Source of the DNA: Candidatus Phyllobacterium onerii | Lineage (GTDB): Bacteria > Pseudomonadota > Alphaproteobacteria > Rhizobiales > Rhizobiaceae | Assembly (NCBI RefSeq): GCF_028331445.1 | Contig: NZ_JAQMHX010000003.1 | Location: 372,001 to 436,000, forward strand | Reading direction: 5' to 3' | DNA: 64,000 nt | In this document: in pieces, positions 1 to 64,000 of the stretch | Numbering within the stretch: position 1 is the stretch's first letter | Layout: every line of letters begins with the position of its first letter | Position numbers and translations under genes: made by a program | The notes under the pieces: generated by a model | Told to the model about the DNA's origin: nothing | Databases searched by the model: none | Seen by the model: the letters and a program-made list of their open reading frames with translations, nothing else

Positions 1-2
1 CA

Positions 3-2114
3 ACAACGATTATTTCGTTCGTCATCATGATGGGCATTACCGACATCTCGCCCACCAAACGGACGACACAAATCATTATCGCAGCCAATGCGGTTTCAAT
101 TCTGGTGCTGATCTATTTATCCTACGCGACGCTCCGGAAGCTGTTTCTGTTCAAGAGCAAGGAAAAGCACCGGGATCTGCATACAAACATAGCGATCATC
201 TTCGCGCTGATCGCGTCGATCCCTTCGATCATTGTTGCCTGCTTTTCACTCATTGTCCTCGACAATCGTTTAAACGCCTGGATCAATCCCGAGAACAATC
301 AGATCATTGATATGTCGATCAAGGCTGCGCAGTCCTACACCGAGGACAATGCGCAAAGTCTTTTGACCACAACTCTTTCGATGGCGATCGATCTGGATCA
401 GCGGCGGATGCTGTACAGTCTTGATCGAGGTGCCTTCGAAAATTGGCTGACTTATGATGCAGGCCGCAACAATCTGCTTGGCGCATCCCTAGTTAGATCC
501 AACGGTGAGGTTGTCGTCAGCGCCCAACTTTTCAACGATCATAGCCTTCCCGAAGCGCCGCTGGAGGCGTTGAAAACTGCGGCGGGCGACAGGCCGGTCT
601 TGATCCCGCCCGAAGCCACCAACCTTGTCGGCGCCATCATCAAGATGCAGGCGCTGCCGGATTTATATCTCTATACGATCCGCGCTGTGGATTCTTCGGC
701 GCTGGATAACATGCGCATCATGACCGACAACAATGCCGAATATCAGTCGCTGGCCAGCAACAGGAAGAATACGCAGATCGCCTACGCGCTGCTCTATATT
801 GAGCTGACACTGTTGCTGCTATTGACCGCCGTCTGGACTGGCATTGCCGTCGCCAATCGTGTGGTCAGACCCATTCGCCTTTTGATCGGCGCGGCCGGCG
901 ACGTTGCCACCGGCAATTTTGACGTCTCAGTGCCTGTCCGCGCTTCGGATGGCGATATCGGTTCACTATCCCATACGTTCAATAATATGGTCGAGCAGTT
1001 GAAAACCCAGCATAACGACCTGATCTCGGCAAAGGACGAGATCGATGAGCGCAGGCGCTTTACTGAAGCGGTTCTGTCCGGCGTGACAGCCGGCGTTATC
1101 AGCGTCAACTCGCAAGGCGATATTGCCGGTCTAAACCGGCCAGCCGAGCACATGCTATCGATCGATGGTGCACAAGCTATCGGCAAGAACCTCGTTCATA
1201 TCCTTCCGGAAATCGGTGCTGTGTTCGAGGCGGCGCGGGAGAACGGCAGGTCTTCCAGCCGCCAGCAGATAGGCATTACCCGCAATGGTATCGTACGCTC
1301 TTTCAACGTGCAGATTACCCGGGAAGACGCCGATACACAGCACACCTCCTACGTGGTGACGGTCGACGATATCACCGATCTGGTCGCTGCCCACCGCTCA
1401 TCCGCTTGGGCGGACGTTGCACGCCGTATTGCCCATGAAATCAAGAATCCACTAACGCCAATCCAGCTGTCCGCCGAGCGCATTCGCCGCCGCTACGGCA
1501 AGGTCATTGTCGAGGATCGCGAGGTTTTCGACCAATGCACCGAAACGATTATCCGCCAGGTCGGCGATATAGGTCGTATGGTCGATGAGTTTTCTGAATT
1601 CGCTCGTATGCCCAAGCCGCAACTCGCAGCAACGGACATCCGTGGTGTGCTGCGCGACGCATCCTTTCTCGTGGAAATCAGCAACAATCAGATCAAGTTC
1701 GAGCATGACTTTACCGACGAGCCGCTCGTTGGAAATTTCGACAACAGGCTCCTTGGCCAGGCTTTCGGTAACATCATCAAGAACGCTTCGGAGTCCATTG
1801 AGACGGCGCTCCAGACCGGAGCGATAGAAGAAGGTTTCATTCTCGTTCGCGCTGTCAGTACCAGTTCGTCCATCATTGTCGAAGTGCTTGACAACGGCAA
1901 AGGATTGCCCGCTGACAACCGTCATCGACTGCTCGAGCCTTATGTGACAACGCGCGAAAAGGGCACCGGCCTCGGCCTCGCCATCGTCAAGAAAATCATC
2001 GAAGATCATAGTGGACATCTCGAAATGCTGGATGCTCCTGCGAGCTTTCATACCGGTCGCGGAGCGATGGTGCGAATGACTTTTCCAAAGCTCGTCGAGG
2101 CCACCGCAGCCTGA
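3..2114 (+). CDS. ntrY: NtrY-type sensor histidine kinase, 5' end outside window
   Basis: Membrane histidine kinase of the NtrY family, which senses nitrogen or redox state and phosphorylates NtrX. The frame is open to the window edge, so the first membrane segment or segments are missing. Counting from the ATG at 27, I see membrane segments near 12-33, 48-75 and 252-275, a periplasmic domain between the last two, HAMP near 276-328, PAS near 345-450, the H-box AHEIKNPLTPIQLSAER with phospho-His at about 470, then N and G boxes (FGNIIKNASESIE, GTGLGLAIVKKIIE). All kinase motifs are intact. The H-box is the NtrY form rather than NtrB. Normally ntrX follows directly, but here 262 bp of non-coding sequence and then unrelated genes follow. 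Confidence 0.88.
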   Translation, partial: TTIISFVIMMGITDISPTKRTTQIIIAANAVSILVLIYLSYATLRKLFLFKSKEKHRDLHTNIAIIFALIASIPSIIVACFSLIVLDNRLNAWINPENNQIIDMSIKAAQSYTEDNAQSLLTTTLSMAIDLDQRRMLYSLDRGAFENWLTYDAGRNNLLGASLVRSNGEVVVSAQLFNDHSLPEAPLEALKTAAGDRPVLIPPEATNLVGAIIKMQALPDLYLYTIRAVDSSALDNMRIMTDNNAEYQSLASNRKNTQIAYALLYIELTLLLLLTAVWTGIAVANRVVRPIRLLIGAAGDVATGNFDVSVPVRASDGDIGSLSHTFNNMVEQLKTQHNDLISAKDEIDERRRFTEAVLSGVTAGVISVNSQGDIAGLNRPAEHMLSIDGAQAIGKNLVHILPEIGAVFEAARENGRSSSRQQIGITRNGIVRSFNVQITREDADTQHTSYVVTVDDITDLVAAHRSSAWADVARRIAHEIKNPLTPIQLSAERIRRRYGKVIVEDREVFDQCTETIIRQVGDIGRMVDEFSEFARMPKPQLAATDIRGVLRDASFLVEISNNQIKFEHDFTDEPLVGNFDNRLLGQAFGNIIKNASESIETALQTGAIEEGFILVRAVSTSSSIIVEVLDNGKGLPADNRHRLLEPYVTTREKGTGLGLAIVKKIIEDHSGHLEMLDAPASFHTGRGAMVRMTFPKLVEATAA

Positions 2115-2376
2115 CGTTTACCGGTATCGCTTTCGTTTCACTCGATATCAAAATGTGATGAAACTGAGGCACGGCGCAAATTGCGCTCTACATTGAAAGC
2201 GCTATAATCCTTTTCAGTGAAGCCGGGATGATGGGACTAAGCCTTCCATGATTTTGGTCAAGCACATGATCACCACAATTTGAATTGATCGCTGGGAACT
2301 GAAATCAGCGACGGGTGTTTATGATTTTTTGAGAACGCGCCGGTCCTATCCGGCTACGCTCAGGAGGAGTCAGGCG

Positions 2377-2478
2377 ATGCGACACACGAAAGAAAACGGC
2401 GATATCTCCAACTGGATGACATGCTCAATGATTTTGTTTGGCGCGCTGGCAGTTGCAGCCGTCGTCTTTGCAGTTTGA
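2377..2478 (+). CDS. Small single-pass membrane protein (33 aa)
   Basis: A 33-codon ORF starting MRHTKENGDISNWMTC and ending in a hydrophobic segment of about 16 residues (ILFGALAVAAVVFAV). A strong Shine-Dalgarno (AGGAGG, about 2362-2367) lies 9 nt before the ATG, much better than chance, and the ORF sits alone in a long intergenic stretch. The layout (charged N-terminus, one membrane helix at the very C-terminus) suggests a small inner-membrane protein. I do not recognise the family. It is a prediction from the ribosome site and composition only. Confidence 0.55.
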   Translation: MRHTKENGDISNWMTCSMILFGALAVAAVVFAV

Positions 2479-2806
2479 CTATCGGGCTTTGACCCGATCA
2501 AAATAAAACTTCGATAGTTCATGTGCGTCTGACAGAACGCGCATCAGATTTGTGTGGGCTGGTTTCCGAGTGAAATTGGCCCATTGCATTGTTGAGCCTC
2601 TAATCCTTTCCCAGCAGGCGTGATTTCCTCCATTCACTAGGATTGAATGGAAACGCAAATACTGCCCCATTGATCCTTCATACGCTGGGCGCTGTTGGAA
2701 CCAAAATCGTTGCAGATAGTTTCGAATATGGGGGTATGCTGTTGTCGACTGGTCCCCTTGATTCGAGAACCCGACTGGCAAGAAGTTACTTGAAGCAGGA
2801 AAAATA
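2479..2806. other. Intergenic stretch upstream of HWE kinase
   Basis: No convincing gene. The opposite-strand ORF here (ending 2479) has no good ribosome site and runs into the kinase gene. The last 20 bases hold the GCAGGA ribosome site of the next gene. I see no hairpin or repeat that I can support. Confidence 0.5.
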
Positions 2807-4204
2807 GTGGATATTGCGCAAAGCAACCTTATTTCTTCACTTGCAGCTTTGCACAGCGTGGACGGCCTCAGCCGTGATTCCCTGATCATGGCACTTCCTA
2901 TCCCCGTCTATACGACAGACAAATCCGGCATCATTACTTTCTACAACCGTGCGGCGGCGGAGTTTTGGGGTCGTGAGCCGCGGATCGGCGAAGAGGCTTG
3001 GTGCGGATCATGGAAATTGTACTGGCCTGACGGAACGCCGATGCGGCATGACGAGTGCCCAATGGCGACGAGCCTGCGCGAAGGCAGAGATGTGCGAGGG
3101 CTGGAAGCCATAGCCGAGCGGCCCGACGGCACCCGCGTTGCGTTCCGTCCATTCCCCGTTTTGCTTCGGGACAATAGCGGCGAAGTCGTTGGCGCCATGA
3201 ATATGCTTGTCGATCTCACAGAACAGAAGCGCAATGAAGAGTCGGCTCAACACCTCGCGGCTATCGTGGAATCATCCGACGATGCGATCGTTAGTAAAAC
3301 CCTCGCAGGCATCGTCAGGAGCTGGAACAGGGGTGCCGAACGCGTATTCGGTTACACAGCCGAGGAGATGATTGGCCGTTCGATCACCACTGTTATTCCT
3401 CCCGAAAGATTGGGAGAAGAAGCGTCCATCGTCGACAAAGTTCGCAAGGGCGAACGCCTGGATCATTATGAGACAATTCGGGTGCGCAAGGATGGGGTGC
3501 GTATTCATGTTTCGCTGACTGTATCGCCAGTCAAGGATTCGACCGGGCGCATCATTGGCGCGTCCAAGATTGCCCGCGACATTACCGAGAGAAAGGAGAA
3601 GGAAGAACGGATCGTCATGTTGATGCGCGAGGTAAACCACCGCGTCAAGAATCAATATGCCGTCATTCTGTCCATGATCCGGGAAACCGGCAATCGCGCT
3701 ACTGATAGTACCGAGTTCGAGCAGCAGGTGCGGGAAAGAATCATGGCTCTCGCGCGATCACATGATCTGCTTGTCCATGCCGAATGGCGCGGAGCGACTG
3801 TAGCGGATCTTCTTTTGGCGCAGATAAAGCCGTTTGGCGATGAATCCAGCGTTGCGATTTCAGGCCCCCTCATAGTCCTGCAGCCCAATGCGGTTCAGTA
3901 CCTGGGGATTGCGTTCCATGAATTGGCAACGAATTCGGCCAAATATGGTGTGTTTTCTGCTGACCAGGGCAGTATCGCAGTCGATTGGTATGTCGGCGAT
4001 GATGGTAAAAACTTTTATCTGACCTGGACTGAATCTGACGGGCCACCTGTAAGGCTTGGGCGTGCCCATGGATTTGGCAAGATTGTGCTGGAGCGCGTAA
4101 CCCCTCTATCCCTTGGGGCGGCAGGCACCCTGGAACAGGCGCCCAAACGCCTCGTCTGGACTCTGCGCGCACCAATGGAAAACATTGCAGCTTCCCTCCC
4201 CTGA
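2807..4204 (+). CDS. PAS-PAS HWE-family sensor histidine kinase
   Basis: Cytoplasmic histidine kinase of the HWE family (related to HisKA_2), common in Rhizobiales in light, stress and general stress signalling. No membrane segment is visible. A first PAS domain is near residues 30-135 and a second near 145-265 (EESAQHLAAIVESSDDAIV). The phospho-acceptor block REVNHRVKNQYAVILSM follows. The family-defining His is in ARSHDLL and the Trp-x-Glu-like position is near AEWRGATV. The ATPase part has FHELATNSAKYG and a C-terminal glycine-rich turn. The start is GTG with GCAGGA 7 nt upstream. No response regulator is adjacent, so the partner is unknown. Confidence 0.88.
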   Translation: MDIAQSNLISSLAALHSVDGLSRDSLIMALPIPVYTTDKSGIITFYNRAAAEFWGREPRIGEEAWCGSWKLYWPDGTPMRHDECPMATSLREGRDVRGLEAIAERPDGTRVAFRPFPVLLRDNSGEVVGAMNMLVDLTEQKRNEESAQHLAAIVESSDDAIVSKTLAGIVRSWNRGAERVFGYTAEEMIGRSITTVIPPERLGEEASIVDKVRKGERLDHYETIRVRKDGVRIHVSLTVSPVKDSTGRIIGASKIARDITERKEKEERIVMLMREVNHRVKNQYAVILSMIRETGNRATDSTEFEQQVRERIMALARSHDLLVHAEWRGATVADLLLAQIKPFGDESSVAISGPLIVLQPNAVQYLGIAFHELATNSAKYGVFSADQGSIAVDWYVGDDGKNFYLTWTESDGPPVRLGRAHGFGKIVLERVTPLSLGAAGTLEQAPKRLVWTLRAPMENIAASLP

Positions 4205-4312
4205 CAAAGCGCACAAACCTCATTCTTAATGCTTAACTGAGCTTGCTGGAAACCACTGTCGCTCGCGTGTATTGTGCGCGGCATCATTGAATCCTGGTTC
4301 AGGGGGAGCCAA

Positions 4313-4711
4313 ATGCCACAGATTTCTCAGCTTTTCTTCAAGACGGCCATCATATGTCTTCTGATCGGGCTCGCGATGGGCCTGCAAATGGGAATGTCCG
4401 GAAACCATACGGTGATCGCTGCTCATGCACATCTCAACCTCTTGGGCTGGGTTTCCTGTTCCATTTTCGGTGGGTATTACGCGCTCAACCCAGCCAAGGC
4501 AGTCAAGAGATTGGCCATGGTTCATTATGTGGTCTATGCGCTTGGTCTGATCGTCATGCTGCCGGCGCTCTATTTCATGGAACTGGGCAATGTCCAGTTG
4601 GAACCGCTCGTCGGGATAGGATCGCTCGTCGTTTTCGCTGGCGTATTGATCTTCGCCGTGGTGATGTTCTCCAAGGAGATCGCAGCCATCCCCGAAGCCA
4701 GACGGGCCTGA
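4313..4711 (+). CDS. Small heme-copper-oxidase-like membrane protein
   Basis: About 132 residues with four predicted membrane helices. The block NHTVIAAHAHLNLLGWVS carries several histidines and resembles a helix of the heme-copper oxidase subunit I fold. In rhizobia such short proteins are often named cytochrome-c oxidase, but the protein is far too short for a catalytic subunit. I chose the ATG at 4313 because AGGGGGA lies 6-12 nt before it; an upstream in-frame ATG at 4274 has no such site. It may bind heme; function is unknown. Confidence 0.75.
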   Translation: MPQISQLFFKTAIICLLIGLAMGLQMGMSGNHTVIAAHAHLNLLGWVSCSIFGGYYALNPAKAVKRLAMVHYVVYALGLIVMLPALYFMELGNVQLEPLVGIGSLVVFAGVLIFAVVMFSKEIAAIPEARRA

Positions 4712-4742
4712 ATTGGGCTTACCGGCCCGAGGGCCCATAAAA

Positions 4743-4777
4743 GCAAAAAAGGCTTGGCAATTTCTCGCCAAGCCTTT
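4743..4777 (-). terminator. Rho-independent terminator of the tRNA gene
   Basis: Perfect 11-bp inverted repeat AAAGGCTTGGC / GCCAAGCCTTT at 4748-4777 with an 8-nt loop. On the minus strand it is followed by a T run (complement of 4745-4750), and it lies 8 bp beyond the tRNA 3' end, so it ends the tRNA transcript. Confidence 0.85.
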
Positions 4778-4785
4778 GAAATTCT

Positions 4786-4862
4786 TGGTGGGCCCGGGAG
4801 GACTTGAACCCCCAACCAAGCGGTTATGAGCCGCCGGCTCTAACCAATTGAGCTACAGGCCC
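4786..4862 (-). tRNA. tRNA with CAU anticodon, probably tRNA-Ile2
   Basis: A 77-nt cloverleaf on the minus strand with encoded CCA. The acceptor stem is GGGCCTG paired with CGGGCCC, the D arm GCTC/GAGC, the anticodon loop CTCATAA (anticodon CAT) and the T loop TTCAAGT. The C4-G69 and C5-G68 pairs and the overall sequence look like the isoleucine tRNA whose C34 is changed to lysidine to read AUA, rather than elongator Met. A terminator follows directly. The Ile2/Met choice is by eye. Confidence 0.9.
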
Positions 4863-4996
4863 CACCTGAAAACAGACGCAGAGGAACTGGCCGCGCGTCT
4901 CTCGCGATCAATAACGGGAAAAATTGTGAATGCAATCCCTGACTTGGGCAACCGGGCGCTCTTGTTCCGATTTCCAACGGAAATTGCAAGCAAAGC

Positions 4997-6025
4997 TCAC
5001 CCTTTTTCCTGTTCGGCAAGCACTAGCAGGCGGCGGGCACTTTCCTCATCGGTAATGAACACTGTCGGACGAACGAGCGCCATCGCGCCATAAAGCGCCC
5101 TGATCTTTTCCTTGCCGCCGGACGTCAATACCCGCGCCGGCACACGTTGCACCGTGTCGATGCCTACGGACATGACGAGGTCATGGATGGGATGATCCAC
5201 CAGCTGACCCTGCTTGTCGTAAAAATGGAACAGAAGATCGCCAACGGCGCCACGTTCCGCCAGGGAGGCCTGGTGGCCCTGATTGAGGAAGCCGATGTGG
5301 TAGGGCGTGCTGGAGGCCGTTTCAATGGCCCCTACACTCAGAAGCACCAGATCTAGATCCTCGGCCATCTCGAACACGCTTTTGAGGCCGCAGCGTTCAA
5401 TCAAGGCGGTTTTGGTCTCGATACTGTCCACCATGGCAGGAGCGGGAATGAGATACCCATCGCCCTGGAACAATTGTGCGAATTGCCAGGCAAATTCAGC
5501 CGGATTAAAGCGCCGCGGCTGGCTGATTCCGCCAAGCAGCGAGATAACCGTAAAGTTCTCAAGCGCCCGTGCTTCGAGATAGGACAATGTGTTGAGAAGC
5601 GTCCGCCCCCAACCAACGCCGACACGCATGCCATTGCTGACGATCCCGGACAGATAATCTCCCGTGGCGGCCGCTATCGCCGGGATCGGATCGTTGTCCG
5701 GATGGGACAATGGCGCGATGATCACCTTGTCGAGACCGAATTGCCGTTCAACCTGCCTTTCCAGTGCGACTAGGTCCGAAAGATAGCCCTGGATCCCGAT
5801 CTTGACCTCGTTGCGCGCCCGCGCTTCGGCCAGCATGCGCACAATGGTCACGCGTCCAACGCCGAGAATCTCGGCGATCTCGTTCTGCGTCATCTGCTCG
5901 ATATAGTACATCCAGGCGGCGCGCATGCGCATCCGGCTGATTTTGGTGTCCGGCTGCCCCACATCCAGAGGAGTCTTTTGGAGGCTTTTCGTCGTACCAT
6001 TCGTTCGCTTGCGTCGATCGCTCAA
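4997..6025 (-). CDS. SorC/DeoR-family sugar-responsive transcriptional regulator
   Basis: Regulator of 342 aa with an N-terminal helix-turn-helix (near 40-80, MTQNEIAEILGVGRVTIVRM) and a C-terminal sugar-phosphate-binding SorC domain (GVGWGRTL, VISLLGG, LVLLSVGAI). Family members such as SorC and SmoC bind phosphorylated sugars or polyols. The start is TTG at 6025, with GGGGGG 5 nt upstream; the nearby ATG is in another frame. It lies at one end of the PTS/Aco/DRL region and is the obvious candidate to control both transcription units, possibly through the shared motif at 11662 and 17168. The ligand would then be the phosphorylated PTS product (inference). Confidence 0.88.
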   Translation of the reverse strand: MSDRRKRTNGTTKSLQKTPLDVGQPDTKISRMRMRAAWMYYIEQMTQNEIAEILGVGRVTIVRMLAEARARNEVKIGIQGYLSDLVALERQVERQFGLDKVIIAPLSHPDNDPIPAIAAATGDYLSGIVSNGMRVGVGWGRTLLNTLSYLEARALENFTVISLLGGISQPRRFNPAEFAWQFAQLFQGDGYLIPAPAMVDSIETKTALIERCGLKSVFEMAEDLDLVLLSVGAIETASSTPYHIGFLNQGHQASLAERGAVGDLLFHFYDKQGQLVDHPIHDLVMSVGIDTVQRVPARVLTSGGKEKIRALYGAMALVRPTVFITDEESARRLLVLAEQEKG

Positions 6026-6178
6026 TCATCCCCCCTTTGATCGCTCCCGTTCCTTCAAAGCAGCAATGCTGCATCAAGCCAGAGCGACCTTCACACTACA
6101 CCTCACGAGAATGTTGTTTAGCAGGCCAAGAAAAAAAGGTACAAACGATTATCCACCTGCGCGCAAAGGTACGCCATC

Positions 6179-6931
6179 ATGATCCGGGATATTTCAAGCG
6201 AGATTGTCGTCAGTTTGAAAGACCGCCTGCGCGATGTACGCCACCTGATCAGGGCAAGTCGGCAAGATCGCCCGCCCGTGCCTCAGGATCTGCCCGATAT
6301 CTTGTTCGGTAAGGCCGCGCGCGCCATGGACAAGGCATTGACTGCCGCAGAGACAATTTCGATCTCCCTGGTTTCACAGGATCCGGCTGCCCATTCGACA
6401 ACCATCGAAGCGCGCAGTCTCGATGTTTATTTTCCGGCTGATGCCGGCAAAGGCGAGGCGCTGTTCCGGCGCGACATATATTACCTGACGAAGCGTATCT
6501 TGAGCGTTTTGGGATCGCACAATGCGCTCATTCACGAATCAACATTCGCATCCGTGCATGCGACAGTGATTCGCCGTCACGCGGCTTTGTTGTCCGGCGC
6601 AAAGGACGGCGATCCGAATGACATTGCAGAGGTAAGCGCCCGACTGGCGGTCGAGTTGCAATCGCAATATCAATCCGCGCATTTGCCGTTGGCCGGATAT
6701 GCCGGGCAGCAGCCGGATCTGGACATCCAGTATTTGTGCTTTTCCGCTATCGCCCTCGCGATCGGTCTTGCCACCTATGCGGATCATGAACCGGACGATG
6801 AAAGATTGGTCGAGAGCGCGTTGTTGGCTCTACAAGCCCGCGGGGACAAATTCGATCAGGCAATCGCTGCATCGGATAAGGTAAAAGCCTTGTCCGATCT
6901 ATTCGCCTTTTTGATTCCCCACCTGCCCTAA
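6179..6931 (+). CDS. Unknown protein in the polyol PTS cluster (250 aa)
   Basis: A soluble protein of 250 aa with no signal peptide or membrane segment; it looks mostly alpha-helical. I do not recognise the family and see no catalytic motif. The start is ATG at 6179 with an AAAGG site. It is divergent from the SorC regulator (153 bp between) and its last 33 bp overlap the 3' end of the HPr-EI gene in convergent orientation, so its stop lies inside that gene's coding sequence. Base use matches its neighbours. Its position suggests a role in the same pathway or in tuning it. Confidence 0.7.
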   Translation: MIRDISSEIVVSLKDRLRDVRHLIRASRQDRPPVPQDLPDILFGKAARAMDKALTAAETISISLVSQDPAAHSTTIEARSLDVYFPADAGKGEALFRRDIYYLTKRILSVLGSHNALIHESTFASVHATVIRRHAALLSGAKDGDPNDIAEVSARLAVELQSQYQSAHLPLAGYAGQQPDLDIQYLCFSAIALAIGLATYADHEPDDERLVESALLALQARGDKFDQAIAASDKVKALSDLFAFLIPHLP

Positions 6932-8890
6932 TTCCCAAACGCATTTTTTTGCACGTTGAATGGATGCCGGACTCATGCTGAGTTCCGTCAGCCCCATTTT
7001 GACGAATGCCGGGATGAGATCAGCACGGCCTGCGGCTTCGCCGCACATACCGACCATGATTCCAGCCTCGACACCAGCTTTCGCCGTAAGTTCGATCGCT
7101 GCCATTACCGCCGGATGTGTCACGTCATTCAACTTTGCGACAGTCGGGTTGAGGCGATCAGCCGCCATGATATATTGGGTCAGGTCATTGGTACCGATGG
7201 AAAAGAACGCGACCTCTTTGGCGAGCATGGCTGCAATCATGACGGCTGCTGGTGTCTCGACCATGACACCAAGGTCGAAATTCGCGTAGTCCCTCCCCTC
7301 CGTTTTGAGTTCTGCGGCACACTCGTCGACCAGGCTGCGCGTAGCGCGGACTTCGCCAAGATCGGAGACCATCGGCAACATGACCTTGATGTTGCCATGC
7401 ACGGCGGCACGCAGGAGCGCACGCAATTGCGGTTTGAAAACATCCGGGCGGTCGAGGCACATGCGAATACCGCGCCAGCCCAGAAACGGATTTTCTTCAT
7501 CCGGAAAATCAATACCGGATATCGGCTTGTCGCCGCCAATATCCAGCGTACGAACGATCACAGGGTGTGGCGCGAACGCTTTGGCAAGCGTCGTATAGGT
7601 TTCGGTCTGCAAATCCTCCGATGGCAGATGAATGTGCCGCATGAACAGCAGCTCGGTGCGGAACAGCCCAACGCCCATGGCACCGGCTTCCTGTGCCGCT
7701 TCGATCTCCTCCAGGGAGCCGAGATTGGCCGCAATCTCGATGATAGTGCCATCAGCACGCCTCGGTACGATATCCTTATAAGCTTTCAACGCCTGCCTTT
7801 CCGTTTCCGCGACGCCGATTTGCGCATGGAAACGATCGGTCGTCATCTGGTCGGGATCGGGGAAGACATCACCATTATTACCATCCAACGCAACGCTCTT
7901 GACCTGCTGCAATTGCTGCACGGAATGTCCAAGCCCGAGAACCGCAGGGATCCCGTGCGCACGCGCAATGATTGCGACATGCGATGTTGCGCCACCATGG
8001 CCGCATATCACACCGGCGATACGCTTCAATGGCGCGCGGGCCAGATCCCATGCGCCGATATCGTCGGCGATCAGAATTGCACCGGAAGGAATAGCGTCAA
8101 GATTGGCATCGTCCTGCCCCAGTAGCGCTAGGCAGATCTGCCGCCCGACTGCATTTACATCGTCGGCTCGGGCATTGAGGTAAGGATCATCCATTGAAGC
8201 GAAATCCGCCGCAATTCTCGACGTGGCGCCAATGACGGCAGAAACCGCATCCATGCCTTCTCTCACCAGCGCTTCCGCAGCCTGTGTGAGTTCATCGTCA
8301 CAGGCAATATCCTTGAGAGCAGCGATAATACCGCGGTCGCTTTCTGCGAGATCCGTCGCGGCCAATGACATATCCATGCGGTGTTGCACGGTCGCGAAAG
8401 CCTGCGTCAGCCGGCCGGCTTCTGCCGGTATTTCGTCCGCTGCCAGCAGGCGGTTTTCATGTTTGATTTCCGCCGGAAAAAAGCCGAAGGCTGGCCCGAT
8501 GGCAAAGCCTTCGCTGGCAGCAACCCCGCGCAATTTGCCCGTGGCTGAGGTAGTGGAATTTGTCGAGAAGGCCTTGGACTGAACAGGCGTGGGCTCGGCA
8601 GATGCTTTTTCAGCTCGTTCCTCTTCCGCCGTGCCTGCATGCGGATCTTCAAGGTATCCGATCAGTGCCTCGATTGCCTCGATCTCATCCGCACCACTCG
8701 CCCTTACGGTAACTGTCTCGTTCTCCTTGACGCCTAGCAGCATCAGCTTCACGGAACTCTTTGCACTGACGGATTTGTCGGCCTTGATCAGCTCGATATC
8801 CGATTCGAAACCCTTTGCGAGTTTGACAAATCTGGTGGCTGGCCGCGCATGCAATCCGTCATGCACCCGCACTATTGTCGAGCGTTCCAT
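6899..8890 (-). CDS. ptsHI: HPr-Enzyme I fusion phosphotransferase
   Basis: A 663-aa PEP-dependent phosphocarrier for sugar transport. Residues 1-85 are an HPr domain with the phospho-His motif GLHARPAT and the Ser-46-like region VSAKSSVKLMLL. A linker rich in Ala, Glu and Ser follows to about 115, then Enzyme I with the active-site His in GGATSHVAIIARAHGIPAV and the PEP site MVGMCGEAAG near the C-terminus. There is no GAF domain, so it is not the EI-Ntr of the regulatory PTS usual in Rhizobiales. It is the last gene of the gutM-srlA-srlE-srlB unit, 23 bp after srlB, so it gives that transporter its own phosphate supply. Confidence 0.93.
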   Translation of the reverse strand: MERSTIVRVHDGLHARPATRFVKLAKGFESDIELIKADKSVSAKSSVKLMLLGVKENETVTVRASGADEIEAIEALIGYLEDPHAGTAEEERAEKASAEPTPVQSKAFSTNSTTSATGKLRGVAASEGFAIGPAFGFFPAEIKHENRLLAADEIPAEAGRLTQAFATVQHRMDMSLAATDLAESDRGIIAALKDIACDDELTQAAEALVREGMDAVSAVIGATSRIAADFASMDDPYLNARADDVNAVGRQICLALLGQDDANLDAIPSGAILIADDIGAWDLARAPLKRIAGVICGHGGATSHVAIIARAHGIPAVLGLGHSVQQLQQVKSVALDGNNGDVFPDPDQMTTDRFHAQIGVAETERQALKAYKDIVPRRADGTIIEIAANLGSLEEIEAAQEAGAMGVGLFRTELLFMRHIHLPSEDLQTETYTTLAKAFAPHPVIVRTLDIGGDKPISGIDFPDEENPFLGWRGIRMCLDRPDVFKPQLRALLRAAVHGNIKVMLPMVSDLGEVRATRSLVDECAAELKTEGRDYANFDLGVMVETPAAVMIAAMLAKEVAFFSIGTNDLTQYIMAADRLNPTVAKLNDVTHPAVMAAIELTAKAGVEAGIMVGMCGEAAGRADLIPAFVKMGLTELSMSPASIQRAKKCVWELGQVGNQKGE

Positions 8891-8913
8891 TCAAATCTCT
8901 CTTCGATAATTCA

Positions 8914-9291
8914 TTACCCGATGGTAATCGTCGTTCCAACTTTCAACGCCGATACCAGCTCAGCCGTATCGATTTCCGATGCGCAAATTTCGCCTGGGCG
9001 TTCAACTTGATCGGACCCATTGAACGTAATGACCACATGTCCAATATCTTTGACCTTCTGCCAGGCATAATCGCCAATACCGGTGATGCTGGCAGATACA
9101 TCGCCAATATGGATTGCAGCCCCTACTGGCGGTGTCTCGTCAGAAGGCTGGCCCTCGACAGCATGCAGGATCGAAACCTCTGCAAGTTCAGGCGGCGCGC
9201 CATCCGCAAACAGAATGACCACGCCTCCCTCGGCAAGATCCGCCACCTCAGGTCCAACGGCTGTTACCCGTGTTTTCAATAGGACTGACAT
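8914..9291 (-). CDS. srlB: PTS glucitol/sorbitol-type IIA component
   Basis: Cytoplasmic EIIA of the glucitol family, 125 aa, about the length of E. coli SrlB. It takes phosphate from HPr and passes it to IIB. The phospho-His region reads VSILHAVEGQ and the C-terminal half has the family block DIGHVVITFNG. It lies 30 bp after srlE and 23 bp before the HPr-EI gene, in one operon. The true substrate is unknown; the family name reflects sequence class only. Confidence 0.92.
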   Translation of the reverse strand: MSVLLKTRVTAVGPEVADLAEGGVVILFADGAPPELAEVSILHAVEGQPSDETPPVGAAIHIGDVSASITGIGDYAWQKVKDIGHVVITFNGSDQVERPGEICASEIDTAELVSALKVGTTITIG

Positions 9292-9321
9292 ATGGCGAAC
9301 CTCTTTTTCTTTTCGTTGAAC

Positions 9322-10347
9322 TCAAAATACGATCAGGCTGACGATCCAGGCTATAACGACAGATACCGGCCCCATGATCTGGCGACTGATCAGAACCGCC
9401 GGCACACCGATTTCGATCGTCTTGGGCTTGGCTTCACCGAGCGCCAGACCAACCGGGACAAAGTCACAACCTACCTGCGTATTATAGGCGAACAGTGCAG
9501 GCAGAGCCATTGCCGGTGAAATCGTGCCGTTGGCGATCTGCGGTCCGATAATCGCGACGCCGATAACTTGGGCGATAACCGCACCTGGTCCCAAAATCGG
9601 CGACAGGAATGGCAACCCGCAGATGGCTGAAAGGATCAGCAAACCGACGATATTATTGGCAAGCGGTCCCATTGGTTGCGCCAGCACATCGCCAATCCCG
9701 GTATAAAGGATGAAGCCGATGAGCATGGTCACAAACGCCATGAACGGCAGGACGTTGCGGACGACCTGGTCGATGGTACGGCGACCGGCATTGAAGAAAA
9801 TGCCGACCACACGGCCCATAGCTCGGCCGATAGTGCTGATAAAGCCTATTAACCCACCTTCACCGTTGTCCGACGTTGCAGTCCGGCTTGCCATGGACGC
9901 GGCAAGTTCTGCAGGCGTGGGCGGCGAGTCCTGTGACGATCTTACCCCTGCAACTGCTGCCGGTTGTGACCCGTCGGCGAGTTCGATATTGGCCTCTTTT
10001 ACACCTGAAACGTAGATGTCTTCGGTAATGAACTGCGCCAAGGGTCCTGCTTGGCCGACCGGCGTCAGATTGACGGTCGGAATACGTTTCCGTGGATAAA
10101 CACCGCAGCGGGCAGTACCGCCGCAGTCGACGACAACGACGCCCATCTCTCCTTCAACCGGAGGCGCCTTGAAACCGTCAACCGCCTCTCCGCCCGTGAG
10201 TTCTGCAATGCGGCGTGCGACGGGATGAATGCCGCCACCGGTGACGGACACGACCTTGTTACGCTCAGGCGTCAGCTGAATGACAAGCGGGCCGCCCCAA
10301 CCATTACCGCCTCTGGAAATCTTTACTGCCTTATAGGTCTTTGACAT
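9322..10347 (-). CDS. srlE: PTS glucitol/sorbitol-type IIBC component
   Basis: Membrane component of 341 aa. The N-terminal IIB domain has GGNGWGGPL and the active-site cysteine region DCGGTARCGVYPRKRIPT, both close to E. coli SrlE. A variable linker near 140-180 is followed by a membrane domain with several helices and GLPFLSPILGPGAVIAQVIG. It accepts phosphate from IIA and phosphorylates the substrate during uptake. The ATG at 10347 has a GGGGAGAA site. It is 21 bp after srlA. Confidence 0.93.
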   Translation of the reverse strand: MSKTYKAVKISRGGNGWGGPLVIQLTPERNKVVSVTGGGIHPVARRIAELTGGEAVDGFKAPPVEGEMGVVVVDCGGTARCGVYPRKRIPTVNLTPVGQAGPLAQFITEDIYVSGVKEANIELADGSQPAAVAGVRSSQDSPPTPAELAASMASRTATSDNGEGGLIGFISTIGRAMGRVVGIFFNAGRRTIDQVVRNVLPFMAFVTMLIGFILYTGIGDVLAQPMGPLANNIVGLLILSAICGLPFLSPILGPGAVIAQVIGVAIIGPQIANGTISPAMALPALFAYNTQVGCDFVPVGLALGEAKPKTIEIGVPAVLISRQIMGPVSVVIAWIVSLIVF

Positions 10348-10368
10348 TTTACTTCTCCCCGCCCCGAC

Positions 10369-11127
10369 TTAAAGTTCAATGCCCTGACGGCGTGCCATGA
10401 TGGCAGTAATGCGCTCGGTCAGCATACCCTTCAGGAGGATGACTACCAGACCAACGAGCGCGTACCAGATGGCGACGTTGATGTGATAACCGACGGGAAC
10501 CGCGCCTTTTTTCTCAAGTTCGAGAAGCGCGACGAGAATACCGCCCCAAACGAAATATTCGCCCGGGTTAATGTGCGGGAACAGACCAAGCGGTGGATGC
10601 ACATAGGATACGGCCGCATCGTAGAACGCCGGCTTGTGCTTTTCTTCGAGGAACGAACCAAACGTATAGGCCATCGGGTTTGTGAGGAAGAACACGGAAA
10701 GCACGGGCAAGACAGTGTAGCGCGTCAGCGCGATACGACCTGCACCCCGGGCGATGCCATGCACGCGTTCTTCGCCGACAAGCTCCGTCAAAGCGTAGAA
10801 TGCGGTCATCAGCACGACGAGCGTCGGGATAATGCCTGTTACAAATCCGGCGAAGACCTCGCCGCCCTTCTGGAAGATACCGATGAAGTATTTACCGATG
10901 TGGGTCAGCCAGCCGAGCTGCTCTTCCTGCTGGACATTCTTCAGCTTGTCCTTGAATTCCTCGACAGTGATATCCCCCGTCGATTGCACAAGCACGACAA
11001 GATCGTTGCCCGCATGCGTGATGGCCTGTTTGCCGTGGAGCGCCGCATCCGAGACCATCGATCCCGCCACCGAAATATGGTGCGCGGCGATGTCCGCATG
11101 TTGCGCCAGCATTGTTAAAATTGACAT
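10369..11127 (-). CDS. srlA: PTS glucitol/sorbitol-type IIC component
   Basis: Membrane permease of 252 aa. The family block FQKGGEVFAGFVTGIIP starts near residue 90, and LFPHINPGEYFVWGG forms the probable substrate region. Compared with E. coli SrlA (about 187 aa) it has an extra N-terminal part of about 70 residues (LAQHADIAAHHISVAGSMVS), soluble-looking and of unknown role. A strong GGAGGAGG site precedes the ATG at 11127, so the long form is probably real. Confidence 0.92.
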   Translation of the reverse strand: MSILTMLAQHADIAAHHISVAGSMVSDAALHGKQAITHAGNDLVVLVQSTGDITVEEFKDKLKNVQQEEQLGWLTHIGKYFIGIFQKGGEVFAGFVTGIIPTLVVLMTAFYALTELVGEERVHGIARGAGRIALTRYTVLPVLSVFFLTNPMAYTFGSFLEEKHKPAFYDAAVSYVHPPLGLFPHINPGEYFVWGGILVALLELEKKGAVPVGYHINVAIWYALVGLVVILLKGMLTERITAIMARRQGIEL

Positions 11128-11167
11128 GTTCCCTCCTCCTTATCGACCGTTTTCCAAACGGCCGTCC

Positions 11168-11602
11168 CTATGCGTTGACTGGCTTGATCCCGATTAGACC
11201 GGGCCGCTTTGGTTCTGCCCTGGCCTTGTCTATCTGTTCGATTGCGCGCTCCGCCGCTTTGGCGACATTCGGCTCCCCCAGACCTGTCATCACAGGATCG
11301 GTGCGCAATGCGTTCAGCGAGCTACCCTCAAACTCCTCGCGCCGCTTGAATTTCGCAAAAACCGATCTACCGCTCATCACGAGAAAACGTTGAACCGCAA
11401 GGTCCGGCGTAACGAGAATGAGGACGATCACACCCTTGCCAAAGCGGCCGCGAACATTGCCCGCGCCAACAAAACCATCATTGTATTTGGAAGTGATGCC
11501 TTTCATCACATCGCTATAGTGGCGCATCTGGTACCAGACGCCCAGTGATTGCAGCGCCCACAAAATCCCAAGGGCCAGCAATCCCCATTGCCACATTGCC
11601 AT
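11168..11602 (-). CDS. gutM: GutM-like protein, first gene of the PTS operon
   Basis: A 144-aa protein with one N-terminal membrane helix (WQWGLLALGILWALQSLGVW) and a cytoplasmic domain like the E. coli glucitol operon activator GutM, which helps control the gut operon together with GutR. I place the start at 11602 because GGGAGG lies 10 nt before that ATG; a longer frame reaches 11635 without a site. It is the first gene after the promoter at 11656-11690. In E. coli gutM is distal to the transporter genes, so its place here differs. Confidence 0.85.
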   Translation of the reverse strand: MAMWQWGLLALGILWALQSLGVWYQMRHYSDVMKGITSKYNDGFVGAGNVRGRFGKGVIVLILVTPDLAVQRFLVMSGRSVFAKFKRREEFEGSSLNALRTDPVMTGLGEPNVAKAAERAIEQIDKARAEPKRPGLIGIKPVNA

Positions 11603-11655
11603 GTCTTCAACCTCCCAACGCCCGACCGCAAACATATGCTATGATCGAACGAAAA

Positions 11656-11690
11656 AATATAGAACATTTGTTTTTTGTAATGTCAATATG
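11656..11690 (-). promoter_or_regulatory. Promoter with operator-like motif before gutM-srlAEB-ptsHI
   Basis: On the minus strand a -35-like TTGACA (11681-11686) is followed by ACAAATGTTC (11662-11671) and TATATT (11656-11661). The decamer and adjoining AT-rich bases recur before the DRL operon at 17160-17188, also downstream of TTGAC. A 10-bp identity placed equally in two promoters of one cluster suggests a regulator site, most likely for the SorC protein. The 19-bp spacer to TATATT is long, so the exact -10 is uncertain. Confidence 0.6.
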
Positions 11691-11727
11691 TATGATTTCG
11701 GTTCTGTTAAAACTTGGCTTGTGCTGC

Positions 11728-11747
11728 ATCACGGCGTATGACGTGAT
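11728..11747. promoter_or_regulatory. Inverted repeat before the unknown gene at 11773
   Basis: ATCACG (11728-11733) and CGTGAT (11742-11747) form an inverted repeat separated by 8 bp, centred about 35 bp upstream of the ATG at 11773. It has the size of an operator half-site pair. No matching site was found elsewhere in the window. Confidence 0.35.
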
Positions 11748-11772
11748 ACAATGAATTTGAAGGTGGGAAGGC

Positions 11773-12408
11773 ATGGATTTTCTGTTCAGAGACGAATTAG
11801 TCCATATGCCGGATTTACGGCACCGGCTTCGCCAACTGCGTTGGTTTCGCATGGCTTTTCGCAAGAATGCCGCGCTGATTGCGGAACACTACGGATATCA
11901 ATTTGCCATCGATGAAACCAGATTGACCAAAGCTTTTCTCAACTGGGTCGAGACGGTTGAACAACAAAAGTCCTATGCGCAGATCGATCGCAAGGATTTC
12001 ATCATTTTTGCTGCGGGCCTTGTGCTCAAAGAGCTTATCACCATAGGACCGGCGACAGTCCGAAGCCATCCCAAGCAGAGCGAATCGCAGCTGACAGAAA
12101 TGCAGGAGATTATCGCGTTCTGGCCTGAAGGGTTCCTCTATACCAATTACTGTGTCGGCGCGATCGCGGCAATTTGTGAGCAGGAATTTGGTACCGCTCC
12201 GAAGATCGACGCATGCGCGGACGATCTGCGCACATGGTGGTCGTACCGCGAGAACGTCCGCGAGATTCCGGATCAAGCGATCGCCTTTCTCGACAAATTC
12301 CTTGGCGCGGAGCCCAACTGGATCATGCCCAATCTGGCTTCGGCTCGCAGTGCCATTCAGCGAGCGCTCGTTTCGCCGAAACCAAGCGCTACGCTACCGA
12401 ACGGCTGA
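11773..12408 (+). CDS. Unknown protein between the PTS and Aco units (211 aa)
   Basis: A soluble 211-aa protein rich in aromatic and charged residues (e.g. LRQLRWFRMAFRKNAALIAEHYG). No signal peptide, membrane helix or known catalytic motif is visible, and I do not recognise the family. It starts at ATG 11773 (AAGG site), divergent from gutM across a 170-bp regulatory region, and its 3' end overlaps the 3' end of acoC by 20 bp (convergent). Both unknown genes of this region are placed this way, on the opposite strand and overlapping the last gene of an operon. Confidence 0.7.
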   Translation: MDFLFRDELVHMPDLRHRLRQLRWFRMAFRKNAALIAEHYGYQFAIDETRLTKAFLNWVETVEQQKSYAQIDRKDFIIFAAGLVLKELITIGPATVRSHPKQSESQLTEMQEIIAFWPEGFLYTNYCVGAIAAICEQEFGTAPKIDACADDLRTWWSYRENVREIPDQAIAFLDKFLGAEPNWIMPNLASARSAIQRALVSPKPSATLPNG

Positions 12409-13705
12409 CCTCTGTCAGTATCCGCATGATCTTTTCACGCTGTTCGAGCTGCGGCATATGTCCGGTCCCGGCAAAGAGATGCACGGCGATCTCGCCCGGT
12501 AACCCGGTGGCATGTGTCGCCGGGATCACCCGATCGGCTGCTCCGAAAATCAAACGGACTGGAATGGTCAGATTGGCAAGGGTCTGCCTGACATCGATGA
12601 CCTGCGTTCCGTCAGCGAAAAAACGGTCGGCAACGAGCTGCTGCGCATCGCGCAACGCCACATTCTGCGATTGAGCCAGCGTTGCGCTGATAAATGGCTT
12701 GGTCAAAAGACTTTCATCCTGAACCAGCTGCTTCATCCACGCGACGAGGCTCGGCTCGGTACGAGCCCGGACGAACCCCGAAAGAAACGCACCATTGATT
12801 TCAGGTCCAAGCCCGGCCGATGCGATCAGGACCAGTGCACGAATGTCGAGATGGCTGCGGGCAGCCACTTCGGTTGCGACCGCGCCACCAAATGAGTGCG
12901 CAACCAGGATTATTGGTCCAGAGTGATAGGCAGCAACGGTTTGTTCCACCAATTCGGCAATCGCATGCAGATCATCTGGAATGGTGTGCGGCGATGCGCC
13001 ATGGCCGGGCAGATCGATGGCAAGGATCGGATTGTCCAACGTGCCACCGCCCAGCATCGGTCTCCAGCTGTTGAGATCGGAGCCGAAGCCATGGATCAGG
13101 ACAAGCGGCGCGAGCTCCGAATTGTTGCCTTCGCGCAGCCATGCCGCATGCAGCGGAGCACCGGCTTGAACGGCAGGTTCGCGAAGCTGCACAACTGGCT
13201 TCGTGACCGCCGCACCCAGCGCAACGCCATTTTCGACATCCTTCTTCTGGATGCGTCCCTTCGGTCCAGACCCTGAAACCGACGTCAGATCAATGCCGGC
13301 TTCCTTGGCAACGCGGCGGGCGAGCGGCGTTGCACGAACGCCGTCGGCTTTGTCAGCGGTCGTTGTCGTTGTTGCGGGCGCGGTTTCCAACGATTCAGCC
13401 GCAGGCTTTGCCTCTGGCGCAACCACTGCGGGTGCATCTGCAATGTTTGTTGGTGCATAGGCCTCACCTTCGGCAAAGATCCACGCTACGGCCTGGCCCA
13501 CAGGAACTGTCGTGCCCTCCGCCGCCGTGACATTGCGCAAAATGCCCGAAGACGGTGCATCCACTTCCATGGCTGCCTTGTCAGTCTCGATTTCGAACAG
13601 CACCTGCCCTTTGGTGACAGCATCGCCATCCTTTGCGTACCAGCGCGAAATCTGGCCGCTTTCCATATCCATATCGACCTTGGGCAGGATCACCTCGACG
13701 GGCAT
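12389..13705 (-). CDS. acoC: Acetoin-dehydrogenase-type E2 with alpha/beta-hydrolase domain
   Basis: A 438-aa dihydrolipoyl acyltransferase component. The N-terminal lipoyl domain has the lipoylated Lys in FEIETDKAAMEVDAPSSG. A Pro/Ala-rich linker leads to an E3-binding domain (RATPLARRVAKEAGIDL, about 125-160). The C-terminal domain is an alpha/beta hydrolase (LVLIHGFGSDLNSW, LPGHGAS, nucleophile elbow AHSFGG) instead of the trimeric acetyltransferase domain of pyruvate dehydrogenase E2. This layout is known from AcoC of acetoin dehydrogenase. It starts 3 bp after acoB. No E3 gene is adjacent, so a shared lipoamide dehydrogenase would be needed. Confidence 0.9.
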   Translation of the reverse strand: MPVEVILPKVDMDMESGQISRWYAKDGDAVTKGQVLFEIETDKAAMEVDAPSSGILRNVTAAEGTTVPVGQAVAWIFAEGEAYAPTNIADAPAVVAPEAKPAAESLETAPATTTTTADKADGVRATPLARRVAKEAGIDLTSVSGSGPKGRIQKKDVENGVALGAAVTKPVVQLREPAVQAGAPLHAAWLREGNNSELAPLVLIHGFGSDLNSWRPMLGGGTLDNPILAIDLPGHGASPHTIPDDLHAIAELVEQTVAAYHSGPIILVAHSFGGAVATEVAARSHLDIRALVLIASAGLGPEINGAFLSGFVRARTEPSLVAWMKQLVQDESLLTKPFISATLAQSQNVALRDAQQLVADRFFADGTQVIDVRQTLANLTIPVRLIFGAADRVIPATHATGLPGEIAVHLFAGTGHMPQLEQREKIMRILTEVSRSVA

Positions 13706-13708
13706 GGC

Positions 13709-14707
13709 TTAACGTATCCCCTTAACGAGATCGCGAGCGCTCTTCAGAATACCGGGCACCTGCGGCACCGTCGCCTTCTCGAGCTCCGGATTATAGGGAA
13801 TAGGCGTTTCCGCACCACCCAGGCGCACGATCGGCGCATCGAGATAATCGAAGGCCTCGCTTTCGGCGATCATCGCGCTGACTTCTGCCCCGATGCCAAG
13901 TGTTTTCACGCCTTCATAGACGCACATCAGCTTCGACGTTTTTTTGACACTGGCGATGATGGTTTCCTTATCCATCGGACGGACGGTGCGCAAATCGACG
14001 ACCTCGACATCGATGCCTTCTTTCTCGAGCTCTCGCGCCGCTTCCAGTGCTTTGTGCACCATGATGGCCGAAGCAACGATGGTCAGGTCAGTTCCTTCGC
14101 GTACGACAGCAGCCTTGCCGATCGGCACGGTATAATGTCCTTCCGGAACATGACCCTTCATCTTGTAGAGCAGCTTGTGCTCGAAAATCATGACGGGATC
14201 CGGGTCTTCGATGGCCGCGAGCAACATGCCCTTGGCATCATACGGCGTCGACGGCTGGATAACCTTCAGGCCAGGTACGTGGCCAAACCACGCTTCAAGA
14301 CTTTGGCTGTGTTGCGCCGCGGCGCCTGTACCGGAGCCGGCGGGAAAGCGCATCACCAGAGGCACCGAGACAGCGCCGCCGAGCATATACCGAATCTTCG
14401 CCGCCTGATTGACGATCTGTTCCATTGCCAGCGCTGCGAAATCCGAAAACTGGAACTCGAAGATCGGCCGCATTCCGGTCAAGGCCGCACCGACGGCAAC
14501 GCCCGCACCGCCAAGCTCGGAGATGGGCGTATCCATCACCCGATCTTCACCGAAACGATGCACAAGGTCACCCGTCACCTGAAAAGCGCCGCCATAGACG
14601 CCGATGTCCTCGCCCATTAGAAACACGCGGTCATCGGCTTCCATGGCAATGGCCATGGCTTCCTGGATTGCCTGCGAATAGCTCAGCTCGCGGATTATCT
14701 CGTCCAT
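13709..14707 (-). CDS. acoB: TPP-dependent acyloin/2-oxoacid dehydrogenase E1 beta
   Basis: A 332-aa transketolase-like E1 beta subunit, beginning [18 protein letters not shown], with the usual blocks [51 protein letters not shown] and [12 protein letters not shown]. It pairs with E1 alpha to bind thiamine diphosphate and perform the decarboxylating or C-C-cleaving step. The start codon overlaps the acoA stop (TAATG), so the two are translationally coupled. The acetoin-type E2 next door favours an acyloin substrate over a 2-oxoacid. Confidence 0.9.
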
Positions 14708-15744
14708 TAAATTTCAACCGTATAAACGTCGCGTGTCAGATTATCGAGCGTAGGTGATGGGCTGTTCCTGGCGAATTCGATCGCCTCGGCAATCTCCGCC
14801 TCGGCGCTTGTCCGGATCGCGTCGATATCGGCGTCGTTGACGAAACCGAATTCCTTGAGCTGATCTTCGAACAGTTGGATCGGATCGCGATTGCTGATCC
14901 AGTCCTCGATCTCTTCTTTTGTGCGGTAGCGGTTGCGGTCACTCTTAGAATGACCGCGGTGACGATACGTCTTGCACTCGATGAGGGTTGGGCCCTCACC
15001 CCGGCGGGCCCGTTCCACAGCATCGTGTGACGCTTCGGCGACATCGGAGAGATTGTTACCATCGACGACAACGCCCGGCATGTTGTAGGCGACCGCGCGA
15101 TCAGCAACGTTCGCAACAGCCGTCGAACGCTTGGTCGATGTGGACATGCCATAACCATTGTTCTCGCAGACGAAAACCACCGGCAGCTTCCAGATCGAAG
15201 CCATGTTGAGCGCTTCGTGAAACGCACCCTCATTGTTGGCGCCATCGCCAAAATAAGAGATGACGACCTTGCCGTTCTTCTGCTTCTTTGCGGACAGAGC
15301 AGCCCCAACCGCAATCGGGATACCGCCGCCGACGATGCCATTCGCACCGAGATTGCCCTTGGAGACGTCGGCGATATGCATGGAGCCGCCACGGCCCTTG
15401 CAGTAACCCGTCTCCTTGCCGAAGAACTCGGCGAACATTTTCGAGACTTCCGCGCCCTTGGCGATGCAATGTCCATGACCGCGATGCGTCGAGGTGATCA
15501 TGTCATCTTCGGCGAGCGGCATCGAAATGCCGACCGCACTCGCTTCCTGACCAATAGACAGGTGCATGGTGCCGTGGATGAGGCCGCGCGTATAGGACTC
15601 CTCTGCACCCTCTTCGAAGCGGCGTATCAGATACATCTTGCGCAGTGCTTCCTTCAGCTGCTCCGGCGGATAATGCCGAAACGCGAAGGGAAGGTTGCTA
15701 CCATCGTCATGGCGCTTGGCGCTTGAATTTCTGGCGGCTGCCAT
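14707..15744 (-). CDS. acoA: TPP-dependent acyloin/2-oxoacid dehydrogenase E1 alpha
   Basis: A 345-aa E1 alpha subunit. The thiamine-diphosphate motif begins [18 protein letters not shown] and ends ENNGYGMS. Other family blocks are [32 protein letters not shown] and a phosphorylation-loop-like [19 protein letters not shown]. AcoA and PDH E1 alpha are similar, so the class is set by the neighbouring AcoC. It lies 38 bp after the DRL gene and should be cotranscribed with it. Confidence 0.9.
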
Positions 15745-15782
15745 GTCGGCACTCCCTGTCTGATTCTAGATGCTTTCGAGGC

Positions 15783-17102
15783 TCACGCCCCATAAACCAG
15801 TTTATCCTGGCGAGCGCGGAGTTCGACGATCTTCGAGCCTGGCGCGGGGGCGGCATTGGCGCTGGTGATGAGTTCACCCTTCCTGATGGCTTTCGTGACG
15901 CTGCCGCCCTGCAAAAGGCCGCAAGGGATGGCACCGGCGACGCGCGCTTCGCCCGCCGTCATGATCCACGCGCGGTAGCAATATTCGCCAATCGCATCGA
16001 GCCTGTCGCCGGGCTTCAGATCCTTCTTGGCGACGGCACAGACCTCGGCCACCGGCTTGGCCAGCGGCACCATGTCGGCCTTGCCGTAAAGCACGACGCG
16101 GGCGCAGGTCAGCGGCACCTCGAGCGAAGTCAGGTGATAGGGGCGATGGAAGGTGAAGTAGGGACCCTTGCCCATCTTCAGGTCTTCCATGCGCTCCGAG
16201 ATGCGCGGATGCGACATGTCGGCAACGACGAAGACGCCCGGCGCCACGCCCTTGCCGATCGAATAGTCGACGACACCCACGCGCGACAGGACGCCGCCAT
16301 CCTTTTCCGGCACGAGCACCTTCGACAACTGGTCGAGCGTTGCCGCCGGGCCATGCATGCCGGGCCTGTCGGGGACGAGCCCGGTGGCATTGGCGATCGC
16401 CGCCATCTCCACCATGGTCTTCGAGCCATCGACGAACTCGACCAGCATGCGCACATTCATGTGGCGGCGCCTGGCTTCTTCCTCGTAATCGTCGGGTATC
16501 GCATCGATGTTGAGCGGGTTGTTCTTGCCCTTGCCGGCGGCAACGATCGGATGGCCCATGGCCGAAACGAACTCGATCAGCTCCATGCACGAGGACGGCT
16601 CATCGCCGGCACCGAGCGAATAGGTGACGCCGAGCCGGTCGGCCTCGCTCTTCAAATAGGCGCCGATGGTCACGTCCGCCTCGACATTCATCATGACCAG
16701 ATGCTTGCCGTGCTCCATTGCCTTCAAGCCGATCTCGGCCCCGACCGCCGGCACCCCGGTCGCATCGATGACCACATCGATCAGCTCGTTCTCAAGGATG
16801 AGATCGGCATCATTGGTCACGGCGATCTTGCCGGCTTCCATCGCCGCGGTCAGCGCCGCAGCATTCGAGACTTCGCGCGAATGACCCGCTTCCTGGTAGG
16901 CGATGTCGACGGCCTTGACCGCGTGGGGCAAATTGAGTTCGGAAATCGCCCCGATCTCGATGCCGGGCATATGCGCCACACGCGTGACGATGTCGGTGCC
17001 CATCTCGCCCGAACCGATCAGGCCGATGCGGATCGGACGGCCGGTCTCCGCTCGCGCCTGCATATCCCGCGCCAATCCCGTCAATGCAACATTCGTAGCC
17101 AT
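15783..17102 (-). CDS. Type II DXP reductoisomerase-like oxidoreductase (DRL) with SAF domain
   Basis: A 439-aa NAD(P)-dependent enzyme. The Rossmann motif RIGLIGSGEMGTD is near residue 26, a homoserine-dehydrogenase-like middle includes MMNVEADVTIG, SLGAGDEPSSCMELIEFV and AGKGKNNPLN, and the C-terminal SAF-like part has CGLLQGGSV. It closely resembles my memory of Brucella abortus DRL (DXR-II), which makes 2-C-methyl-D-erythritol 4-phosphate from DXP in place of DXR; no alignment was run. Here it leads an operon with acoABC next to a polyol PTS, which suggests the reverse, catabolic direction (inference). I chose ATG 17102 (GGGAGG site, 50 nt after the promoter) over an upstream frame start at 17150. 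Confidence 0.8.
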   Translation of the reverse strand: MATNVALTGLARDMQARAETGRPIRIGLIGSGEMGTDIVTRVAHMPGIEIGAISELNLPHAVKAVDIAYQEAGHSREVSNAAALTAAMEAGKIAVTNDADLILENELIDVVIDATGVPAVGAEIGLKAMEHGKHLVMMNVEADVTIGAYLKSEADRLGVTYSLGAGDEPSSCMELIEFVSAMGHPIVAAGKGKNNPLNIDAIPDDYEEEARRRHMNVRMLVEFVDGSKTMVEMAAIANATGLVPDRPGMHGPAATLDQLSKVLVPEKDGGVLSRVGVVDYSIGKGVAPGVFVVADMSHPRISERMEDLKMGKGPYFTFHRPYHLTSLEVPLTCARVVLYGKADMVPLAKPVAEVCAVAKKDLKPGDRLDAIGEYCYRAWIMTAGEARVAGAIPCGLLQGGSVTKAIRKGELITSANAAPAPGSKIVELRARQDKLVYGA

Positions 17103-17159
17103 CAATGCCTCCCTGTGCCAGCCTCTGATGGGGACTTCGAGGCTGGTCAATCAAGACAT

Positions 17160-17188
17160 CGAATATTGAACATTTGTATTTTAGTCAA
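17160..17188 (-). promoter_or_regulatory. Promoter with operator-like motif before DRL-acoABC
   Basis: On the minus strand TTGACT (17183-17188) and TATTCG (17160-17165) are 17 bp apart, a good sigma-70 promoter. The spacer contains ACAAATGTTC (17168-17177), identical to the decamer in the gutM promoter at 11662-11671. The flanking AATATT / TATATT is also similar. This ties the two operons to one regulator. Confidence 0.65.
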
Positions 17189-17248
17189 GACCTATGTGCA
17201 TAATGACAACAGGAAACGGCAGGCAGATTCCACTCTCGCGAGCGCCGG

Positions 17249-17542
17249 TCACTCGAAGCGATGCCCTTCCCGTTCCGGATCGCGCGAGATCTCCGCCTCC
17301 TCCTCATCATCGGGCAAGGCCTCGTCGCTTTCCTGGTACGGATTATCGTCATCTTCCTCTGCAAGCCCTGCATCTTCCGGTTCGACCTGCCGTTCACCCA
17401 GAATGGCAAGCTCATCGTCGGCTTGCATCTCCGCTTCGCCGGTTCCGATATCGTCTAAGTCCGGTGTTTCAATGGGCATATTCGACGCCGGTTCCCAGGG
17501 CTCAATACGTTCAGGACTGTTCTTGGGTTCTCTACCAGACAT
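17249..17542 (-). CDS. Small acidic protein (97 aa)
   Basis: A very acidic, probably disordered protein (MSGREPKNSPERIEPWEP, then runs such as EPEDAGLAEEDDDNPYQE). No domain is recognised. AAAGGAG lies 7 nt before the ATG at 17542; the longer frame to 17779 lacks a site and overlaps the next gene. It is on the same strand as the DRL operon but separated from it by that operon's own promoter. Confidence 0.65.
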   Translation of the reverse strand: MSGREPKNSPERIEPWEPASNMPIETPDLDDIGTGEAEMQADDELAILGERQVEPEDAGLAEEDDDNPYQESDEALPDDEEEAEISRDPEREGHRFE

Positions 17543-17688
17543 GTTGTGCTCCTTTAGTTGCAAAGGAAACGCCTCAGAAACTGTTTGGATGCATAAAATG
17601 CATAGGTCTTCGAATGTTTTGCCTTTTGCCCTAATCCACCCATAATCACCTGCGACGCAGCAGCTCCATCTTATTCGGGGAGATATCC

Positions 17689-18420
17689 ATGACATCGAAA
17701 TTTCTGAGCCTGGCCTTTGCGACAACCGCAATGATGGCAGTGCCGTTCGCCGCATTGGCCGACGAAACACCGCGACCACGCATTGCCGTTACTGGCGAGG
17801 GCCAAGCAGCATTAGCGCCGGACATGGCCCTTGTTTCAATGGTGGTACTGCAGGAGAAGCCCACCGCGCGCGAAGCGCTGACGGCTAACAATGAAGCCAT
17901 GGCCAAGGTTCTCGACGCAATGAAGAAGGCAGGCATCGCGGAACGCGACCTGCAGACGTCAGGCTTCAATATCGAGCCTCGTTATGTCTACCCGGACAAC
18001 AAGGACAATACACAACCGCCGGAAGCACCGAAGATTGTCGGCTACGCTGTTTCCAATTCATTGACTGTACGCGTGCGTGATCTGAAGAAGGTTGGCGACA
18101 TTCTCGATCAGTCCGTGACGCTCGGCGTCAATCAGGGTGGCAACCTCATCTTCACCAATGATAAACCCGAGGCAATTGTTGAAGAAGCCCGCAAGAACGC
18201 CGTTGCAAATGCAATGGCCAAGGCGAAGACCCTGACGGAAGCTGCAGGTGTTGGTCTCGGCAAGGTGCTCGAGATCAGCGAGCAGTCCTACAGCCCTCGC
18301 CCGATGCCGATGGGCCAAGCCAAGATGATGGCGGCCGCACCCGCGGATTCAGTTCCTGTTGCTGCGGGTGAAAACACCTACAATGTGAATGTCAACGTCA
18401 CGTTCGAATTGAAGAATTGA
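17689..18420 (+). CDS. SIMPL-domain periplasmic protein, BP26/Omp28 homologue
   Basis: A 243-aa exported protein with an N-terminal signal peptide (cleavage near AALA-DE) and a SIMPL (DUF541) domain. Blocks such as [44 protein letters not shown] and VTLGVNQGG match Brucella BP26/Omp28, an immunodominant periplasmic protein that forms a channel-like ring. Function in the cell is unsettled. It is monocistronic and ends at a strong terminator. Confidence 0.92.
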
Positions 18421-18441
18421 CCTGATCAATTCTTGGAAATG

Positions 18442-18469
18442 AAAAAGGGTGCCAGTCGGCACCCTTTTT
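18442..18469. terminator. Bidirectional rho-independent terminator
   Basis: AAAAAGGGTGCC and GGCACCCTTTTT form a perfect 12-bp stem with a 4-nt loop; A and T runs on either side let it work both ways. It ends the BP26-like gene and possibly anything from the right. Confidence 0.9.
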
Positions 18470-18529
18470 GTTTCTTGTGGCAGAAAACAGCGTCAGATGA
18501 TCGCCGCAGTAGACTTTCGAGACGGGCTA

Positions 18530-18871
18530 TTAGCGGATGATCGGGCAGCCAGGTGCACGGGCAAACACAACGGCAGTGCGTAGACCCCGCTTCCATCCAG
18601 TTACACGAACAACGTTGCGATTAGCGACAACCCGTGGGTTGCGGATCCCCATGCGGCTTGCCTTGCTGGCAGCCTGACCCGGAGTGCAAACACGATTTGG
18701 GCGATGGCCATAGCGATATTGGACATCGACGAGTGGCGCGGAAGTTGTTCCATGCTGGACCACGATCGGTGATGCAAAGGCTGGTGCCGCGAACGATGTG
18801 TTTGCGCCGAGGATGGCACCGATGCTGATTGCAGCACCGACTGCAAGCAACTTGAGTGAAAGACTAGCCAT
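18530..18871 (-). CDS. Small secreted basic protein
   Basis: A 113-aa protein with a clear signal peptide (MASLSLKLLAVGAAISIGAI, ending about AAPAFA) and a basic mature part with two cysteines (RVCTPGQAAS, APGCPIIR) that could form one disulfide. The family is not recognised beyond similar small exported proteins of rhizobia. The start at 18871 has AGGAGA upstream; a longer frame to 18925 lacks a site. Confidence 0.7.
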   Translation of the reverse strand: MASLSLKLLAVGAAISIGAILGANTSFAAPAFASPIVVQHGTTSAPLVDVQYRYGHRPNRVCTPGQAASKASRMGIRNPRVVANRNVVRVTGWKRGLRTAVVFARAPGCPIIR

Positions 18872-19014
18872 ATGAGCGTTCTCCTGTTTGATTGTCCGGG
18901 AATTGGGGGAAGTGTTTTCAGACATTCTGAAAACCGGACAGGCGCCCTTTGTTTCACAGACGATCTGAACAAATCCTCAACGCCTCATTCACGCCGCGTT
19001 CACTTGCAAACCGT

Positions 19015-19470
19015 TCAGGAAGGCAATTCCTCCTGCATCATATGATCAAAATAATCTTCATCCCCTTTCATTTCGTGATCGAACGCGGTGATCTTGCCGC
19101 GCACTGAGATCCCGGCTTCATGGACTGTTTCGGGGTTCCCTGAAACAAGCGGATGCCACCAATAAAGATCCTTGCCCTCATCGATCAGACGGTAACCACA
19201 CGTCTCCGGCAACCAATCGACTGTCCGGACGATCTCCGGTGTCAGGAATACACAATCCGGCACCTTTTTCTTGCGATGTGTATAGTCTGAACACTGGCAC
19301 GTACCGGCGTCCAGCAAGGTGCAAGCCACTGTTGTGAAATAGATTTCTTCTGTGTCCTCGTCTTCCAGCTTGTGCAGACAGCAGCGCCCGCAGCCATCGC
19401 ACAGGCTCTCCCATTGCGAGCGGTTCAGCTCATCCAGAGTCTTCGTTTTCCAGAACGGTTCTTGAGGCAT
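19015..19470 (-). CDS. YcgN/UPF0260-family cysteine-cluster protein
   Basis: About 151 aa. It has the cysteine-cluster motif [18 protein letters not shown] followed by [14 protein letters not shown] and the block LPETCGYRL, typical of UPF0260 (YcgN), whose role is unknown; the cysteines may bind a metal. Family proteins usually begin just before PFWKTKTLD, so I favour the ATG at 19470. In-frame ATG 19485 and GTG 19506 are possible; none has a good ribosome site. Confidence 0.88.
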
Positions 19471-19683
19471 GCGGCTCAAATACATCCCGGACGCCGCCGC
19501 GTCCACGTTTTAAACATGAACGCGGGATGAACAGCGTCTTCACTTGAGATACAGGCTGCCCCTGCAATCCTTCACCCCATTGCTAATCGGGATCGCACCC
19601 GACAAACGGTTGCCCACAAACGGGAACAAGGTTGCGATCACAAACATTTGACGTGTTTCAACGACAAGAAACGCGAGACAGGG

Positions 19684-21723
19684 ATGAACATGAAACGGAC
19701 AGCACTCTTTTTTGCATCGACGGCGATTCTCTTTTCTTCGCCAGTGGCAATGGCAGAACAAGCCCCAATCAACCGCCCCTTCATCTCCTCAAACAGCAAT
19801 GTACCCTCGCAAATGTTGGCGCAGGCGGAACAGACCGCGCCTCAGGCGGAAGAACCTGTTGAGGAGCTGAAGAAGCACAAGGGCGGCGACCACCAGGCAG
19901 AAGAAGCAAAGAAACGTGCCGCTGATGAAACAGAAGCCGCAGCGAAGGAACAGCGGAAGGCCGAAGAGCAGGCGAAACATCAGGCCGATCAAGCCGCCAA
20001 GGCTGCCGAAAAGGAAAATGAACAGAAGGCCGAAGAGGCAAAGCGCGCTGCAAATGCGGAAGCTGACAAAGCAGCCAAGCAACAGAACGCGATAGAAGAA
20101 GAAGCCAAACAGAAAGCCGCGCAGGAAGCCAAGTCTGCAAAAGCCGCCGAAAAGGAAGCGGCGCAGGAGGCCGAAAAAGCGAGAAAGGCTACCGAAGCCG
20201 AATCCAATAAAGCTGCCAAGCAGCAAAAAGCCGTAGAAGAGGAAGCGCGAAAGAAGGCAGCGGCAGAGTCCGATGCCGCAAAGGCGGCCGAGAAGCAAAC
20301 CGCCAAGGAGGCAGAAAAGGTCAAGAAGGCGACCGAGCAGGAAGCGGACAAGGCTGCTGAAGCGCAAAAGGCCGCCGAGGAAGAAGCTCGCAAGAAGACT
20401 GATAGCGCCCAGAAGGCGGCGGACAAGCAAACAGACAAAGCTGCCGAGGCCGCAAAGAAGGCAACTGATAAGGCTGCCAAGGAAACGCCGGTAACTCCTG
20501 CACCCGACGCGCCCGCTACCGCAGAACAGCCTTCTCAGCCTGCAGAGCCGACCACCAAGGAAGCCAAGCCTGTCGACCCAGCCACCGGCAAAGCCGCGCA
20601 GCAGGAAACCTTACCGGAAAACGCTGCTCCAGCACTCGACAGCGCCAAACGGCCATCTGCTGGTGGAGTCCCCGATAAAGCAAAGCAGGGGCAAGCAGCC
20701 GAAGCACCTGCGGATCAAAAACCCGTTGCCGGGCAGCCGGCGGTCGCAGTGGCTCCGCCGAAGAACGATGCGGATGTTCAACAGGAGCTTGCTCCCGTCA
20801 AGATCGAGCCCGTCCTCACTGAAAAGGGTACCCGCACCAAAGACCGCAGGCCTGATGAGCGTCCAGGCGATGTACAGGTAGTGAAGAAATTCGGAGACCG
20901 GACCGTCGTCAATATCGACAATAACGTCTACGTCGAGAGCTCCGACCGGCCGCGCATGTCACGCGACTCGAAGGACGTCTATTACGAAGACCTGCCTCGT
21001 AACCGTACGAGAGAAACCATCGTGCGTGACAATGGCGTGCAGATTGTCACGATCCGCAATCGCTATGGCGATGTGATCCGGCGCTCACGTGTCATGCCGG
21101 ACGGCCACGAGATTGTGTTGACATACACGCCCGACTACGACCGCGAGGAGCGTCAGGAATGGCGTGATCCAGGTGATGACCTGCCACCGCTCGCACTCAA
21201 TATTCCGGTTCGCGATTATATTCTGGACGCGGAAGAGGCGCCTCAGGAAGAGGTGTACGATTTCTTCGAGCAGCCGCCGGTCGAACGGGTTGAACGCATC
21301 TATTCGATCGACGAAGTCAAGCGCTCGGCACGCATCCGCGACAAGGTTCGCCGCGTCGATCTCGATACGATCACCTTCCAGTTCGGCTCCGCGGATGTCG
21401 GCGAGGACCAGATCAGCCACATTGAAAGCGTTGCAAAGGCAATGGCGCAAATCCTCAAGAAGAACCCGGCCGAGACCTTCCTGATCGAGGGCCACACCGA
21501 CGCCGTCGGGTCCGACCAGGCAAACCTTGTCCTTTCGGACAGGCGGGCGGAATCCGTGGCCCAGGCGCTCACCAATGTTTTCGATATCCCGCCGGAAAAC
21601 ATGGCTACCCAGGGCTATGGCGAGCAATATCTGAAGATCAAAGCCGACGGCCCGGAACAGGAGAACCGCCGCGTCGCCATTCGCCGCATTACACCGCTGG
21701 TTGCCCCGGTAGCCAGCAACTGA
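19684..21723 (+). CDS. OmpA-family envelope protein with long Ala/Lys/Glu repeat region
   Basis: A 679-aa exported protein. The signal peptide ends near VAMA-EQ. A highly charged Ala/Lys/Glu-rich segment of about 200 residues, probably a long helix or coiled coil, includes three 47-residue tandem repeats. A Pro/Ala-rich linker, a basic/acidic middle part and a C-terminal OmpA peptidoglycan-binding domain follow (FLIEGHTDAVGSDQANLVLS, DRRAESVAQAL, QGYGEQY). It probably spans the periplasm and grips peptidoglycan. The ATG at 19684 leads straight into the signal peptide; a frame start at 19648 would add a charged 12-residue extension. A terminator follows. Confidence 0.88.
   Translation: MNMKRTALFFASTAILFSSPVAMAEQAPINRPFISSNSNVPSQMLAQAEQTAPQAEEPVEELKKHKGGDHQAEEAKKRAADETEAAAKEQRKAEEQAKHQADQAAKAAEKENEQKAEEAKRAANAEADKAAKQQNAIEEEAKQKAAQEAKSAKAAEKEAAQEAEKARKATEAESNKAAKQQKAVEEEARKKAAAESDAAKAAEKQTAKEAEKVKKATEQEADKAAEAQKAAEEEARKKTDSAQKAADKQTDKAAEAAKKATDKAAKETPVTPAPDAPATAEQPSQPAEPTTKEAKPVDPATGKAAQQETLPENAAPALDSAKRPSAGGVPDKAKQGQAAEAPADQKPVAGQPAVAVAPPKNDADVQQELAPVKIEPVLTEKGTRTKDRRPDERPGDVQVVKKFGDRTVVNIDNNVYVESSDRPRMSRDSKDVYYEDLPRNRTRETIVRDNGVQIVTIRNRYGDVIRRSRVMPDGHEIVLTYTPDYDREERQEWRDPGDDLPPLALNIPVRDYILDAEEAPQEEVYDFFEQPPVERVERIYSIDEVKRSARIRDKVRRVDLDTITFQFGSADVGEDQISHIESVAKAMAQILKKNPAETFLIEGHTDAVGSDQANLVLSDRRAESVAQALTNVFDIPPENMATQGYGEQYLKIKADGPEQENRRVAIRRITPLVAPVASN
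19999..20421 (+). repeat. Three tandem 141-bp (47-residue) repeats in the OmpA-family gene
   Basis: Copies at 19999-20139, 20140-20280 and 20281-20421, each beginning KAAEK. They share positions such as EAEKxxKAT, DKAAKQQ and EEEARKKA. Spacing is exactly 141 bp with no indel, so length change by recombination is plausible. Confidence 0.85.
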
Positions 21724-21740
21724 TACCGGCCCTCCAACGA

Positions 21741-21769
21741 AAAACCCGGACTTTGATCCGGGTTTTTTG
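21741..21769 (+). terminator. Rho-independent terminator after the OmpA-family gene
   Basis: AACCCGGA / TCCGGGTT stem (21743-21764), 6-nt loop, then TTTT. It begins 18 bp after the stop codon. Confidence 0.88.
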
Positions 21770-21845
21770 TGTTAAATCCTTGAGTTCGGGTATGTTGTCG
21801 CTATTTGTTGAGCTGAGCCCGATTGTTCAACCGGACCCTTATTTT

Positions 21846-22370
21846 ATGAAACGTCTCGAAATCTTCGTCGAAAACATCATCCTCGCCTCGCGCTGGCTCC
21901 TGGTCGTCTTCTACCTTGGCCTTGCCGCAGCGCTTGCAATCTATGCTTTCTCTTTCGCCGGCAAGCTGGTGGACTTCGTATCCAAGGTCACCACCCTCAA
22001 TGAAACCGATACTATCCTCAAAATGCTCAGCCTGATCGATGCAGCGCTGGTCGCCAGCCTCGTCGTCATGGTCATCATTTCAGGCTATGAGAATTTCGTC
22101 AGCCGCTTCGATCAAGCCGATGAGGTTCACTGGCTTGGAACGATCGATGCAGGATCGCTCAAGATCAAGGTGGCATCGACCATTGTCGCCATATCGTCGA
22201 TCCATTTGCTGCAGGTCTTTCTGAACCTGACCCAGTTCAGTACCGAACAGCTGACATGGTTCACCGTGATCCACCTCGCCTTCGTGTTCTCGGCGCTGTT
22301 TCTCGCCTATATCGACAAGCTGATGGTGAAGGACAAGGGCGACAAGAAGGCCGAAGAGCCGTCGCTCTGA
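21846..22370 (+). CDS. UPF0114/TIGR00645 (YqhA-like) membrane protein
   Basis: A 174-aa integral membrane protein with four predicted helices, starting MKRLEIFVENIILASRWLL. The blocks SLIDAALVASLVVMVIISGYENFVSR and VASTIVAISSIHLLQVFL are typical of UPF0114, of unknown function. The ATG at 21846 matches the family start; the longer frame to 21753 would run through the preceding terminator. Confidence 0.9.
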   Translation: MKRLEIFVENIILASRWLLVVFYLGLAAALAIYAFSFAGKLVDFVSKVTTLNETDTILKMLSLIDAALVASLVVMVIISGYENFVSRFDQADEVHWLGTIDAGSLKIKVASTIVAISSIHLLQVFLNLTQFSTEQLTWFTVIHLAFVFSALFLAYIDKLMVKDKGDKKAEEPSL

Positions 22371-22384
22371 ACGAACTGCACAAC

Positions 22385-22413
22385 AAAAAGCCCGGCACTT
22401 GGCCGGGCTTTTT
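22385..22413. terminator. Shared bidirectional terminator of the UPF0114 gene and rpoD
   Basis: AAAAAGCCCGGC (22385-22396) pairs with GCCGGGCTTTTT (22402-22413). It lies between convergent stop codons at 22370 and 22435 and has T runs on both strands. Confidence 0.9.
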
Positions 22414-22434
22414 GTTTGTCGTGACTTCAGAATA

Positions 22435-24462
<2,028 letters not shown>

Positions 24463-24777
24463 ATTCTATATCTCCAAGCGGTGTTCGCTTTGTTCCCCTG
24501 ATGGGCGCTTTGTTTTATGCATGAAAACAACGAGCGCGGCAGCGCACCGGTTCCCCTACATCATCAAGGTATAAATGATCGACTAGCCGAAATCCTGTTA
24601 ATGGCGGATTAACCTTGTTATTCCGTCACGCTACATATCTGCCGAATTTGCCGGTTTTTTCGCTTTACCCGCAAACATCAACGAAATATCTTTAATTCGC
24701 GCACTCTGATTCCGTCATTATTGACCCACGTCAACCCCGACTCAACTGATTCGTAGGAAAAAAGCGAATCAATTCGG
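24463..24777 (-). other. dnaG-rpoD intergenic region, probable rpoD promoter region
   Basis: A 315-bp AT-rich stretch with no ORF of note. As rpoD usually has its own promoter or promoters, these should lie here, but I cannot assign -35/-10 elements with confidence. Confidence 0.45.
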
Positions 24778-26733
24778 TCAAAACCCCTTGCCCGATCGCC
24801 CTGACGGTATTCCGAACCCTTCGATCAGCGCTTCAGTTGCCTGCGCATTGCGAATATCGTTTTGAATATCGAGGAGCCGGTTAAGGTTTTCATCGGTGGC
24901 TTCGCTCGCCAAGGCGGTTTCAGCTACTTTCAGCTCTTTATGTAGTGTGCTTGCGCGTTGATGCAAGTGAATCGCCTGCTTTAGCGCCTCCAAAGCGTCT
25001 TCTTCTGCCGCTTCCGCCGTCGCGGTCCACATGCGCGCACGCCGCGTCAATGCTTCCAGCGCTTCAATCAAGGCGCCATGATGGGTATCAACCATCGCCT
25101 TGCGCATCTCTGTCCCGTTGGCGACATGATGCTCGGCCATCGCGTTGAGCATGGCCGCATGAAAGCGCTTGAGGTCCGGGTGGCTGAATTCAAGCCGCAC
25201 CACGGCTTCGAAATCCTCCTCGATCAACCGCGGGTGATTGAACAACGTCATCAGGATAGCGGTCTCGCGCAAGGGAGGCGCTGCCGATGTGGTCTTGACC
25301 AAAACGGAACGCGCCAGACTGTCCGAAACCGCAAAACGGCCAGTGGCTGCGCCCCTGCCCCGTTGGCCGTAACCATTCTGCTGGCCGAAACTGTTCTGGT
25401 TGTTGCCGCGTGGATTATTGTTGCTGCGCTGGTTCGAACCGAAGAACTGCTGGATACGCTCACGCACATCCTGCGCATAGTGACGCCGTACGTTTTCATC
25501 ACCGATCAACGCCGTCATCTGTTTGAGCCGCGCTTCAAGTTCGGCGCGCCGCTCCGGCGTGTCGAAGACGCCGCTCGCCGTTTCGCGCGTCCACAGCATG
25601 TCGGCAAGGGGTCGTGCATCGTCGAGCACACCCTGGAAAGCTTGCGGGCCGGAACTTTTGACCAGATCGTCAGGGTCCTTACCTTCGGGCAGCACGGCAA
25701 AACGTAAGGAGAAGCCGGGCTTCAACACGGGCAGAGCCAGATCGATCGCGCGGTGCGCAGCCTTGATGCCCGCATTATCGCCATCAAAACAAAGTATGGG
25801 CTCCGGCGACATCCGCCAGAGGAGATCGAGCTGATCTTCCGTCAATGCGGTCCCCAGCGGCGCGACAGCCTGGGTGAAGCCGGCCTGCGCCAAGGCAATC
25901 ACATCCATATAGCCTTCAACGGCAATGACGGCCTTTGCCGGTTGGCCAGCCTGCGGTTGCGCCGCCTTTCTGGCACGCAGGGCGTTAAAAAGAATTTTAC
26001 CCTTGTGGAAGAGTTCGGTCTCGTTGGAATTCATGTATTTCGCGATGGCATTGGGTGCCAGCGCCCGCCCGCCAAAGGCAATGATACGGCCTCGCAAGTC
26101 CTCGATCGGAAACATGATGCGATCACGGAAACGATCAAACGACACCGGCTTGTCATCGCCATAGACCACCAGCCCACAGGCCTCGATCTGCTCCTTGGTG
26201 GCACTCTTCGATGCCAGGTGTTCCTTCAGGGCGTTGCGGCTCTCGGGCGCATAACCCAGACGATAGGAATGCTGCGTCGAGGCGCTCAGGCCCCGCTCTC
26301 GCAGATAAGCACGGGCCTTTGCTCCGCCCGCCGCTTGCAGCTGTTCCTCGAAAAACTTGGTCGCCATCTCCATGACGTCATAAAGCGTGGCACGTTTCGC
26401 CTCGCGTATTTCCATTTCGGCGTCACGCGCAGGCATCGGCACGCCGGCCATATCTGCAACACGCTGCACGGCCTCGGGGAAACTCAACCCTTCGAGCTCG
26501 GTTAAAAAACGGAAATGATCGCCGGTAACGCCGCAGCCGAAACAATGATAACGGCCCTTGCGATCCTCGCAGTGGAAACTCGGCGACTTTTCGCCATGAA
26601 ACGGGCAGCAAGCCCAGAAATCACCCTTCGGCGCGTTGGTCTTTTTCCGGTCGAACGAAACGCGCGTCCCGATCACACTAGAGATCGGTACACGCTCCCT
26701 GATCTCATCGAGAAAGGACGGCGGAAATCGCAT
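24778..26733 (-). CDS. dnaG: DNA primase DnaG
   Basis: A 651-aa primase that makes RNA primers at the replication fork. The N-terminal CHC2 zinc finger has CCPFHGEKSPSF and RYHCFGCG. The catalytic core has the YMNSNETELFHKGKILF block, and the TOPRIM domain includes VIAVEGYMDVIALAQAG and ILCFDGDNAG. A Asn/Gly/Gln-rich linker near 445-475 leads to the DnaB-binding C-terminal domain. The order dnaG-rpoD is conserved in proteobacteria. Confidence 0.98.
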   Translation of the reverse strand: MRFPPSFLDEIRERVPISSVIGTRVSFDRKKTNAPKGDFWACCPFHGEKSPSFHCEDRKGRYHCFGCGVTGDHFRFLTELEGLSFPEAVQRVADMAGVPMPARDAEMEIREAKRATLYDVMEMATKFFEEQLQAAGGAKARAYLRERGLSASTQHSYRLGYAPESRNALKEHLASKSATKEQIEACGLVVYGDDKPVSFDRFRDRIMFPIEDLRGRIIAFGGRALAPNAIAKYMNSNETELFHKGKILFNALRARKAAQPQAGQPAKAVIAVEGYMDVIALAQAGFTQAVAPLGTALTEDQLDLLWRMSPEPILCFDGDNAGIKAAHRAIDLALPVLKPGFSLRFAVLPEGKDPDDLVKSSGPQAFQGVLDDARPLADMLWTRETASGVFDTPERRAELEARLKQMTALIGDENVRRHYAQDVRERIQQFFGSNQRSNNNPRGNNQNSFGQQNGYGQRGRGAATGRFAVSDSLARSVLVKTTSAAPPLRETAILMTLFNHPRLIEEDFEAVVRLEFSHPDLKRFHAAMLNAMAEHHVANGTEMRKAMVDTHHGALIEALEALTRRARMWTATAEAAEEDALEALKQAIHLHQRASTLHKELKVAETALASEATDENLNRLLDIQNDIRNAQATEALIEGFGIPSGRSGKGF

Positions 26734-27095
26734 GCGGCTCTTCGTTCTTCAAATTGGCGCTTCGGAAAGTCAGTTTGACGGCCTGAAACTCCATCTATCA
26801 GGCTTGAACCATACTGCATTAAATAAGAACGCGACGGAAGTCCGCAAGCACGTCATCCCCCGTTCATCGCGTCGAATCGCTTCTCGACGGACTCTAAACT
26901 TTTACAAGCCGGCAAACGATAAGCGACCGATACAAAACTGTCATAAAATTGTTACAATGCGCCAAAAGCGACACATTTTTTCTTAGCCGGAACATAATTT
27001 TTTCCCTTTTTGATTGATATGTTATCTTAATAAATCGCAACTAAAATCGTATAGTTGCATTACCGTGTTTTCCGTACTCGACAGGATCATAACAA
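26734..27095. other. Divergent intergenic region between dnaG and the Na/Pi cotransporter gene
   Basis: 362 bp between divergent genes. The right half (about 26920-27060) is strongly AT-rich and should carry the promoter of the cotransporter gene; dnaG's promoter should be in the left part. I see no clear repeat, hairpin or small gene. Confidence 0.5.
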
Positions 27096-28766
27096 GTGAA
27101 CGGTTCCGCAATTTTGTTGCATCTGGCAGGCGCAGTGGCGCTCTTGCTGTGGGCGACACGCATGGTTCGCACCGGCGTCGAGCGCGCCTATGGCGAGCGA
27201 ATGCGCCAAAGCTTGCGCGGCGTACTGCACAATCCTGTTCTCGCAGTCCTTTGGGGACTGATGCTTTCCATCGCGCTGCAAAGCTCCACGGCGGTGAGTC
27301 TTCTGGTCGGCTCCTTCGTGGGATCAGGCTTTGTCAGCGGCATTGCCGGGCTCATGGCCGTGAGAGGCGCCGAGGTTGGATCAGCGCTCGTCGTCAAGAT
27401 CCTGAGCTTCGACCTGACATTGCTGGTACCACTCTGTCTGGTGGCAGGGACCGTTATCTTCATGTCGACCGAACGAAGCAGCTGGCGGCAAGTGGGCCGT
27501 ATCCTCGTCGGCATCGGCCTTCTCGTGCTTTCGCTCGAAATGACCGGCCAGGCAACAGAACCTTTGCGCAACAGTGAATTGCTGCCGGTGATTGTCGGCT
27601 ATCTGAATACCGATCCCGTCACCGCGTTCCTGATTGCAGCGCTGATGACATGGCTGTTCCACTCCAGCATCGCCGCCGTACTGCTGCTGGTGACGTTTGC
27701 CTCTCGTGGCCTCATCCAGCCCGAACTCGGCATCGTGATGATTTTTGGTGTGAACCTGGGCTCCTCCTTCATCGCACCGCTTTTGACCCGCAATGCCGCC
27801 CCGCAGACGCGTATCGTGCCGATGGGCAATCTGCTGATGCGCGGAGCCGGTTCAGTGGTCATCCTGATCCTTTATCTGACGTTCAAACCATCTGTGGCCT
27901 TCCTCGGCTCCGCACCGGCTGATCAGGTCATCAATGGCCACATCCTCTTCAACATCATCATCCTGCTTGCTGGCGTTCCGCTTTCCGCGCTTGTTCTTAG
28001 GGTTACCAAGGCTGTCGTCGCGCTCAATGTCCCGGTCGAACAACCAAAATCGCTTGATCAAGCGGAACTCAGCGCATTGGACGAAAGCGTTCTTGATACC
28101 CCAAGCCTTGCGCTCGCCAACGCCACCCGCGAGACCGTCCGCGTGTGCGAGACAGTGGAGATCATGCTGCGCGGGATCATCGGGCTCTACGAGAACCCCG
28201 TTCAGGAGCGTATCGACGAATTGTCCGCCCTTGATGACAAGGTCGACCGCAAGCACGCGGCCATCAAACTCTACCTTGCCAAGCTGACGACCAAGCCTCT
28301 GAGCGACTTTGAAGTTGCACGCGCTCGGGAATTGCTGGGTGCCTGCGTGAAGCTGGAACAGGTCGGCGACATCATCGTCCGCAATATGCTGGCGCTGGTG
28401 CAGAAGAAAATGGACCGGAAACTCAAATTCACCGACGAAGGCTGGCTAGAACTCAGCAACTTCCACGCCAAGGTGCTTACCAACGCGCGTATGGCGTTCA
28501 ATGTTCTCGTCTCACGTGATCGCGAAACGGCCCATCAACTGGTGCTTGAAAAAGACCACTTGCGCGACCTTGAAAAGCAGAGCAGCGAGCGGCATTTCCG
28601 CCGCCTTCGTGAAGGAACGACACGAAGCGTCGAGACGAGCTCGATTCACCTCGACACGATCCGCGATCTGAAACAGGTCAATTCGCTGCTGGCAGCCATG
28701 GCGTATCCCGTTCTCGAAGAACAGGGCCTTTTGAACACCACACGTTTGCGCGCTTTGCACAGCTGA
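27096..28766 (+). CDS. Na/Pi cotransporter family protein with PhoU-like domain
   Basis: A 556-aa NptA/YjbB-type membrane protein for phosphate movement coupled to sodium. Paired inverted membrane repeats contain the QSSTAVSLLVGSFVGSG and HSSIAAVLLLVTFASRG motifs (QSS and HSS sodium/phosphate sites). From about 340 a cytoplasmic PhoU-like helical domain follows (ELLGACVKLEQVGDIIVRNM). The start is GTG at 27096 after AGGATCATAACAA. No pst genes adjoin. Confidence 0.92.
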   Translation: MNGSAILLHLAGAVALLLWATRMVRTGVERAYGERMRQSLRGVLHNPVLAVLWGLMLSIALQSSTAVSLLVGSFVGSGFVSGIAGLMAVRGAEVGSALVVKILSFDLTLLVPLCLVAGTVIFMSTERSSWRQVGRILVGIGLLVLSLEMTGQATEPLRNSELLPVIVGYLNTDPVTAFLIAALMTWLFHSSIAAVLLLVTFASRGLIQPELGIVMIFGVNLGSSFIAPLLTRNAAPQTRIVPMGNLLMRGAGSVVILILYLTFKPSVAFLGSAPADQVINGHILFNIIILLAGVPLSALVLRVTKAVVALNVPVEQPKSLDQAELSALDESVLDTPSLALANATRETVRVCETVEIMLRGIIGLYENPVQERIDELSALDDKVDRKHAAIKLYLAKLTTKPLSDFEVARARELLGACVKLEQVGDIIVRNMLALVQKKMDRKLKFTDEGWLELSNFHAKVLTNARMAFNVLVSRDRETAHQLVLEKDHLRDLEKQSSERHFRRLREGTTRSVETSSIHLDTIRDLKQVNSLLAAMAYPVLEEQGLLNTTRLRALHS

Positions 28767-28838
28767 CCGTTTATGGCGTCGAGCCATCGGCGCTATCTAA
28801 AACGAAGGCCATTTCACTTGTGCCAGCGTATTTCGTGT

Positions 28839-29003
28839 TCAATAATCGCGATGAATGTGATTGTTGGACCCAATAAAGGCGCCCATGGCGGTGCCGATCA
28901 GTAGTCCAAGAAGTACATTGCCCATGATTGCTTCGCCAACACCCGCGCCAACTGATAATCCAGCAAGCATTCCAATAATGGTAGACCAAGTTTGTTCTTT
29001 CAT
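28839..29003 (-). CDS. Small glycine-rich membrane protein (54 aa)
   Basis: A 54-aa protein, MKEQTWSTIIGMLAGLSVGA at the start, with two hydrophobic stretches rich in small residues (glycine-zipper-like, GLLIGTAMGAFIGS). GGAGG lies 7 nt before the ATG at 29003. It resembles short glycine-zipper membrane proteins, but I cannot name a family. Confidence 0.65.
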   Translation of the reverse strand: MKEQTWSTIIGMLAGLSVGAGVGEAIMGNVLLGLLIGTAMGAFIGSNNHIHRDY

Positions 29004-29090
29004 TTTAGCCTCCGTTTTTATTATCGATGAACGCGGCAAAGTCATTCGAGTTCCAGCGGAGCACTGGACTACACATCAACAAAACGGGAA

Positions 29091-29573
29091 ATGCGCGTGA
29101 TGATTTCGCTAAGACCGATGCGTGCCGATGAATACTCGGCTTATCTGGATTATTTCATTCCTGACTACGCGGCGGAAATAGCAGCCAATTACCACCTTTC
29201 ACCTGTCGAATCCCGTTTACAAGCCTTGCGGGAAATTGATGAGGATCTGCCGCAGGGTGTAGAAACGTCGGGCCAGGTGCTGCTGTGTATAATCGACAGC
29301 ATTTCAGTTGACGACAGTTTAGTCGGGTATTTCTGGTACCGGCCGGATATCCCGGCACGTTCGATCCACATAAGCGATTTCCATATTTTCGCCGCGCATC
29401 AGGGAAAAGGCTACGGCAAGGAGGCCTTGGCCGCTCTGGAATTGGGACTGTCCAAAACGGGGTTCACGCAAATCAAGTTGCGCGTGGCTGAAGACAACAA
29501 ACGGGCAAAACATGTCTATGATGTTTCTGGATTTCGCGTGACAGGCGTCAATATGAGCAAAGCGATCGGATAA
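29091..29573 (+). CDS. GNAT-family N-acetyltransferase
   Basis: About 160 aa with a C-terminal GNAT fold; the acetyl-CoA loop is HQGKGYGKEALAALE and the last strand reads LRVAEDNKRAKHVYDVSGF. The substrate is unknown. ATG 29100 has a better spaced GGGA site than 29091, so the protein may be 3 residues shorter. It is 4 bp from the next gene and probably cotranscribed with it. Confidence 0.88.
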   Translation: MRVMISLRPMRADEYSAYLDYFIPDYAAEIAANYHLSPVESRLQALREIDEDLPQGVETSGQVLLCIIDSISVDDSLVGYFWYRPDIPARSIHISDFHIFAAHQGKGYGKEALAALELGLSKTGFTQIKLRVAEDNKRAKHVYDVSGFRVTGVNMSKAIG

Positions 29574-29577
29574 CAGA

Positions 29578-30126
29578 ATGACCAATGTCGAAGAAGTGAA
29601 AAAAGGCCTGTGGGATACCGAACGAAAGCTGCTTCACCATTTAAGGGCAATTAGACGGCGGGATCGCGACATCAAACCCGCTGACCTCGAAAATCAGCTT
29701 ACACGCGGACAAAAGATCGCCGACAGAGTTGCCGCAACGATGGGATCCTGGTCATTCATCATCATCCAGACGACAATCCTGTTTTTCTGGATTGTGCTCA
29801 ACGTCACCGCCTATGTGCGGGAATGGGACCCTTATCCCTTCATCCTTCTCAACCTGGCCCTGTCGTTCCAGGCCGCTTACGCCGCGCCGTTCATCATGAT
29901 GAGCCAGAACCGCCAGCAGGATATCGATCGGAAGGAAGCGGAGAACGACTACCGCATCAACATCAAAGCAGAGCTCGAAATCGAATTGCTGCATGAAAAG
30001 ATCGAACTTCTTCACCAGAAGATCGACCAGATGCGGGAAAAGGAAGTGGTGACCCTCACGGAGGCAGTCGAGGAACTCGCAACACAGAAGCAACCGCCCG
30101 AAGAGGCCGGTGACACTTCCAAATAA
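29578..30126 (+). CDS. DUF1003 membrane protein
   Basis: A 182-aa protein with DUF1003 features: a charged N-terminus, RVAATMGSWSFIIIQTTILF in helix 1, a second helix LILNLALSFQAAYAAPFIMM-like, the QNRQQDIDRKEAENDY block, and a C-terminal coiled coil (ELLHEKIELLHQKIDQMREK). Function unknown. Its stop codon abuts an sRNA on the other strand. Confidence 0.9.
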   Translation: MTNVEEVKKGLWDTERKLLHHLRAIRRRDRDIKPADLENQLTRGQKIADRVAATMGSWSFIIIQTTILFFWIVLNVTAYVREWDPYPFILLNLALSFQAAYAAPFIMMSQNRQQDIDRKEAENDYRINIKAELEIELLHEKIELLHQKIDQMREKEVVTLTEAVEELATQKQPPEEAGDTSK

Positions 30127-30235
30127 AAAGGACCGCTGCGGGAGGAGGTGCAGCGGTCCTGATTGTAAATGTACCGCGGGAGGAGGTGCAGTACATTCCA
30201 TGTTGGGGTATCTGGGAGGAGAAGAACCCAACACC
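30122..30235 (-). ncRNA. sRNA with three CCUCCUCCC-loop hairpins (CcsR/cuckoo-like)
   Basis: Three stem-loops in 105 bp. The stems are 30129-30139/30150-30160 (11 bp), 30168-30174/30191-30197 plus an inner GC pair step, and 30201-30207/30227-30233. On the minus strand the first two have the identical loop ACCTCCTCCC, and the third has CTCCTCCC. The last hairpin on this strand (30129-30160) is followed by TTTTTATTT, so it doubles as the terminator. Anti-Shine-Dalgarno CCUCCUCCC loops are the mark of alphaproteobacterial CcsR/cuckoo sRNAs. The 5' end and promoter are not resolved. The plus strand could fold alike but has no T run. Confidence 0.75.
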
Positions 30236-30482
30236 AATAAGTTAGCACCGCACAAAAATCTGGCAACTTACAAAAATGCATAATAGCTATGCAAATTGTC
30301 GCATTGACCAGATCGATGCCGACTCACCCGTAAGAACCGTACTATGTCGAATTTCGAATTTTGCGGCGTTAGCCAGCGACTGCCGCGAAAGGCGGCCTTG
30401 GGTCAACAGTTTTTGATACCTGCTGCTGCCAACCCTTTATGCTAGTGTTCACGCCCGGTCATGAATTCCATGGAGGATATTG

Positions 30483-30896
30483 ATGGACGCAAAATCAAAA
30501 CCCACCTGCCGTATTGTCAAACCCCACCACACCTATGGCGGCAAGCAGGGGCTCGACTATTTCGAAGGTATAGCGGCGGAGACGGTCGGATCCACAGGCA
30601 TCTGCATGCATCTTCTGACTATCCCACCCGGCGCGCGCGCCAAGGCGCATCTGCACGAGGCCCACGAAACGGCGATCTATATGCTGTCCGGCGAGGCGCA
30701 TACCTGGTACGGCGATCGACTGGAGGAGCATGTCGTGGTGCATGCCGGGGAGCTTTTCTACATTCCGGCCGGCGTTCCGCATCTGCCGGCCAATCTCAGC
30801 AGTACGCCTTGCACCGCGATCATCGCCCGCACCGACCCGAACGAGCAGGAAAGCGTTGTACTGCTGCCGGAACTGGATGCACTGGTGCCGGCTTAA
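30483..30896 (+). CDS. Cupin-domain protein
   Basis: A 137-aa single-domain cupin. Metal-binding motif 1 is seen as AHLHEAHETAIYMLSGEA (His, His, Glu) and motif 2 as GELFYIPAGVPHLP (final His). Possible roles are a small sugar-isomerase-like or dioxygenase-like enzyme, or a binding protein; nothing sets the substrate. GGAGG lies 6 nt before ATG 30483, making it a better start than the in-frame TTG at 30480. Confidence 0.85.
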   Translation: MDAKSKPTCRIVKPHHTYGGKQGLDYFEGIAAETVGSTGICMHLLTIPPGARAKAHLHEAHETAIYMLSGEAHTWYGDRLEEHVVVHAGELFYIPAGVPHLPANLSSTPCTAIIARTDPNEQESVVLLPELDALVPA

Positions 30897-30935
30897 GCCA
30901 GCTGCCTCAACGTTTTCCGAGGTGTTCTCGTGGTG

Positions 30936-31841
30936 TCAGGACACGGCCAGAATTTGGTCGATTGTCGCGTCGAATTTTTTTGCAATCTTCTTTGAAGCTT
31001 TTTCGTTCGGATGAAGTTCATCATGCCAATTGCCCTGGCAGCAATTTCTTGCATCGACAAGATGCACCTTTGCGGACGAATCCGCGACCCCCGCCAGCAA
31101 TTCATAAAATCTGTCGACGGAGTATTTCACGATCTCTTTGGCGATATCACTGTCCCAGGCGTATCCCAGCGCCTTGAACGGTTTGCCCAGCCATGGCCCG
31201 TTGTTGCGCGGATGCGCATAGTCGTACCCCTGCAGCAGGACATGGGTGTAGCCGCTTGACCAGACGTTGACGTTTTTCACCATCTGTCTGTATCCGGCTT
31301 TGAGCCCGTTCAAGATTTGTTTGAATTCGCTATCCTTGATGTAGTCACGCGGATCACTCGAGCCTCCGCCTTGAGAAAAGCGCTTGACGTACTTGGCCAA
31401 ACTCCCGCCTCCAAGAAAGTCATTGCCGCCACCTGAAAATATGAAAAACTGCCTTTGTCCCCCCGAAATCGGTTGTTTGTACTGGGGCGGATTTCTTGTA
31501 ATTTCCGCGAACGTGTCGCCAGGAAAACCAATATTAAGTGTGTCGTACTTTGCAGTATCTTTAGCGAGGGCATTAACAAAGGTCATTTCGTATCCCAACG
31601 CGCTTGACTCGGGCCAGAGGATGTTGATCCAAGAATCTCCCTCGGCAAGAATCTTTATCCTCCCTCCCACCGCCATTGTTGTTACGAGCTGCTCCGCAAG
31701 CGTTATGCGCCGCATTGTCCTAACGGCATCAGATGCCGAAACACCCTTCAGCGGCGTGATCTTGAACACGAGAGCATTTTTTGGATCTGGCTCCATCTTG
31801 AAAGCCGACTTGAAATCAAGATGAGCGGCGGTTTTAGCCAT
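30936..31841 (-). CDS. SGNH/GDSL-like hydrolase
   Basis: A 301-aa protein with SGNH hydrolase blocks: block I GDSW (nucleophile Ser) in LAEGDSWINIL, an oxyanion Gly in NIGFPGDTF, block III GGGNDFLGGG, and block V WHDELHPNEKA with the catalytic Asp and His. The usual GDSL Leu is Trp here. No signal peptide is visible. The start at 31841 has GGGAGA upstream. AT-rich runs and odd codon use suggest acquired DNA. Substrate unknown (ester or acyl group). Confidence 0.82.
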   Translation of the reverse strand: MAKTAAHLDFKSAFKMEPDPKNALVFKITPLKGVSASDAVRTMRRITLAEQLVTTMAVGGRIKILAEGDSWINILWPESSALGYEMTFVNALAKDTAKYDTLNIGFPGDTFAEITRNPPQYKQPISGGQRQFFIFSGGGNDFLGGGSLAKYVKRFSQGGGSSDPRDYIKDSEFKQILNGLKAGYRQMVKNVNVWSSGYTHVLLQGYDYAHPRNNGPWLGKPFKALGYAWDSDIAKEIVKYSVDRFYELLAGVADSSAKVHLVDARNCCQGNWHDELHPNEKASKKIAKKFDATIDQILAVS

Positions 31842-32077
31842 GATAGTCTCCCAAAAGCTGGCGCACCAATGACAATCCGACGTAGACGATATGCCGTCAC
31901 GGAACATTCCGCCATAACCACAACGGAAATTTGAGTGAAGCAAAAGGCAAGCACGACGATATGTTTGAAGCTTGGACTTCAGTCTTTGGTCCGCGCCGAG
32001 CGTAATTCCCGCTTCGCGGCATCATGAAATGCCACATTTTCCTGACAATGTTCCTGCTGGAACAAGGTTGAGTGGCC

Positions 32078-32245
32078 ATGAAACGCAAGTCAAAATCCCC
32101 AAAGAGCCCCTTAGACAAACATACTGTGGAAGAGCTGGAATTTCAGGAGCGTCGGATTATCAAATACATGAAAGAGGGCATGACGCGCGAGGAAGCGGCA
32201 ATGCAAGCGCTGGCCGATTTGCGGGAGAAAATGGATCGGCGCTGA
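32078..32245 (+). CDS. Small charged protein (55 aa)
   Basis: A 55-codon ORF too short for routine calling. It starts MKRKSKSPKSPLDKHTVEEL and contains ERRIIKYMKEGMTREEAAMQ, which looks like a genuine helical protein with good codon use. The ribosome site is weak (AAGG, 10 nt upstream). Family not recognised. Confidence 0.5.
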   Translation: MKRKSKSPKSPLDKHTVEELEFQERRIIKYMKEGMTREEAAMQALADLREKMDRR

Positions 32246-32328
32246 ACCAACGTATGTTGTGACCGACTTGCTGAACCTATGTTAGGATGGCTTCCAACAA
32301 TCTTGGGCTTCCAATGTAGGAGCAAATG

Positions 32329-32601
32329 ATGAGAAAATCAGGAACAATCTTATTAACGTTGGCTTTAGGCACAATACTGGCGTCCGGCTCGGCAACCATA
32401 TCGATGGCGCACGGTAAAACTCATGGCGCTCACAAATACCACGTGCATCGCGTTGACGGCCTCTGGCGTGCGAATGGTTATTGGTACCCACAATTTAAAG
32501 ACTGCTATTTCCCGTACCGCTACGATTTTCCCGTCTATTGCGACGAATCCACTCAACGCTTTTCGAAGTGGGGACGGGGCACAAGGCCCATCAGAAAATA
32601 A
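32329..32601 (+). CDS. Small secreted His/Tyr-rich protein
   Basis: About 90 aa with a signal peptide (cleavage near SMA-HG) and a mature part rich in His, Tyr and Trp (HGAHKYHVHRVDGLWRANGY), with two cysteines (KDCYF, VYCDE). The His cluster just after the cleavage site might bind metal (inference). AGGAG is 6 nt before ATG 32329. Family not recognised. Confidence 0.65.
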   Translation: MRKSGTILLTLALGTILASGSATISMAHGKTHGAHKYHVHRVDGLWRANGYWYPQFKDCYFPYRYDFPVYCDESTQRFSKWGRGTRPIRK

Positions 32602-32672
32602 GGTAGAGCCGATTGGGTCGGCAGTTCATCGTCTTCGGATCGTACAAGTGTCACAAGATGAGATGAACTCGC

Positions 32673-32750
32673 CTACTGCAGTATCTCTTTGACGATGCTG
32701 CTGGCTTTGCTGAAATCCATCTGGCCGGCATATCGTTCCTTGAGCACGTT
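32673..32750 (-). pseudogene. Detached 78-bp copy of the 3' end of yqeY
   Basis: These 78 bp match 33679-33756 with one difference (T at 32682, G in the other copy), and encode the same last 25 residues and stop as YqeY (NVLKERYAGQMDFSK and on). The fragment begins at the SDR stop codon. The two copies are 1,006 bp apart and flank the SDR gene. Confidence 0.92.
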
Positions 32751-33462
32751 AGGCGATTTCAGGAGGATTGAAATAGACTGCATCCTTGCTAGACAGGCTA
32801 TTTTTGACCTGTTTGGTGAAGTCATCCACGAGCACTTCATCACTCTTCGTTTCGACACCGATCAACCCAGCTTCAGCCACCTCATTTGGATGGATTTTTT
32901 TCATCTCAAACCCATGGGTCATGTCGGTATCCATAAAACTGACGTGAACCCCGACAACCGCCGTTTTTTGACCTTTCAGTTCAATGCGCAAGGCATTGGT
33001 GAAGCTCCATGCCGCGGATTTTGAAGCGGAGTATGCAGCGAGCAGAGGGCGGGAGAACCATGCAGAATCGGACAAGACATTCACGATCGCACCACCGCCA
33101 TTCCTGGCGAGGATGGGTGCAAATGCCTGGGTGACGGCTATCATTCCATAAAAGTTGATTTCGAAAATTTCTCGCACGTCCGTGATCATTTGAGGATCAA
33201 GGACGCTGTTGGTCAGACGAGCTATACCCGCGTTGTTTATCAGCAACGTTGTATCCTCGCAGCGCTTTGCCGCCGCCGCTATCGAAGCGCTATCCGTGAC
33301 GTCGAGTTTGATCTGAATAATGTCTGGCGTATCGGTATCAGCCGGAGTGCGGACGCCAGCATAAACTTTCTTTGCGCCGAGCCTGAGCGCCTCCGTAGCG
33401 AAAGCCAAACCAAGACCACGGTTAGCCCCAGTTACAAAAACAACGGAATCTTTGATGCGCAT
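32749..33462 (-). CDS. Short-chain dehydrogenase/reductase
   Basis: A 237-aa SDR. It has the dinucleotide site TGANRGLGLA, NNAGIA, the catalytic Ser in VLSDSAWFSRP, and YSASKSA (Tyr, Lys). The substrate is unknown. Its TAA stop is formed at the junction with the duplicated yqeY fragment, so the native C-terminus may have been a little longer. The gene sits between two copies of the yqeY end and was probably inserted there. Confidence 0.88.
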   Translation of the reverse strand: MRIKDSVVFVTGANRGLGLAFATEALRLGAKKVYAGVRTPADTDTPDIIQIKLDVTDSASIAAAAKRCEDTTLLINNAGIARLTNSVLDPQMITDVREIFEINFYGMIAVTQAFAPILARNGGGAIVNVLSDSAWFSRPLLAAYSASKSAAWSFTNALRIELKGQKTAVVGVHVSFMDTDMTHGFEMKKIHPNEVAEAGLIGVETKSDEVLVDDFTKQVKNSLSSKDAVYFNPPEIA

Positions 33463-33678
33463 TTCTTGTCTCCCTGGCTTATAAAACTGAAGTCAGCACA
33501 TGGCGCGAAATCTGGTCATTTCATGCACATCTTCCGGCAACGGCAGGACGAACCCTGCAGACAAGAGGTGAGTGCTAGGGTTGGTTGGATGCCTGAAGGT
33601 GCGGGCCGTGATGCTGCTAGTTACCCGGTCTGAGCGGCATAGGCGGCACCATGGTCCCAGAAATGGCAAAGGGCAAGT

Positions 33679-34128
33679 CTACTGCAGGATCTCTTTGACG
33701 ATGCTGCTGGCTTTGCTGAAATCCATCTGGCCGGCATATCGTTCCTTGAGCACGTTCATGCTTTTGCCCATATCGCGCAGGCCGCTTGCACCGATCTCGT
33801 CGATAACCTGCCTGGCCGCATGGCGTATCTCCGCATCGCTCAACTGCTTCGGCATGAAGTCGCGAATGATCTCGATTTCCGCACGTTCCTGCGCGGCAAG
33901 TTCCGAACGATTGCCCTCTTCGTAAAGCTTGGCCGACTCTTCGCGCTGCTTGATCATCTTGGCAAGAATGGAGCTTATCTCGTCATTGGTTGCGGGCTCC
34001 TTGCCCGAACCCCGGTTGAGAATATCGCGATCCTTGATGGCGGACATGATCAGGCGCAGCGTCGGCACGCGGCGCTTGTCTTGTGCTTTGATGGCTGTGG
34101 TTAGTGCCGCTGCGATGGTATCGCGCAT
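33679..34128 (-). CDS. yqeY: GatB/YqeY-domain protein
   Basis: A 149-aa helical protein like the tail domain of GatB, starting MRDTIAAALTTAIKAQDKRR; possible role in tRNA-dependent amidation is not proven. Blocks LRLIMSAIKDRD and MIKQREESAKLYEEGNR are typical. Divergent from carA, as commonly seen in Rhizobiales. Its last 78 bp are duplicated at 32673. Confidence 0.93.
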   Translation of the reverse strand: MRDTIAAALTTAIKAQDKRRVPTLRLIMSAIKDRDILNRGSGKEPATNDEISSILAKMIKQREESAKLYEEGNRSELAAQERAEIEIIRDFMPKQLSDAEIRHAARQVIDEIGASGLRDMGKSMNVLKERYAGQMDFSKASSIVKEILQ

Positions 34129-34342
34129 ATCTGGAGCCTCCTGGTTGCGCGCACTTTATGGCTGGCCCGACACGAAAACAATCATCGTCCCATGCGGTTT
34201 GGCATGATTCCATGAAGAGTTCTTGTGTCGCAATTGACGTTGAGCGCGGCTTTGTTTATGGACTGGGTCTTAGCCAGACATTTTGTTGTTGCTGCGGTGG
34301 GGAGCCAAGTCACCACCGCGTTCAGCCATGTCATATGGAACG

Positions 34343-34369
34343 TTGGACGGCGTTTTTCAACGCCGCCAA
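34343..34369 (+). promoter_or_regulatory. Hairpin in the carA leader
   Basis: TTGG-AC-GGCGTT, loop TTTC, AACGCC-G-CCAA form a two-part stem ending 29 bp before the carA ATG. No T run follows, so it is not a plain terminator; it may modulate translation or RNA stability. Confidence 0.35.
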
Positions 34370-34398
34370 CGACGCAAGCCCGCGCTCAGGAGTGCCGC

Positions 34399-35643
34399 AT
34401 GACCACCAACACAACGACAGACGCCGGTACATCGTCAAAGACCGCGGGCTGGACTGAATTCAAGCCGACGGCATTGCTGGTTCTGGCCGATGGCACCGTC
34501 ATCGAAGGCAAGGGCCTTGGCGCGACCGGCATCTGCGAAGCGGAAGTCTGCTTCAACACCGCGCTTACCGGCTATGAGGAAATTCTCACCGATCCGTCCT
34601 ATGCCGGCCAGATCGTCACCTTCACCTTCCCCCATATAGGCAATGTCGGCACCAACAAGGAAGACATCGAGGATCTGACCCCGGCCAATCGTGCCGGTGC
34701 GGTTGGCGCGATCTTCAAGGCCGACATTACTGCGCCTTCGAGCTATCGCGCTGCCGATCACCTGGATCATTGGTTGAAAGCGCGCGGCGTTATTGCTCTG
34801 GCTGGCGTCGACACGCGTGCCCTGACGGTTCTCATCCGCGAGAAGGGCATGCCGAACGCAGTGATTGCCCATGATCCGGACGGCAAGTTCGATATCCCAG
34901 CGCTGAAAAAGCGCGCCGCGGCGTGGCATGGCCTGCTTGATCTCGACCTCGCCAAAGACGTTACCTCGGGGCAGAGTTCCGTTTGGACCGAGAAGCCATG
35001 GGTATGGAACGAAGGCTTTGACGAGCAAACAGCGCCGGAATTCCACGTAGTCGCCATCGACTATGGCATCAAGCGCAATATCCTGCGGCTCATCGCCGGT
35101 CTTGGTGCAAAAGTCACTATTCTCCCGGCTTCCGCAACCGCCGAAGACGTTCTGGCCCATAAACCGGATGGCATCTTCCTCTCCAATGGTCCAGGTGATC
35201 CGGCGGCGACCGGCAAATACGCCGTCCCCGCCATCAAGGAGCTTATCAAGACCGACATTCCGGTCTTCGGCATCTGCCTCGGTCACCAGATGCTGGCGCT
35301 CGCGCTTGGCGGCGATACCAAGAAGATGCACCAGGGCCATCACGGCGCCAACCATCCGGTGCGTGACGACACAACAGGCAAGGTCGAGATCGTTTCGATG
35401 AACCACGGTTTTGCCGTCGATGCAGAGTCCTTTCCGGATGGCGTCGAAGAAACCCATATCTCGTTGTTCGACGGCAGCAATTGCGGCCTGCGTGTTGTCG
35501 GTCGTCCGGTCTTTTCAGTGCAGCATCACCCCGAAGCGTCGCCCGGTCCGCAAGACTCGCACTATCTGTTCCGCCGGTTCTTCAACCTGATCCGGGAGAG
35601 CAAGGGCATGGAGACACTGCCCGAACGCGATCACGCCGCCTGA
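34399..35643 (+). CDS. carA: Carbamoyl-phosphate synthase small subunit
   Basis: A 414-aa glutamine amidotransferase subunit that feeds ammonia to CarB for carbamoyl phosphate in arginine and pyrimidine synthesis. The N-terminal domain has TALLVLADGTVIEGKG and NTALTGYEEILTDPSYAGQI. The class I GATase domain has the nucleophile Cys in FGICLGHQMLALALGG and the His-Glu in VQHHPEASPGPQD. The start is ATG 34399 with AGGAG upstream; the long upstream frame to 34225 lacks one. carB is 5.7 kb away, so the two are not an operon. Confidence 0.97.
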   Translation: MTTNTTTDAGTSSKTAGWTEFKPTALLVLADGTVIEGKGLGATGICEAEVCFNTALTGYEEILTDPSYAGQIVTFTFPHIGNVGTNKEDIEDLTPANRAGAVGAIFKADITAPSSYRAADHLDHWLKARGVIALAGVDTRALTVLIREKGMPNAVIAHDPDGKFDIPALKKRAAAWHGLLDLDLAKDVTSGQSSVWTEKPWVWNEGFDEQTAPEFHVVAIDYGIKRNILRLIAGLGAKVTILPASATAEDVLAHKPDGIFLSNGPGDPAATGKYAVPAIKELIKTDIPVFGICLGHQMLALALGGDTKKMHQGHHGANHPVRDDTTGKVEIVSMNHGFAVDAESFPDGVEETHISLFDGSNCGLRVVGRPVFSVQHHPEASPGPQDSHYLFRRFFNLIRESKGMETLPERDHAA

Positions 35644-36564
35644 TCAGGCGACGTCGTGGCCAGTACTTGCCTTTAATATTGCAAACCACTGCTGGCGATC
35701 GAGTTCGATATCCAGCGCAGATACCATCGCGGTCAGCCGCTCGACCTTGAGACTGCCAAGAACCGGGATCAGCCTCGCCGGATGGCGCAACAGCCATGCG
35801 ATGGCTATCGCAGATATGTCGGCTTCGCCGATTTCGTCTGCAACCGCTTTCAAAGCCTCACGCACGCGTTGTTCCTGCACCCCATCGCCCGTGAACAGAC
35901 TACCGCCACCCAGCGGAGACCAGATCATGGGCACATAGCGCAGGCGTTGTGCGTGATCGAGACTGCCGTCCGAAAGCGGCGCGGTATTCAGGACAGACAT
36001 CTCGATCTGGTTGGTAACCAAGGGAAAGGGCAATCGCGAAGCCAGCAGATCGAACTGCGAAGGCGAAAAATTGGAGACGCCGACTGCTCTCACCTTTCCT
36101 GCCTTGACGATAGCCTCAAGCGCTGCCGCTGTTGCATCGGCATACATCAGCGGATCGGGGCGATGAACAAGCAGTAGATCGATATAGTCCGTATGCAGGT
36201 TCTTCAAGGAACGATCCACGGACGCTTTGATATGTGCGGCACTGGTATCGTAATGCTTGATCCGGTTATCAGGCCGCGCATCCGACTTCAGCATGATATC
36301 GCATTTGGTGACCAGTTCGAACGCTTCGCGCTTGCCGCCCCAGCGCTTGAGAGCGGCGCCGAACGCTTCCTCAACACCGTAGTTCCCATAGATATCCGCG
36401 TGATCGAAACTCGTCATGCCGAGATCAATCGCCGCAGCGACAAGCCTTGCCACACTGTCCGCGTCGGGCTTTTCCGGTTCGTTCAGCAGGCGCCAGGCAC
36501 CTAGAACCAGCCGGGACAGGGAGAGACCGCGGGCATTGAGTGCAATACGCTTTTCATAGGACAT
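35644..36564 (-). CDS. Aldo/keto reductase (YdhF-like)
   Basis: A 306-aa NADPH-dependent reductase. Catalytic tetrad positions can be seen in FDHADIYGNYG (Asp, Tyr), VTKCDI (Lys) and LLLVHRPDP (His); GVSNFSPSQFD and GSLKVERL match the cofactor side. E. coli YdhF is the closest type I recall. GAGGTG precedes ATG 36564. It is convergent with carA (stops touch). Confidence 0.93.
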   Translation of the reverse strand: MSYEKRIALNARGLSLSRLVLGAWRLLNEPEKPDADSVARLVAAAIDLGMTSFDHADIYGNYGVEEAFGAALKRWGGKREAFELVTKCDIMLKSDARPDNRIKHYDTSAAHIKASVDRSLKNLHTDYIDLLLVHRPDPLMYADATAAALEAIVKAGKVRAVGVSNFSPSQFDLLASRLPFPLVTNQIEMSVLNTAPLSDGSLDHAQRLRYVPMIWSPLGGGSLFTGDGVQEQRVREALKAVADEIGEADISAIAIAWLLRHPARLIPVLGSLKVERLTAMVSALDIELDRQQWFAILKASTGHDVA

Positions 36565-36647
36565 GGAAAAATCACCTCGGTTGGAATAATCATTGCCTCG
36601 ATCAGTTTCGTGTGACGCACGGAACGTAGAAATGAGGAGTATCGACC

Positions 36648-37121
36648 ATGTCGGAACAGCGCCCGCCCCTACCTCCATTCATGCACGAAACCGCGGTGCA
36701 AAAAGTTCGTGGTGCCGAGGACGGTTGGAACAGCCGCAACCCCGAGCGCGTATCGCTGGCATATACGATCGACAGCTATTGGCGCAATCGTGCAGAGTTT
36801 GTCGAGGGGCGGGAGGCAATCGTGACTTTCCTCACGCGCAAGTGGAATTGTGAACTCGATTACCGGCTGATCAAGGAGCTTTGGGCATTCACCGACAATC
36901 GAATCGCAGTTCGTTTCGCCTATGAATACCACGATGATTCCGGCAATTGGTTTCGCGCCTACGGCAATGAAAACTGGGAATTCGACGAAAACGGCCTCAT
37001 GCAAAAGCGGTTTGCTTGCATCAACGACCTCCCGATCAAGGAATCCGAACGCAAGTTTCACTGGGATCGGTCTGGACCACGTCCAGCCGATCATCCCGGT
37101 CTGTCAGACTTGGGACTATAA
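36648..37121 (+). CDS. DUF1348/NTF2-like protein
   Basis: A 157-aa NTF2-fold protein of the DUF1348 type ([52 protein letters not shown]). Function is unknown; some relatives are annotated as SnoaL-like. It is divergent from the aldo/keto reductase gene by 83 bp, which hints at shared control. Confidence 0.9.
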
Positions 37122-37127
37122 AGCCTC

Positions 37128-38399
37128 TTATCCGGCCTCGTTCTGGGCCAGCGCACCCGGAACGAGAACCTCGTCTTTGGCCAGCGATGGCTTTTCGATG
37201 CGCAGCACGAAAACAATCAGGCCGATCAGCACGAAAATCCCGCCGAGCACATAGGGCGCGCCGCTAAAGGTGATGGATGCACCCGGCGCTGTGAAGATCG
37301 CGAATATCTGCGTGAAGATCAGCGGGCCAATAATATTCGTGATGCTGAACAGGCTGGTCATCGCCCCCTGCAGCTCGCCCTGCTCCGATGCGGGCACTTT
37401 GGCGGAGGCAATACTGCGCATCGCCGGATCAGCTATGCCTTCAAGGCAGGTCGCAACGATCACCACATAGACCAGCCATCCCTGCCAGGCGCTGGCATAC
37501 CCGAAGAAACCGAGCGCGGCAAAGGCGAGGCCGATGACGGCCGTGCGCCATTCACCATATCTCGACACGATGCGAGGCAAGACAAGCCCCATTACGATTG
37601 CCGCACAGAGGCCGTAGATGCCAAGTGATATGCCGATATCGCTCTCGCTCCAGCCATAGCGGTAGCTGCCCACATAGGCCCATACCGCCGGATACGACAT
37701 GTGTCCGAGAGTCAGCATGAAGAAAACGAGCCCGAGCCACAGAATGCCTGTGTGATTGCGCATCTGCTTCAGGGCGCCGAGCGGATTGGACCGTCTCCAT
37801 TCGAATTTCCGGCGATCTTTCACGGCAAGTGTTTCGGGCAAAAGGAAATAAGCGGCGATAAAATTCAGAAACGAGATCAGCGCCGCCCCGTAAAACGGTA
37901 TGCGTGGGCCAAACTCGCCAAGGAAGCCGCCAATGATCGGCCCAAGAATAAAACCAACGCCGAATGCAATGCCAAGCAGGCCGAAATTCTTGGCGCGGTT
38001 TTCGTCCGTGCTGACATCGGCGATATAAGCGGAGGCCGTGGAGTAACTGCCGCCGCTGATACCTGAAAGGATTCGGCCAATCAGCAGGATGGCGAAGTTT
38101 GGTGCAAGCGCGCAAATCAGGTTGTCCAATGCGAAGGTAATAACCGACGTCAGCAATATTGGCCTGCGGCCGAAACGATCACTGAGATTCCCAATCAGCG
38201 GCGCAAAAACAAACTGCATTCCGGCATAGGCGAAAAGCAGCCACCCGCCGTAAATTGCTGCATTCCCCACATCCGTGCCGGTGAGTTCCTCAAGATATTC
38301 CGGCAGGACTGGCACTATGATGCCAATGCCGATGATATCCAGCAGCAGGATCATGAAGACGAGCGTCAGGCCGCGTTTGGCCAGGATGGGGTCAATCAT
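37128..38399 (-). CDS. TetA-type MFS transporter
   Basis: A 423-aa 12-helix major facilitator. It has the motif [17 protein letters not shown] between helices 2 and 3, the motif C-like [20 protein letters not shown] in helix 5 typical of drug/H+ antiporters, and [20 protein letters not shown]. It belongs to the TCR/Tet family by sequence style, but tetracycline as substrate is not shown. The 3' end is 6 bp from the DUF1348 stop. Confidence 0.9.
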
Positions 38400-38580
38400 C
38401 GGAAAACTCGCAACTGGCGTTTATGTCCGCGATTGCGCGGAAAATCGTTGTATTGCATTCGAGGGCGCGAAACAATACGTGAACATGATCAGGAAATCCG
38501 CCATTCCGCCACCAGAAAGTGCTTTTTAGGCAAAATCCTCCTGACAAACCCTGTCAAACTATCCGCGATCAGAGGTTGAG

Positions 38581-38702
38581 GATTCAGGTCAGGCCGCGCC
38601 GAAAATGGTGGCTTTCGAGAACCGAGCGGCGGAGCGTATATAAAGTACGTGAGCACCGGAAGCGGAGAAAGACGCCTTTTGCAGGCAGGCCTGACCTGAA
38701 TC
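38581..38702. repeat. 122-bp intergenic element with 15-bp terminal inverted repeats
   Basis: GATTCAGGTCAGGCC (38581-38595) and GGCCTGACCTGAATC (38688-38702) are perfect inverted repeats. The inside is GC-rich with short internal palindromes (GCGTATATAAAGTACG). The right end touches the stop codon of the lrp gene. It looks like a rhizobial intergenic mosaic element. The 180 bp before it (38400-38580) has no gene and may be part of a longer repeat. Confidence 0.7.
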
Positions 38703-39166
38703 TAATGTGCATAGCCAGTGGGCACCGCAGTGGTGGCTTTCAATGTTTCCATCGAAACCGAAGCGGATATATCGAAAAATTCGACCTTCTCCACAAGCGC
38801 CTTGTAGATGTCGTCATAGGCTTCGACGCGCGGCAGTACCAGCTTCAGGATATAGTCGATCGTCCCGGTCATGCGATGCACTTCGACAATTTCGGGGATG
38901 TCGATGATCGCCGCGCGAAACTGTTCAAGCCAACCAGCGGAATGGCGGGCTGTACGCACGATCACGAACATCGTCGTCGGCAAGCCGGCATGTGCCCGAT
39001 CCAGAAGCACGACCCGCTTGGCGATATAACCATCGTCCTCCAGGCGTTGAATGCGCCGCGAACAGGCCGAGATCGAAAGGCTTACCCGATCTGCCAGATC
39101 AGAGACTGCAAGCGACGCATTTTCCTGCAGCAAATTGAGAATCTTGCGATCACGATCATCCAGCAT
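38702..39166 (-). CDS. Lrp/AsnC-family transcriptional regulator
   Basis: A 154-aa regulator with an N-terminal helix-turn-helix (MLDDRDRKILNLLQENASLA, RVSLSISACSRRIQRLEDDG) and a C-terminal RAM ligand domain (HRMTGTIDYILKLVLP). GGAGGGG precedes ATG 39166; an upstream frame to 39232 is not supported. It is divergent from an aspartate/glutamate racemase gene (147 bp gap), so it probably controls that gene in response to an amino acid. Confidence 0.92.
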   Translation of the reverse strand: MLDDRDRKILNLLQENASLAVSDLADRVSLSISACSRRIQRLEDDGYIAKRVVLLDRAHAGLPTTMFVIVRTARHSAGWLEQFRAAIIDIPEIVEVHRMTGTIDYILKLVLPRVEAYDDIYKALVEKVEFFDISASVSMETLKATTAVPTGYAH

Positions 39167-39313
39167 CTCGCCCCTCCAGCAATTTCTCAGCGCATTTGGA
39201 GAATTATACGCCTGATTTTTGCCCACCCGCAAGAAACTTCCACAAACTTTGCCAACACTCAGCGCCCATGCCGATTTATTATCCTGCCAGTAAACAATCT
39301 AGGGAACTTGCGA

Positions 39314-40036
39314 ATGCGTACTATCGGACTGATCGGCGGAATGAGCTGGGAGAGTACGGCGGTCTACTACCGCCAGATCAACGAAATGGTTCGGGCACGT
39401 CTGGGTGGTCTTGCCTCAGCCAAAATCGCCATGCAATCGCTCGATTTCGCCGAAGTCGTCGCGTTGCAGAAAAGCGACCGCTGGGATGAAGCGGCAGCTC
39501 TTCTCGCCGACGCGGCGAAGCGACTTGAAGGCGCCGGTGCGGACTGCGTCCTGATCTGTACAAATACGATGCATCTGGTGGCCGATGCGGTTGCCGCGTC
39601 CGTCAATGTTCCGCTCATCGATATCAGGCATGAAACCGGCCGCACGCTGAAGGCATCCGGCAAGAAGCGGCCCCTGCTTCTTGCGACGCGCTACACCATG
39701 GAGCACGGTTTTTACGCCGATTACATGCGTGACCATTTCGATATGGAGTTAATCGTGCCCAATGAGATTGACCGCGCCAAGGTGCATTCGGTGATCTTCG
39801 ACGAACTTTGCTGCGGTGTCGTCAAGGATGATTCCCGTCACGCGTTGGAAAAGATCGTCCAGCGCGGCAAGGATGCCGGCGCGGACTGCGTCATTCTCGG
39901 TTGCACGGAAATCTGTCTGTCCCTGACCGACGACAATCTCGCTCTGCCAGTGTTCGATTCAACGACTATTCACTCAAACGCCGCCGTGGCACACGCGCTA
40001 GGTTTGGATTTTATAAGCGAGCAGGACGCGGGTTAA
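39314..40036 (+). CDS. Aspartate/glutamate racemase family protein
   Basis: A 240-aa cofactor-independent racemase, MRTIGLIGGMSWESTAVYYR at the start. The two catalytic cysteines are in LICTNTMHLV and ILGCTEICLS. It resembles YgeA-type amino-acid racemases. The ATG at 39314 starts exactly at the family N-terminus; the frame is open much further upstream (to 38519) but over an intergenic repeat and the antisense of lrp. Confidence 0.93.
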   Translation: MRTIGLIGGMSWESTAVYYRQINEMVRARLGGLASAKIAMQSLDFAEVVALQKSDRWDEAAALLADAAKRLEGAGADCVLICTNTMHLVADAVAASVNVPLIDIRHETGRTLKASGKKRPLLLATRYTMEHGFYADYMRDHFDMELIVPNEIDRAKVHSVIFDELCCGVVKDDSRHALEKIVQRGKDAGADCVILGCTEICLSLTDDNLALPVFDSTTIHSNAAVAHALGLDFISEQDAG

Positions 40037-40041
40037 CGCTC

Positions 40042-40067
40042 TTATCTCCCCTTTGTGGGGGAGATAA
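40042..40067. terminator. Inverted repeat between convergent genes
   Basis: TTATCTCCCC (40042-40051) pairs with GGGGAGATAA (40058-40067), loop TTTGTG. It sits between the convergent stops of the racemase (40036) and metallopeptidase (40074) genes. No T run, so it may be a repeat of the CCCC-TTGTG-GGGG rhizobial type acting as an RNA stabiliser. Confidence 0.6.
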
Positions 40068-40073
40068 CTAGGC

Positions 40074-41003
40074 TCAAATATTCCCACTGAAAGTATCGCA
40101 ACTTTCCAGCTTGCCGCTGTCGAAACCACGTTTGAACCAGTTGGCGCGTTGAGCTGACGTGCCATGGTTGAAACTTTCCGGCACGACATAGCCCTGCGTC
40201 CGCCGCTGGATATTATCATCGCCGATTTGCTGGGCAGCGTTGAGTGCCTCTTCAAGATCGCCAGCTTCAAGTATACCCTGCTGCTTGGTGAAGTGCCCCC
40301 AGATACCGGCGAAGCAATCCGCTTGAAGCTCGACACGCACAGACATGGAATTCGCGTCGGCTTGGCTCATGTTCTGCCGCATCGCGTTGAATTTCGGCAG
40401 GACGCCGATGAGGTTCTGTACGTGGTGACCGACTTCATGCGCTAAGACATAGGCCTGTGCAAAATCCCCGGAAGCGCCGAATTTCTGTTCAAGTTCGTCA
40501 TAGAAGCTCAAGTCGATATAGAGCTTCTTGTCGCCGGGGCAGTAGAAGGGCCCGGATGCAGCGCTTGCAAAGCCACAGGCGGAGCGGACTTGGCCACTGA
40601 ACAACACCATGGTCGGAGCCGGATATTGCTGTCCTTCGGCCTGGAAGATGCCACTCCAGACGTCTTCGGTCTCGGCAAGAACAGTGCGCGCGAACTGCGT
40701 CATTTGATCGTCGTTCTTGACCGACGTGCCGCTGCTTGGCGCTTGGCTCTGGCCCGGCGCCAGCTGGCCGCCGTCTTCGCCGACCAGTATCTGCATCGGA
40801 TCGATGCTCGTGCAGAATTTCAGGAAGAGGAAAATCGCGGCAAGTATGACGATACCGGAAAAGCCTCCCCCGCGCGCTGTGCGAAAGCCGGATCCGCCGG
40901 GAAGGCGAAAGCCACCACCGCGGCCAATACCGCCCGGAAAACCACCGCCCTCGCCGCGTTGATCTTCAACATTGTCACTCTGCCTGCGGCCCTGCCAACG
41001 CAT
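40074..41003 (-). CDS. Neutral zinc metallopeptidase-like protein (YpfJ family)
   Basis: A 309-aa YpfJ-type protein with a Gly/Arg-rich N-terminal part, one membrane helix (GIVILAAIFLFLKF) and a periplasm-facing zinc-protease domain with HEVGHHVQNLIG and FAGIWGH. The role in E. coli is unknown. I start at ATG 41003, where the family N-terminus MRWQGRRQSDNVEDQRG begins; the longer frame to 41057 is unlikely. Confidence 0.93.
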   Translation of the reverse strand: MRWQGRRQSDNVEDQRGEGGGFPGGIGRGGGFRLPGGSGFRTARGGGFSGIVILAAIFLFLKFCTSIDPMQILVGEDGGQLAPGQSQAPSSGTSVKNDDQMTQFARTVLAETEDVWSGIFQAEGQQYPAPTMVLFSGQVRSACGFASAASGPFYCPGDKKLYIDLSFYDELEQKFGASGDFAQAYVLAHEVGHHVQNLIGVLPKFNAMRQNMSQADANSMSVRVELQADCFAGIWGHFTKQQGILEAGDLEEALNAAQQIGDDNIQRRTQGYVVPESFNHGTSAQRANWFKRGFDSGKLESCDTFSGNI

Positions 41004-41273
41004 TTCCTGTCTCCCGGTTCTTGCATCGGCACAGACGTCGATGCGCTGTAGTTCCAACAGTATAGTGCGATATTTGTTTCACGCACGGTGCTATTTTTCA
41101 ACGTGTAGCTGCAGTCCATGGATAATCAATTTTCGTGACTGATTAATGCACACGATATATCTGGCCGAAAACTGCTGCGAAAAACCGTAAAATCGCGCGT
41201 TTTTGGGGTTACACAATGCGCTTCCTTTGCCTATAAGGCAGCCTTAGCCTCGCATTTGGAATTATATGCCTGC

Positions 41274-41300
41274 CCGTACGGTCAAACCGTGCGGTTTTTT
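41274..41300 (+). terminator. Terminator-like hairpin in the carB leader (possible attenuator)
   Basis: CCGTACGGT (41274-41282), loop CAA, ACCGTGCGG (41286-41294), then TTTTTT. The 9-bp stem and six Ts make a strong intrinsic terminator, ending 30 bp before the carB ATG. No plus-strand gene lies between 40036 and here that would need it, so it is best explained as regulation within the carB leader. Confidence 0.7.
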
Positions 41301-41330
41301 GTGCAGCACGCTATTGATAGGAACGTACCC

Positions 41331-44300
41331 ATGCCAAAACGCACCGACATCAAATCTATTCTGATCATCGGCGCAGGTCCGATCATCATCGGTCAGGCAT
41401 GCGAATTCGATTATTCCGGCACACAGGCCTGCAAGGCACTAAAGGAAGAGGGTTATCGCGTTATCCTCGTCAATTCCAATCCGGCGACAATCATGACCGA
41501 TCCGGAGTTGGCCGACGCGACTTACATCGAGCCGATCACCCCGGAAGTTGTCGCCAAAATCATCGCCAAGGAGCGCCCGGACGCGCTGCTGCCGACGATG
41601 GGCGGACAGACTGCGCTCAACACCGCGCTGTCGCTTCGTCGCATGGGTGTACTTGACCGCTACAATGTCGAAATGATCGGTGCCAACGCCGAGGCTATTG
41701 ATAAGGCGGAGGACCGCGCGCTTTTTCGCGAGGCGATGGCCAAGATCGGTCTCGAAACGCCAAAATCCATGTTGGCGAATGCCACCGAAGTCAAGGACCA
41801 CGACCGCAAGTTGCATCAAGAGCAGCGTGAAACCGTAAAAGCCAGATATTCCGGCGCCGAACTCGACGCGGCTTTGGACAAGCTTGAGACCGAGTGGCAG
41901 CTTGGCGAAGGCGACCGCAAGCAGCGCTATGTTTCCCATGCGCTGGGTATGGCAGGTGCGGCGCTCGATCACGTCGGGCTTCCCGCCATCATTCGCCCGT
42001 CCTTTACAATGGGAGGCACCGGCGGCGGCATCGCCTACAATCGCACCGAATTCTACGAGATCATTGGCAGCGGTCTCGATGCGTCGCCTACGACCGAAGT
42101 GCTGATCGAAGAATCGGTCCTAGGCTGGAAGGAGTATGAGATGGAGGTTGTCCGTGACAAGGCGGATAACTGCATCATCATCTGTTCCATCGAAAACATC
42201 GATCCGATGGGTGTCCATACCGGTGACTCCATCACCGTCGCCCCTGCCTTGACCCTGACGGACAAGGAATACCAGATCATGCGCAACGCCTCGATCGCGG
42301 TGCTGCGCGAGATTGGTGTTGAAACCGGCGGCTCGAACGTGCAGTTCGCGGTGAATCCGGAAAATGGCCGTCTGATCGTCATTGAAATGAATCCCCGCGT
42401 GTCACGTTCATCGGCGTTGGCATCAAAGGCAACGGGCTTCCCGATCGCCAAGATCGCGGCGAAACTTGCCGTCGGTTACACGCTGGACGAGCTCGACAAC
42501 GACATTACCGGCGGAGCCACCCCCGCTTCGTTCGAGCCCTCGATCGACTATGTCGTCACCAAGATCCCGCGCTTCGCCTTCGAAAAGTTCCCCGGCGCCG
42601 AACCGACGCTGACGACTGCGATGAAATCGGTGGGCGAAGTCATGGCCATCGGCCGCACCTTCAAGGAATCATTGCAGAAAGCGCTGCGTGGCCTTGAAAC
42701 CGGGCTTACCGGCCTTGACGAGATCGCAATTCCCGGGCTTGGCGAAGGCAATGACAACAATGCCATCCGTGCCGCCATCGGCGTGCCGACACCGGACCGC
42801 CTGCGTATGGTGGGCCAGGCCCTGCGTCTTGGCCTATCTGTCGAGGAAGTTCACGAAGGCTGCAAGATCGATCCATGGTTCCTGGAACAGATGGCGGAGA
42901 TTGTCGCTACCGAAGAGCGCGTGCGGGAGCACGGCCTGCCGCAGGATGCGCAGAACCTGCGCATGTTGAAAGGCATGGGCTTTTCTGACGCTCGCCTTGC
43001 CAGCCTTGCTAAAATCGAACCCAGCGACGTCACCAAGCTGCGTCACAAGCTCGATGTTCATCCGGTCTTCAAGCGCATCGATACCTGCGCCGCCGAATTT
43101 GCTTCGCCGACCGCCTATATGTACTCGACCTATGAAGTGCCATTCGCCGGCGCGCTCGCGTCCGAAGCGCAGGTCTCCGATCGAAAGAAAGTTGTCATCC
43201 TTGGCGGCGGTCCCAATCGTATCGGCCAGGGCATCGAGTTCGATTATTGCTGCTGCCATGCCGCCTTCGCCCTGCGTGATGCAGGTTACGAAGCCATCAT
43301 GATCAACTGCAATCCGGAGACTGTTTCAACGGACTACGACACGTCGGACCGGCTCTATTTCGAACCGCTGACGGCCGAAGACGTGCTGGAAATCCTGCGC
43401 GCCGAACAGACCGCAGGAACGCTGCACGGTGTCATCGTCCAGTTTGGCGGTCAGACCCCGCTGAAGCTTGCGGATGCCCTTGAGAAAGCCGGTATCCCAA
43501 TCCTCGGCACCTCCCCCGATGCAATCGATCTTGCCGAAGATCGCGACCGTTTTCAGAAGCTTCTGATCAAACTCGACCTTGCCCAGCCGAAAAATGGCAT
43601 CGCCTATTCCGTTGAACAGGCCCGCACCATTGCCGGCGAGCTCGGCTTTCCGCTCGTCGTTCGCCCGTCCTATGTTTTGGGTGGCCGCGCCATGCAGATC
43701 ATCCACGACGAGCGCGGTCTGCAGAGTTACCTGCTCGATACGGTGCCGGAACTCGTGCCCGAGGATATCAAGCAGAAGTACCCGAACGACAAGACCGGCC
43801 AGATCAACACGCTGCTGGGCAAAAACCCGCTCCTCTTTGACCGCTATCTGAGCGAAGCAATCGAGGTCGACGTGGACTGCCTCTGCGATGGCAAGAATAC
43901 CTGGATATCCGGCATCATGGAGCACATCGAAGAGGCCGGTATCCATTCGGGCGACAGCGCCTGTTCGTTACCCGTCCACTCGCTTTCGGCAGAAACTGTT
44001 GCCGAACTCGAAAAGCAAACCGCTGCGCTCGCCAAATCACTCAATGTCGTCGGCCTGATGAACGTGCAATACGCCATCAAGAACGGCACAATCTATGTGC
44101 TTGAAGTCAATCCCCGCGCCTCGCGCACAGTCCCCTTTGTCGCCAAGACCATCGGTACGCCTATTGCCAAGGTTGCGGCGCGTATCATGGCTGGCGAAAC
44201 GCTGGATGAAGCACTGGCCAATTATGGCGGCAAACCTTCGACGACGGCGCGCAAACACATCGCGGTAAAAGAGGCCGTGTTCCCATTCGCGCGCTTTCCC

Positions 44301-44816
44301 GGCGTCGACACATTGCTCGGACCGGAAATGCGCTCGACCGGCGAAGTGATGGGGCTCGACTACGATTACGCCTTGGCCTTCGCCAAGTCACAGCTAGGTG
44401 CCGGTGTCGACCTGCCGCGAGATGGAACGCTATTCGTGTCGGTCCGTGACGAGGACAAGCAACGCATTCTCGCGCCCGTAAAACGTCTGGCGGCGTTGGG
44501 GTTCAAAATTCTTGCTACCGGAGGCACCGCCCGCTTCCTCGGCGAAAATGGTGTCGAAGCCCAGAAAATCAACAAGGTGCAGGAAGGCCGGCCGCATGTG
44601 GAGGATGCCATCCGCAACCGCCAGGTGCAATTGGTCTTCAATACTACCGACAGTGCCAAGGCGATCTCGGACTCGAAATCACTCCGCCGTGCAACGTTGA
44701 TGCAGAAGGTGCCGTATTACACAACGTTGTCGGGAGCTGACGCAGTTGCCGAAGCTATCGCCGCGCTGAAGGCGGGATCGCTGGAGGTCAGGCCACTGCA
44801 GGATTATTTTCTCTGA
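41331..44816 (+). CDS. carB: Carbamoyl-phosphate synthase large subunit
   Basis: A 1161-aa synthetase that makes carbamoyl phosphate from bicarbonate, ATP and the ammonia delivered by CarA. The two homologous ATP-grasp halves begin at [20 protein letters not shown] and [20 protein letters not shown]; both have [10 protein letters not shown] or [10 protein letters not shown] type ATP sites and [18 protein letters not shown] / [18 protein letters not shown]. The C-terminal MGS-like allosteric domain runs from about 1020. ATG 41331 matches the conserved N-terminus MPKRTDIKS; the frame start at 41256 lies in the leader hairpin region. Confidence 0.98.
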
Positions 44817-44880
44817 TTTGGTCAGGCCGGAGGATGCTGAGTAAGCTAGCCTCCGTCCTGATTGAACACGAAACGACCAT

Positions 44881-46665
44881 TCAAACGCCTGCAATACCCT
44901 CTTCTTCCAGTCCATGGCCGGATGGATCGCTGACGAAATGCAGCACCTTGGAGAAGACATGATCGTTTTTGTCCTCGCGCCCGATATGAACGACTGTTGA
45001 TTTGGCCAGGTCAACGCGCAGCACAGCGGTAACCCGTTCGTAGGCGTCCTTCTCCATACCGTCCAGCGCCTCATCGATCACGACCCAGGTTGGTTTATGC
45101 AGTTTGAGCCGCGCGAAAGCGAGAGACTGCTGTTCGTCGTCACTCAATTCCCTGTCCCAGCGCGCCCTGAAGTCAAGCATCGGTTCGAGCCGGGTCAAAC
45201 CCAGCTCGTGTAGCGCCGAGACAAGTTCCTCATCGGAAAATCCGTCTTTGCCGACAGGGTAGGACATCGCCTCACGCAAGCTGCCTGGAGGAAAATAAGG
45301 CAGGCGCGGCATAAAAAGAATGTTGGCATTCGCCGGCAGGCTGACGGTGCCGGCCCCCCAAGGCCAGAGGCCGGCCATGGCCCGAAAGAGCAGGGTTCTG
45401 TCGATCCCGGGTTCGCTGGTAATCAACACACGCTCGCCCTCCTTGACCACGGCCTTCTTCTCCTTCAAGCGGACCGTCTCGCGCGGGGCCGTGATCTTCA
45501 GTTTGTCGAGGACGATCTGGTTCGTCTCCGATTGCGTGAACTTGATCCGTTGTTCGACGCTGCTCTTGATGTCGGTCGCCTGTACGGCCTGCCGGAACGA
45601 GGTCACGCGCAAGAGCGTGGCACGCCAGTCGGCGATAGCACCGAAATTATTGACGAACCACTTCAAGGCATCATGCACCTGGTTGAACGCCCCAATCGCC
45701 GCCATCAACCCGCCAAATGACAGGTTTCCAGCAAAGTAGACGGGTGCTGCCACAAGAATGGGCGCGACAATGGTGATCCAGCCATAACCGGAAGTGACCC
45801 AGGTCAGCTGTGTCAGCGCCGTAACCAGCAAGCGGATTGCCGCGAGAAGACTATCGATATCAAAACCGATCCGGCGATTCTCGTCAGCCTCTCCTCTATA
45901 GAGCGAAATTGCATCGATGTGCTCGTTGACTCGCATCAGCGAAAAACGAAGCTCGGACTCTTTCTGGTAGCGGTCCGCGTTGTACCGTATCAATTTCCGC
46001 CCGACGAACCAGCTGAGCCACGATGCAGATGCGGCATAGAGGATAGCTGCCCACACCATGTAACCAGGGATGGAAAAGCTATAGCCATAGACATTGAACA
46101 CGAAACCACTGGAAAACGTCCACAGGACGCCGATGAAGCTCACGAGCAGTATCGTGGCCTGCAACAATCCAAACCCGAGATCAGTCGACATTTCCGAAAG
46201 ATGCCGCGCATCTTCATGCAGACGCTGGTCGGGGTTGACGCCAATTGGTCCAGAATTTGAAAGTTTGAATGCCCGGCGCGGTTCCAGCCATTCACCGACC
46301 AGATCGCGGGTCAGTCCCTCGCGCAGCTTCAACCGCGTCATCTGGTTCAGCCAGGTTTGTGCGACGTTGAAAACGAGAAGAACCGAAGCGATTGCGAAAA
46401 AAACCATCAGCTGGTCGACAAATGCCGGGAAATCACGTCGCGACAGTGAATCGTAAAATGGGACATTCCAGCGGTTCAGCAGTACCTGGCCCGCTGATGT
46501 GACGATGATGATACTGACCACGCCGAGAATCATCAGAATCAGGCGGTTGCGAACCGGCGATATCCAGTAGATATCCAAAATCACGCGCAACTGGGAGAGC
46601 AGCCCTGCTTCCACTTCGCCCGCGACCGAGGTGGCTGTGGATCGGCTTGGTTTCTGCTCCGCCAT
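44881..46665 (-). CDS. ExsE/BacA-related ABC transporter with degenerate ATP-binding site
   Basis: A 594-aa half transporter. The N-terminal membrane domain of the SbmA/BacA-like ABC_membrane_2 type (RNRLILMILGVVSIIIV, LNRWNVPFYDSLSRRDFPAF, FNVAQTWLNQMTRLKLREGL) is followed by an ABC domain. Where Walker A (GPSGSGKST) is expected the protein reads ITSEPGIDRTLLFRAMAGLW, with no Lys-Ser/Thr. The signature is LSDDEQQSLAFARL and Walker B is WVVIDEALDG, so Glu is kept. It may be a non-canonical or inactive ATPase. The ATG at 46665 has a GGGGGAGA site. Substrate unknown; rhizobial relatives move peptides, B12-like compounds or lipids. Confidence 0.88.
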   Translation of the reverse strand: MAEQKPSRSTATSVAGEVEAGLLSQLRVILDIYWISPVRNRLILMILGVVSIIIVTSAGQVLLNRWNVPFYDSLSRRDFPAFVDQLMVFFAIASVLLVFNVAQTWLNQMTRLKLREGLTRDLVGEWLEPRRAFKLSNSGPIGVNPDQRLHEDARHLSEMSTDLGFGLLQATILLVSFIGVLWTFSSGFVFNVYGYSFSIPGYMVWAAILYAASASWLSWFVGRKLIRYNADRYQKESELRFSLMRVNEHIDAISLYRGEADENRRIGFDIDSLLAAIRLLVTALTQLTWVTSGYGWITIVAPILVAAPVYFAGNLSFGGLMAAIGAFNQVHDALKWFVNNFGAIADWRATLLRVTSFRQAVQATDIKSSVEQRIKFTQSETNQIVLDKLKITAPRETVRLKEKKAVVKEGERVLITSEPGIDRTLLFRAMAGLWPWGAGTVSLPANANILFMPRLPYFPPGSLREAMSYPVGKDGFSDEELVSALHELGLTRLEPMLDFRARWDRELSDDEQQSLAFARLKLHKPTWVVIDEALDGMEKDAYERVTAVLRVDLAKSTVVHIGREDKNDHVFSKVLHFVSDPSGHGLEEEGIAGV

Positions 46666-46998
46666 GAGTCTCCCCCGTGGACGACCGCGATTCGGCCAGT
46701 TCACATTAGCATCTACTATTAAAACACGTCGGACAGTGTGCTGAAATTCAACAAGGAATGTAGGGCCAAAATTTGCCTATGCAACCCGCCGCACTTAACC
46801 CTGACGATAAACCCATTCCAATATGGCTTGTTTTGGGGCAAATTCTGTCATATGTAATCCGCATCGATTTTATCGGTCGAGTGACTTTGCGACCTGCGTA
46901 ACCTGTTGCGCTTCCTGATGAACTCCATTGCATAGGTTCGATTCCCTGGGCCGCAAATGTGCTTGCTGCCTGTCTTATATATCTGAAAGGAATTTCCC
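46666..46998 (+). other. Divergent region with the cspA leader
   Basis: 333 bp without an ORF of note. The part nearest the cold-shock gene probably holds its long 5' UTR; AAAGGAA (about 46988-46994) is the ribosome site. I cannot place the promoter with confidence. Confidence 0.45.
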
Positions 46999-47211
46999 AT
47001 GGCTACGGGAACAGTGAAATGGTTCAACGGCACCAAGGGCTACGGTTTCATCCAGCCTGATACTGGCGGTGCAGACGTATTCGTCCATATCTCCGCTGTT
47101 GAACGCGCGGGTTTGCGCGGTCTCAATGATGGCCAGAAGGTCAACTACGAGATCGTACAGGACCGTCGTTCGGGCAAGTCGTCCGCTGACAACCTTAGCG
47201 TTGCCGGCTGA
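46999..47211 (+). CDS. cspA: Cold-shock protein (CspA family)
   Basis: A 70-aa single cold-shock domain, MATGTVKWFNGTKGYGFIQP at the start. RNP1 (KGYGFIQPD) and RNP2 (VFVHISAV) are both present, so it should bind single-stranded RNA or DNA as a chaperone. The AAAGGAA site, a long leader and a strong terminator after it form a self-contained unit. Confidence 0.97.
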   Translation: MATGTVKWFNGTKGYGFIQPDTGGADVFVHISAVERAGLRGLNDGQKVNYEIVQDRRSGKSSADNLSVAG

Positions 47212-47255
47212 TAACACATACGGGAATCGTCTGATTTCTGAACGCACATGAATTT

Positions 47256-47283
47256 AAAAGGCGGGATTTTATCCCGCCTTTTT
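47256..47283. terminator. Rho-independent terminator after cspA
   Basis: AAAAGGCGGGAT (47256-47267) pairs with ATCCCGCCTTTT; T runs on both strands. It also serves the convergent glutathione-transferase gene ending at 47289. Confidence 0.9.
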
Positions 47284-47288
47284 CATTT

Positions 47289-47903
47289 TCAGTCTGGCAG
47301 CCATGTGATCGGAACATGGCCCTGGTCGCCCGCGACGCGGCTCAGCCATTTTGCCACGGATGGATAGGCCGAGAGGTCGTATCCGCCGCGATTGGCTTCG
47401 TGGGTATAGGCATAGAGTGCAATATCGGCGAGGCTGATGTTGCTGCCTGTGAAGTAAGGCGTCTTCTGCAGTTGGTTTTCCATCACCAGCAATGCTTTGT
47501 TGCCGCCTTCCAGCGTTGCTGCCAGGCGCTCCGGCGTCGCATCCTTTGCCCGCTCCGGATAGACCAGCAATGCCCGGCGAACGGCGATATTTGGCTCATG
47601 CGTGTATTGTTCGAAGAACAGCCATTGATACATCAAGGCGCGCTCGTACGAATCCTCGGGAACAAAACGACTGCCTTCCGCCAAATGAAGCAGAATGGCA
47701 TTCGATTCTGCAAGAAAGCGTCCGTCGTCGAACTCAAGCAAAGGCACCTTGCCGTTTGGATTCTTCGCCATGAATTCAGGTTTACGCGTTGAACCATCGG
47801 TTGAAGAAATCGATATGTGCTCGAAAGGCATCGCCAATTTCGCCATTAAAAGCCGCGGCTTGTAGCAATTTCCTGAATCAGGCTGTGAATAAAGTCTTGG
47901 CAT
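47289..47903 (-). CDS. Glutathione S-transferase family protein
   Basis: A 204-aa GST. The N-terminal thioredoxin fold has MPRLYSQPDSGNCYKPRLLM and the glutathione site NPNGKVPLLEFDDGRFLAES (Pro after Val, then Glu-Ser). The helical C-terminal domain has NISLADIALYAY. Substrate unknown. AGGAGA precedes ATG 47903. Confidence 0.93.
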   Translation of the reverse strand: MPRLYSQPDSGNCYKPRLLMAKLAMPFEHISISSTDGSTRKPEFMAKNPNGKVPLLEFDDGRFLAESNAILLHLAEGSRFVPEDSYERALMYQWLFFEQYTHEPNIAVRRALLVYPERAKDATPERLAATLEGGNKALLVMENQLQKTPYFTGSNISLADIALYAYTHEANRGGYDLSAYPSVAKWLSRVAGDQGHVPITWLPD

Positions 47904-48077
47904 GGTAGCGGTCTCCTGAGAGCGTCGGTGCGGGCACACAAATGACGGCTTGGTTGGCGGGCGACTATTCCGACGACGAGCCGATATGTCCAATCATTTT
48001 GATTGAAGCATTCTTCAAACATTGCTGATGTATTCGGCATTCGATGCCACACCCTGCACAGAAACTGCATAATGTGA

Positions 48078-49364
<1,287 letters not shown>

Positions 49365-49385
49365 GAAGATCAATAGATGAAATCG

Positions 49386-49407
49386 AGGGGCCCAATGGCC
49401 CCTTTTT
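49386..49407 (+). terminator. Rho-independent terminator after aatA
   Basis: GGGGCC / GGCCCC stem (49387-49402), loop CAAT, then TTTTT. Confidence 0.85.
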
Positions 49408-49453
49408 CATTCGTCGAATGTAGCTCGGAACATCGCCTTGTCCTAAAGCACCC

Positions 49454-49501
49454 TCTCCCTCCGTCATCCTGGGGCTTGACCCGAGGATGACGGAGAGGGA
49501 G
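49454..49501. repeat. Palindromic intergenic repeat, GTCATCC type
   Basis: CTCCGTCATCCT pairs with AGGATGACGGAG around the core GGGGCTTGACCCG. This palindrome type with the GGCTTGACCC core is scattered in many alphaproteobacterial genomes. It overlaps the 3' end of the small ORF at 49464. Confidence 0.75.
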
Positions 49502-49661
49502 ACGTTTTGCGACGTCTGCTGTCGGCCCAAGCGTTGCCGGCCATATCATCGTCTTCGTTTGAAAACTGAGGCCAGACGAGAACATCGTCCATTGCTTCCG
49601 CTATTCGCTTTGCGTCTTCTGCCCAATCGGCACGAAGCTCACTAACTATATTATTGCGCAT
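49464..49661 (-). CDS. Small protein whose C-terminus reads into a repeat
   Basis: A 65-aa ORF, MRNNIVSELRADWAEDAKRI at the start, mostly acidic helix; AAGGA lies 10 nt before ATG 49661. Its last residues (SPSPSSSGQAPG) come from the palindromic repeat, so the original C-terminus was probably replaced. No family recognised. Confidence 0.5.
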   Translation of the reverse strand: MRNNIVSELRADWAEDAKRIAEAMDDVLVWPQFSNEDDDMAGNAWADSRRRKTSPSPSSSGQAPG

Positions 49662-49680
49662 CGGATGTTCCTTCACCCCA

Positions 49681-49805
49681 GAAAAGAAAAGAGGCCGGAC
49701 AATTGCCCGGCCTTAAGTTTTGAAGGTGCCGTTTCCGGCTATACCTCCAGAGGGGAACACTTGCGGGCGCGCAATGGGAGGAGGAGACGCACCGGCAAGT
49801 GATGT
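49681..49805 (-). ncRNA. abcR: AbcR-like (alpha-r15) sRNA downstream of lsrB
   Basis: On the minus strand: a hairpin (CACTTGC/GCAAGTG at 49758-49764 and 49795-49801) whose loop carries CTCCTCCTCCC, then an internal CCTCTGGAGG, then a terminator hairpin AGGCCGG/CCGGCCT (49692-49713) followed by a T-rich tail (complement of 49681-49691). AbcR sRNAs of Sinorhizobium and Agrobacterium lie next to lsrB/vtlR, have anti-SD loops and repress ABC-transporter mRNAs with Hfq. The match is by position and layout; the 5' end near 49805 is a guess. Confidence 0.72.
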
Positions 49806-49998
49806 GGATATGAGCCCTTTGACGCTGTCTCGCAACATCCAATTGTGCATCGCACCCATGCGTTTGGTGCATACCGGCGAAATCAAGGGAAATGTTGGAA
49901 TTGCAGGTGTGGAATGTCGGTGACGCGGGCAAAATCATGCTGCAAAGCAGCACGAGATTGGAAAGAAAAACTTTTCGTAAAATGTCGTAATGGCTTGC

Positions 49999-50895
49999 CT
50001 AGTACGACCAAGTACGTGCTTTCGAGAAAAGAAAATCTCGAAACACGTGCAATTTAGCGGCGTTTTTGATTCCTTCGGGATAGCAGAAGAACGTGTCGAA
50101 GGATGGCAATTCCATCTCCGGCAGGAGCCGGACCAGCGTCGAATCCTTTTCCACCATATAGTCGGGAAGCACGCCGATGCCGACGCCCTTTTGTATGGCG
50201 CGCTTGATCGACAGGAGGTTGTTGATCTGCAGGACAGCGGGTCTCAGATTGCCATCCGTCCGGCCGATCACCTCCAGCCAATTGAGATTGGTGAGATAAG
50301 ACGGCGCAGGCTCGCCGAAACTGACAATGCGATGGGTATCGATTTCCTCGATACTTTCGATCTTGCCATATTTGGCGATATAGGCCGGTGAAGCATAGAC
50401 ATGCATGTGCACGGTAAAGAGCCGCCGCTGGATCAGGTCCGGCTGCTGCGGCTGACGCAGGCGAATAGCGCAATCCGCGTGGCGCATCGTCAGGTCGAGT
50501 TCTTCATTGTCGAAAAGTAACTGCAGCTGAACTTCCGGATAGAGCTCGATGAATTCCTGCACGCGCTCGATAAGCCAGCCCGAACCAAGGCCGACCGTTG
50601 TCGTCACGCGCAATTTGCCCGACGGCCTGTCCTTGCTCTCTGTCAGGCGAGAGCGGACGTTCTCCAGCTTCATAAGGACTTCATGGGCGGTGCGGTAAAG
50701 CACTTCGCCTTGCTCGGTCAGGATAAGACCGCGAGCATGGCGGTGAAACAGCGGAACGCCAACATCCTGCTCAAGCGCACTGACTTGACGGGAAATAGCC
50801 GATTGCGACAGATGCAGGGTCTCGGCGGCATGGGTAAAGGACCCCGCCTCCGCTGCAGCATGGAATATTCGCAATTTGTCCCAATCAAGCGACAT
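49999..50895 (-). CDS. lsrB: LysR-family regulator LsrB/VtlR
   Basis: A 298-aa LysR regulator. The helix-turn-helix is GSFTHAAETLHLSQSAISRQ and the rest is the effector-binding domain. Its place beside trxB with an sRNA just downstream matches LsrB of S. meliloti (oxidative stress, LPS genes) and VtlR of Brucella/Agrobacterium (activates an AbcR sRNA and small proteins). It probably acts on the sRNA at 49681 (inference). It is in the same direction as trxB, 60 bp after it. Confidence 0.88.
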   Translation of the reverse strand: MSLDWDKLRIFHAAAEAGSFTHAAETLHLSQSAISRQVSALEQDVGVPLFHRHARGLILTEQGEVLYRTAHEVLMKLENVRSRLTESKDRPSGKLRVTTTVGLGSGWLIERVQEFIELYPEVQLQLLFDNEELDLTMRHADCAIRLRQPQQPDLIQRRLFTVHMHVYASPAYIAKYGKIESIEEIDTHRIVSFGEPAPSYLTNLNWLEVIGRTDGNLRPAVLQINNLLSIKRAIQKGVGIGVLPDYMVEKDSTLVRLLPEMELPSFDTFFCYPEGIKNAAKLHVFRDFLFSKARTWSY

Positions 50896-50955
50896 CGCGC
50901 AGTCTCTCCCCCATTCCGGCCACGCACATCGAGACCGGCTCTAAATTAACGGCTG

Positions 50956-52041
<1,086 letters not shown>

Positions 52042-52190
52042 TCAACATAGACGGGTTAGCCACAGCTTGTGGCGGAAGCGCGGCGTTTCTAGGAGATTTG
52101 TGGAACCTGTTTGCAACCGTAACGGGATGTGATTACACAGCATGGGGAATCGCCTATGGTGACCGCAATTCTCTTGGGACAGGATGGAAT

Positions 52191-52661
52191 ATGCCTTTGA
52201 AGGCGGATCTCGACGCGATCGACTGGAAAATCCTGAAACAATTGCAGGACAATGGCCGCATCACCAATGTGGAACTGGCGGAACGCGTCGGCATATCGGC
52301 ACCGCCCTGCCTGCGCCGCGTGCGCAAGCTCGAAGAAGCCGGCATCATCCAGGGCTATCGCGCGATCTTGAACGGCGCGATCCTCGGCCAGGATATCGTC
52401 GCGTTCTGCATGATCCGCCTGCACCGCCAGTCTGATGCCGATCTGAAGAATTTCGCCGAGAAAACCAAGAACTGGACGCTCGTGCGCCGCGCCTGGATGG
52501 TTTCCGGCGAGTCAGACTTCCTGCTGCATTGCGTCTCGAGCGATCTGAGCACGTTCCAGAACTTCGTCATCGAAGAATTGACTTCGACGCCCAACGTCGA
52601 CTCCGTTCGAACGTCCCTCACCATCCGTTCGGTCAAGAACGAACCATTGATGGTTCTCTAG
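52191..52661 (+). CDS. Lrp/AsnC-family transcriptional regulator
   Basis: A 156-aa regulator with helix-turn-helix (MPLKADLDAIDWKILKQLQD, RVGISAPPCLRRVRKLEEAG) and a RAM domain. In S. meliloti an lrp gene sits in this same lps block. ATG 52191 has AGGATG upstream. Its stop overlaps the 3' end of the GT25 gene by 4 bp (convergent). Confidence 0.92.
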   Translation: MPLKADLDAIDWKILKQLQDNGRITNVELAERVGISAPPCLRRVRKLEEAGIIQGYRAILNGAILGQDIVAFCMIRLHRQSDADLKNFAEKTKNWTLVRRAWMVSGESDFLLHCVSSDLSTFQNFVIEELTSTPNVDSVRTSLTIRSVKNEPLMVL

Positions 52662-53386
52662 CGGCGGACTTTATTGTACAAGTAGAGCGTGACGCGGTAC
52701 CGGGGGCGCAGAATTTCCCGCTTCAGCCTGCCGGCAAAAGTCTTGTTCTTGCCCTGAACGACCGACCCGCCGAGATCGAAATCGATCTCGCGAATGGTAA
52801 TTGGCCGCGCTGACAATACACGGACGGGATGCAGCCAGCGCATCTGGATCGTCGTATCTACCGGCCGGTCAAATCGTTCCGTTGCCGCAAGAAGCGCAAT
52901 CGCCGCCTCGCGTCCGACGAGTTGCATCTGCATCCCCAGTCCGGGAAGTTCCGGTTCCATGATGCTGTTGGCGCCATCGCGCGCGATTTCAGCCCCCGCC
53001 TCACCCCTCGGCCAGCGCGGAAAGCGGATGTAGTCGGCTGGCCGCACTGTGTCGATCGCCAGTTGCAACTGTGCCGCGAAACCCGCATCCACCTCGACAT
53101 CGTCTTCGATGATGAGACCCGCATCGAGCTTGCGATCGACAATTGCAGCCCAAGCTTTGCGATGCGACAGAAAACAGGCGACCTCGGATTTCCGCAATTC
53201 GAACGGATAGTACGGCCTGTGCAGCGAGCGAGCATAGACGGCGGCAATATCACCCTCGCCCATTGCGAGCGCGTCCACCGCATCGACGATCTCCGCCTTC
53301 ACCGGCAAGCGCTCGATCAATCCGCGAACATGCTCGCCGCGCTTTGTCGCGCGCTCGAGATGGATGATGAAAGCAGTAACAGTCAC
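52658..53386 (-). CDS. Glycosyltransferase family 25 protein (LPS)
   Basis: A 242-aa GT25 enzyme, as in LPS core or lipooligosaccharide synthesis. Blocks IIHLERATKRGEHVRGLIER, FELRKSEVACFLSHRKAWAA and the acidic IEDDVEVD are typical. The start is GTG at 53386, whose first bases overlap the lpsB stop (GTGA), so translation should be coupled. A frame further upstream overlaps lpsB coding sequence. The sugar added is unknown. Confidence 0.85.
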   Translation of the reverse strand: MTVTAFIIHLERATKRGEHVRGLIERLPVKAEIVDAVDALAMGEGDIAAVYARSLHRPYYPFELRKSEVACFLSHRKAWAAIVDRKLDAGLIIEDDVEVDAGFAAQLQLAIDTVRPADYIRFPRWPRGEAGAEIARDGANSIMEPELPGLGMQMQLVGREAAIALLAATERFDRPVDTTIQMRWLHPVRVLSARPITIREIDFDLGGSVVQGKNKTFAGRLKREILRPRYRVTLYLYNKVRR

Positions 53387-54444
53387 GGCCGCGATCCGGC
53401 AGCGAAAAGCTGCTCGTAAACTTCGCCAATACGGCCGGCTTCCTTCTGCAGCGGAAAGTTCTTGCGCACGTGGGCTAGTGCCAGCTTCCCAGCCTCCACA
53501 CACATTGCCGGATCGGCGAGGTAAGGCGCAATTGCCTGTTCAAGCGCGAGCCCGTCACCCGCGGCAACCACAGTTCCTGTCTCCGGTTCGATCATCTCGG
53601 CATAGGCCCCGGCATCGCTCGCCACCACCGCAGTCTGTGAGGCCATGGCCTCAAGCGGTGTCAGGCCGAAGCCCTCGTTGCGCGACGGCGCAACGTAGAG
53701 CGACATGCGGCGATACCAGAGGCGCACATCGGGCACCTCCCCCAGGAACAGGATGCGCTTGCCAAGCCCGGCTTTCGCAATCTTGTCGCGGAGGGCCTGT
53801 TCAAAGCCCTTGTACTCCGCAGTCGTGCGGCCCGTCATGACCGCCGTCCATTGCGGGTGTTGCGGCAGCAACTGAATCATGGCATCGACGAAGAGATCCG
53901 TACCCTTCGAAGGCCGGATACGCCCCGAACAACCAACCAGAAATTCCCCCGGGAGGCCCGAGGCTGCAAACCTGTCCTGATCGTCCTCAGGCGGATGAAA
54001 CAGTTCGGTATCGATACCGTGCATGATGACGGTATGGGGCACCTTCAGGAAGCTTCCGGATTTGCCGCTCGTGGCGATCACTGCGTCCATTCGCCGGATC
54101 AGCCATTTGGTGAAAGGCTGGTGGTCACGTTGCGCAGCTGAAGTGAACAACAGCTTCAATCTCATGCGCAACACATGGCGCATGAGGATGCCGGCAATCA
54201 TTTCATTGTTGCGGCGCGCGTGCCAGATACGAAATGGTCTCGTCTTCGGCTTGAACCAGAGACCGGGGAGCGATGTCCAGCCAATGCTCGGTAGCTCCAC
54301 GGGCAATCCGGGGCCCATGGTGACAATATTGAGGCCATTGGCCCGCTGTAGCGGGATGAGCTGAATGATCGTCGAAGTGACTCCGGAAAGCTTTCGCTTG
54401 AAATTCGGAGCGATCACTTCGACGCTGCTTAGGGGCTCCTGCAC
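53383..54444 (-). CDS. lpsB: LPS-core glycosyltransferase LpsB/WadC-like (GT4)
   Basis: A 353-aa GT4 enzyme. It begins MQEPLSSVEVIAPNFKRKLS and has the donor-site EX7E motif in NEGFGLTPLEAMASQTAVVA, plus VGCSGRIRPSKGTDLFVDAM. Position next to greA, lrp, trxB and lsrB matches S. meliloti lpsB (mannosyltransferase of the LPS core); Brucella WadC is the likely counterpart. Five bp after greA. Confidence 0.85.
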   Translation of the reverse strand: MQEPLSSVEVIAPNFKRKLSGVTSTIIQLIPLQRANGLNIVTMGPGLPVELPSIGWTSLPGLWFKPKTRPFRIWHARRNNEMIAGILMRHVLRMRLKLLFTSAAQRDHQPFTKWLIRRMDAVIATSGKSGSFLKVPHTVIMHGIDTELFHPPEDDQDRFAASGLPGEFLVGCSGRIRPSKGTDLFVDAMIQLLPQHPQWTAVMTGRTTAEYKGFEQALRDKIAKAGLGKRILFLGEVPDVRLWYRRMSLYVAPSRNEGFGLTPLEAMASQTAVVASDAGAYAEMIEPETGTVVAAGDGLALEQAIAPYLADPAMCVEAGKLALAHVRKNFPLQKEAGRIGEVYEQLFAAGSRP

Positions 54445-54449
54445 GAAGT

Positions 54450-54923
54450 CTAGAGGAACCTGAAGCCGATGATTTCGTAAGACCGGGCACCACCGGGTGC
54501 GTTGACTTCGATCGTCTCGCCTTCGCTCTTGCCGATCAGCGCGCGTGCGATGGGCGAGGAAATGGAGATGCGGCCAGCCTTGGGGTCCGCTTCCTGATCG
54601 CCGACGATCTGATACACCTTTTTCTCTTCGGTATCCTCATCGATCAGCTGGATCGTGGCGCCAAATTTGATCTTGTCGCCTGACAGCTTGGAAATATCGA
54701 TGATTTCGGCGCGTGCCGTATAATCCTCGAGCTCGCCGACCCGGCCTTCATTGTGGCTCTGGGCTTCCTTGGCGGCATGATATTCGGCGTTTTCCGAAAG
54801 GTCGCCATGGGCGCGCGCTTCCGAGATTGCCGCAATAATACGTGGACGTTCTTCCTGCTGGCGCCAGCGCAGCTCCTCCTTGAGCTTGTCGAATCCAGCC
54901 TGAGTCATCGGGACCTTTTCCAT
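54450..54923 (-). CDS. greA: Transcription elongation factor GreA
   Basis: A 157-aa factor that stimulates RNA cleavage in backtracked RNA polymerase. N-terminal coiled coil includes [20 protein letters not shown] with the conserved acidic tip; the C-terminal domain has [18 protein letters not shown]. The GGAGAGGGC site before ATG 54923 rules out the longer frame. It leads the greA-lpsB-GT25 unit. Confidence 0.97.
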
Positions 54924-55212
54924 GCCCTCTCCTTTCGTAGTCAATGTCGAACGGCATCGATCGATGCCCCTCGACACAAAAAGAAAACGGTCGCCGAAGC
55001 TCAAGACTTCGGAACCGTTCAGTCATTCGTCCCTTAATATAGCACCGATTCCGGCGAATTCACGTAGAAAGTGGAAAATGTCGCACGTCGGGAATTTGCG
55101 CAGGCAAATCAATCTCGCAGACGCGACAATTCACATCACTGTGAGACGACCGGATTGGCGAATTATGCACAAAATGCGTTCATCTATCGAACGACGAAGA
55201 GGATCGCCGTCA

Positions 55213-56349
55213 ATGAAACAAGGACCAAAGATTGCTGCTGCGGGCCTGTTTGCGGTCTTGATATCGATGCCCCTGACCGCTCTCGCCAAGGATTTCAAGA
55301 CTGAAACGGTGACGCTCTCTGCTGAGACGATAGCAGATGGACTTGATCATCCGTGGGGCCTCGCCTTCCTGCCCGACGGCGCACTCCTGGTGACGGAGCG
55401 CGGTGGTACGATGCGCATCGTCAAGGACGGTAAAGTGTCGAAGCCCGTTGCCAATGTTCCCAAGGTCGTCGTCAAGGGTGAAGGTGGTCTGCTCGATGTC
55501 GCGCTTGCGCCGGACTTTGCCAAGAGTGGAAACATCTATTTCAGCTACACAGAACCACGCCAGAACGGTACCGGCACCGTCATGGCGGGTGCGCGTCTCG
55601 TTAGCAATGGCGACGGAGCCGAACTCGAAAATGTCTCGGTTCTGCTATCGGTAAAGCAAAGCACCAAGGGATCGGCGCATTTCGGCTCGCGTGTTCTCGT
55701 TGCACCCGATGGCAAGCTTTTCGTTACGATGGGCGATCAGGGTACGATGAAGCGCTCGCAAGATTTCAGAGATGAGGCGGGCTCCATACTCCGCATCAAT
55801 GCGGATGGCACCATTCCGGCGGACAATCCATTCGCCGACGGCAAAAAAGGCCTGCCGCAAATCTGGTCCAAGGGCCACCGTAATCCGCAAGGGGCTGTCT
55901 GGGATCCCATCACGGATTCATTGATCACTGTGGAACACGGCGCCAGGGGCGGCGATGAAGTCAACCAGCCCCAAGCGGGCAAGAATTACGGTTGGCCCGT
56001 CATAACCTACGGCGTGGACTATTCCGGCGCGAAAATCGGCGTCGGCACCCATGCAAAGGGCTACGAGCAACCGATTTACTATTGGGACCCTTCGATCGCC
56101 CCCTCCGGGCTCGCCGTATATGAAGGATCGATGTTCCCTGAGTGGAAGGGTGACCTTCTCGTAGGTGCCCTCAAATTCGAGATGCTCGTGCGTCTGGACC
56201 GCGACAAGAAAGGCGCCATCAAGGGTGAGGAACGGATGCTCAAGGGCGAGTTTGGCCGCGTCCGCGACGTGCGGGTTGCGTCCGATGGCTCGATCTACCT
56301 TCTCACCGATGAAGGCGATGGGAAAATCATACGGCTGACACGCGCATAA
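55213..56349 (+). CDS. Periplasmic PQQ-dependent sugar dehydrogenase-like protein
   Basis: A 378-aa exported beta-propeller of the soluble aldose sugar dehydrogenase (YliI/GDH-B) type. The signal peptide ends near ALA-KD. Blocks DHPWGLAFLPDGALLVTERG, GEGGLLDVALAPDFAKSGNI, WSKGHRNPQGAVWDP, EHGARGGDEVN and GKNYGWPVITYG are typical. PQQ itself must come from elsewhere. ATG 55213 starts the signal peptide. The 289-bp gap to greA carries divergent promoters but no gene. Confidence 0.92.
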   Translation: MKQGPKIAAAGLFAVLISMPLTALAKDFKTETVTLSAETIADGLDHPWGLAFLPDGALLVTERGGTMRIVKDGKVSKPVANVPKVVVKGEGGLLDVALAPDFAKSGNIYFSYTEPRQNGTGTVMAGARLVSNGDGAELENVSVLLSVKQSTKGSAHFGSRVLVAPDGKLFVTMGDQGTMKRSQDFRDEAGSILRINADGTIPADNPFADGKKGLPQIWSKGHRNPQGAVWDPITDSLITVEHGARGGDEVNQPQAGKNYGWPVITYGVDYSGAKIGVGTHAKGYEQPIYYWDPSIAPSGLAVYEGSMFPEWKGDLLVGALKFEMLVRLDRDKKGAIKGEERMLKGEFGRVRDVRVASDGSIYLLTDEGDGKIIRLTRA

Positions 56350-56412
56350 CGTTTGTAGCACCCTTGCCGCCGTGAACTGCAATCGCTAGACAGCGATCAA
56401 TGCGGACCTTTG

Positions 56413-57333
56413 ATGACCGCCCTATTTCGCAGGATTCTCATGACGCATGGACGTGCCAACACTTTGCTGCTTCTCGCCGGAGCGATCTGGGGTTTTGGCT
56501 TCGTCGCCCAGTCCAGCGCGATGGGCAGCGTCGGGCCATTCATGTTTGTCACCCTGCGTTTTTTCCTCGCCGCCCTGACCATCATGCCGCTGGCCGTTCG
56601 CGAAGCGAAGGCTGCGCCGGTGAAATTGACGCGCGCCGATTATTACGGCTTCTTTTTCATCGGTGTTCTGCTCTTTTCCGGGGCCGCGCTGCAGCAGGTC
56701 GGCATGCAGACGACGTCCGTCACCAATGCCGGCTTTCTGACCGGCCTATACGTGGTCATGGTGCCGTTTCTCGGCGTCATTCTGTTTTGGCAGTGGCCTC
56801 ATGCGGTTGTCTGGCCCTGCGCCTTGACGGCGCTTGCCGGCATTTATCTGTTGTCCGGAGGACATCTCGAAGGGCTGACGGCCGGTGATTTGCTCATCGT
56901 AGCCTGCGCCATATTCTGGGCGTTGCAGATTATCTTTATCAATCGCATCGGCATGAAAAGCGGTAGACCCATCATGTTGTCGCTGGTTCAGTTCATGGTC
57001 TGCGGCTTGCTTGGCCTCGTGGCGACGCTATCCACCGAGCGCACCGAACTCTTCTCGATCCTGGCGGCCGCGCCGGAAATCCTCTTTGCGGGGGTGATCT
57101 CATCCGGCATCGGCTTCACGCTTCAAGTGGTTGGACAGCGTTTCACCACGGCTCCGCAGGCAGCAATCATGCTGTCTTCCGAAGCGCTTTTTGCGGCGCT
57201 TTTCGGCGCCATATTGTTGGGTGAACGCATGTCGCTTCAGGGTGTAGCGGGTTGCGCCCTCATCTTCTTCGCAATGATCGCCGTCGAACTGATACCTGCT
57301 TTGCGGAGCCGGATCAGGGTCAGGACCCCTTAA
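56413..57333 (+). CDS. EamA/DMT-family transporter
   Basis: A 306-aa, ten-helix exporter made of two EamA repeats (LLLLAGAIWGFGFVAQSSAM and DLLIVACAIFWALQIIFINR). The second has SSEALFAALFGAILLGERMS. Substrate unknown. Starts at 56413 or at ATG 56440 are possible; neither has a clear site. Confidence 0.9.
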   Translation: MTALFRRILMTHGRANTLLLLAGAIWGFGFVAQSSAMGSVGPFMFVTLRFFLAALTIMPLAVREAKAAPVKLTRADYYGFFFIGVLLFSGAALQQVGMQTTSVTNAGFLTGLYVVMVPFLGVILFWQWPHAVVWPCALTALAGIYLLSGGHLEGLTAGDLLIVACAIFWALQIIFINRIGMKSGRPIMLSLVQFMVCGLLGLVATLSTERTELFSILAAAPEILFAGVISSGIGFTLQVVGQRFTTAPQAAIMLSSEALFAALFGAILLGERMSLQGVAGCALIFFAMIAVELIPALRSRIRVRTP

Positions 57334-57336
57334 GTC

Positions 57337-57687
57337 TCAGGCCTTGAAGATCAGCGTCGCGCCACCGGCTATCAACACAAAACCGGCTACGTGCTGCCAG
57401 GTGAAGGATTCCTTCAGGTAAAATACTGAAAACAGGCTGAACACGACCAGCGTGATGACTTCCTGCATCGTTTTCAGCTCGGCTGTCGTATAGACCGTGT
57501 GACCGATGCGGTTGGCAGGAATGGCCAGCCAATATTCCATCAGCGCAATACCCCAGCTGATGAAAACCACCAGCGTGAGCGGCGCCATCGGATATTTCAA
57601 ATGGCCGTACCAGGCAAAAGTCATGAACACATTCGACGCCGCAAGCAGAAAGATCGGCATGAGGTAGGGTGAAAACAGAGATGTCAT
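57337..57687 (-). CDS. DUF486 small membrane protein
   Basis: A 116-aa, four-helix protein of DUF486/DMT type (FLLAASNVFMTFAWYGHL, AIPANRIGHTVYTTAELKTM). Function unknown. Convergent with the EamA gene, stops 4 bp apart. Confidence 0.9.
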   Translation of the reverse strand: MTSLFSPYLMPIFLLAASNVFMTFAWYGHLKYPMAPLTLVVFISWGIALMEYWLAIPANRIGHTVYTTAELKTMQEVITLVVFSLFSVFYLKESFTWQHVAGFVLIAGGATLIFKA

Positions 57688-57879
57688 GGATGGTTTCCGG
57701 GAGGAAGGACAAGGAAAAACAGTTGCCGCGGTGATTGCAGCAAAATCAAGCAGGGATCAACCAGCATCAGATCACATTTTCGACGCAGGTCTTAAGAGCG
57801 ACGCTGACCTTTCCTTTACAATTTGCCTCTATTTTTAGCTGCATCCGCCTGCGTAACGGGGCAAAGGGGATGTGGTGAC

Positions 57880-58869
57880 ATGAGTATTGCGTTGTCGTCC
57901 GCCGTGCGTTTCAGGCACCTTTCGATCATGCTTGTCCTTTTCACGTCGACGGCGCTGAGCAGTTGCGGCATGGGCGATGTACGGCGACCCATGGCGGATG
58001 TTGGCAGCGGGGACACGTCAGTTGCCAGCCAATCGCTTGCAAGCGAAGAAAGCACGCAGGTCACCGCCGAAGAACCCCAGCAGCAATCGACCCCGCAGTC
58101 TGACGATATTGCCACACAGCAGCCCGAAGTCCTTTCCGTACCGGACGCTGAACCGCAACAGGATAGAATTATCGTACCGGAGGCTCCGCAAGTCGCAGAG
58201 CCGAAGCCCTACTCACTGCCGGAATCCGAACCGGCCTCCGACGACGCCGAAAGCTACGGCTATGCGGGCGGCATCAGGGATCCCATTGCGCGCAGCGAAA
58301 GTGCGCTCGCCATGTCGGGCAGTGACATTGCCTGTCGTACCCAGCTTAAACAGCTTGGCGTTGTGTTTCAGGAACGGGAACCCATCAATGACGGAGGCGT
58401 CTGCAAGATCGACCACCCGCTGACTGTCAGCGGATTTGCCAGTGGACGCATCAGGCTCAAGCCGAGTGCCACGCTGAATTGCCAGATGACCCTTGCTTTC
58501 GCACGTTGGGTCAAAGGCGATCTCGCACCCTCAACGCGCCTGCGTTATCTTTCCGGTATCAACACGATTCATCAGGCGTCGAGCTATTCCTGCCGCACGA
58601 TGAGCAACCAGCGCGGGAGAAGCATGTCGGAACATTCCAAGGGGAACGCGCTCGACATTTCGAAGATCACGCTCAACAATGGCAAGGATATCCAGGTGCA
58701 AAAGCCCGGCTGGTTCTCATTCCGCCAGCGCGGGCTCCTCAACACGGTACGCTCCGATGCCTGCGATTACTTCTCGACGGTTCTTGGTCCCGGCTATGAC
58801 AGGTTTCATCGCACGCATTTCCATTTCGATCTGATGCAACGCCGGAGCGGACATCGCGCCTGCCGCTGA
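57880..58869 (+). CDS. Extensin-like lipoprotein with peptidase-like domain
   Basis: A 329-aa lipoprotein: signal with lipobox LSSC near residue 27, a Pro/Glu/Gln-rich disordered stretch to about 150, and a C-terminal extensin-like (PF06904) domain. Motifs SEHSKGNALDIS and RTHFHFDL give the His-Asp-His pattern of LAS/M15-type zinc peptidases, and four cysteines could form two disulfides. A cell-wall role is likely. ATG 57880 starts the signal peptide. Confidence 0.85.
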   Translation: MSIALSSAVRFRHLSIMLVLFTSTALSSCGMGDVRRPMADVGSGDTSVASQSLASEESTQVTAEEPQQQSTPQSDDIATQQPEVLSVPDAEPQQDRIIVPEAPQVAEPKPYSLPESEPASDDAESYGYAGGIRDPIARSESALAMSGSDIACRTQLKQLGVVFQEREPINDGGVCKIDHPLTVSGFASGRIRLKPSATLNCQMTLAFARWVKGDLAPSTRLRYLSGINTIHQASSYSCRTMSNQRGRSMSEHSKGNALDISKITLNNGKDIQVQKPGWFSFRQRGLLNTVRSDACDYFSTVLGPGYDRFHRTHFHFDLMQRRSGHRACR

Positions 58870-58879
58870 CGCCGCCTTT

Positions 58880-58998
58880 ACCCTCCCCCTTGTGGGGAGG
58901 GAGGCTGCGCAGCAGCTGGGAGGGGCTCTTCTTCCGTTTAAGTCAAGAAAACCCCTTCCCGTCGCTCCGCTCCGTCCCTCCTCACAAGGGGGAGGGTG
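58880..58998. repeat. Intergenic inverted repeat, CCCTCCCCCTTGTG type
   Basis: Left arm 58880-58902 (ACCCTCCCCCTTGTGGGGAG) and right arm 58974-58998 are inverted copies with one or two differences, about 120 bp overall. It lies between the convergent extensin-like and ltrA genes. The arms recall the shorter palindrome at 40042. Typical of rhizobial intergenic repeats. Confidence 0.7.
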
Positions 58999-59035
58999 AG
59001 AAGCGGCCACCTTCGGCCCATGCTAAATCCAACTT

Positions 59036-60256
59036 TTACGGCCTGTAGTGTTTGACAGGGCTGTCGGCCTTCACCTGGCCAAAATACTCCCAGATCGTGA
59101 CGATGATCAGAATGCCGGTGGTGAGGGAGCCGAGCACCAATGGCGACAGTCCGCCAGCAAATAACGCAAGCATCGCGCACAATCCCAGACCGATCATATG
59201 AGACAGTGGCGGTCTTCCGGCGATATAGAACTTGAACAGCAGATTCCCGACAAGATAAAGCGCCGTACCACCAATTGACGTCCAGATCGTCGCGGCGTCC
59301 GAATGGCCCGTCGGATGCGCAAGAATAAGCTCATCCGATACTGCAACGACGATGATACCGGCCACAAGCAGAACGTGAACATAGGTGTAGGCCACCCGGG
59401 CGATCCTGCCGGGATCGTCGGTCGCCGCAATCTTGTGATGGCCGGCCGATTGCCCGACATTGAAATAGACCAGCCACATGGCAACAGAAGCAACGAAGGT
59501 CGTCAGAAATGCCGAAAAGGAGATGAAATTCCATTCCCGATCGGCGAAAGTCGCGCCGGAAACGAGGATGGACTCTCCAAGTGCGATAATGACAAACAGC
59601 GCGGCCCGCTCCGCCATGTACTCACCATCGACATCCCACTCTCCTGTCGAAGATGCCCCAAGGCGGAATGTCCAGAAACCAAGGGCTGGTCCCACCACTT
59701 CTATTCCCAGAGCTATTGCCCAAAAAACAAGCCGATGTTCCGGTTCGGCGAAACCGCCGGCAATCCAGAATGAGCCCGACACGGCGAGCCAGATCGCGAT
59801 CCGCAGGTAGTTGCGGTAATTGGCCCGATTGTGGTGTCGGAGCACCCACACCATGAAAACCGACCTGCCGAGCTGCATGAAGACGAAAGCGCAGGCGAAC
59901 ACCAATCCACGAGCCTCGAAGGCAGTGGGGATCGACGTCGAAAGCACAAGCCCGGCCAGCATCAGCACGAACAACATTGTGCGCACCGGCGGTGTCGCCG
60001 GATCGAGCCAATTGGTGCACCACATCGTATAGACCCAGACCCACCAGACTGCCAAAAGGAGCAGCGCGCTTTCGACGAGCCCCTTGAGGCTGAGATCATG
60101 CAGCAGCAAGTGCGATATCTGTGTGATGGCGAAGACGAATACGAGATCGAAAAAGAGTTCGACGAAGTCGACTTTCGCGCTGTTCGCATCGCCGCGCTTG
60201 CGGGAGTAGTCTTGAATTGCTCCGAAAAAAGCCACGTTTTTGCCCCAATTTTTCAT
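59036..60256 (-). CDS. Low-temperature-requirement A (LtrA) family membrane protein
   Basis: A 406-aa LtrA-family protein with about ten helices. VDFVELFFDLVFVFAITQIS near the start and AERAALFVIIALGESILVSG in the middle are the family signatures. Function unclear; first known from cold growth of Listeria. I prefer ATG 60256; a TTG at 60271 is in frame but falls in a direct repeat and has no ribosome site. Confidence 0.9.
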   Translation of the reverse strand: MKNWGKNVAFFGAIQDYSRKRGDANSAKVDFVELFFDLVFVFAITQISHLLLHDLSLKGLVESALLLLAVWWVWVYTMWCTNWLDPATPPVRTMLFVLMLAGLVLSTSIPTAFEARGLVFACAFVFMQLGRSVFMVWVLRHHNRANYRNYLRIAIWLAVSGSFWIAGGFAEPEHRLVFWAIALGIEVVGPALGFWTFRLGASSTGEWDVDGEYMAERAALFVIIALGESILVSGATFADREWNFISFSAFLTTFVASVAMWLVYFNVGQSAGHHKIAATDDPGRIARVAYTYVHVLLVAGIIVVAVSDELILAHPTGHSDAATIWTSIGGTALYLVGNLLFKFYIAGRPPLSHMIGLGLCAMLALFAGGLSPLVLGSLTTGILIIVTIWEYFGQVKADSPVKHYRP

Positions 60257-60269
60257 ACGCTTTTTGCTC

Positions 60270-60310
60270 AAAATGGAATACTTTTTACCAAAAATGGAAT
60301 GCTTTTTTCC
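60270..60310 (-). repeat. Two 20-bp direct repeats just upstream of ltrA
   Basis: AAAATGGAATACTTTTTACC (60270-60289) and AAAATGGAATGCTTTTTTCC (60291-60310), 18 of 20 identical, 21 bp apart (two helical turns). This spacing is typical of tandem operator sites on one face of DNA. Confidence 0.6.
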
Positions 60311-60390
60311 CGAAGCGGCGCAAGAATTTGATCGCCACTTAATCGCATCAGAATGAATCTGTCATCCGGTAATTGATGGGAACGTCGCGT

Positions 60391-60418
60391 GAATAAGTTC
60401 TCAGCTGAGAACTTATTC
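60391..60418. promoter_or_regulatory. Perfect 28-bp palindrome between ltrA and the VOC gene
   Basis: GAATAAGTTCTCAG (60391-60404) and CTGAGAACTTATTC (60405-60418) are exact inverted copies with no spacer. It lies in a divergent intergenic region, 79 bp before the VOC gene. An operator for a dimeric regulator is the most likely reading; a terminator is unlikely without a T run. Confidence 0.6.
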
Positions 60419-60496
60419 CTATTTTACTCCTGACAAAAGGGCCTTGCCAATGTCTTTTGTGTCCCTGTTTAATGCGGTGACTCACAAAATTACAGG

Positions 60497-60922
60497 ATGA
60501 AGAAAATGGCTTTCATGGACCGCTATCCGATTATCGTCACGCCACGAAAGGAAGCCTGCCGCGATTTCTGGATCCGGCACCTGGGCTTCGTCAGTGGCTT
60601 CGATAGTACCTGGTTTTGCTTGCTTTTGGCGGAAGACCAGTCCGCATCCATCGCGTTCATGACCCCCGATCACCCCTCCGCACCGCCCGGTTCCGAGAGC
60701 TTCAGCGGCACTGGCATGTGCTTTGAACTGCAGGTGGAGGATGCCCGAGCAACGTTTGAAAAGATGAACGCTACCGGTCTGAAAATCGAATATCCGTTGA
60801 CGGACGAGCCCTTTGGGCAACGCCGTTTCGGGTTTCATGATCCCTCCGGCCTGTGGATCGACGTGGTCGAACAGATCGAATCAGAAGCCGGTTTCTGGGA
60901 CAAATATATGATCGGCGGCTAG
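60497..60922 (+). CDS. VOC (glyoxalase-fold) family protein
   Basis: A 141-aa vicinal-oxygen-chelate protein: YPIIVTPRKEACRDFWIRHL, GTGMCFELQVEDARATFEKM and FGFHDPSGLWIDVVEQ. It may be a dioxygenase, isomerase or resistance protein; no specific activity is clear. Start is ATG 60497 or 60506; AGGATGAAGA supports the second. Confidence 0.9.
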   Translation: MKKMAFMDRYPIIVTPRKEACRDFWIRHLGFVSGFDSTWFCLLLAEDQSASIAFMTPDHPSAPPGSESFSGTGMCFELQVEDARATFEKMNATGLKIEYPLTDEPFGQRRFGFHDPSGLWIDVVEQIESEAGFWDKYMIGG

Positions 60923-61308
60923 CGCTCGCCCGGCACTGGCGTCGGGTTGCCCTCCTTGTCGAGGGCAACCATCACGAAATCGGCGTGCGTGACGCGTTCC
61001 ATCAGATCCGAGAGGTAGCGTTGTGCCCAGGCTTCGACCTTCAACGTAATCGAAGTGCGTCCGACACGGTCGATATGAGTATAGACGCACAATGTGTCGC
61101 CGATCTTTACCGGTTTTGCGAAGGCCATTTCCTTGACCGCGGCGGTCACCACCCTGCCCCTTGCCCGCTCTGCAGCCCTGATACCGCAGGACAAATCCAT
61201 CTGTGCCATGACCCAACCGCCGAAAATGTCCCCCGCTGCGTTCGCATCGGCCGGCATCGCCAGTGTACGCAGCGTCAATTCGCCGATAGGTTTGGTTTGT
61301 TCGCTCAA
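60919..61308 (-). CDS. YciA-type acyl-CoA thioesterase (hotdog fold)
   Basis: About 129 aa. It has the hotdog blocks LRTLAMPADANAAGDIFGGW (catalytic Asn/Asp region), DLSCGIRAAERARGRVVTAA and the ribbon-like C-terminal VMVALDKEGNPTPVP. It hydrolyses acyl-CoA. TTG 61308 with GGAGA upstream is the best start; ATG 61344 in the same frame is possible. Convergent with the VOC gene, 4-bp overlap. Confidence 0.88.
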   Translation of the reverse strand: MSEQTKPIGELTLRTLAMPADANAAGDIFGGWVMAQMDLSCGIRAAERARGRVVTAAVKEMAFAKPVKIGDTLCVYTHIDRVGRTSITLKVEAWAQRYLSDLMERVTHADFVMVALDKEGNPTPVPGER

Positions 61309-61480
61309 CTGCTGTCTCCATCGACTAATGCGGATTTGCAGCATGATGCTTTGCAGCGGCAGATTTGGAAAGGGCCCGATGCAAGAACTGTCGGAAACCC
61401 GACAGTGCGGGTCGCTACGTGGTTTCGGCATGACGCGGAGTGTGGCCTAGTCTGATCGATAGTGAGCATCCGGAGGGATC

Positions 61481-62677
61481 ATGAAAATCACAGATGTCAA
61501 AACCTTCGTGGTTGGCAATCCGCCGCCTTCTTTCGGTGGGACATGGTTTCTCTTTGTCAAACTCACCACCGATTCAGGTGTAGTCGGCTATGGCGAGGCT
61601 TACAATTCGACCATCAGTCCGCAAGTCATGCGAAAGGTCGTCGAAGACGTAGCCGAGCGCTGGCTCATCGGCGAGGACCCTCACCATATCGAACGGTTCT
61701 TTCGCCGCGCCTATTCCGCCGGCTTTACCCAGCGCCCCGATGTGACGATCATGGGAGCGGTGTCTGCACTTGAAATGGCCTGCTGGGATATCATCGGCAA
61801 GGAAGCCGACAAGCCGGTGTACGAACTGCTCGGTGGCAAGGTGCATGAACGGCTGCGCAGCTACACCTACATCTATCCCAAGCCGGAATTGGGTGAGACG
61901 TCGGCCATTTACTGGAACGCCGAAGCCTCTGCCGAGCGGGCGGCAGAGTACGTAGCGCAAGGCTATACGGCGGTGAAGTTCGATCCGGTCGCCCCTTATA
62001 CGTCGTTCGACCCGCGTCAACTGTCGCTGGAACAGCTTGATCTTGGTGAGAAATTCGCGCGGCTGGTTCGTGAAGCCGTCGGTTCCAAGGCTGATCTTTT
62101 ATTCGGAACTCACGGTCAGATGACCCCAACCAGCGCTGTCCGGCTGGCAAAACGCCTGGAACCGTACGATCCCCTATGGCTGGAAGAGCCAGTACCGCCG
62201 GATATGCCGGAAAATATGGGCTATGTGCAGCAACATACGTCGATCCCGGTTGCTTCCGGTGAGCGCCTGACGACGAAGTATGAGTTTCAGCGCCTGCTGG
62301 TGAATCAGGCTGCAAACATCCTGCAAATGAATCTTGGCCGCGTCGGCGGCATACTGGAAGCAAAGAAAATCGCCGGGATGGCAGAAACTTTCCATGCCCA
62401 GATCGCGCCGCACCTCTATTGCGGCCCGATCGTCGGTGCCGCCAATATTCAGATATCAACCTGCAGCCCGAACTTTCTTATTCTCGAATGTATCCAGGCT
62501 TTCGGTGGCTTCCACGCCGATATTCTGAAGAAACCGATTCAATGGGAAGACGGATATGTCATTCCGTCGTCGGAACCGGGCCTCGGCGTGGAGTTGGATG
62601 AAAAGGTGGCGGCAGCCCATGCCTATGAAGGCCACGAACTGCATCTCAACATGGGACGCGATCCATTGATTGTATAG
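61481..62677 (+). CDS. Enolase-superfamily sugar-acid dehydratase (MR/MLE family)
   Basis: A 398-aa enzyme with the mandelate racemase/muconate lactonizing fold. Capping domain to about 125, then the barrel with LFGTHGQMT, LEEPVPPDMPENMGYV, SGERLTTKYEF, MNLGRVGGILEAKKIA and APHLYCGPIV. The metal-ligand position commonly Asp before x-His-Gly reads Gly-Thr-His-Gly here. It is likely a sugar-acid dehydratase (galactonate or gluconate type). The ATG at 61481 has GGAGGGAT upstream. Confidence 0.88.
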   Translation: MKITDVKTFVVGNPPPSFGGTWFLFVKLTTDSGVVGYGEAYNSTISPQVMRKVVEDVAERWLIGEDPHHIERFFRRAYSAGFTQRPDVTIMGAVSALEMACWDIIGKEADKPVYELLGGKVHERLRSYTYIYPKPELGETSAIYWNAEASAERAAEYVAQGYTAVKFDPVAPYTSFDPRQLSLEQLDLGEKFARLVREAVGSKADLLFGTHGQMTPTSAVRLAKRLEPYDPLWLEEPVPPDMPENMGYVQQHTSIPVASGERLTTKYEFQRLLVNQAANILQMNLGRVGGILEAKKIAGMAETFHAQIAPHLYCGPIVGAANIQISTCSPNFLILECIQAFGGFHADILKKPIQWEDGYVIPSSEPGLGVELDEKVAAAHAYEGHELHLNMGRDPLIV

Positions 62678-62795
62678 TCGGGTGTGCGGCACAAATATTT
62701 ATGTGAAGCGATCGCGTCGGAACATGATTCCGCTATATTTCTCAAGCGAATATCGCCAACTATAATCTAGATCCATTCCTCTGAAAGTTTTACCC

Positions 62796-63053
62796 GTGCC
62801 AATCTACATCGAGCTTGTTGGTAGCCTTGCTGCCGCGATCACCACACTGTGCTGGATCCCCCAGATCATCAAGATCGTCCGGCACCGTCAAACAGACAGC
62901 ATTTCTCTCGTCACCAACGTTTCTCTCGCCCTCGGAGTTCTGCTCTGGCTGTTTTACGGAATGATGATCAGCTCCTGGCCGGTCATGGCAGCAAATGGTG
63001 TAACCCTCCTGCTTATTCTCACAATTCTCGGCCTTAAGCTCCGCTACGGCTGA
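62796..63053 (+). CDS. SemiSWEET-family sugar transporter
   Basis: An 85-aa, three-helix protein with the PQ motif in LCWIPQIIKIVRHRQTDSIS and Trp/Asn-bearing helices (VTNVSLALGVLLWLFYG). SemiSWEETs work as dimers for sugar uniport. The start is GTG 62796. It is 118 bp after the dehydratase gene and may serve it (inference). Confidence 0.92.
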   Translation: MPIYIELVGSLAAAITTLCWIPQIIKIVRHRQTDSISLVTNVSLALGVLLWLFYGMMISSWPVMAANGVTLLLILTILGLKLRYG

Positions 63054-63167
63054 GAGGCTGCCATTTCAGATTGAGCTGAAACCAAAAAAATACAATTTCG
63101 GATGCGTTTCGCTTGCTGCGCGATAACGCCATGTTGAACCATCTTTTCAACAGGCAAATCCCGCTGA

Positions 63168-64000
63168 ATGCACGCAATATTTCAAATCAAGTTGACAGAC
63201 GAAGAAGCTGCCCCCGGAGGCCACGACCGACGCTATCGTTTCCGCGACAAGTATCTCGACATTGTTCGCGACGCGCTGGACGACTGGATCATATACTACC
63301 AACCCGCACCTCGCGCAGGTACGCGCGTCATAGGGTCGACGGGATATTTTGCGACAGCGCGGGTCACGTCCGTATATCCGTTGGCGGGTCGCCCCGGATA
63401 TTACGAAGCATCGCTTGAACAATATCTCGAACTTGAAGAGACGGTGCCATTCAGCGTTCCTGATTTTCAGCTCAACAAGAAATTCTATTTCGAAAAGAGC
63501 ATGGTGCAGTCGGATGGCAGGATGAATTCGCATACGATCCAGCAGCAGGTTCGAGCCCTCTCCAATCAAGAATATGAAAAAATCGAGAGAGCTGGTTTCA
63601 GAAAGAACTGGCACGAATACGAGGAGCTGTTAGTGGTAGCGCCTTCTTACGGTTTCGCCGAAGACCCACCGGAATCTGTCGAGCGCGACCGCATACTGAC
63701 ATCAAGAGCCTTCCGGGATCGTGTGTTCAGGCAACGCGTGGGCAAAGCCTACAATATGCGATGTGCAATGACAGGCATATCACTGCAAGCTCCGGACGGA
63801 ACCTGTGAACTGGAATGTGCGCACATCAAACCCGTAGAAGATGGCGGTCCCGACTCCCTCAACAACGGGATACTCTTGTTTCAATCGATCCACTGGATGT
63901 TCGATAACGGTCTGATCTCCATCGGTCCAGACTACCAGATCCTGAAATCGTCTCGCTATAACGAACCCAAGATTGACGGTCTTCTCAACGAATCAGGAAA
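63168..64000 (+). CDS. HNH endonuclease, 3' end outside window
   Basis: At least 277 aa, open to the window end. A stop codon (TGA 63165-63167) lies directly before ATG 63168. The C-terminal part has an HNH domain: RCAMTGISL, then CELECAHIKPVEDGGPDSLN, LLFQSIHWMFDNGLISIG (His-Asn-His pattern). The N-terminal 180 residues resemble YDG/SRA- or PvuRts1-like nuclease partners only loosely; I cannot assign them. Possible restriction or defence enzyme of the kind found singly in rhizobia. Confidence 0.85.
   Translation, partial: MHAIFQIKLTDEEAAPGGHDRRYRFRDKYLDIVRDALDDWIIYYQPAPRAGTRVIGSTGYFATARVTSVYPLAGRPGYYEASLEQYLELEETVPFSVPDFQLNKKFYFEKSMVQSDGRMNSHTIQQQVRALSNQEYEKIERAGFRKNWHEYEELLVVAPSYGFAEDPPESVERDRILTSRAFRDRVFRQRVGKAYNMRCAMTGISLQAPDGTCELECAHIKPVEDGGPDSLNNGILLFQSIHWMFDNGLISIGPDYQILKSSRYNEPKIDGLLNESG

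Follow-up and report, generated by a model that had tools for sequence, protein, structure and literature searches.

A probable catabolic regulon for 2-C-methyl-D-erythritol that joins DXR type II (DRL) to a glucitol-type PTS and an acetoin-dehydrogenase-like E1/E2

2-C-Methyl-D-erythritol (methylerythritol) occurs free in plants. The sorbitol PTS of Salmonella is said to carry it, as Testa, Cornish and Poulter reportedly found in 2004, and this uptake reportedly served as a bypass for mutants of the MEP pathway. Acetoin dehydrogenase cleaves a methyl-ketone acyloin to acetyl-CoA and an aldehyde. DXR type II, or DRL, has an occurrence that is hard to account for: passages of PMC3847144 ask how redundant DXR-II could evolve in DXR-I strains and describe an active DXR-II in Finegoldia, although the rest of both isoprenoid pathways is missing there. 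In the part of PMC13001223 that concerns its distribution, no defining DXR-II pattern is given beyond over-representation among certain pathogens. Why DXR-II occurs so sporadically, and often in company with DXR-I, is still a puzzle, which a catabolic role would answer. Here we describe a cluster of such genes in a 64,000-nucleotide stretch of Candidatus Phyllobacterium onerii, the whole of which is called the window.

Genes of the cluster and identity of its DRL

A preliminary description of this DNA had named a SorC regulator, an HPr-EI fusion, IIA, IIBC and IIC of a PTS, GutM, E1/E2 and DRL. All were located where it had placed them, in uninterrupted frames, and the domain calls were backed by Pfam matches above cut-off (PF00676 in the case of E1 alpha). 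The features are listed below.

4997..6025, minus strand: SorC/DeoR-type sugar-phosphate-responsive regulator (PF04198, SorC sugar-binding domain, 183 bits)
6179..6931, plus strand: 'UnkB' protein, recurrent in alphaproteobacterial clusters, with homologues in 11 other loci
6899..8890, minus strand: HPr-Enzyme I fusion, proposed dedicated phosphoryl donor of the PTS (PF00381, PF05524, PF00391, PF02896)
8914..9291, minus strand: glucitol-type PTS IIA (PF03829)
9322..10347, minus strand: glucitol-type PTS IIBC (PF03612, PF07663), member of the DRL-linked PTS clade
10369..11127, minus strand: glucitol-type PTS IIC (PF03608), member of the DRL-linked PTS clade
11168..11635, minus strand: GutM (PF06923)
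11656..11686, minus strand: promoter/operator-like element of the PTS operon, before GutM: TTGAC-N10-ACAAATGTTC, then TATATT
11773..12408, plus strand: 'UnkA' protein, mostly helical, found repeatedly between the genes for PTS and E2 and also next to the kinase variant
12389..13705, minus strand: E2 of AcoC type with lipoyl, E3-binding and alpha/beta hydrolase domains (PF00364, PF02817, PF12697; NF011457, 404 bits)
13709..14707, minus strand: E1 beta, proposed DXP dehydrogenase subunit (PF02779, PF02780), in the DRL-linked E1 clade
14707..15744, minus strand: E1 alpha, proposed DXP dehydrogenase subunit (PF00676, 317 bits), K267 in the GHSKSD loop
15783..17102, minus strand: DRL (DXR type II), proposed to oxidise MEP to DXP (PF21135; match to 3UPL)
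17162..17188, minus strand: promoter/operator-like element of the DRL-E1-E2 operon, before DRL: TTGAC-N6-ACAAATGTTC, then AATATT

Searches of Pfam and NCBIfam at E 0.001 gave no match for UnkA or UnkB; the predicted model of UnkA is helical (pLDDT 87.7). E1 alpha scored 393.4 with the PDH E1-alpha model, marginally below the cut-off of 393.85. The E2 carries an alpha/beta-hydrolase domain where an acyltransferase domain is usual, and the cluster in the window holds no E3 (Lpd) gene. SorC genes are repeated members of DRL clusters elsewhere.

The catalytic domain of the DRL matched PF21135 with 229 bits against a cut-off of 27, and the protein aligned with Brucella DRL (3UPL) free of gaps over 435 residues (E 6e-216). 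Passages of PMC3847144 assign K191, K193 and T229 of DXR-II to the substrate site and R320 to the interface. All four residues are present in the window DRL and in 179 of 184 DRLs; the five without the full K-K-T-R set do not include that of the window. The genome of the window gave no match to DXR-I, and IspG is present there. Its sole other close DRL is 98.2% identical to the operon copy over 1331 bp, a similarity confined to the gene. Because this genome is without DXR-I and its two close DRLs are so nearly identical, there is a strong indication that the operon DRL acts on MEP and DXP.

The distribution of DRL copies was then compared among genomes. The operon DRL is the only close DRL in several DXR-I-less genomes, for example G067, G018, G151, G172 and G090. 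The sister genome G063 retains the operator-like element, E1, E2 and PTS without the operon DRL, and has one close DRL elsewhere. Where DXR-I and a close DRL occur in one genome, E1 or a kinase adjoins the DRL in every case (6/6), and all 15 genomes with two fetched DRLs have one copy beside E1 (12) or a kinase (3) and the other copy without these neighbours. In G170 the likeness of the two copies is just 80.9%, which sets them apart from the three further pairs that were compared.

Recurrence, phylogeny and a common operator-like element

Inspection of other genomes for DRL beside a glucitol PTS, a check that the preliminary description had proposed, revealed the pair across phyla. Loci that combine DRL with an acetoin-dehydrogenase-like E1/E2 and either a glucitol-type PTS or a sugar kinase were present in Alphaproteobacteria, Bacillota, Chloroflexota and Actinomycetota. 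In a set of 79 named loci, E1 lay no more than 10 kb from DRL in 37 and a glucitol PTS in 49; 16 loci had no marker gene, some of them on short contigs. Full-length glucitol IIBC occurred in 25 of 199 genomes of the family, in 18 of them within 10 kb of DRL (among these 18, one DRL is truncated by a contig end, and contig ends cut the cluster in four further genomes). In some loci the PTS is replaced by import plus kinase, and a plasmid of Sinorhizobium meliloti Rm41 carries this type with an ABC importer. GlpD-like, alcohol dehydrogenase or Rbs-type ABC genes are further members of some DRL loci. No E1/E2 lies near the DRL-PTS unit in loci from Listeria, Bacillus (four), Enterococcus (three) and Ligilactobacillus (one) (L021, L217, L200, L204, L205, L211, L208, L210, L213 and L022). 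In seven genomes neither the DXR-I nor the IspG models gave a match, yet DRL adjoins the PTS, in four of them with E1 and in three without.

In the PTS tree, 75 of 77 DRL-linked IIBC plus IIC sets, that of the window included, formed one clade (support 1.0) outside the sorbitol PTS; the two remaining sets, from Enterococcus, lie outside this clade. Sorbitol-6-phosphate dehydrogenase had been described as missing, and indeed no SrlD-like match (E 1e-8) lies within 6 kb of the PTS in the window. Among 80 DRL+PTS loci, window included, such a match was near the PTS in five (L142, L143, L208, L210, L213; 29-31% identity), compared with 7/7 sorbitol-type reference loci (29-100%, the query being E. 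coli srlD itself). The SDR in those five loci resembles SrlD as much as in most sorbitol-type references. With a cut-off of at least 33% identity, 0/80 DRL+PTS loci had a match, yet five of the seven references also fell below it, and E 1e-8 was used instead.

The E1 tree took in only those DRL-linked E1 alpha/beta pairs that were of sufficient length, and all 71 fell into one clade (support 0.986), which also holds three pairs not adjoining DRL. Acetoin dehydrogenase, PDH and BCKDH all fall outside it. The E1 of the window is not in the acetoin E1 clade, which comprises three acetoin references and two unassigned E1s grouping with them, and the branch uniting DRL-linked with acetoin E1 has weak support (0.468). 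Position 267 of E1 alpha, which follows GHS in the catalytic loop, holds a basic residue in all 71 DRL-linked sequences (69 K, 2 R), whereas it is Glu in 5/5 acetoin-type and Met or Ser in 11/11 PDH-type E1s. The basic residue fits a phosphate-bearing substrate. By BLAST, the E2s of DRL loci were of acyltransferase type in 58 of 74 cases (L291 included), and that of the window was of hydrolase type.

The operator-like element is common to both operons of the window (2 matches versus 0.03 expected). In relatives it is kept in 19/24 GutM upstream regions, and it was found in 20/36 upstream regions of catabolic DRL versus 1/58 of other DRL. A first scan with a spacing of 8-13 detected the 19 GutM promoters and a single ADH promoter and none of those of DRL; with a spacing of 4-13 the catabolic DRL promoters were found, every one at spacing 6. 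The single site returned by a whole-genome pattern search is not a regulon count, because only the GutM spacing was used. Both operons would be under SorC control, and the SorC-type regulator (4997..6025) is probably the regulator of both.

A proposed pathway and its alternatives

What the analysis shows is the gene content, its conserved linkage, the clades formed by E1 and by the PTS, and the common operator-like element. The region may be read as two operons under SorC control that form a catabolic regulon for methylerythritol or a branched polyol very close to it. Its dedicated PTS would bring in methylerythritol and phosphorylate it to MEP, DRL would work backwards to oxidise and isomerise MEP to DXP, and E1/E2 with a housekeeping E3 would split the acyloin bond of DXP and pass the acetyl group to CoA, the end products being acetyl-CoA and D-glyceraldehyde 3-phosphate. 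We hold this reading with good confidence. Within it, import of methylerythritol by the PTS, which the reported transport in Salmonella would favour, and the direction from MEP to DXP are what the gene context suggests, and DXP as the substrate of E1 is the least certain step. The DXR equilibrium lies toward MEP, and DRL would therefore need a pull from E1/E2. Other points weigh against the reading: the DRL-PTS units that have no E1/E2 close by, the 16 loci that show no marker gene, the two Enterococcus PTS sets outside the clade, the five loci with an SrlD-like SDR, the divergent copies of G170, the missing E3 and hydrolase-type E2 of the window, the poorly supported branch between DRL-linked and acetoin E1, and the five DRLs with an incomplete K-K-T-R set.

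The methylerythritol catabolism put forward in the preliminary description is supported by comparative genomics, because the linkage crosses phyla, the E1 clade is dedicated, the PTS clade is largely dedicated and mostly without an S6PDH-like gene, the operator is shared, import plus kinase can replace the PTS, and genomes are included that do not need DRL for isoprenoids or could not use it for them. It further seems reasonably likely that this is an undescribed, widespread pathway that reverses the first MEP-pathway steps for carbon and energy by means of a new thiamine-dependent DXP dehydrogenase (DXP + CoA + NAD -> acetyl-CoA + glyceraldehyde 3-phosphate + NADH). None of the matches listed from a limited literature collection (titles and abstract openings) described a catabolic pathway for methylerythritol or DXP. 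DXR type II would then be catabolic over much of its range, re-used for isoprenoids by Rhizobiales after DXR-I loss. If true, the proposal gives a reason why an odd isoprenoid enzyme occurs in bacteria not needing DRL, and adds both a way of breaking down methylerythritol and a thiamine-enzyme reaction that is new, DXP synthase run oxidatively in reverse.

Several other readings were weighed. The PTS could import methylerythritol as MEP for isoprenoids, with DRL and E1/E2 serving other jobs; the reported transport by a sorbitol PTS in Salmonella and the use of the MEP route by the window's genome (IspG present) fit this. However, MEP made by the PTS would join the pathway below DRL, which makes DRL and E1/E2 pointless partners; the E1/E2 linkage disfavours such feeding, and the DRL-PTS pair in seven genomes without DXR-I and IspG matches argues against it. 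We regard this salvage as very improbable. An ordinary sorbitol operon was dropped, the PTS lying outside the sorbitol clade and the window having no SrlD-like match nearby.

The same operon logic might instead serve a different branched or 1-deoxy polyol in phosphorylated form, in which case DRL and E1 would use compounds analogous to MEP and DXP. Broad specificity can occur in such PTS and kinase families, and the additional GlpD-like, alcohol dehydrogenase and Rbs-type ABC genes of some loci point the same way, but the near identity of the operon DRL to the second close DRL in a DXR-I-less genome, its position as sole close DRL in the five genomes named above, and the diagnostic residues kept in nearly all DRLs make a different substrate unlikely. 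That chance alone placed a biosynthetic DRL next to an acetoin operon and a sorbitol-like PTS is scarcely credible: the E2 does match the AcoC model, but linkage conserved across phyla, the E1 and PTS clades and the common operator-like element contradict it.

Comparison with known systems

The cluster resembles the E. coli glucitol/sorbitol operon srlAEBD-gutM in its complete IIA, IIBC and IIC and in GutM, and differs in its own PTS clade, DRL, SorC regulator and own HPr-EI, and in having no sorbitol-6-phosphate dehydrogenase. With the Salmonella system attributed to Testa, Cornish and Poulter (2004) it would share a glucitol-family PTS for methylerythritol; that case was reportedly a bypass, whereas the PTS of the window is dedicated and stands beside enzymes that might break down its product. 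Acetoin dehydrogenase AcoABC likewise has E1 alpha/beta and a lipoyl/hydrolase-type E2, but the window E1 belongs to a separate clade and, in the active-site loop, carries a basic residue where acetoin-type E1 has an acidic one, and the cluster genes include no AcoR, AcoX or butanediol genes. Brucella DXR type II (3UPL), which the window DRL matches over 435 ungapped residues with the same diagnostic residues, is known from passages of PMC3847144 for isoprenoid synthesis (DXP -> MEP), whereas the window DRL lies in a catabolic-looking regulon and is proposed to convert MEP to DXP.

Gene layout and the DRL copies

For this cluster, the gene content, its linkage, the clades of its genes and a common promoter element are established. 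Two plus-strand genes of unassigned family are interspersed among minus-strand genes, arranged as follows.

17102 downward, minus strand: operon 1, with DRL (DXR type II), E1 alpha, E1 beta and E2 (acetoin-dehydrogenase-like complex)
after operon 1, minus strand: operon 2, with GutM, IIC, IIBC and IIA (glucitol-type PTS) and HPr-EI
after operon 2, minus strand, to the lower end at 4997: SorC regulator gene
11773-12408, plus strand: UnkA, a protein without family match

Every cluster gene is an intact reading frame, and the host genome (6.0 Mb, 65 contigs) is 99.9% complete. UnkA is conserved, predicted to be helical, and recurs in alphaproteobacterial clusters. Among named plasmid records, the nearest DRLs were from Phyllobacterium (identity up to 95.9%).

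The window DRL and Brucella DRL align gap-free along 435 residues; K191, K193, T229 and R320, which PMC3847144 connects with substrate binding and the dimer interface, are kept. A model search of the window's genome for DXR-I, the other type of DXP reductoisomerase, gave no match, whereas IspG, a later MEP-pathway enzyme, was found; a DRL therefore presumably supplies the MEP of this genome.

The division of labour was analyzed across the family in 199 genomes. Of these, 130 have a close DRL (bit-score threshold about 440, with the fragmented one of G110 included) and 71 have DXR-I, after two weak partial matches (G034, G132) were removed from a raw count of 73. Six genomes had both and four had neither; in one of the latter (G096) a contig end truncates a DRL. 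At 80 DRL sites fetched from 65 genomes, with the choice weighted to higher identity, E1, PTS or kinase genes lay within 10 kb at 29 and were absent from that range at 51. Where two DRLs of a genome were fetched (15 genomes), one always had such neighbours (E1 in 12, kinase alone in three) and the other did not. In the genomes with both a close DRL and DXR-I, the DRL had E1 or kinase neighbours in 6/6, E1 in five; the DRL of the sixth (L117, at a contig end) had a kinase as its only marker. The second DRL of Phyllobacterium-type genomes lies in a distinct conserved neighbourhood of aldose epimerase, ribose-type ABC transporter and kynurenine genes (L011, at G000:C13:72001-92000; L019, L026, L061, L062).

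The two close DRL copies of the window's genome share 98.2% DNA identity along 1331 bp, a stretch that coincides with the gene and excludes its flanks. In G149 of the same genus, the copies occupy corresponding kinds of site and are 95.8% alike; two copies are 98.7% alike in G028 of another genus, and two in G170 just 80.9%. Between the three genomes of the window's genus, DRL copies differ by 17-23% (identity 77-83%). Of the four pairs compared, three thus look homogenised between the catabolic operon and the other site. G063 belongs to this genus too: its cluster is complete apart from DRL, and its sole close DRL is on a different contig; in G067, G018, G151, G172 and G090 the sole close DRL adjoins E1/E2. 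DXR-I searches of these six genomes gave no match. Together with the homogenised copies, these arrangements make the operon and isoprenoid enzymes look interchangeable, which strongly suggests that the operon DRL would handle MEP and DXP.

Import and proposed cleavage

The glucitol PTS is the import gene in most loci that have one. An ABC transporter and a PfkB-type kinase are found in Sinorhizobium meliloti Rm41, Agrobacterium CFBP7129 and Rhizobium N324, and an MFS transporter and an FGGY kinase in the Priestia locus. The pairing of unrelated import-and-phosphorylation systems with the same DRL and E1/E2 speaks for a free polyol whose use begins with conversion to a phosphate ester. In the PTS tree, 75 of 77 sets from DRL loci fell within one 82-member clade (support 1.0); the fetched stretches of the remaining seven members, all alphaproteobacterial, contain no DRL (contig ends, G063, G122, G172). 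Outside were E. coli SrlAE, five Bacillota sets, one Enterococcus set (L303), and the Enterococcus sets L208a and L210a near DRL, whose loci carry two PTS sets each. An SDR like the sorbitol-6-phosphate dehydrogenase SrlD lay within 6 kb in 7/7 sorbitol-type reference loci versus 5/80 DRL+PTS loci, three of these five being from Enterococcus (L208, L210, L213). In the family sample, 25 genomes had a glucitol PTS, which in 18 is no more than 10 kb away from a DRL; the PTS cluster ends at contig ends in G086, G090, G127 and G151, a pattern consistent with DRL linkage, and is apart from DRL in G063, G122 and G172. Presence of the PTS and of a close DRL was associated (Fisher p 2e-4). In Salmonella, a sorbitol PTS reportedly carries methylerythritol. 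From this precedent, the DRL and phosphorylation on import, it would follow that the imported polyol is 2-C-methyl-D-erythritol. In Chloroflexota DRL clusters (L194, L186, L175, L203), IIBC is apparently split into two genes.

All 71 DRL-linked E1 alpha/beta pairs of usable length formed a single clade (support 0.986). Only three of its members are not adjacent to DRL: the E1 of a C. difficile plasmid operon, an additional E1 in G219, and a Domibacillus E1 with DRL-PTS genes on the same contig. The plasmid operon (L226) reads SorC-E1-E2-E3, with a SorC-type regulator, and an annotated DRL was absent from the 13 kb fetched. Three acetoin references (selected by neighbouring butanediol, acetoin-reductase or AcoX/AcoR-like genes), PDH and BCKDH lay outside, and the branch joining the clade to acetoin E1 was weak (support 0.468). 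At alpha-59 the E1s of the DRL-linked clade have Thr, where 23/23 references of acetoin, PDH and BCKDH type have Phe; at alpha-267 they carry a basic residue (71/71), versus Glu in 5/5 acetoin-type E1s. A Rubrobacter E1 just outside the clade has the Thr but Glu at 267. The serine next to alpha-267 is phosphosite 1 in human PDH. A basic residue near the active-site mouth would fit the phosphate of DXP. Divergence of DRL and E1 was correlated over 71 loci (r 0.89), part of which common species history alone would give. Among 74 E2s, 58 were of the acyltransferase type and 16, including that of the window, of the hydrolase type. Acetoin-type chemistry and the residue pattern thus suggest that E1/E2 may take DXP, the weakest link of the proposed pathway. 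Thiamine synthesis genes adjoin the DRL/PTS cluster in Rhizobium sp. L51/94 (L023:18817-24026), which fits a thiamine-dependent E1.

A common promoter element

ACAAATGTTCWATATT, allowing at most two mismatches, occurred twice in the window (0.03 expected), before GutM and before DRL. In Alphaproteobacteria, this operator-like element lay at spacing 10 from TTGAC in 19/24 upstream regions of GutM and at spacing 6 in 20/36 of catabolic DRL. It preceded 1/58 other DRLs, 1/4 ADH genes and one of two E1 alpha genes without DRL (that of G063), and was not found upstream of the remaining gene types in alphaproteobacterial loci. For Bacillota and the other groups, 220 bases upstream were scored for the half-site ACAWATGT. 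It preceded leading genes (E1 alpha 16/23, GutM 11/23, DRL 19/44, SorC 12/37) and some inner genes (GutM 13/36, E1 alpha 4/19), was absent before inner IIBC (0/61), DRL (0/46) and E1 beta (0/40), and occurred in 94/3520 random windows. Because the element or its half-site recurs at these operons, one regulator type appears to govern them over great phylogenetic distance; we infer that it is the SorC protein.

Isoprenoid background and other routes

Genome contigs were scanned and ranked by likeness to Priestia DRL; the best 80 of at least 555 confirmed stretches yielded 79 loci (Bacillota, Chloroflexota, Actinomycetota and other groups), with E1 within 10 kb of DRL in 37, a glucitol PTS in 49, and none of the marker genes in 16. 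DXR-I and IspG were searched in 40 genomes covering 41 of these loci and found in 29 and 32 genomes, respectively. Both accompanied 29 loci (E1, PTS or kinase beside DRL in 27, none in two), DXR-I without IspG one (Listeria farberi, PTS beside DRL), and IspG without DXR-I four (E1+PTS in two, none in two). The remaining seven, from Virgibacillus, Lentibacillus, two Chloroflexota and three Enterococcus, had neither (E1+PTS in four, PTS in three). An unlikely alternative is that the imported polyol, as MEP, feeds isoprenoid synthesis. Since MEP cannot proceed further without IspG, such salvage is excluded for these seven genomes, unless the assemblies are incomplete.

E1/E2 genes are absent near DRL in Listeria-, enterococcus- and lactobacillus-type loci, and L022 and L206 have transaldolase/FSA and transketolase genes instead. 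There may thus be a second way of using DXP, for example another cleavage via aldolase/transketolase-type enzymes. A fructose-6-phosphate aldolase/transaldolase-type gene was seen in three DRL-PTS units without E1/E2 (L022, L206, L167). Near DRL clusters of Alphaproteobacteria and Bacilli, genes for a GlpD-like FAD enzyme and for an alcohol dehydrogenase recur (L016, L017, L024, L123, L144, L145), joined by ribose-type ABC genes in the alphaproteobacterial loci; they may serve the use of a related polyol or stereoisomer. DRL beside FGGY kinases without E1 or PTS (L121, L122, L182, L190, L199, L209, L215; alcohol dehydrogenases in 5/7) is possibly a further pathway type. As a kind of system, the window cluster counts as a polyol PTS regulon; what would be new is its chemistry.
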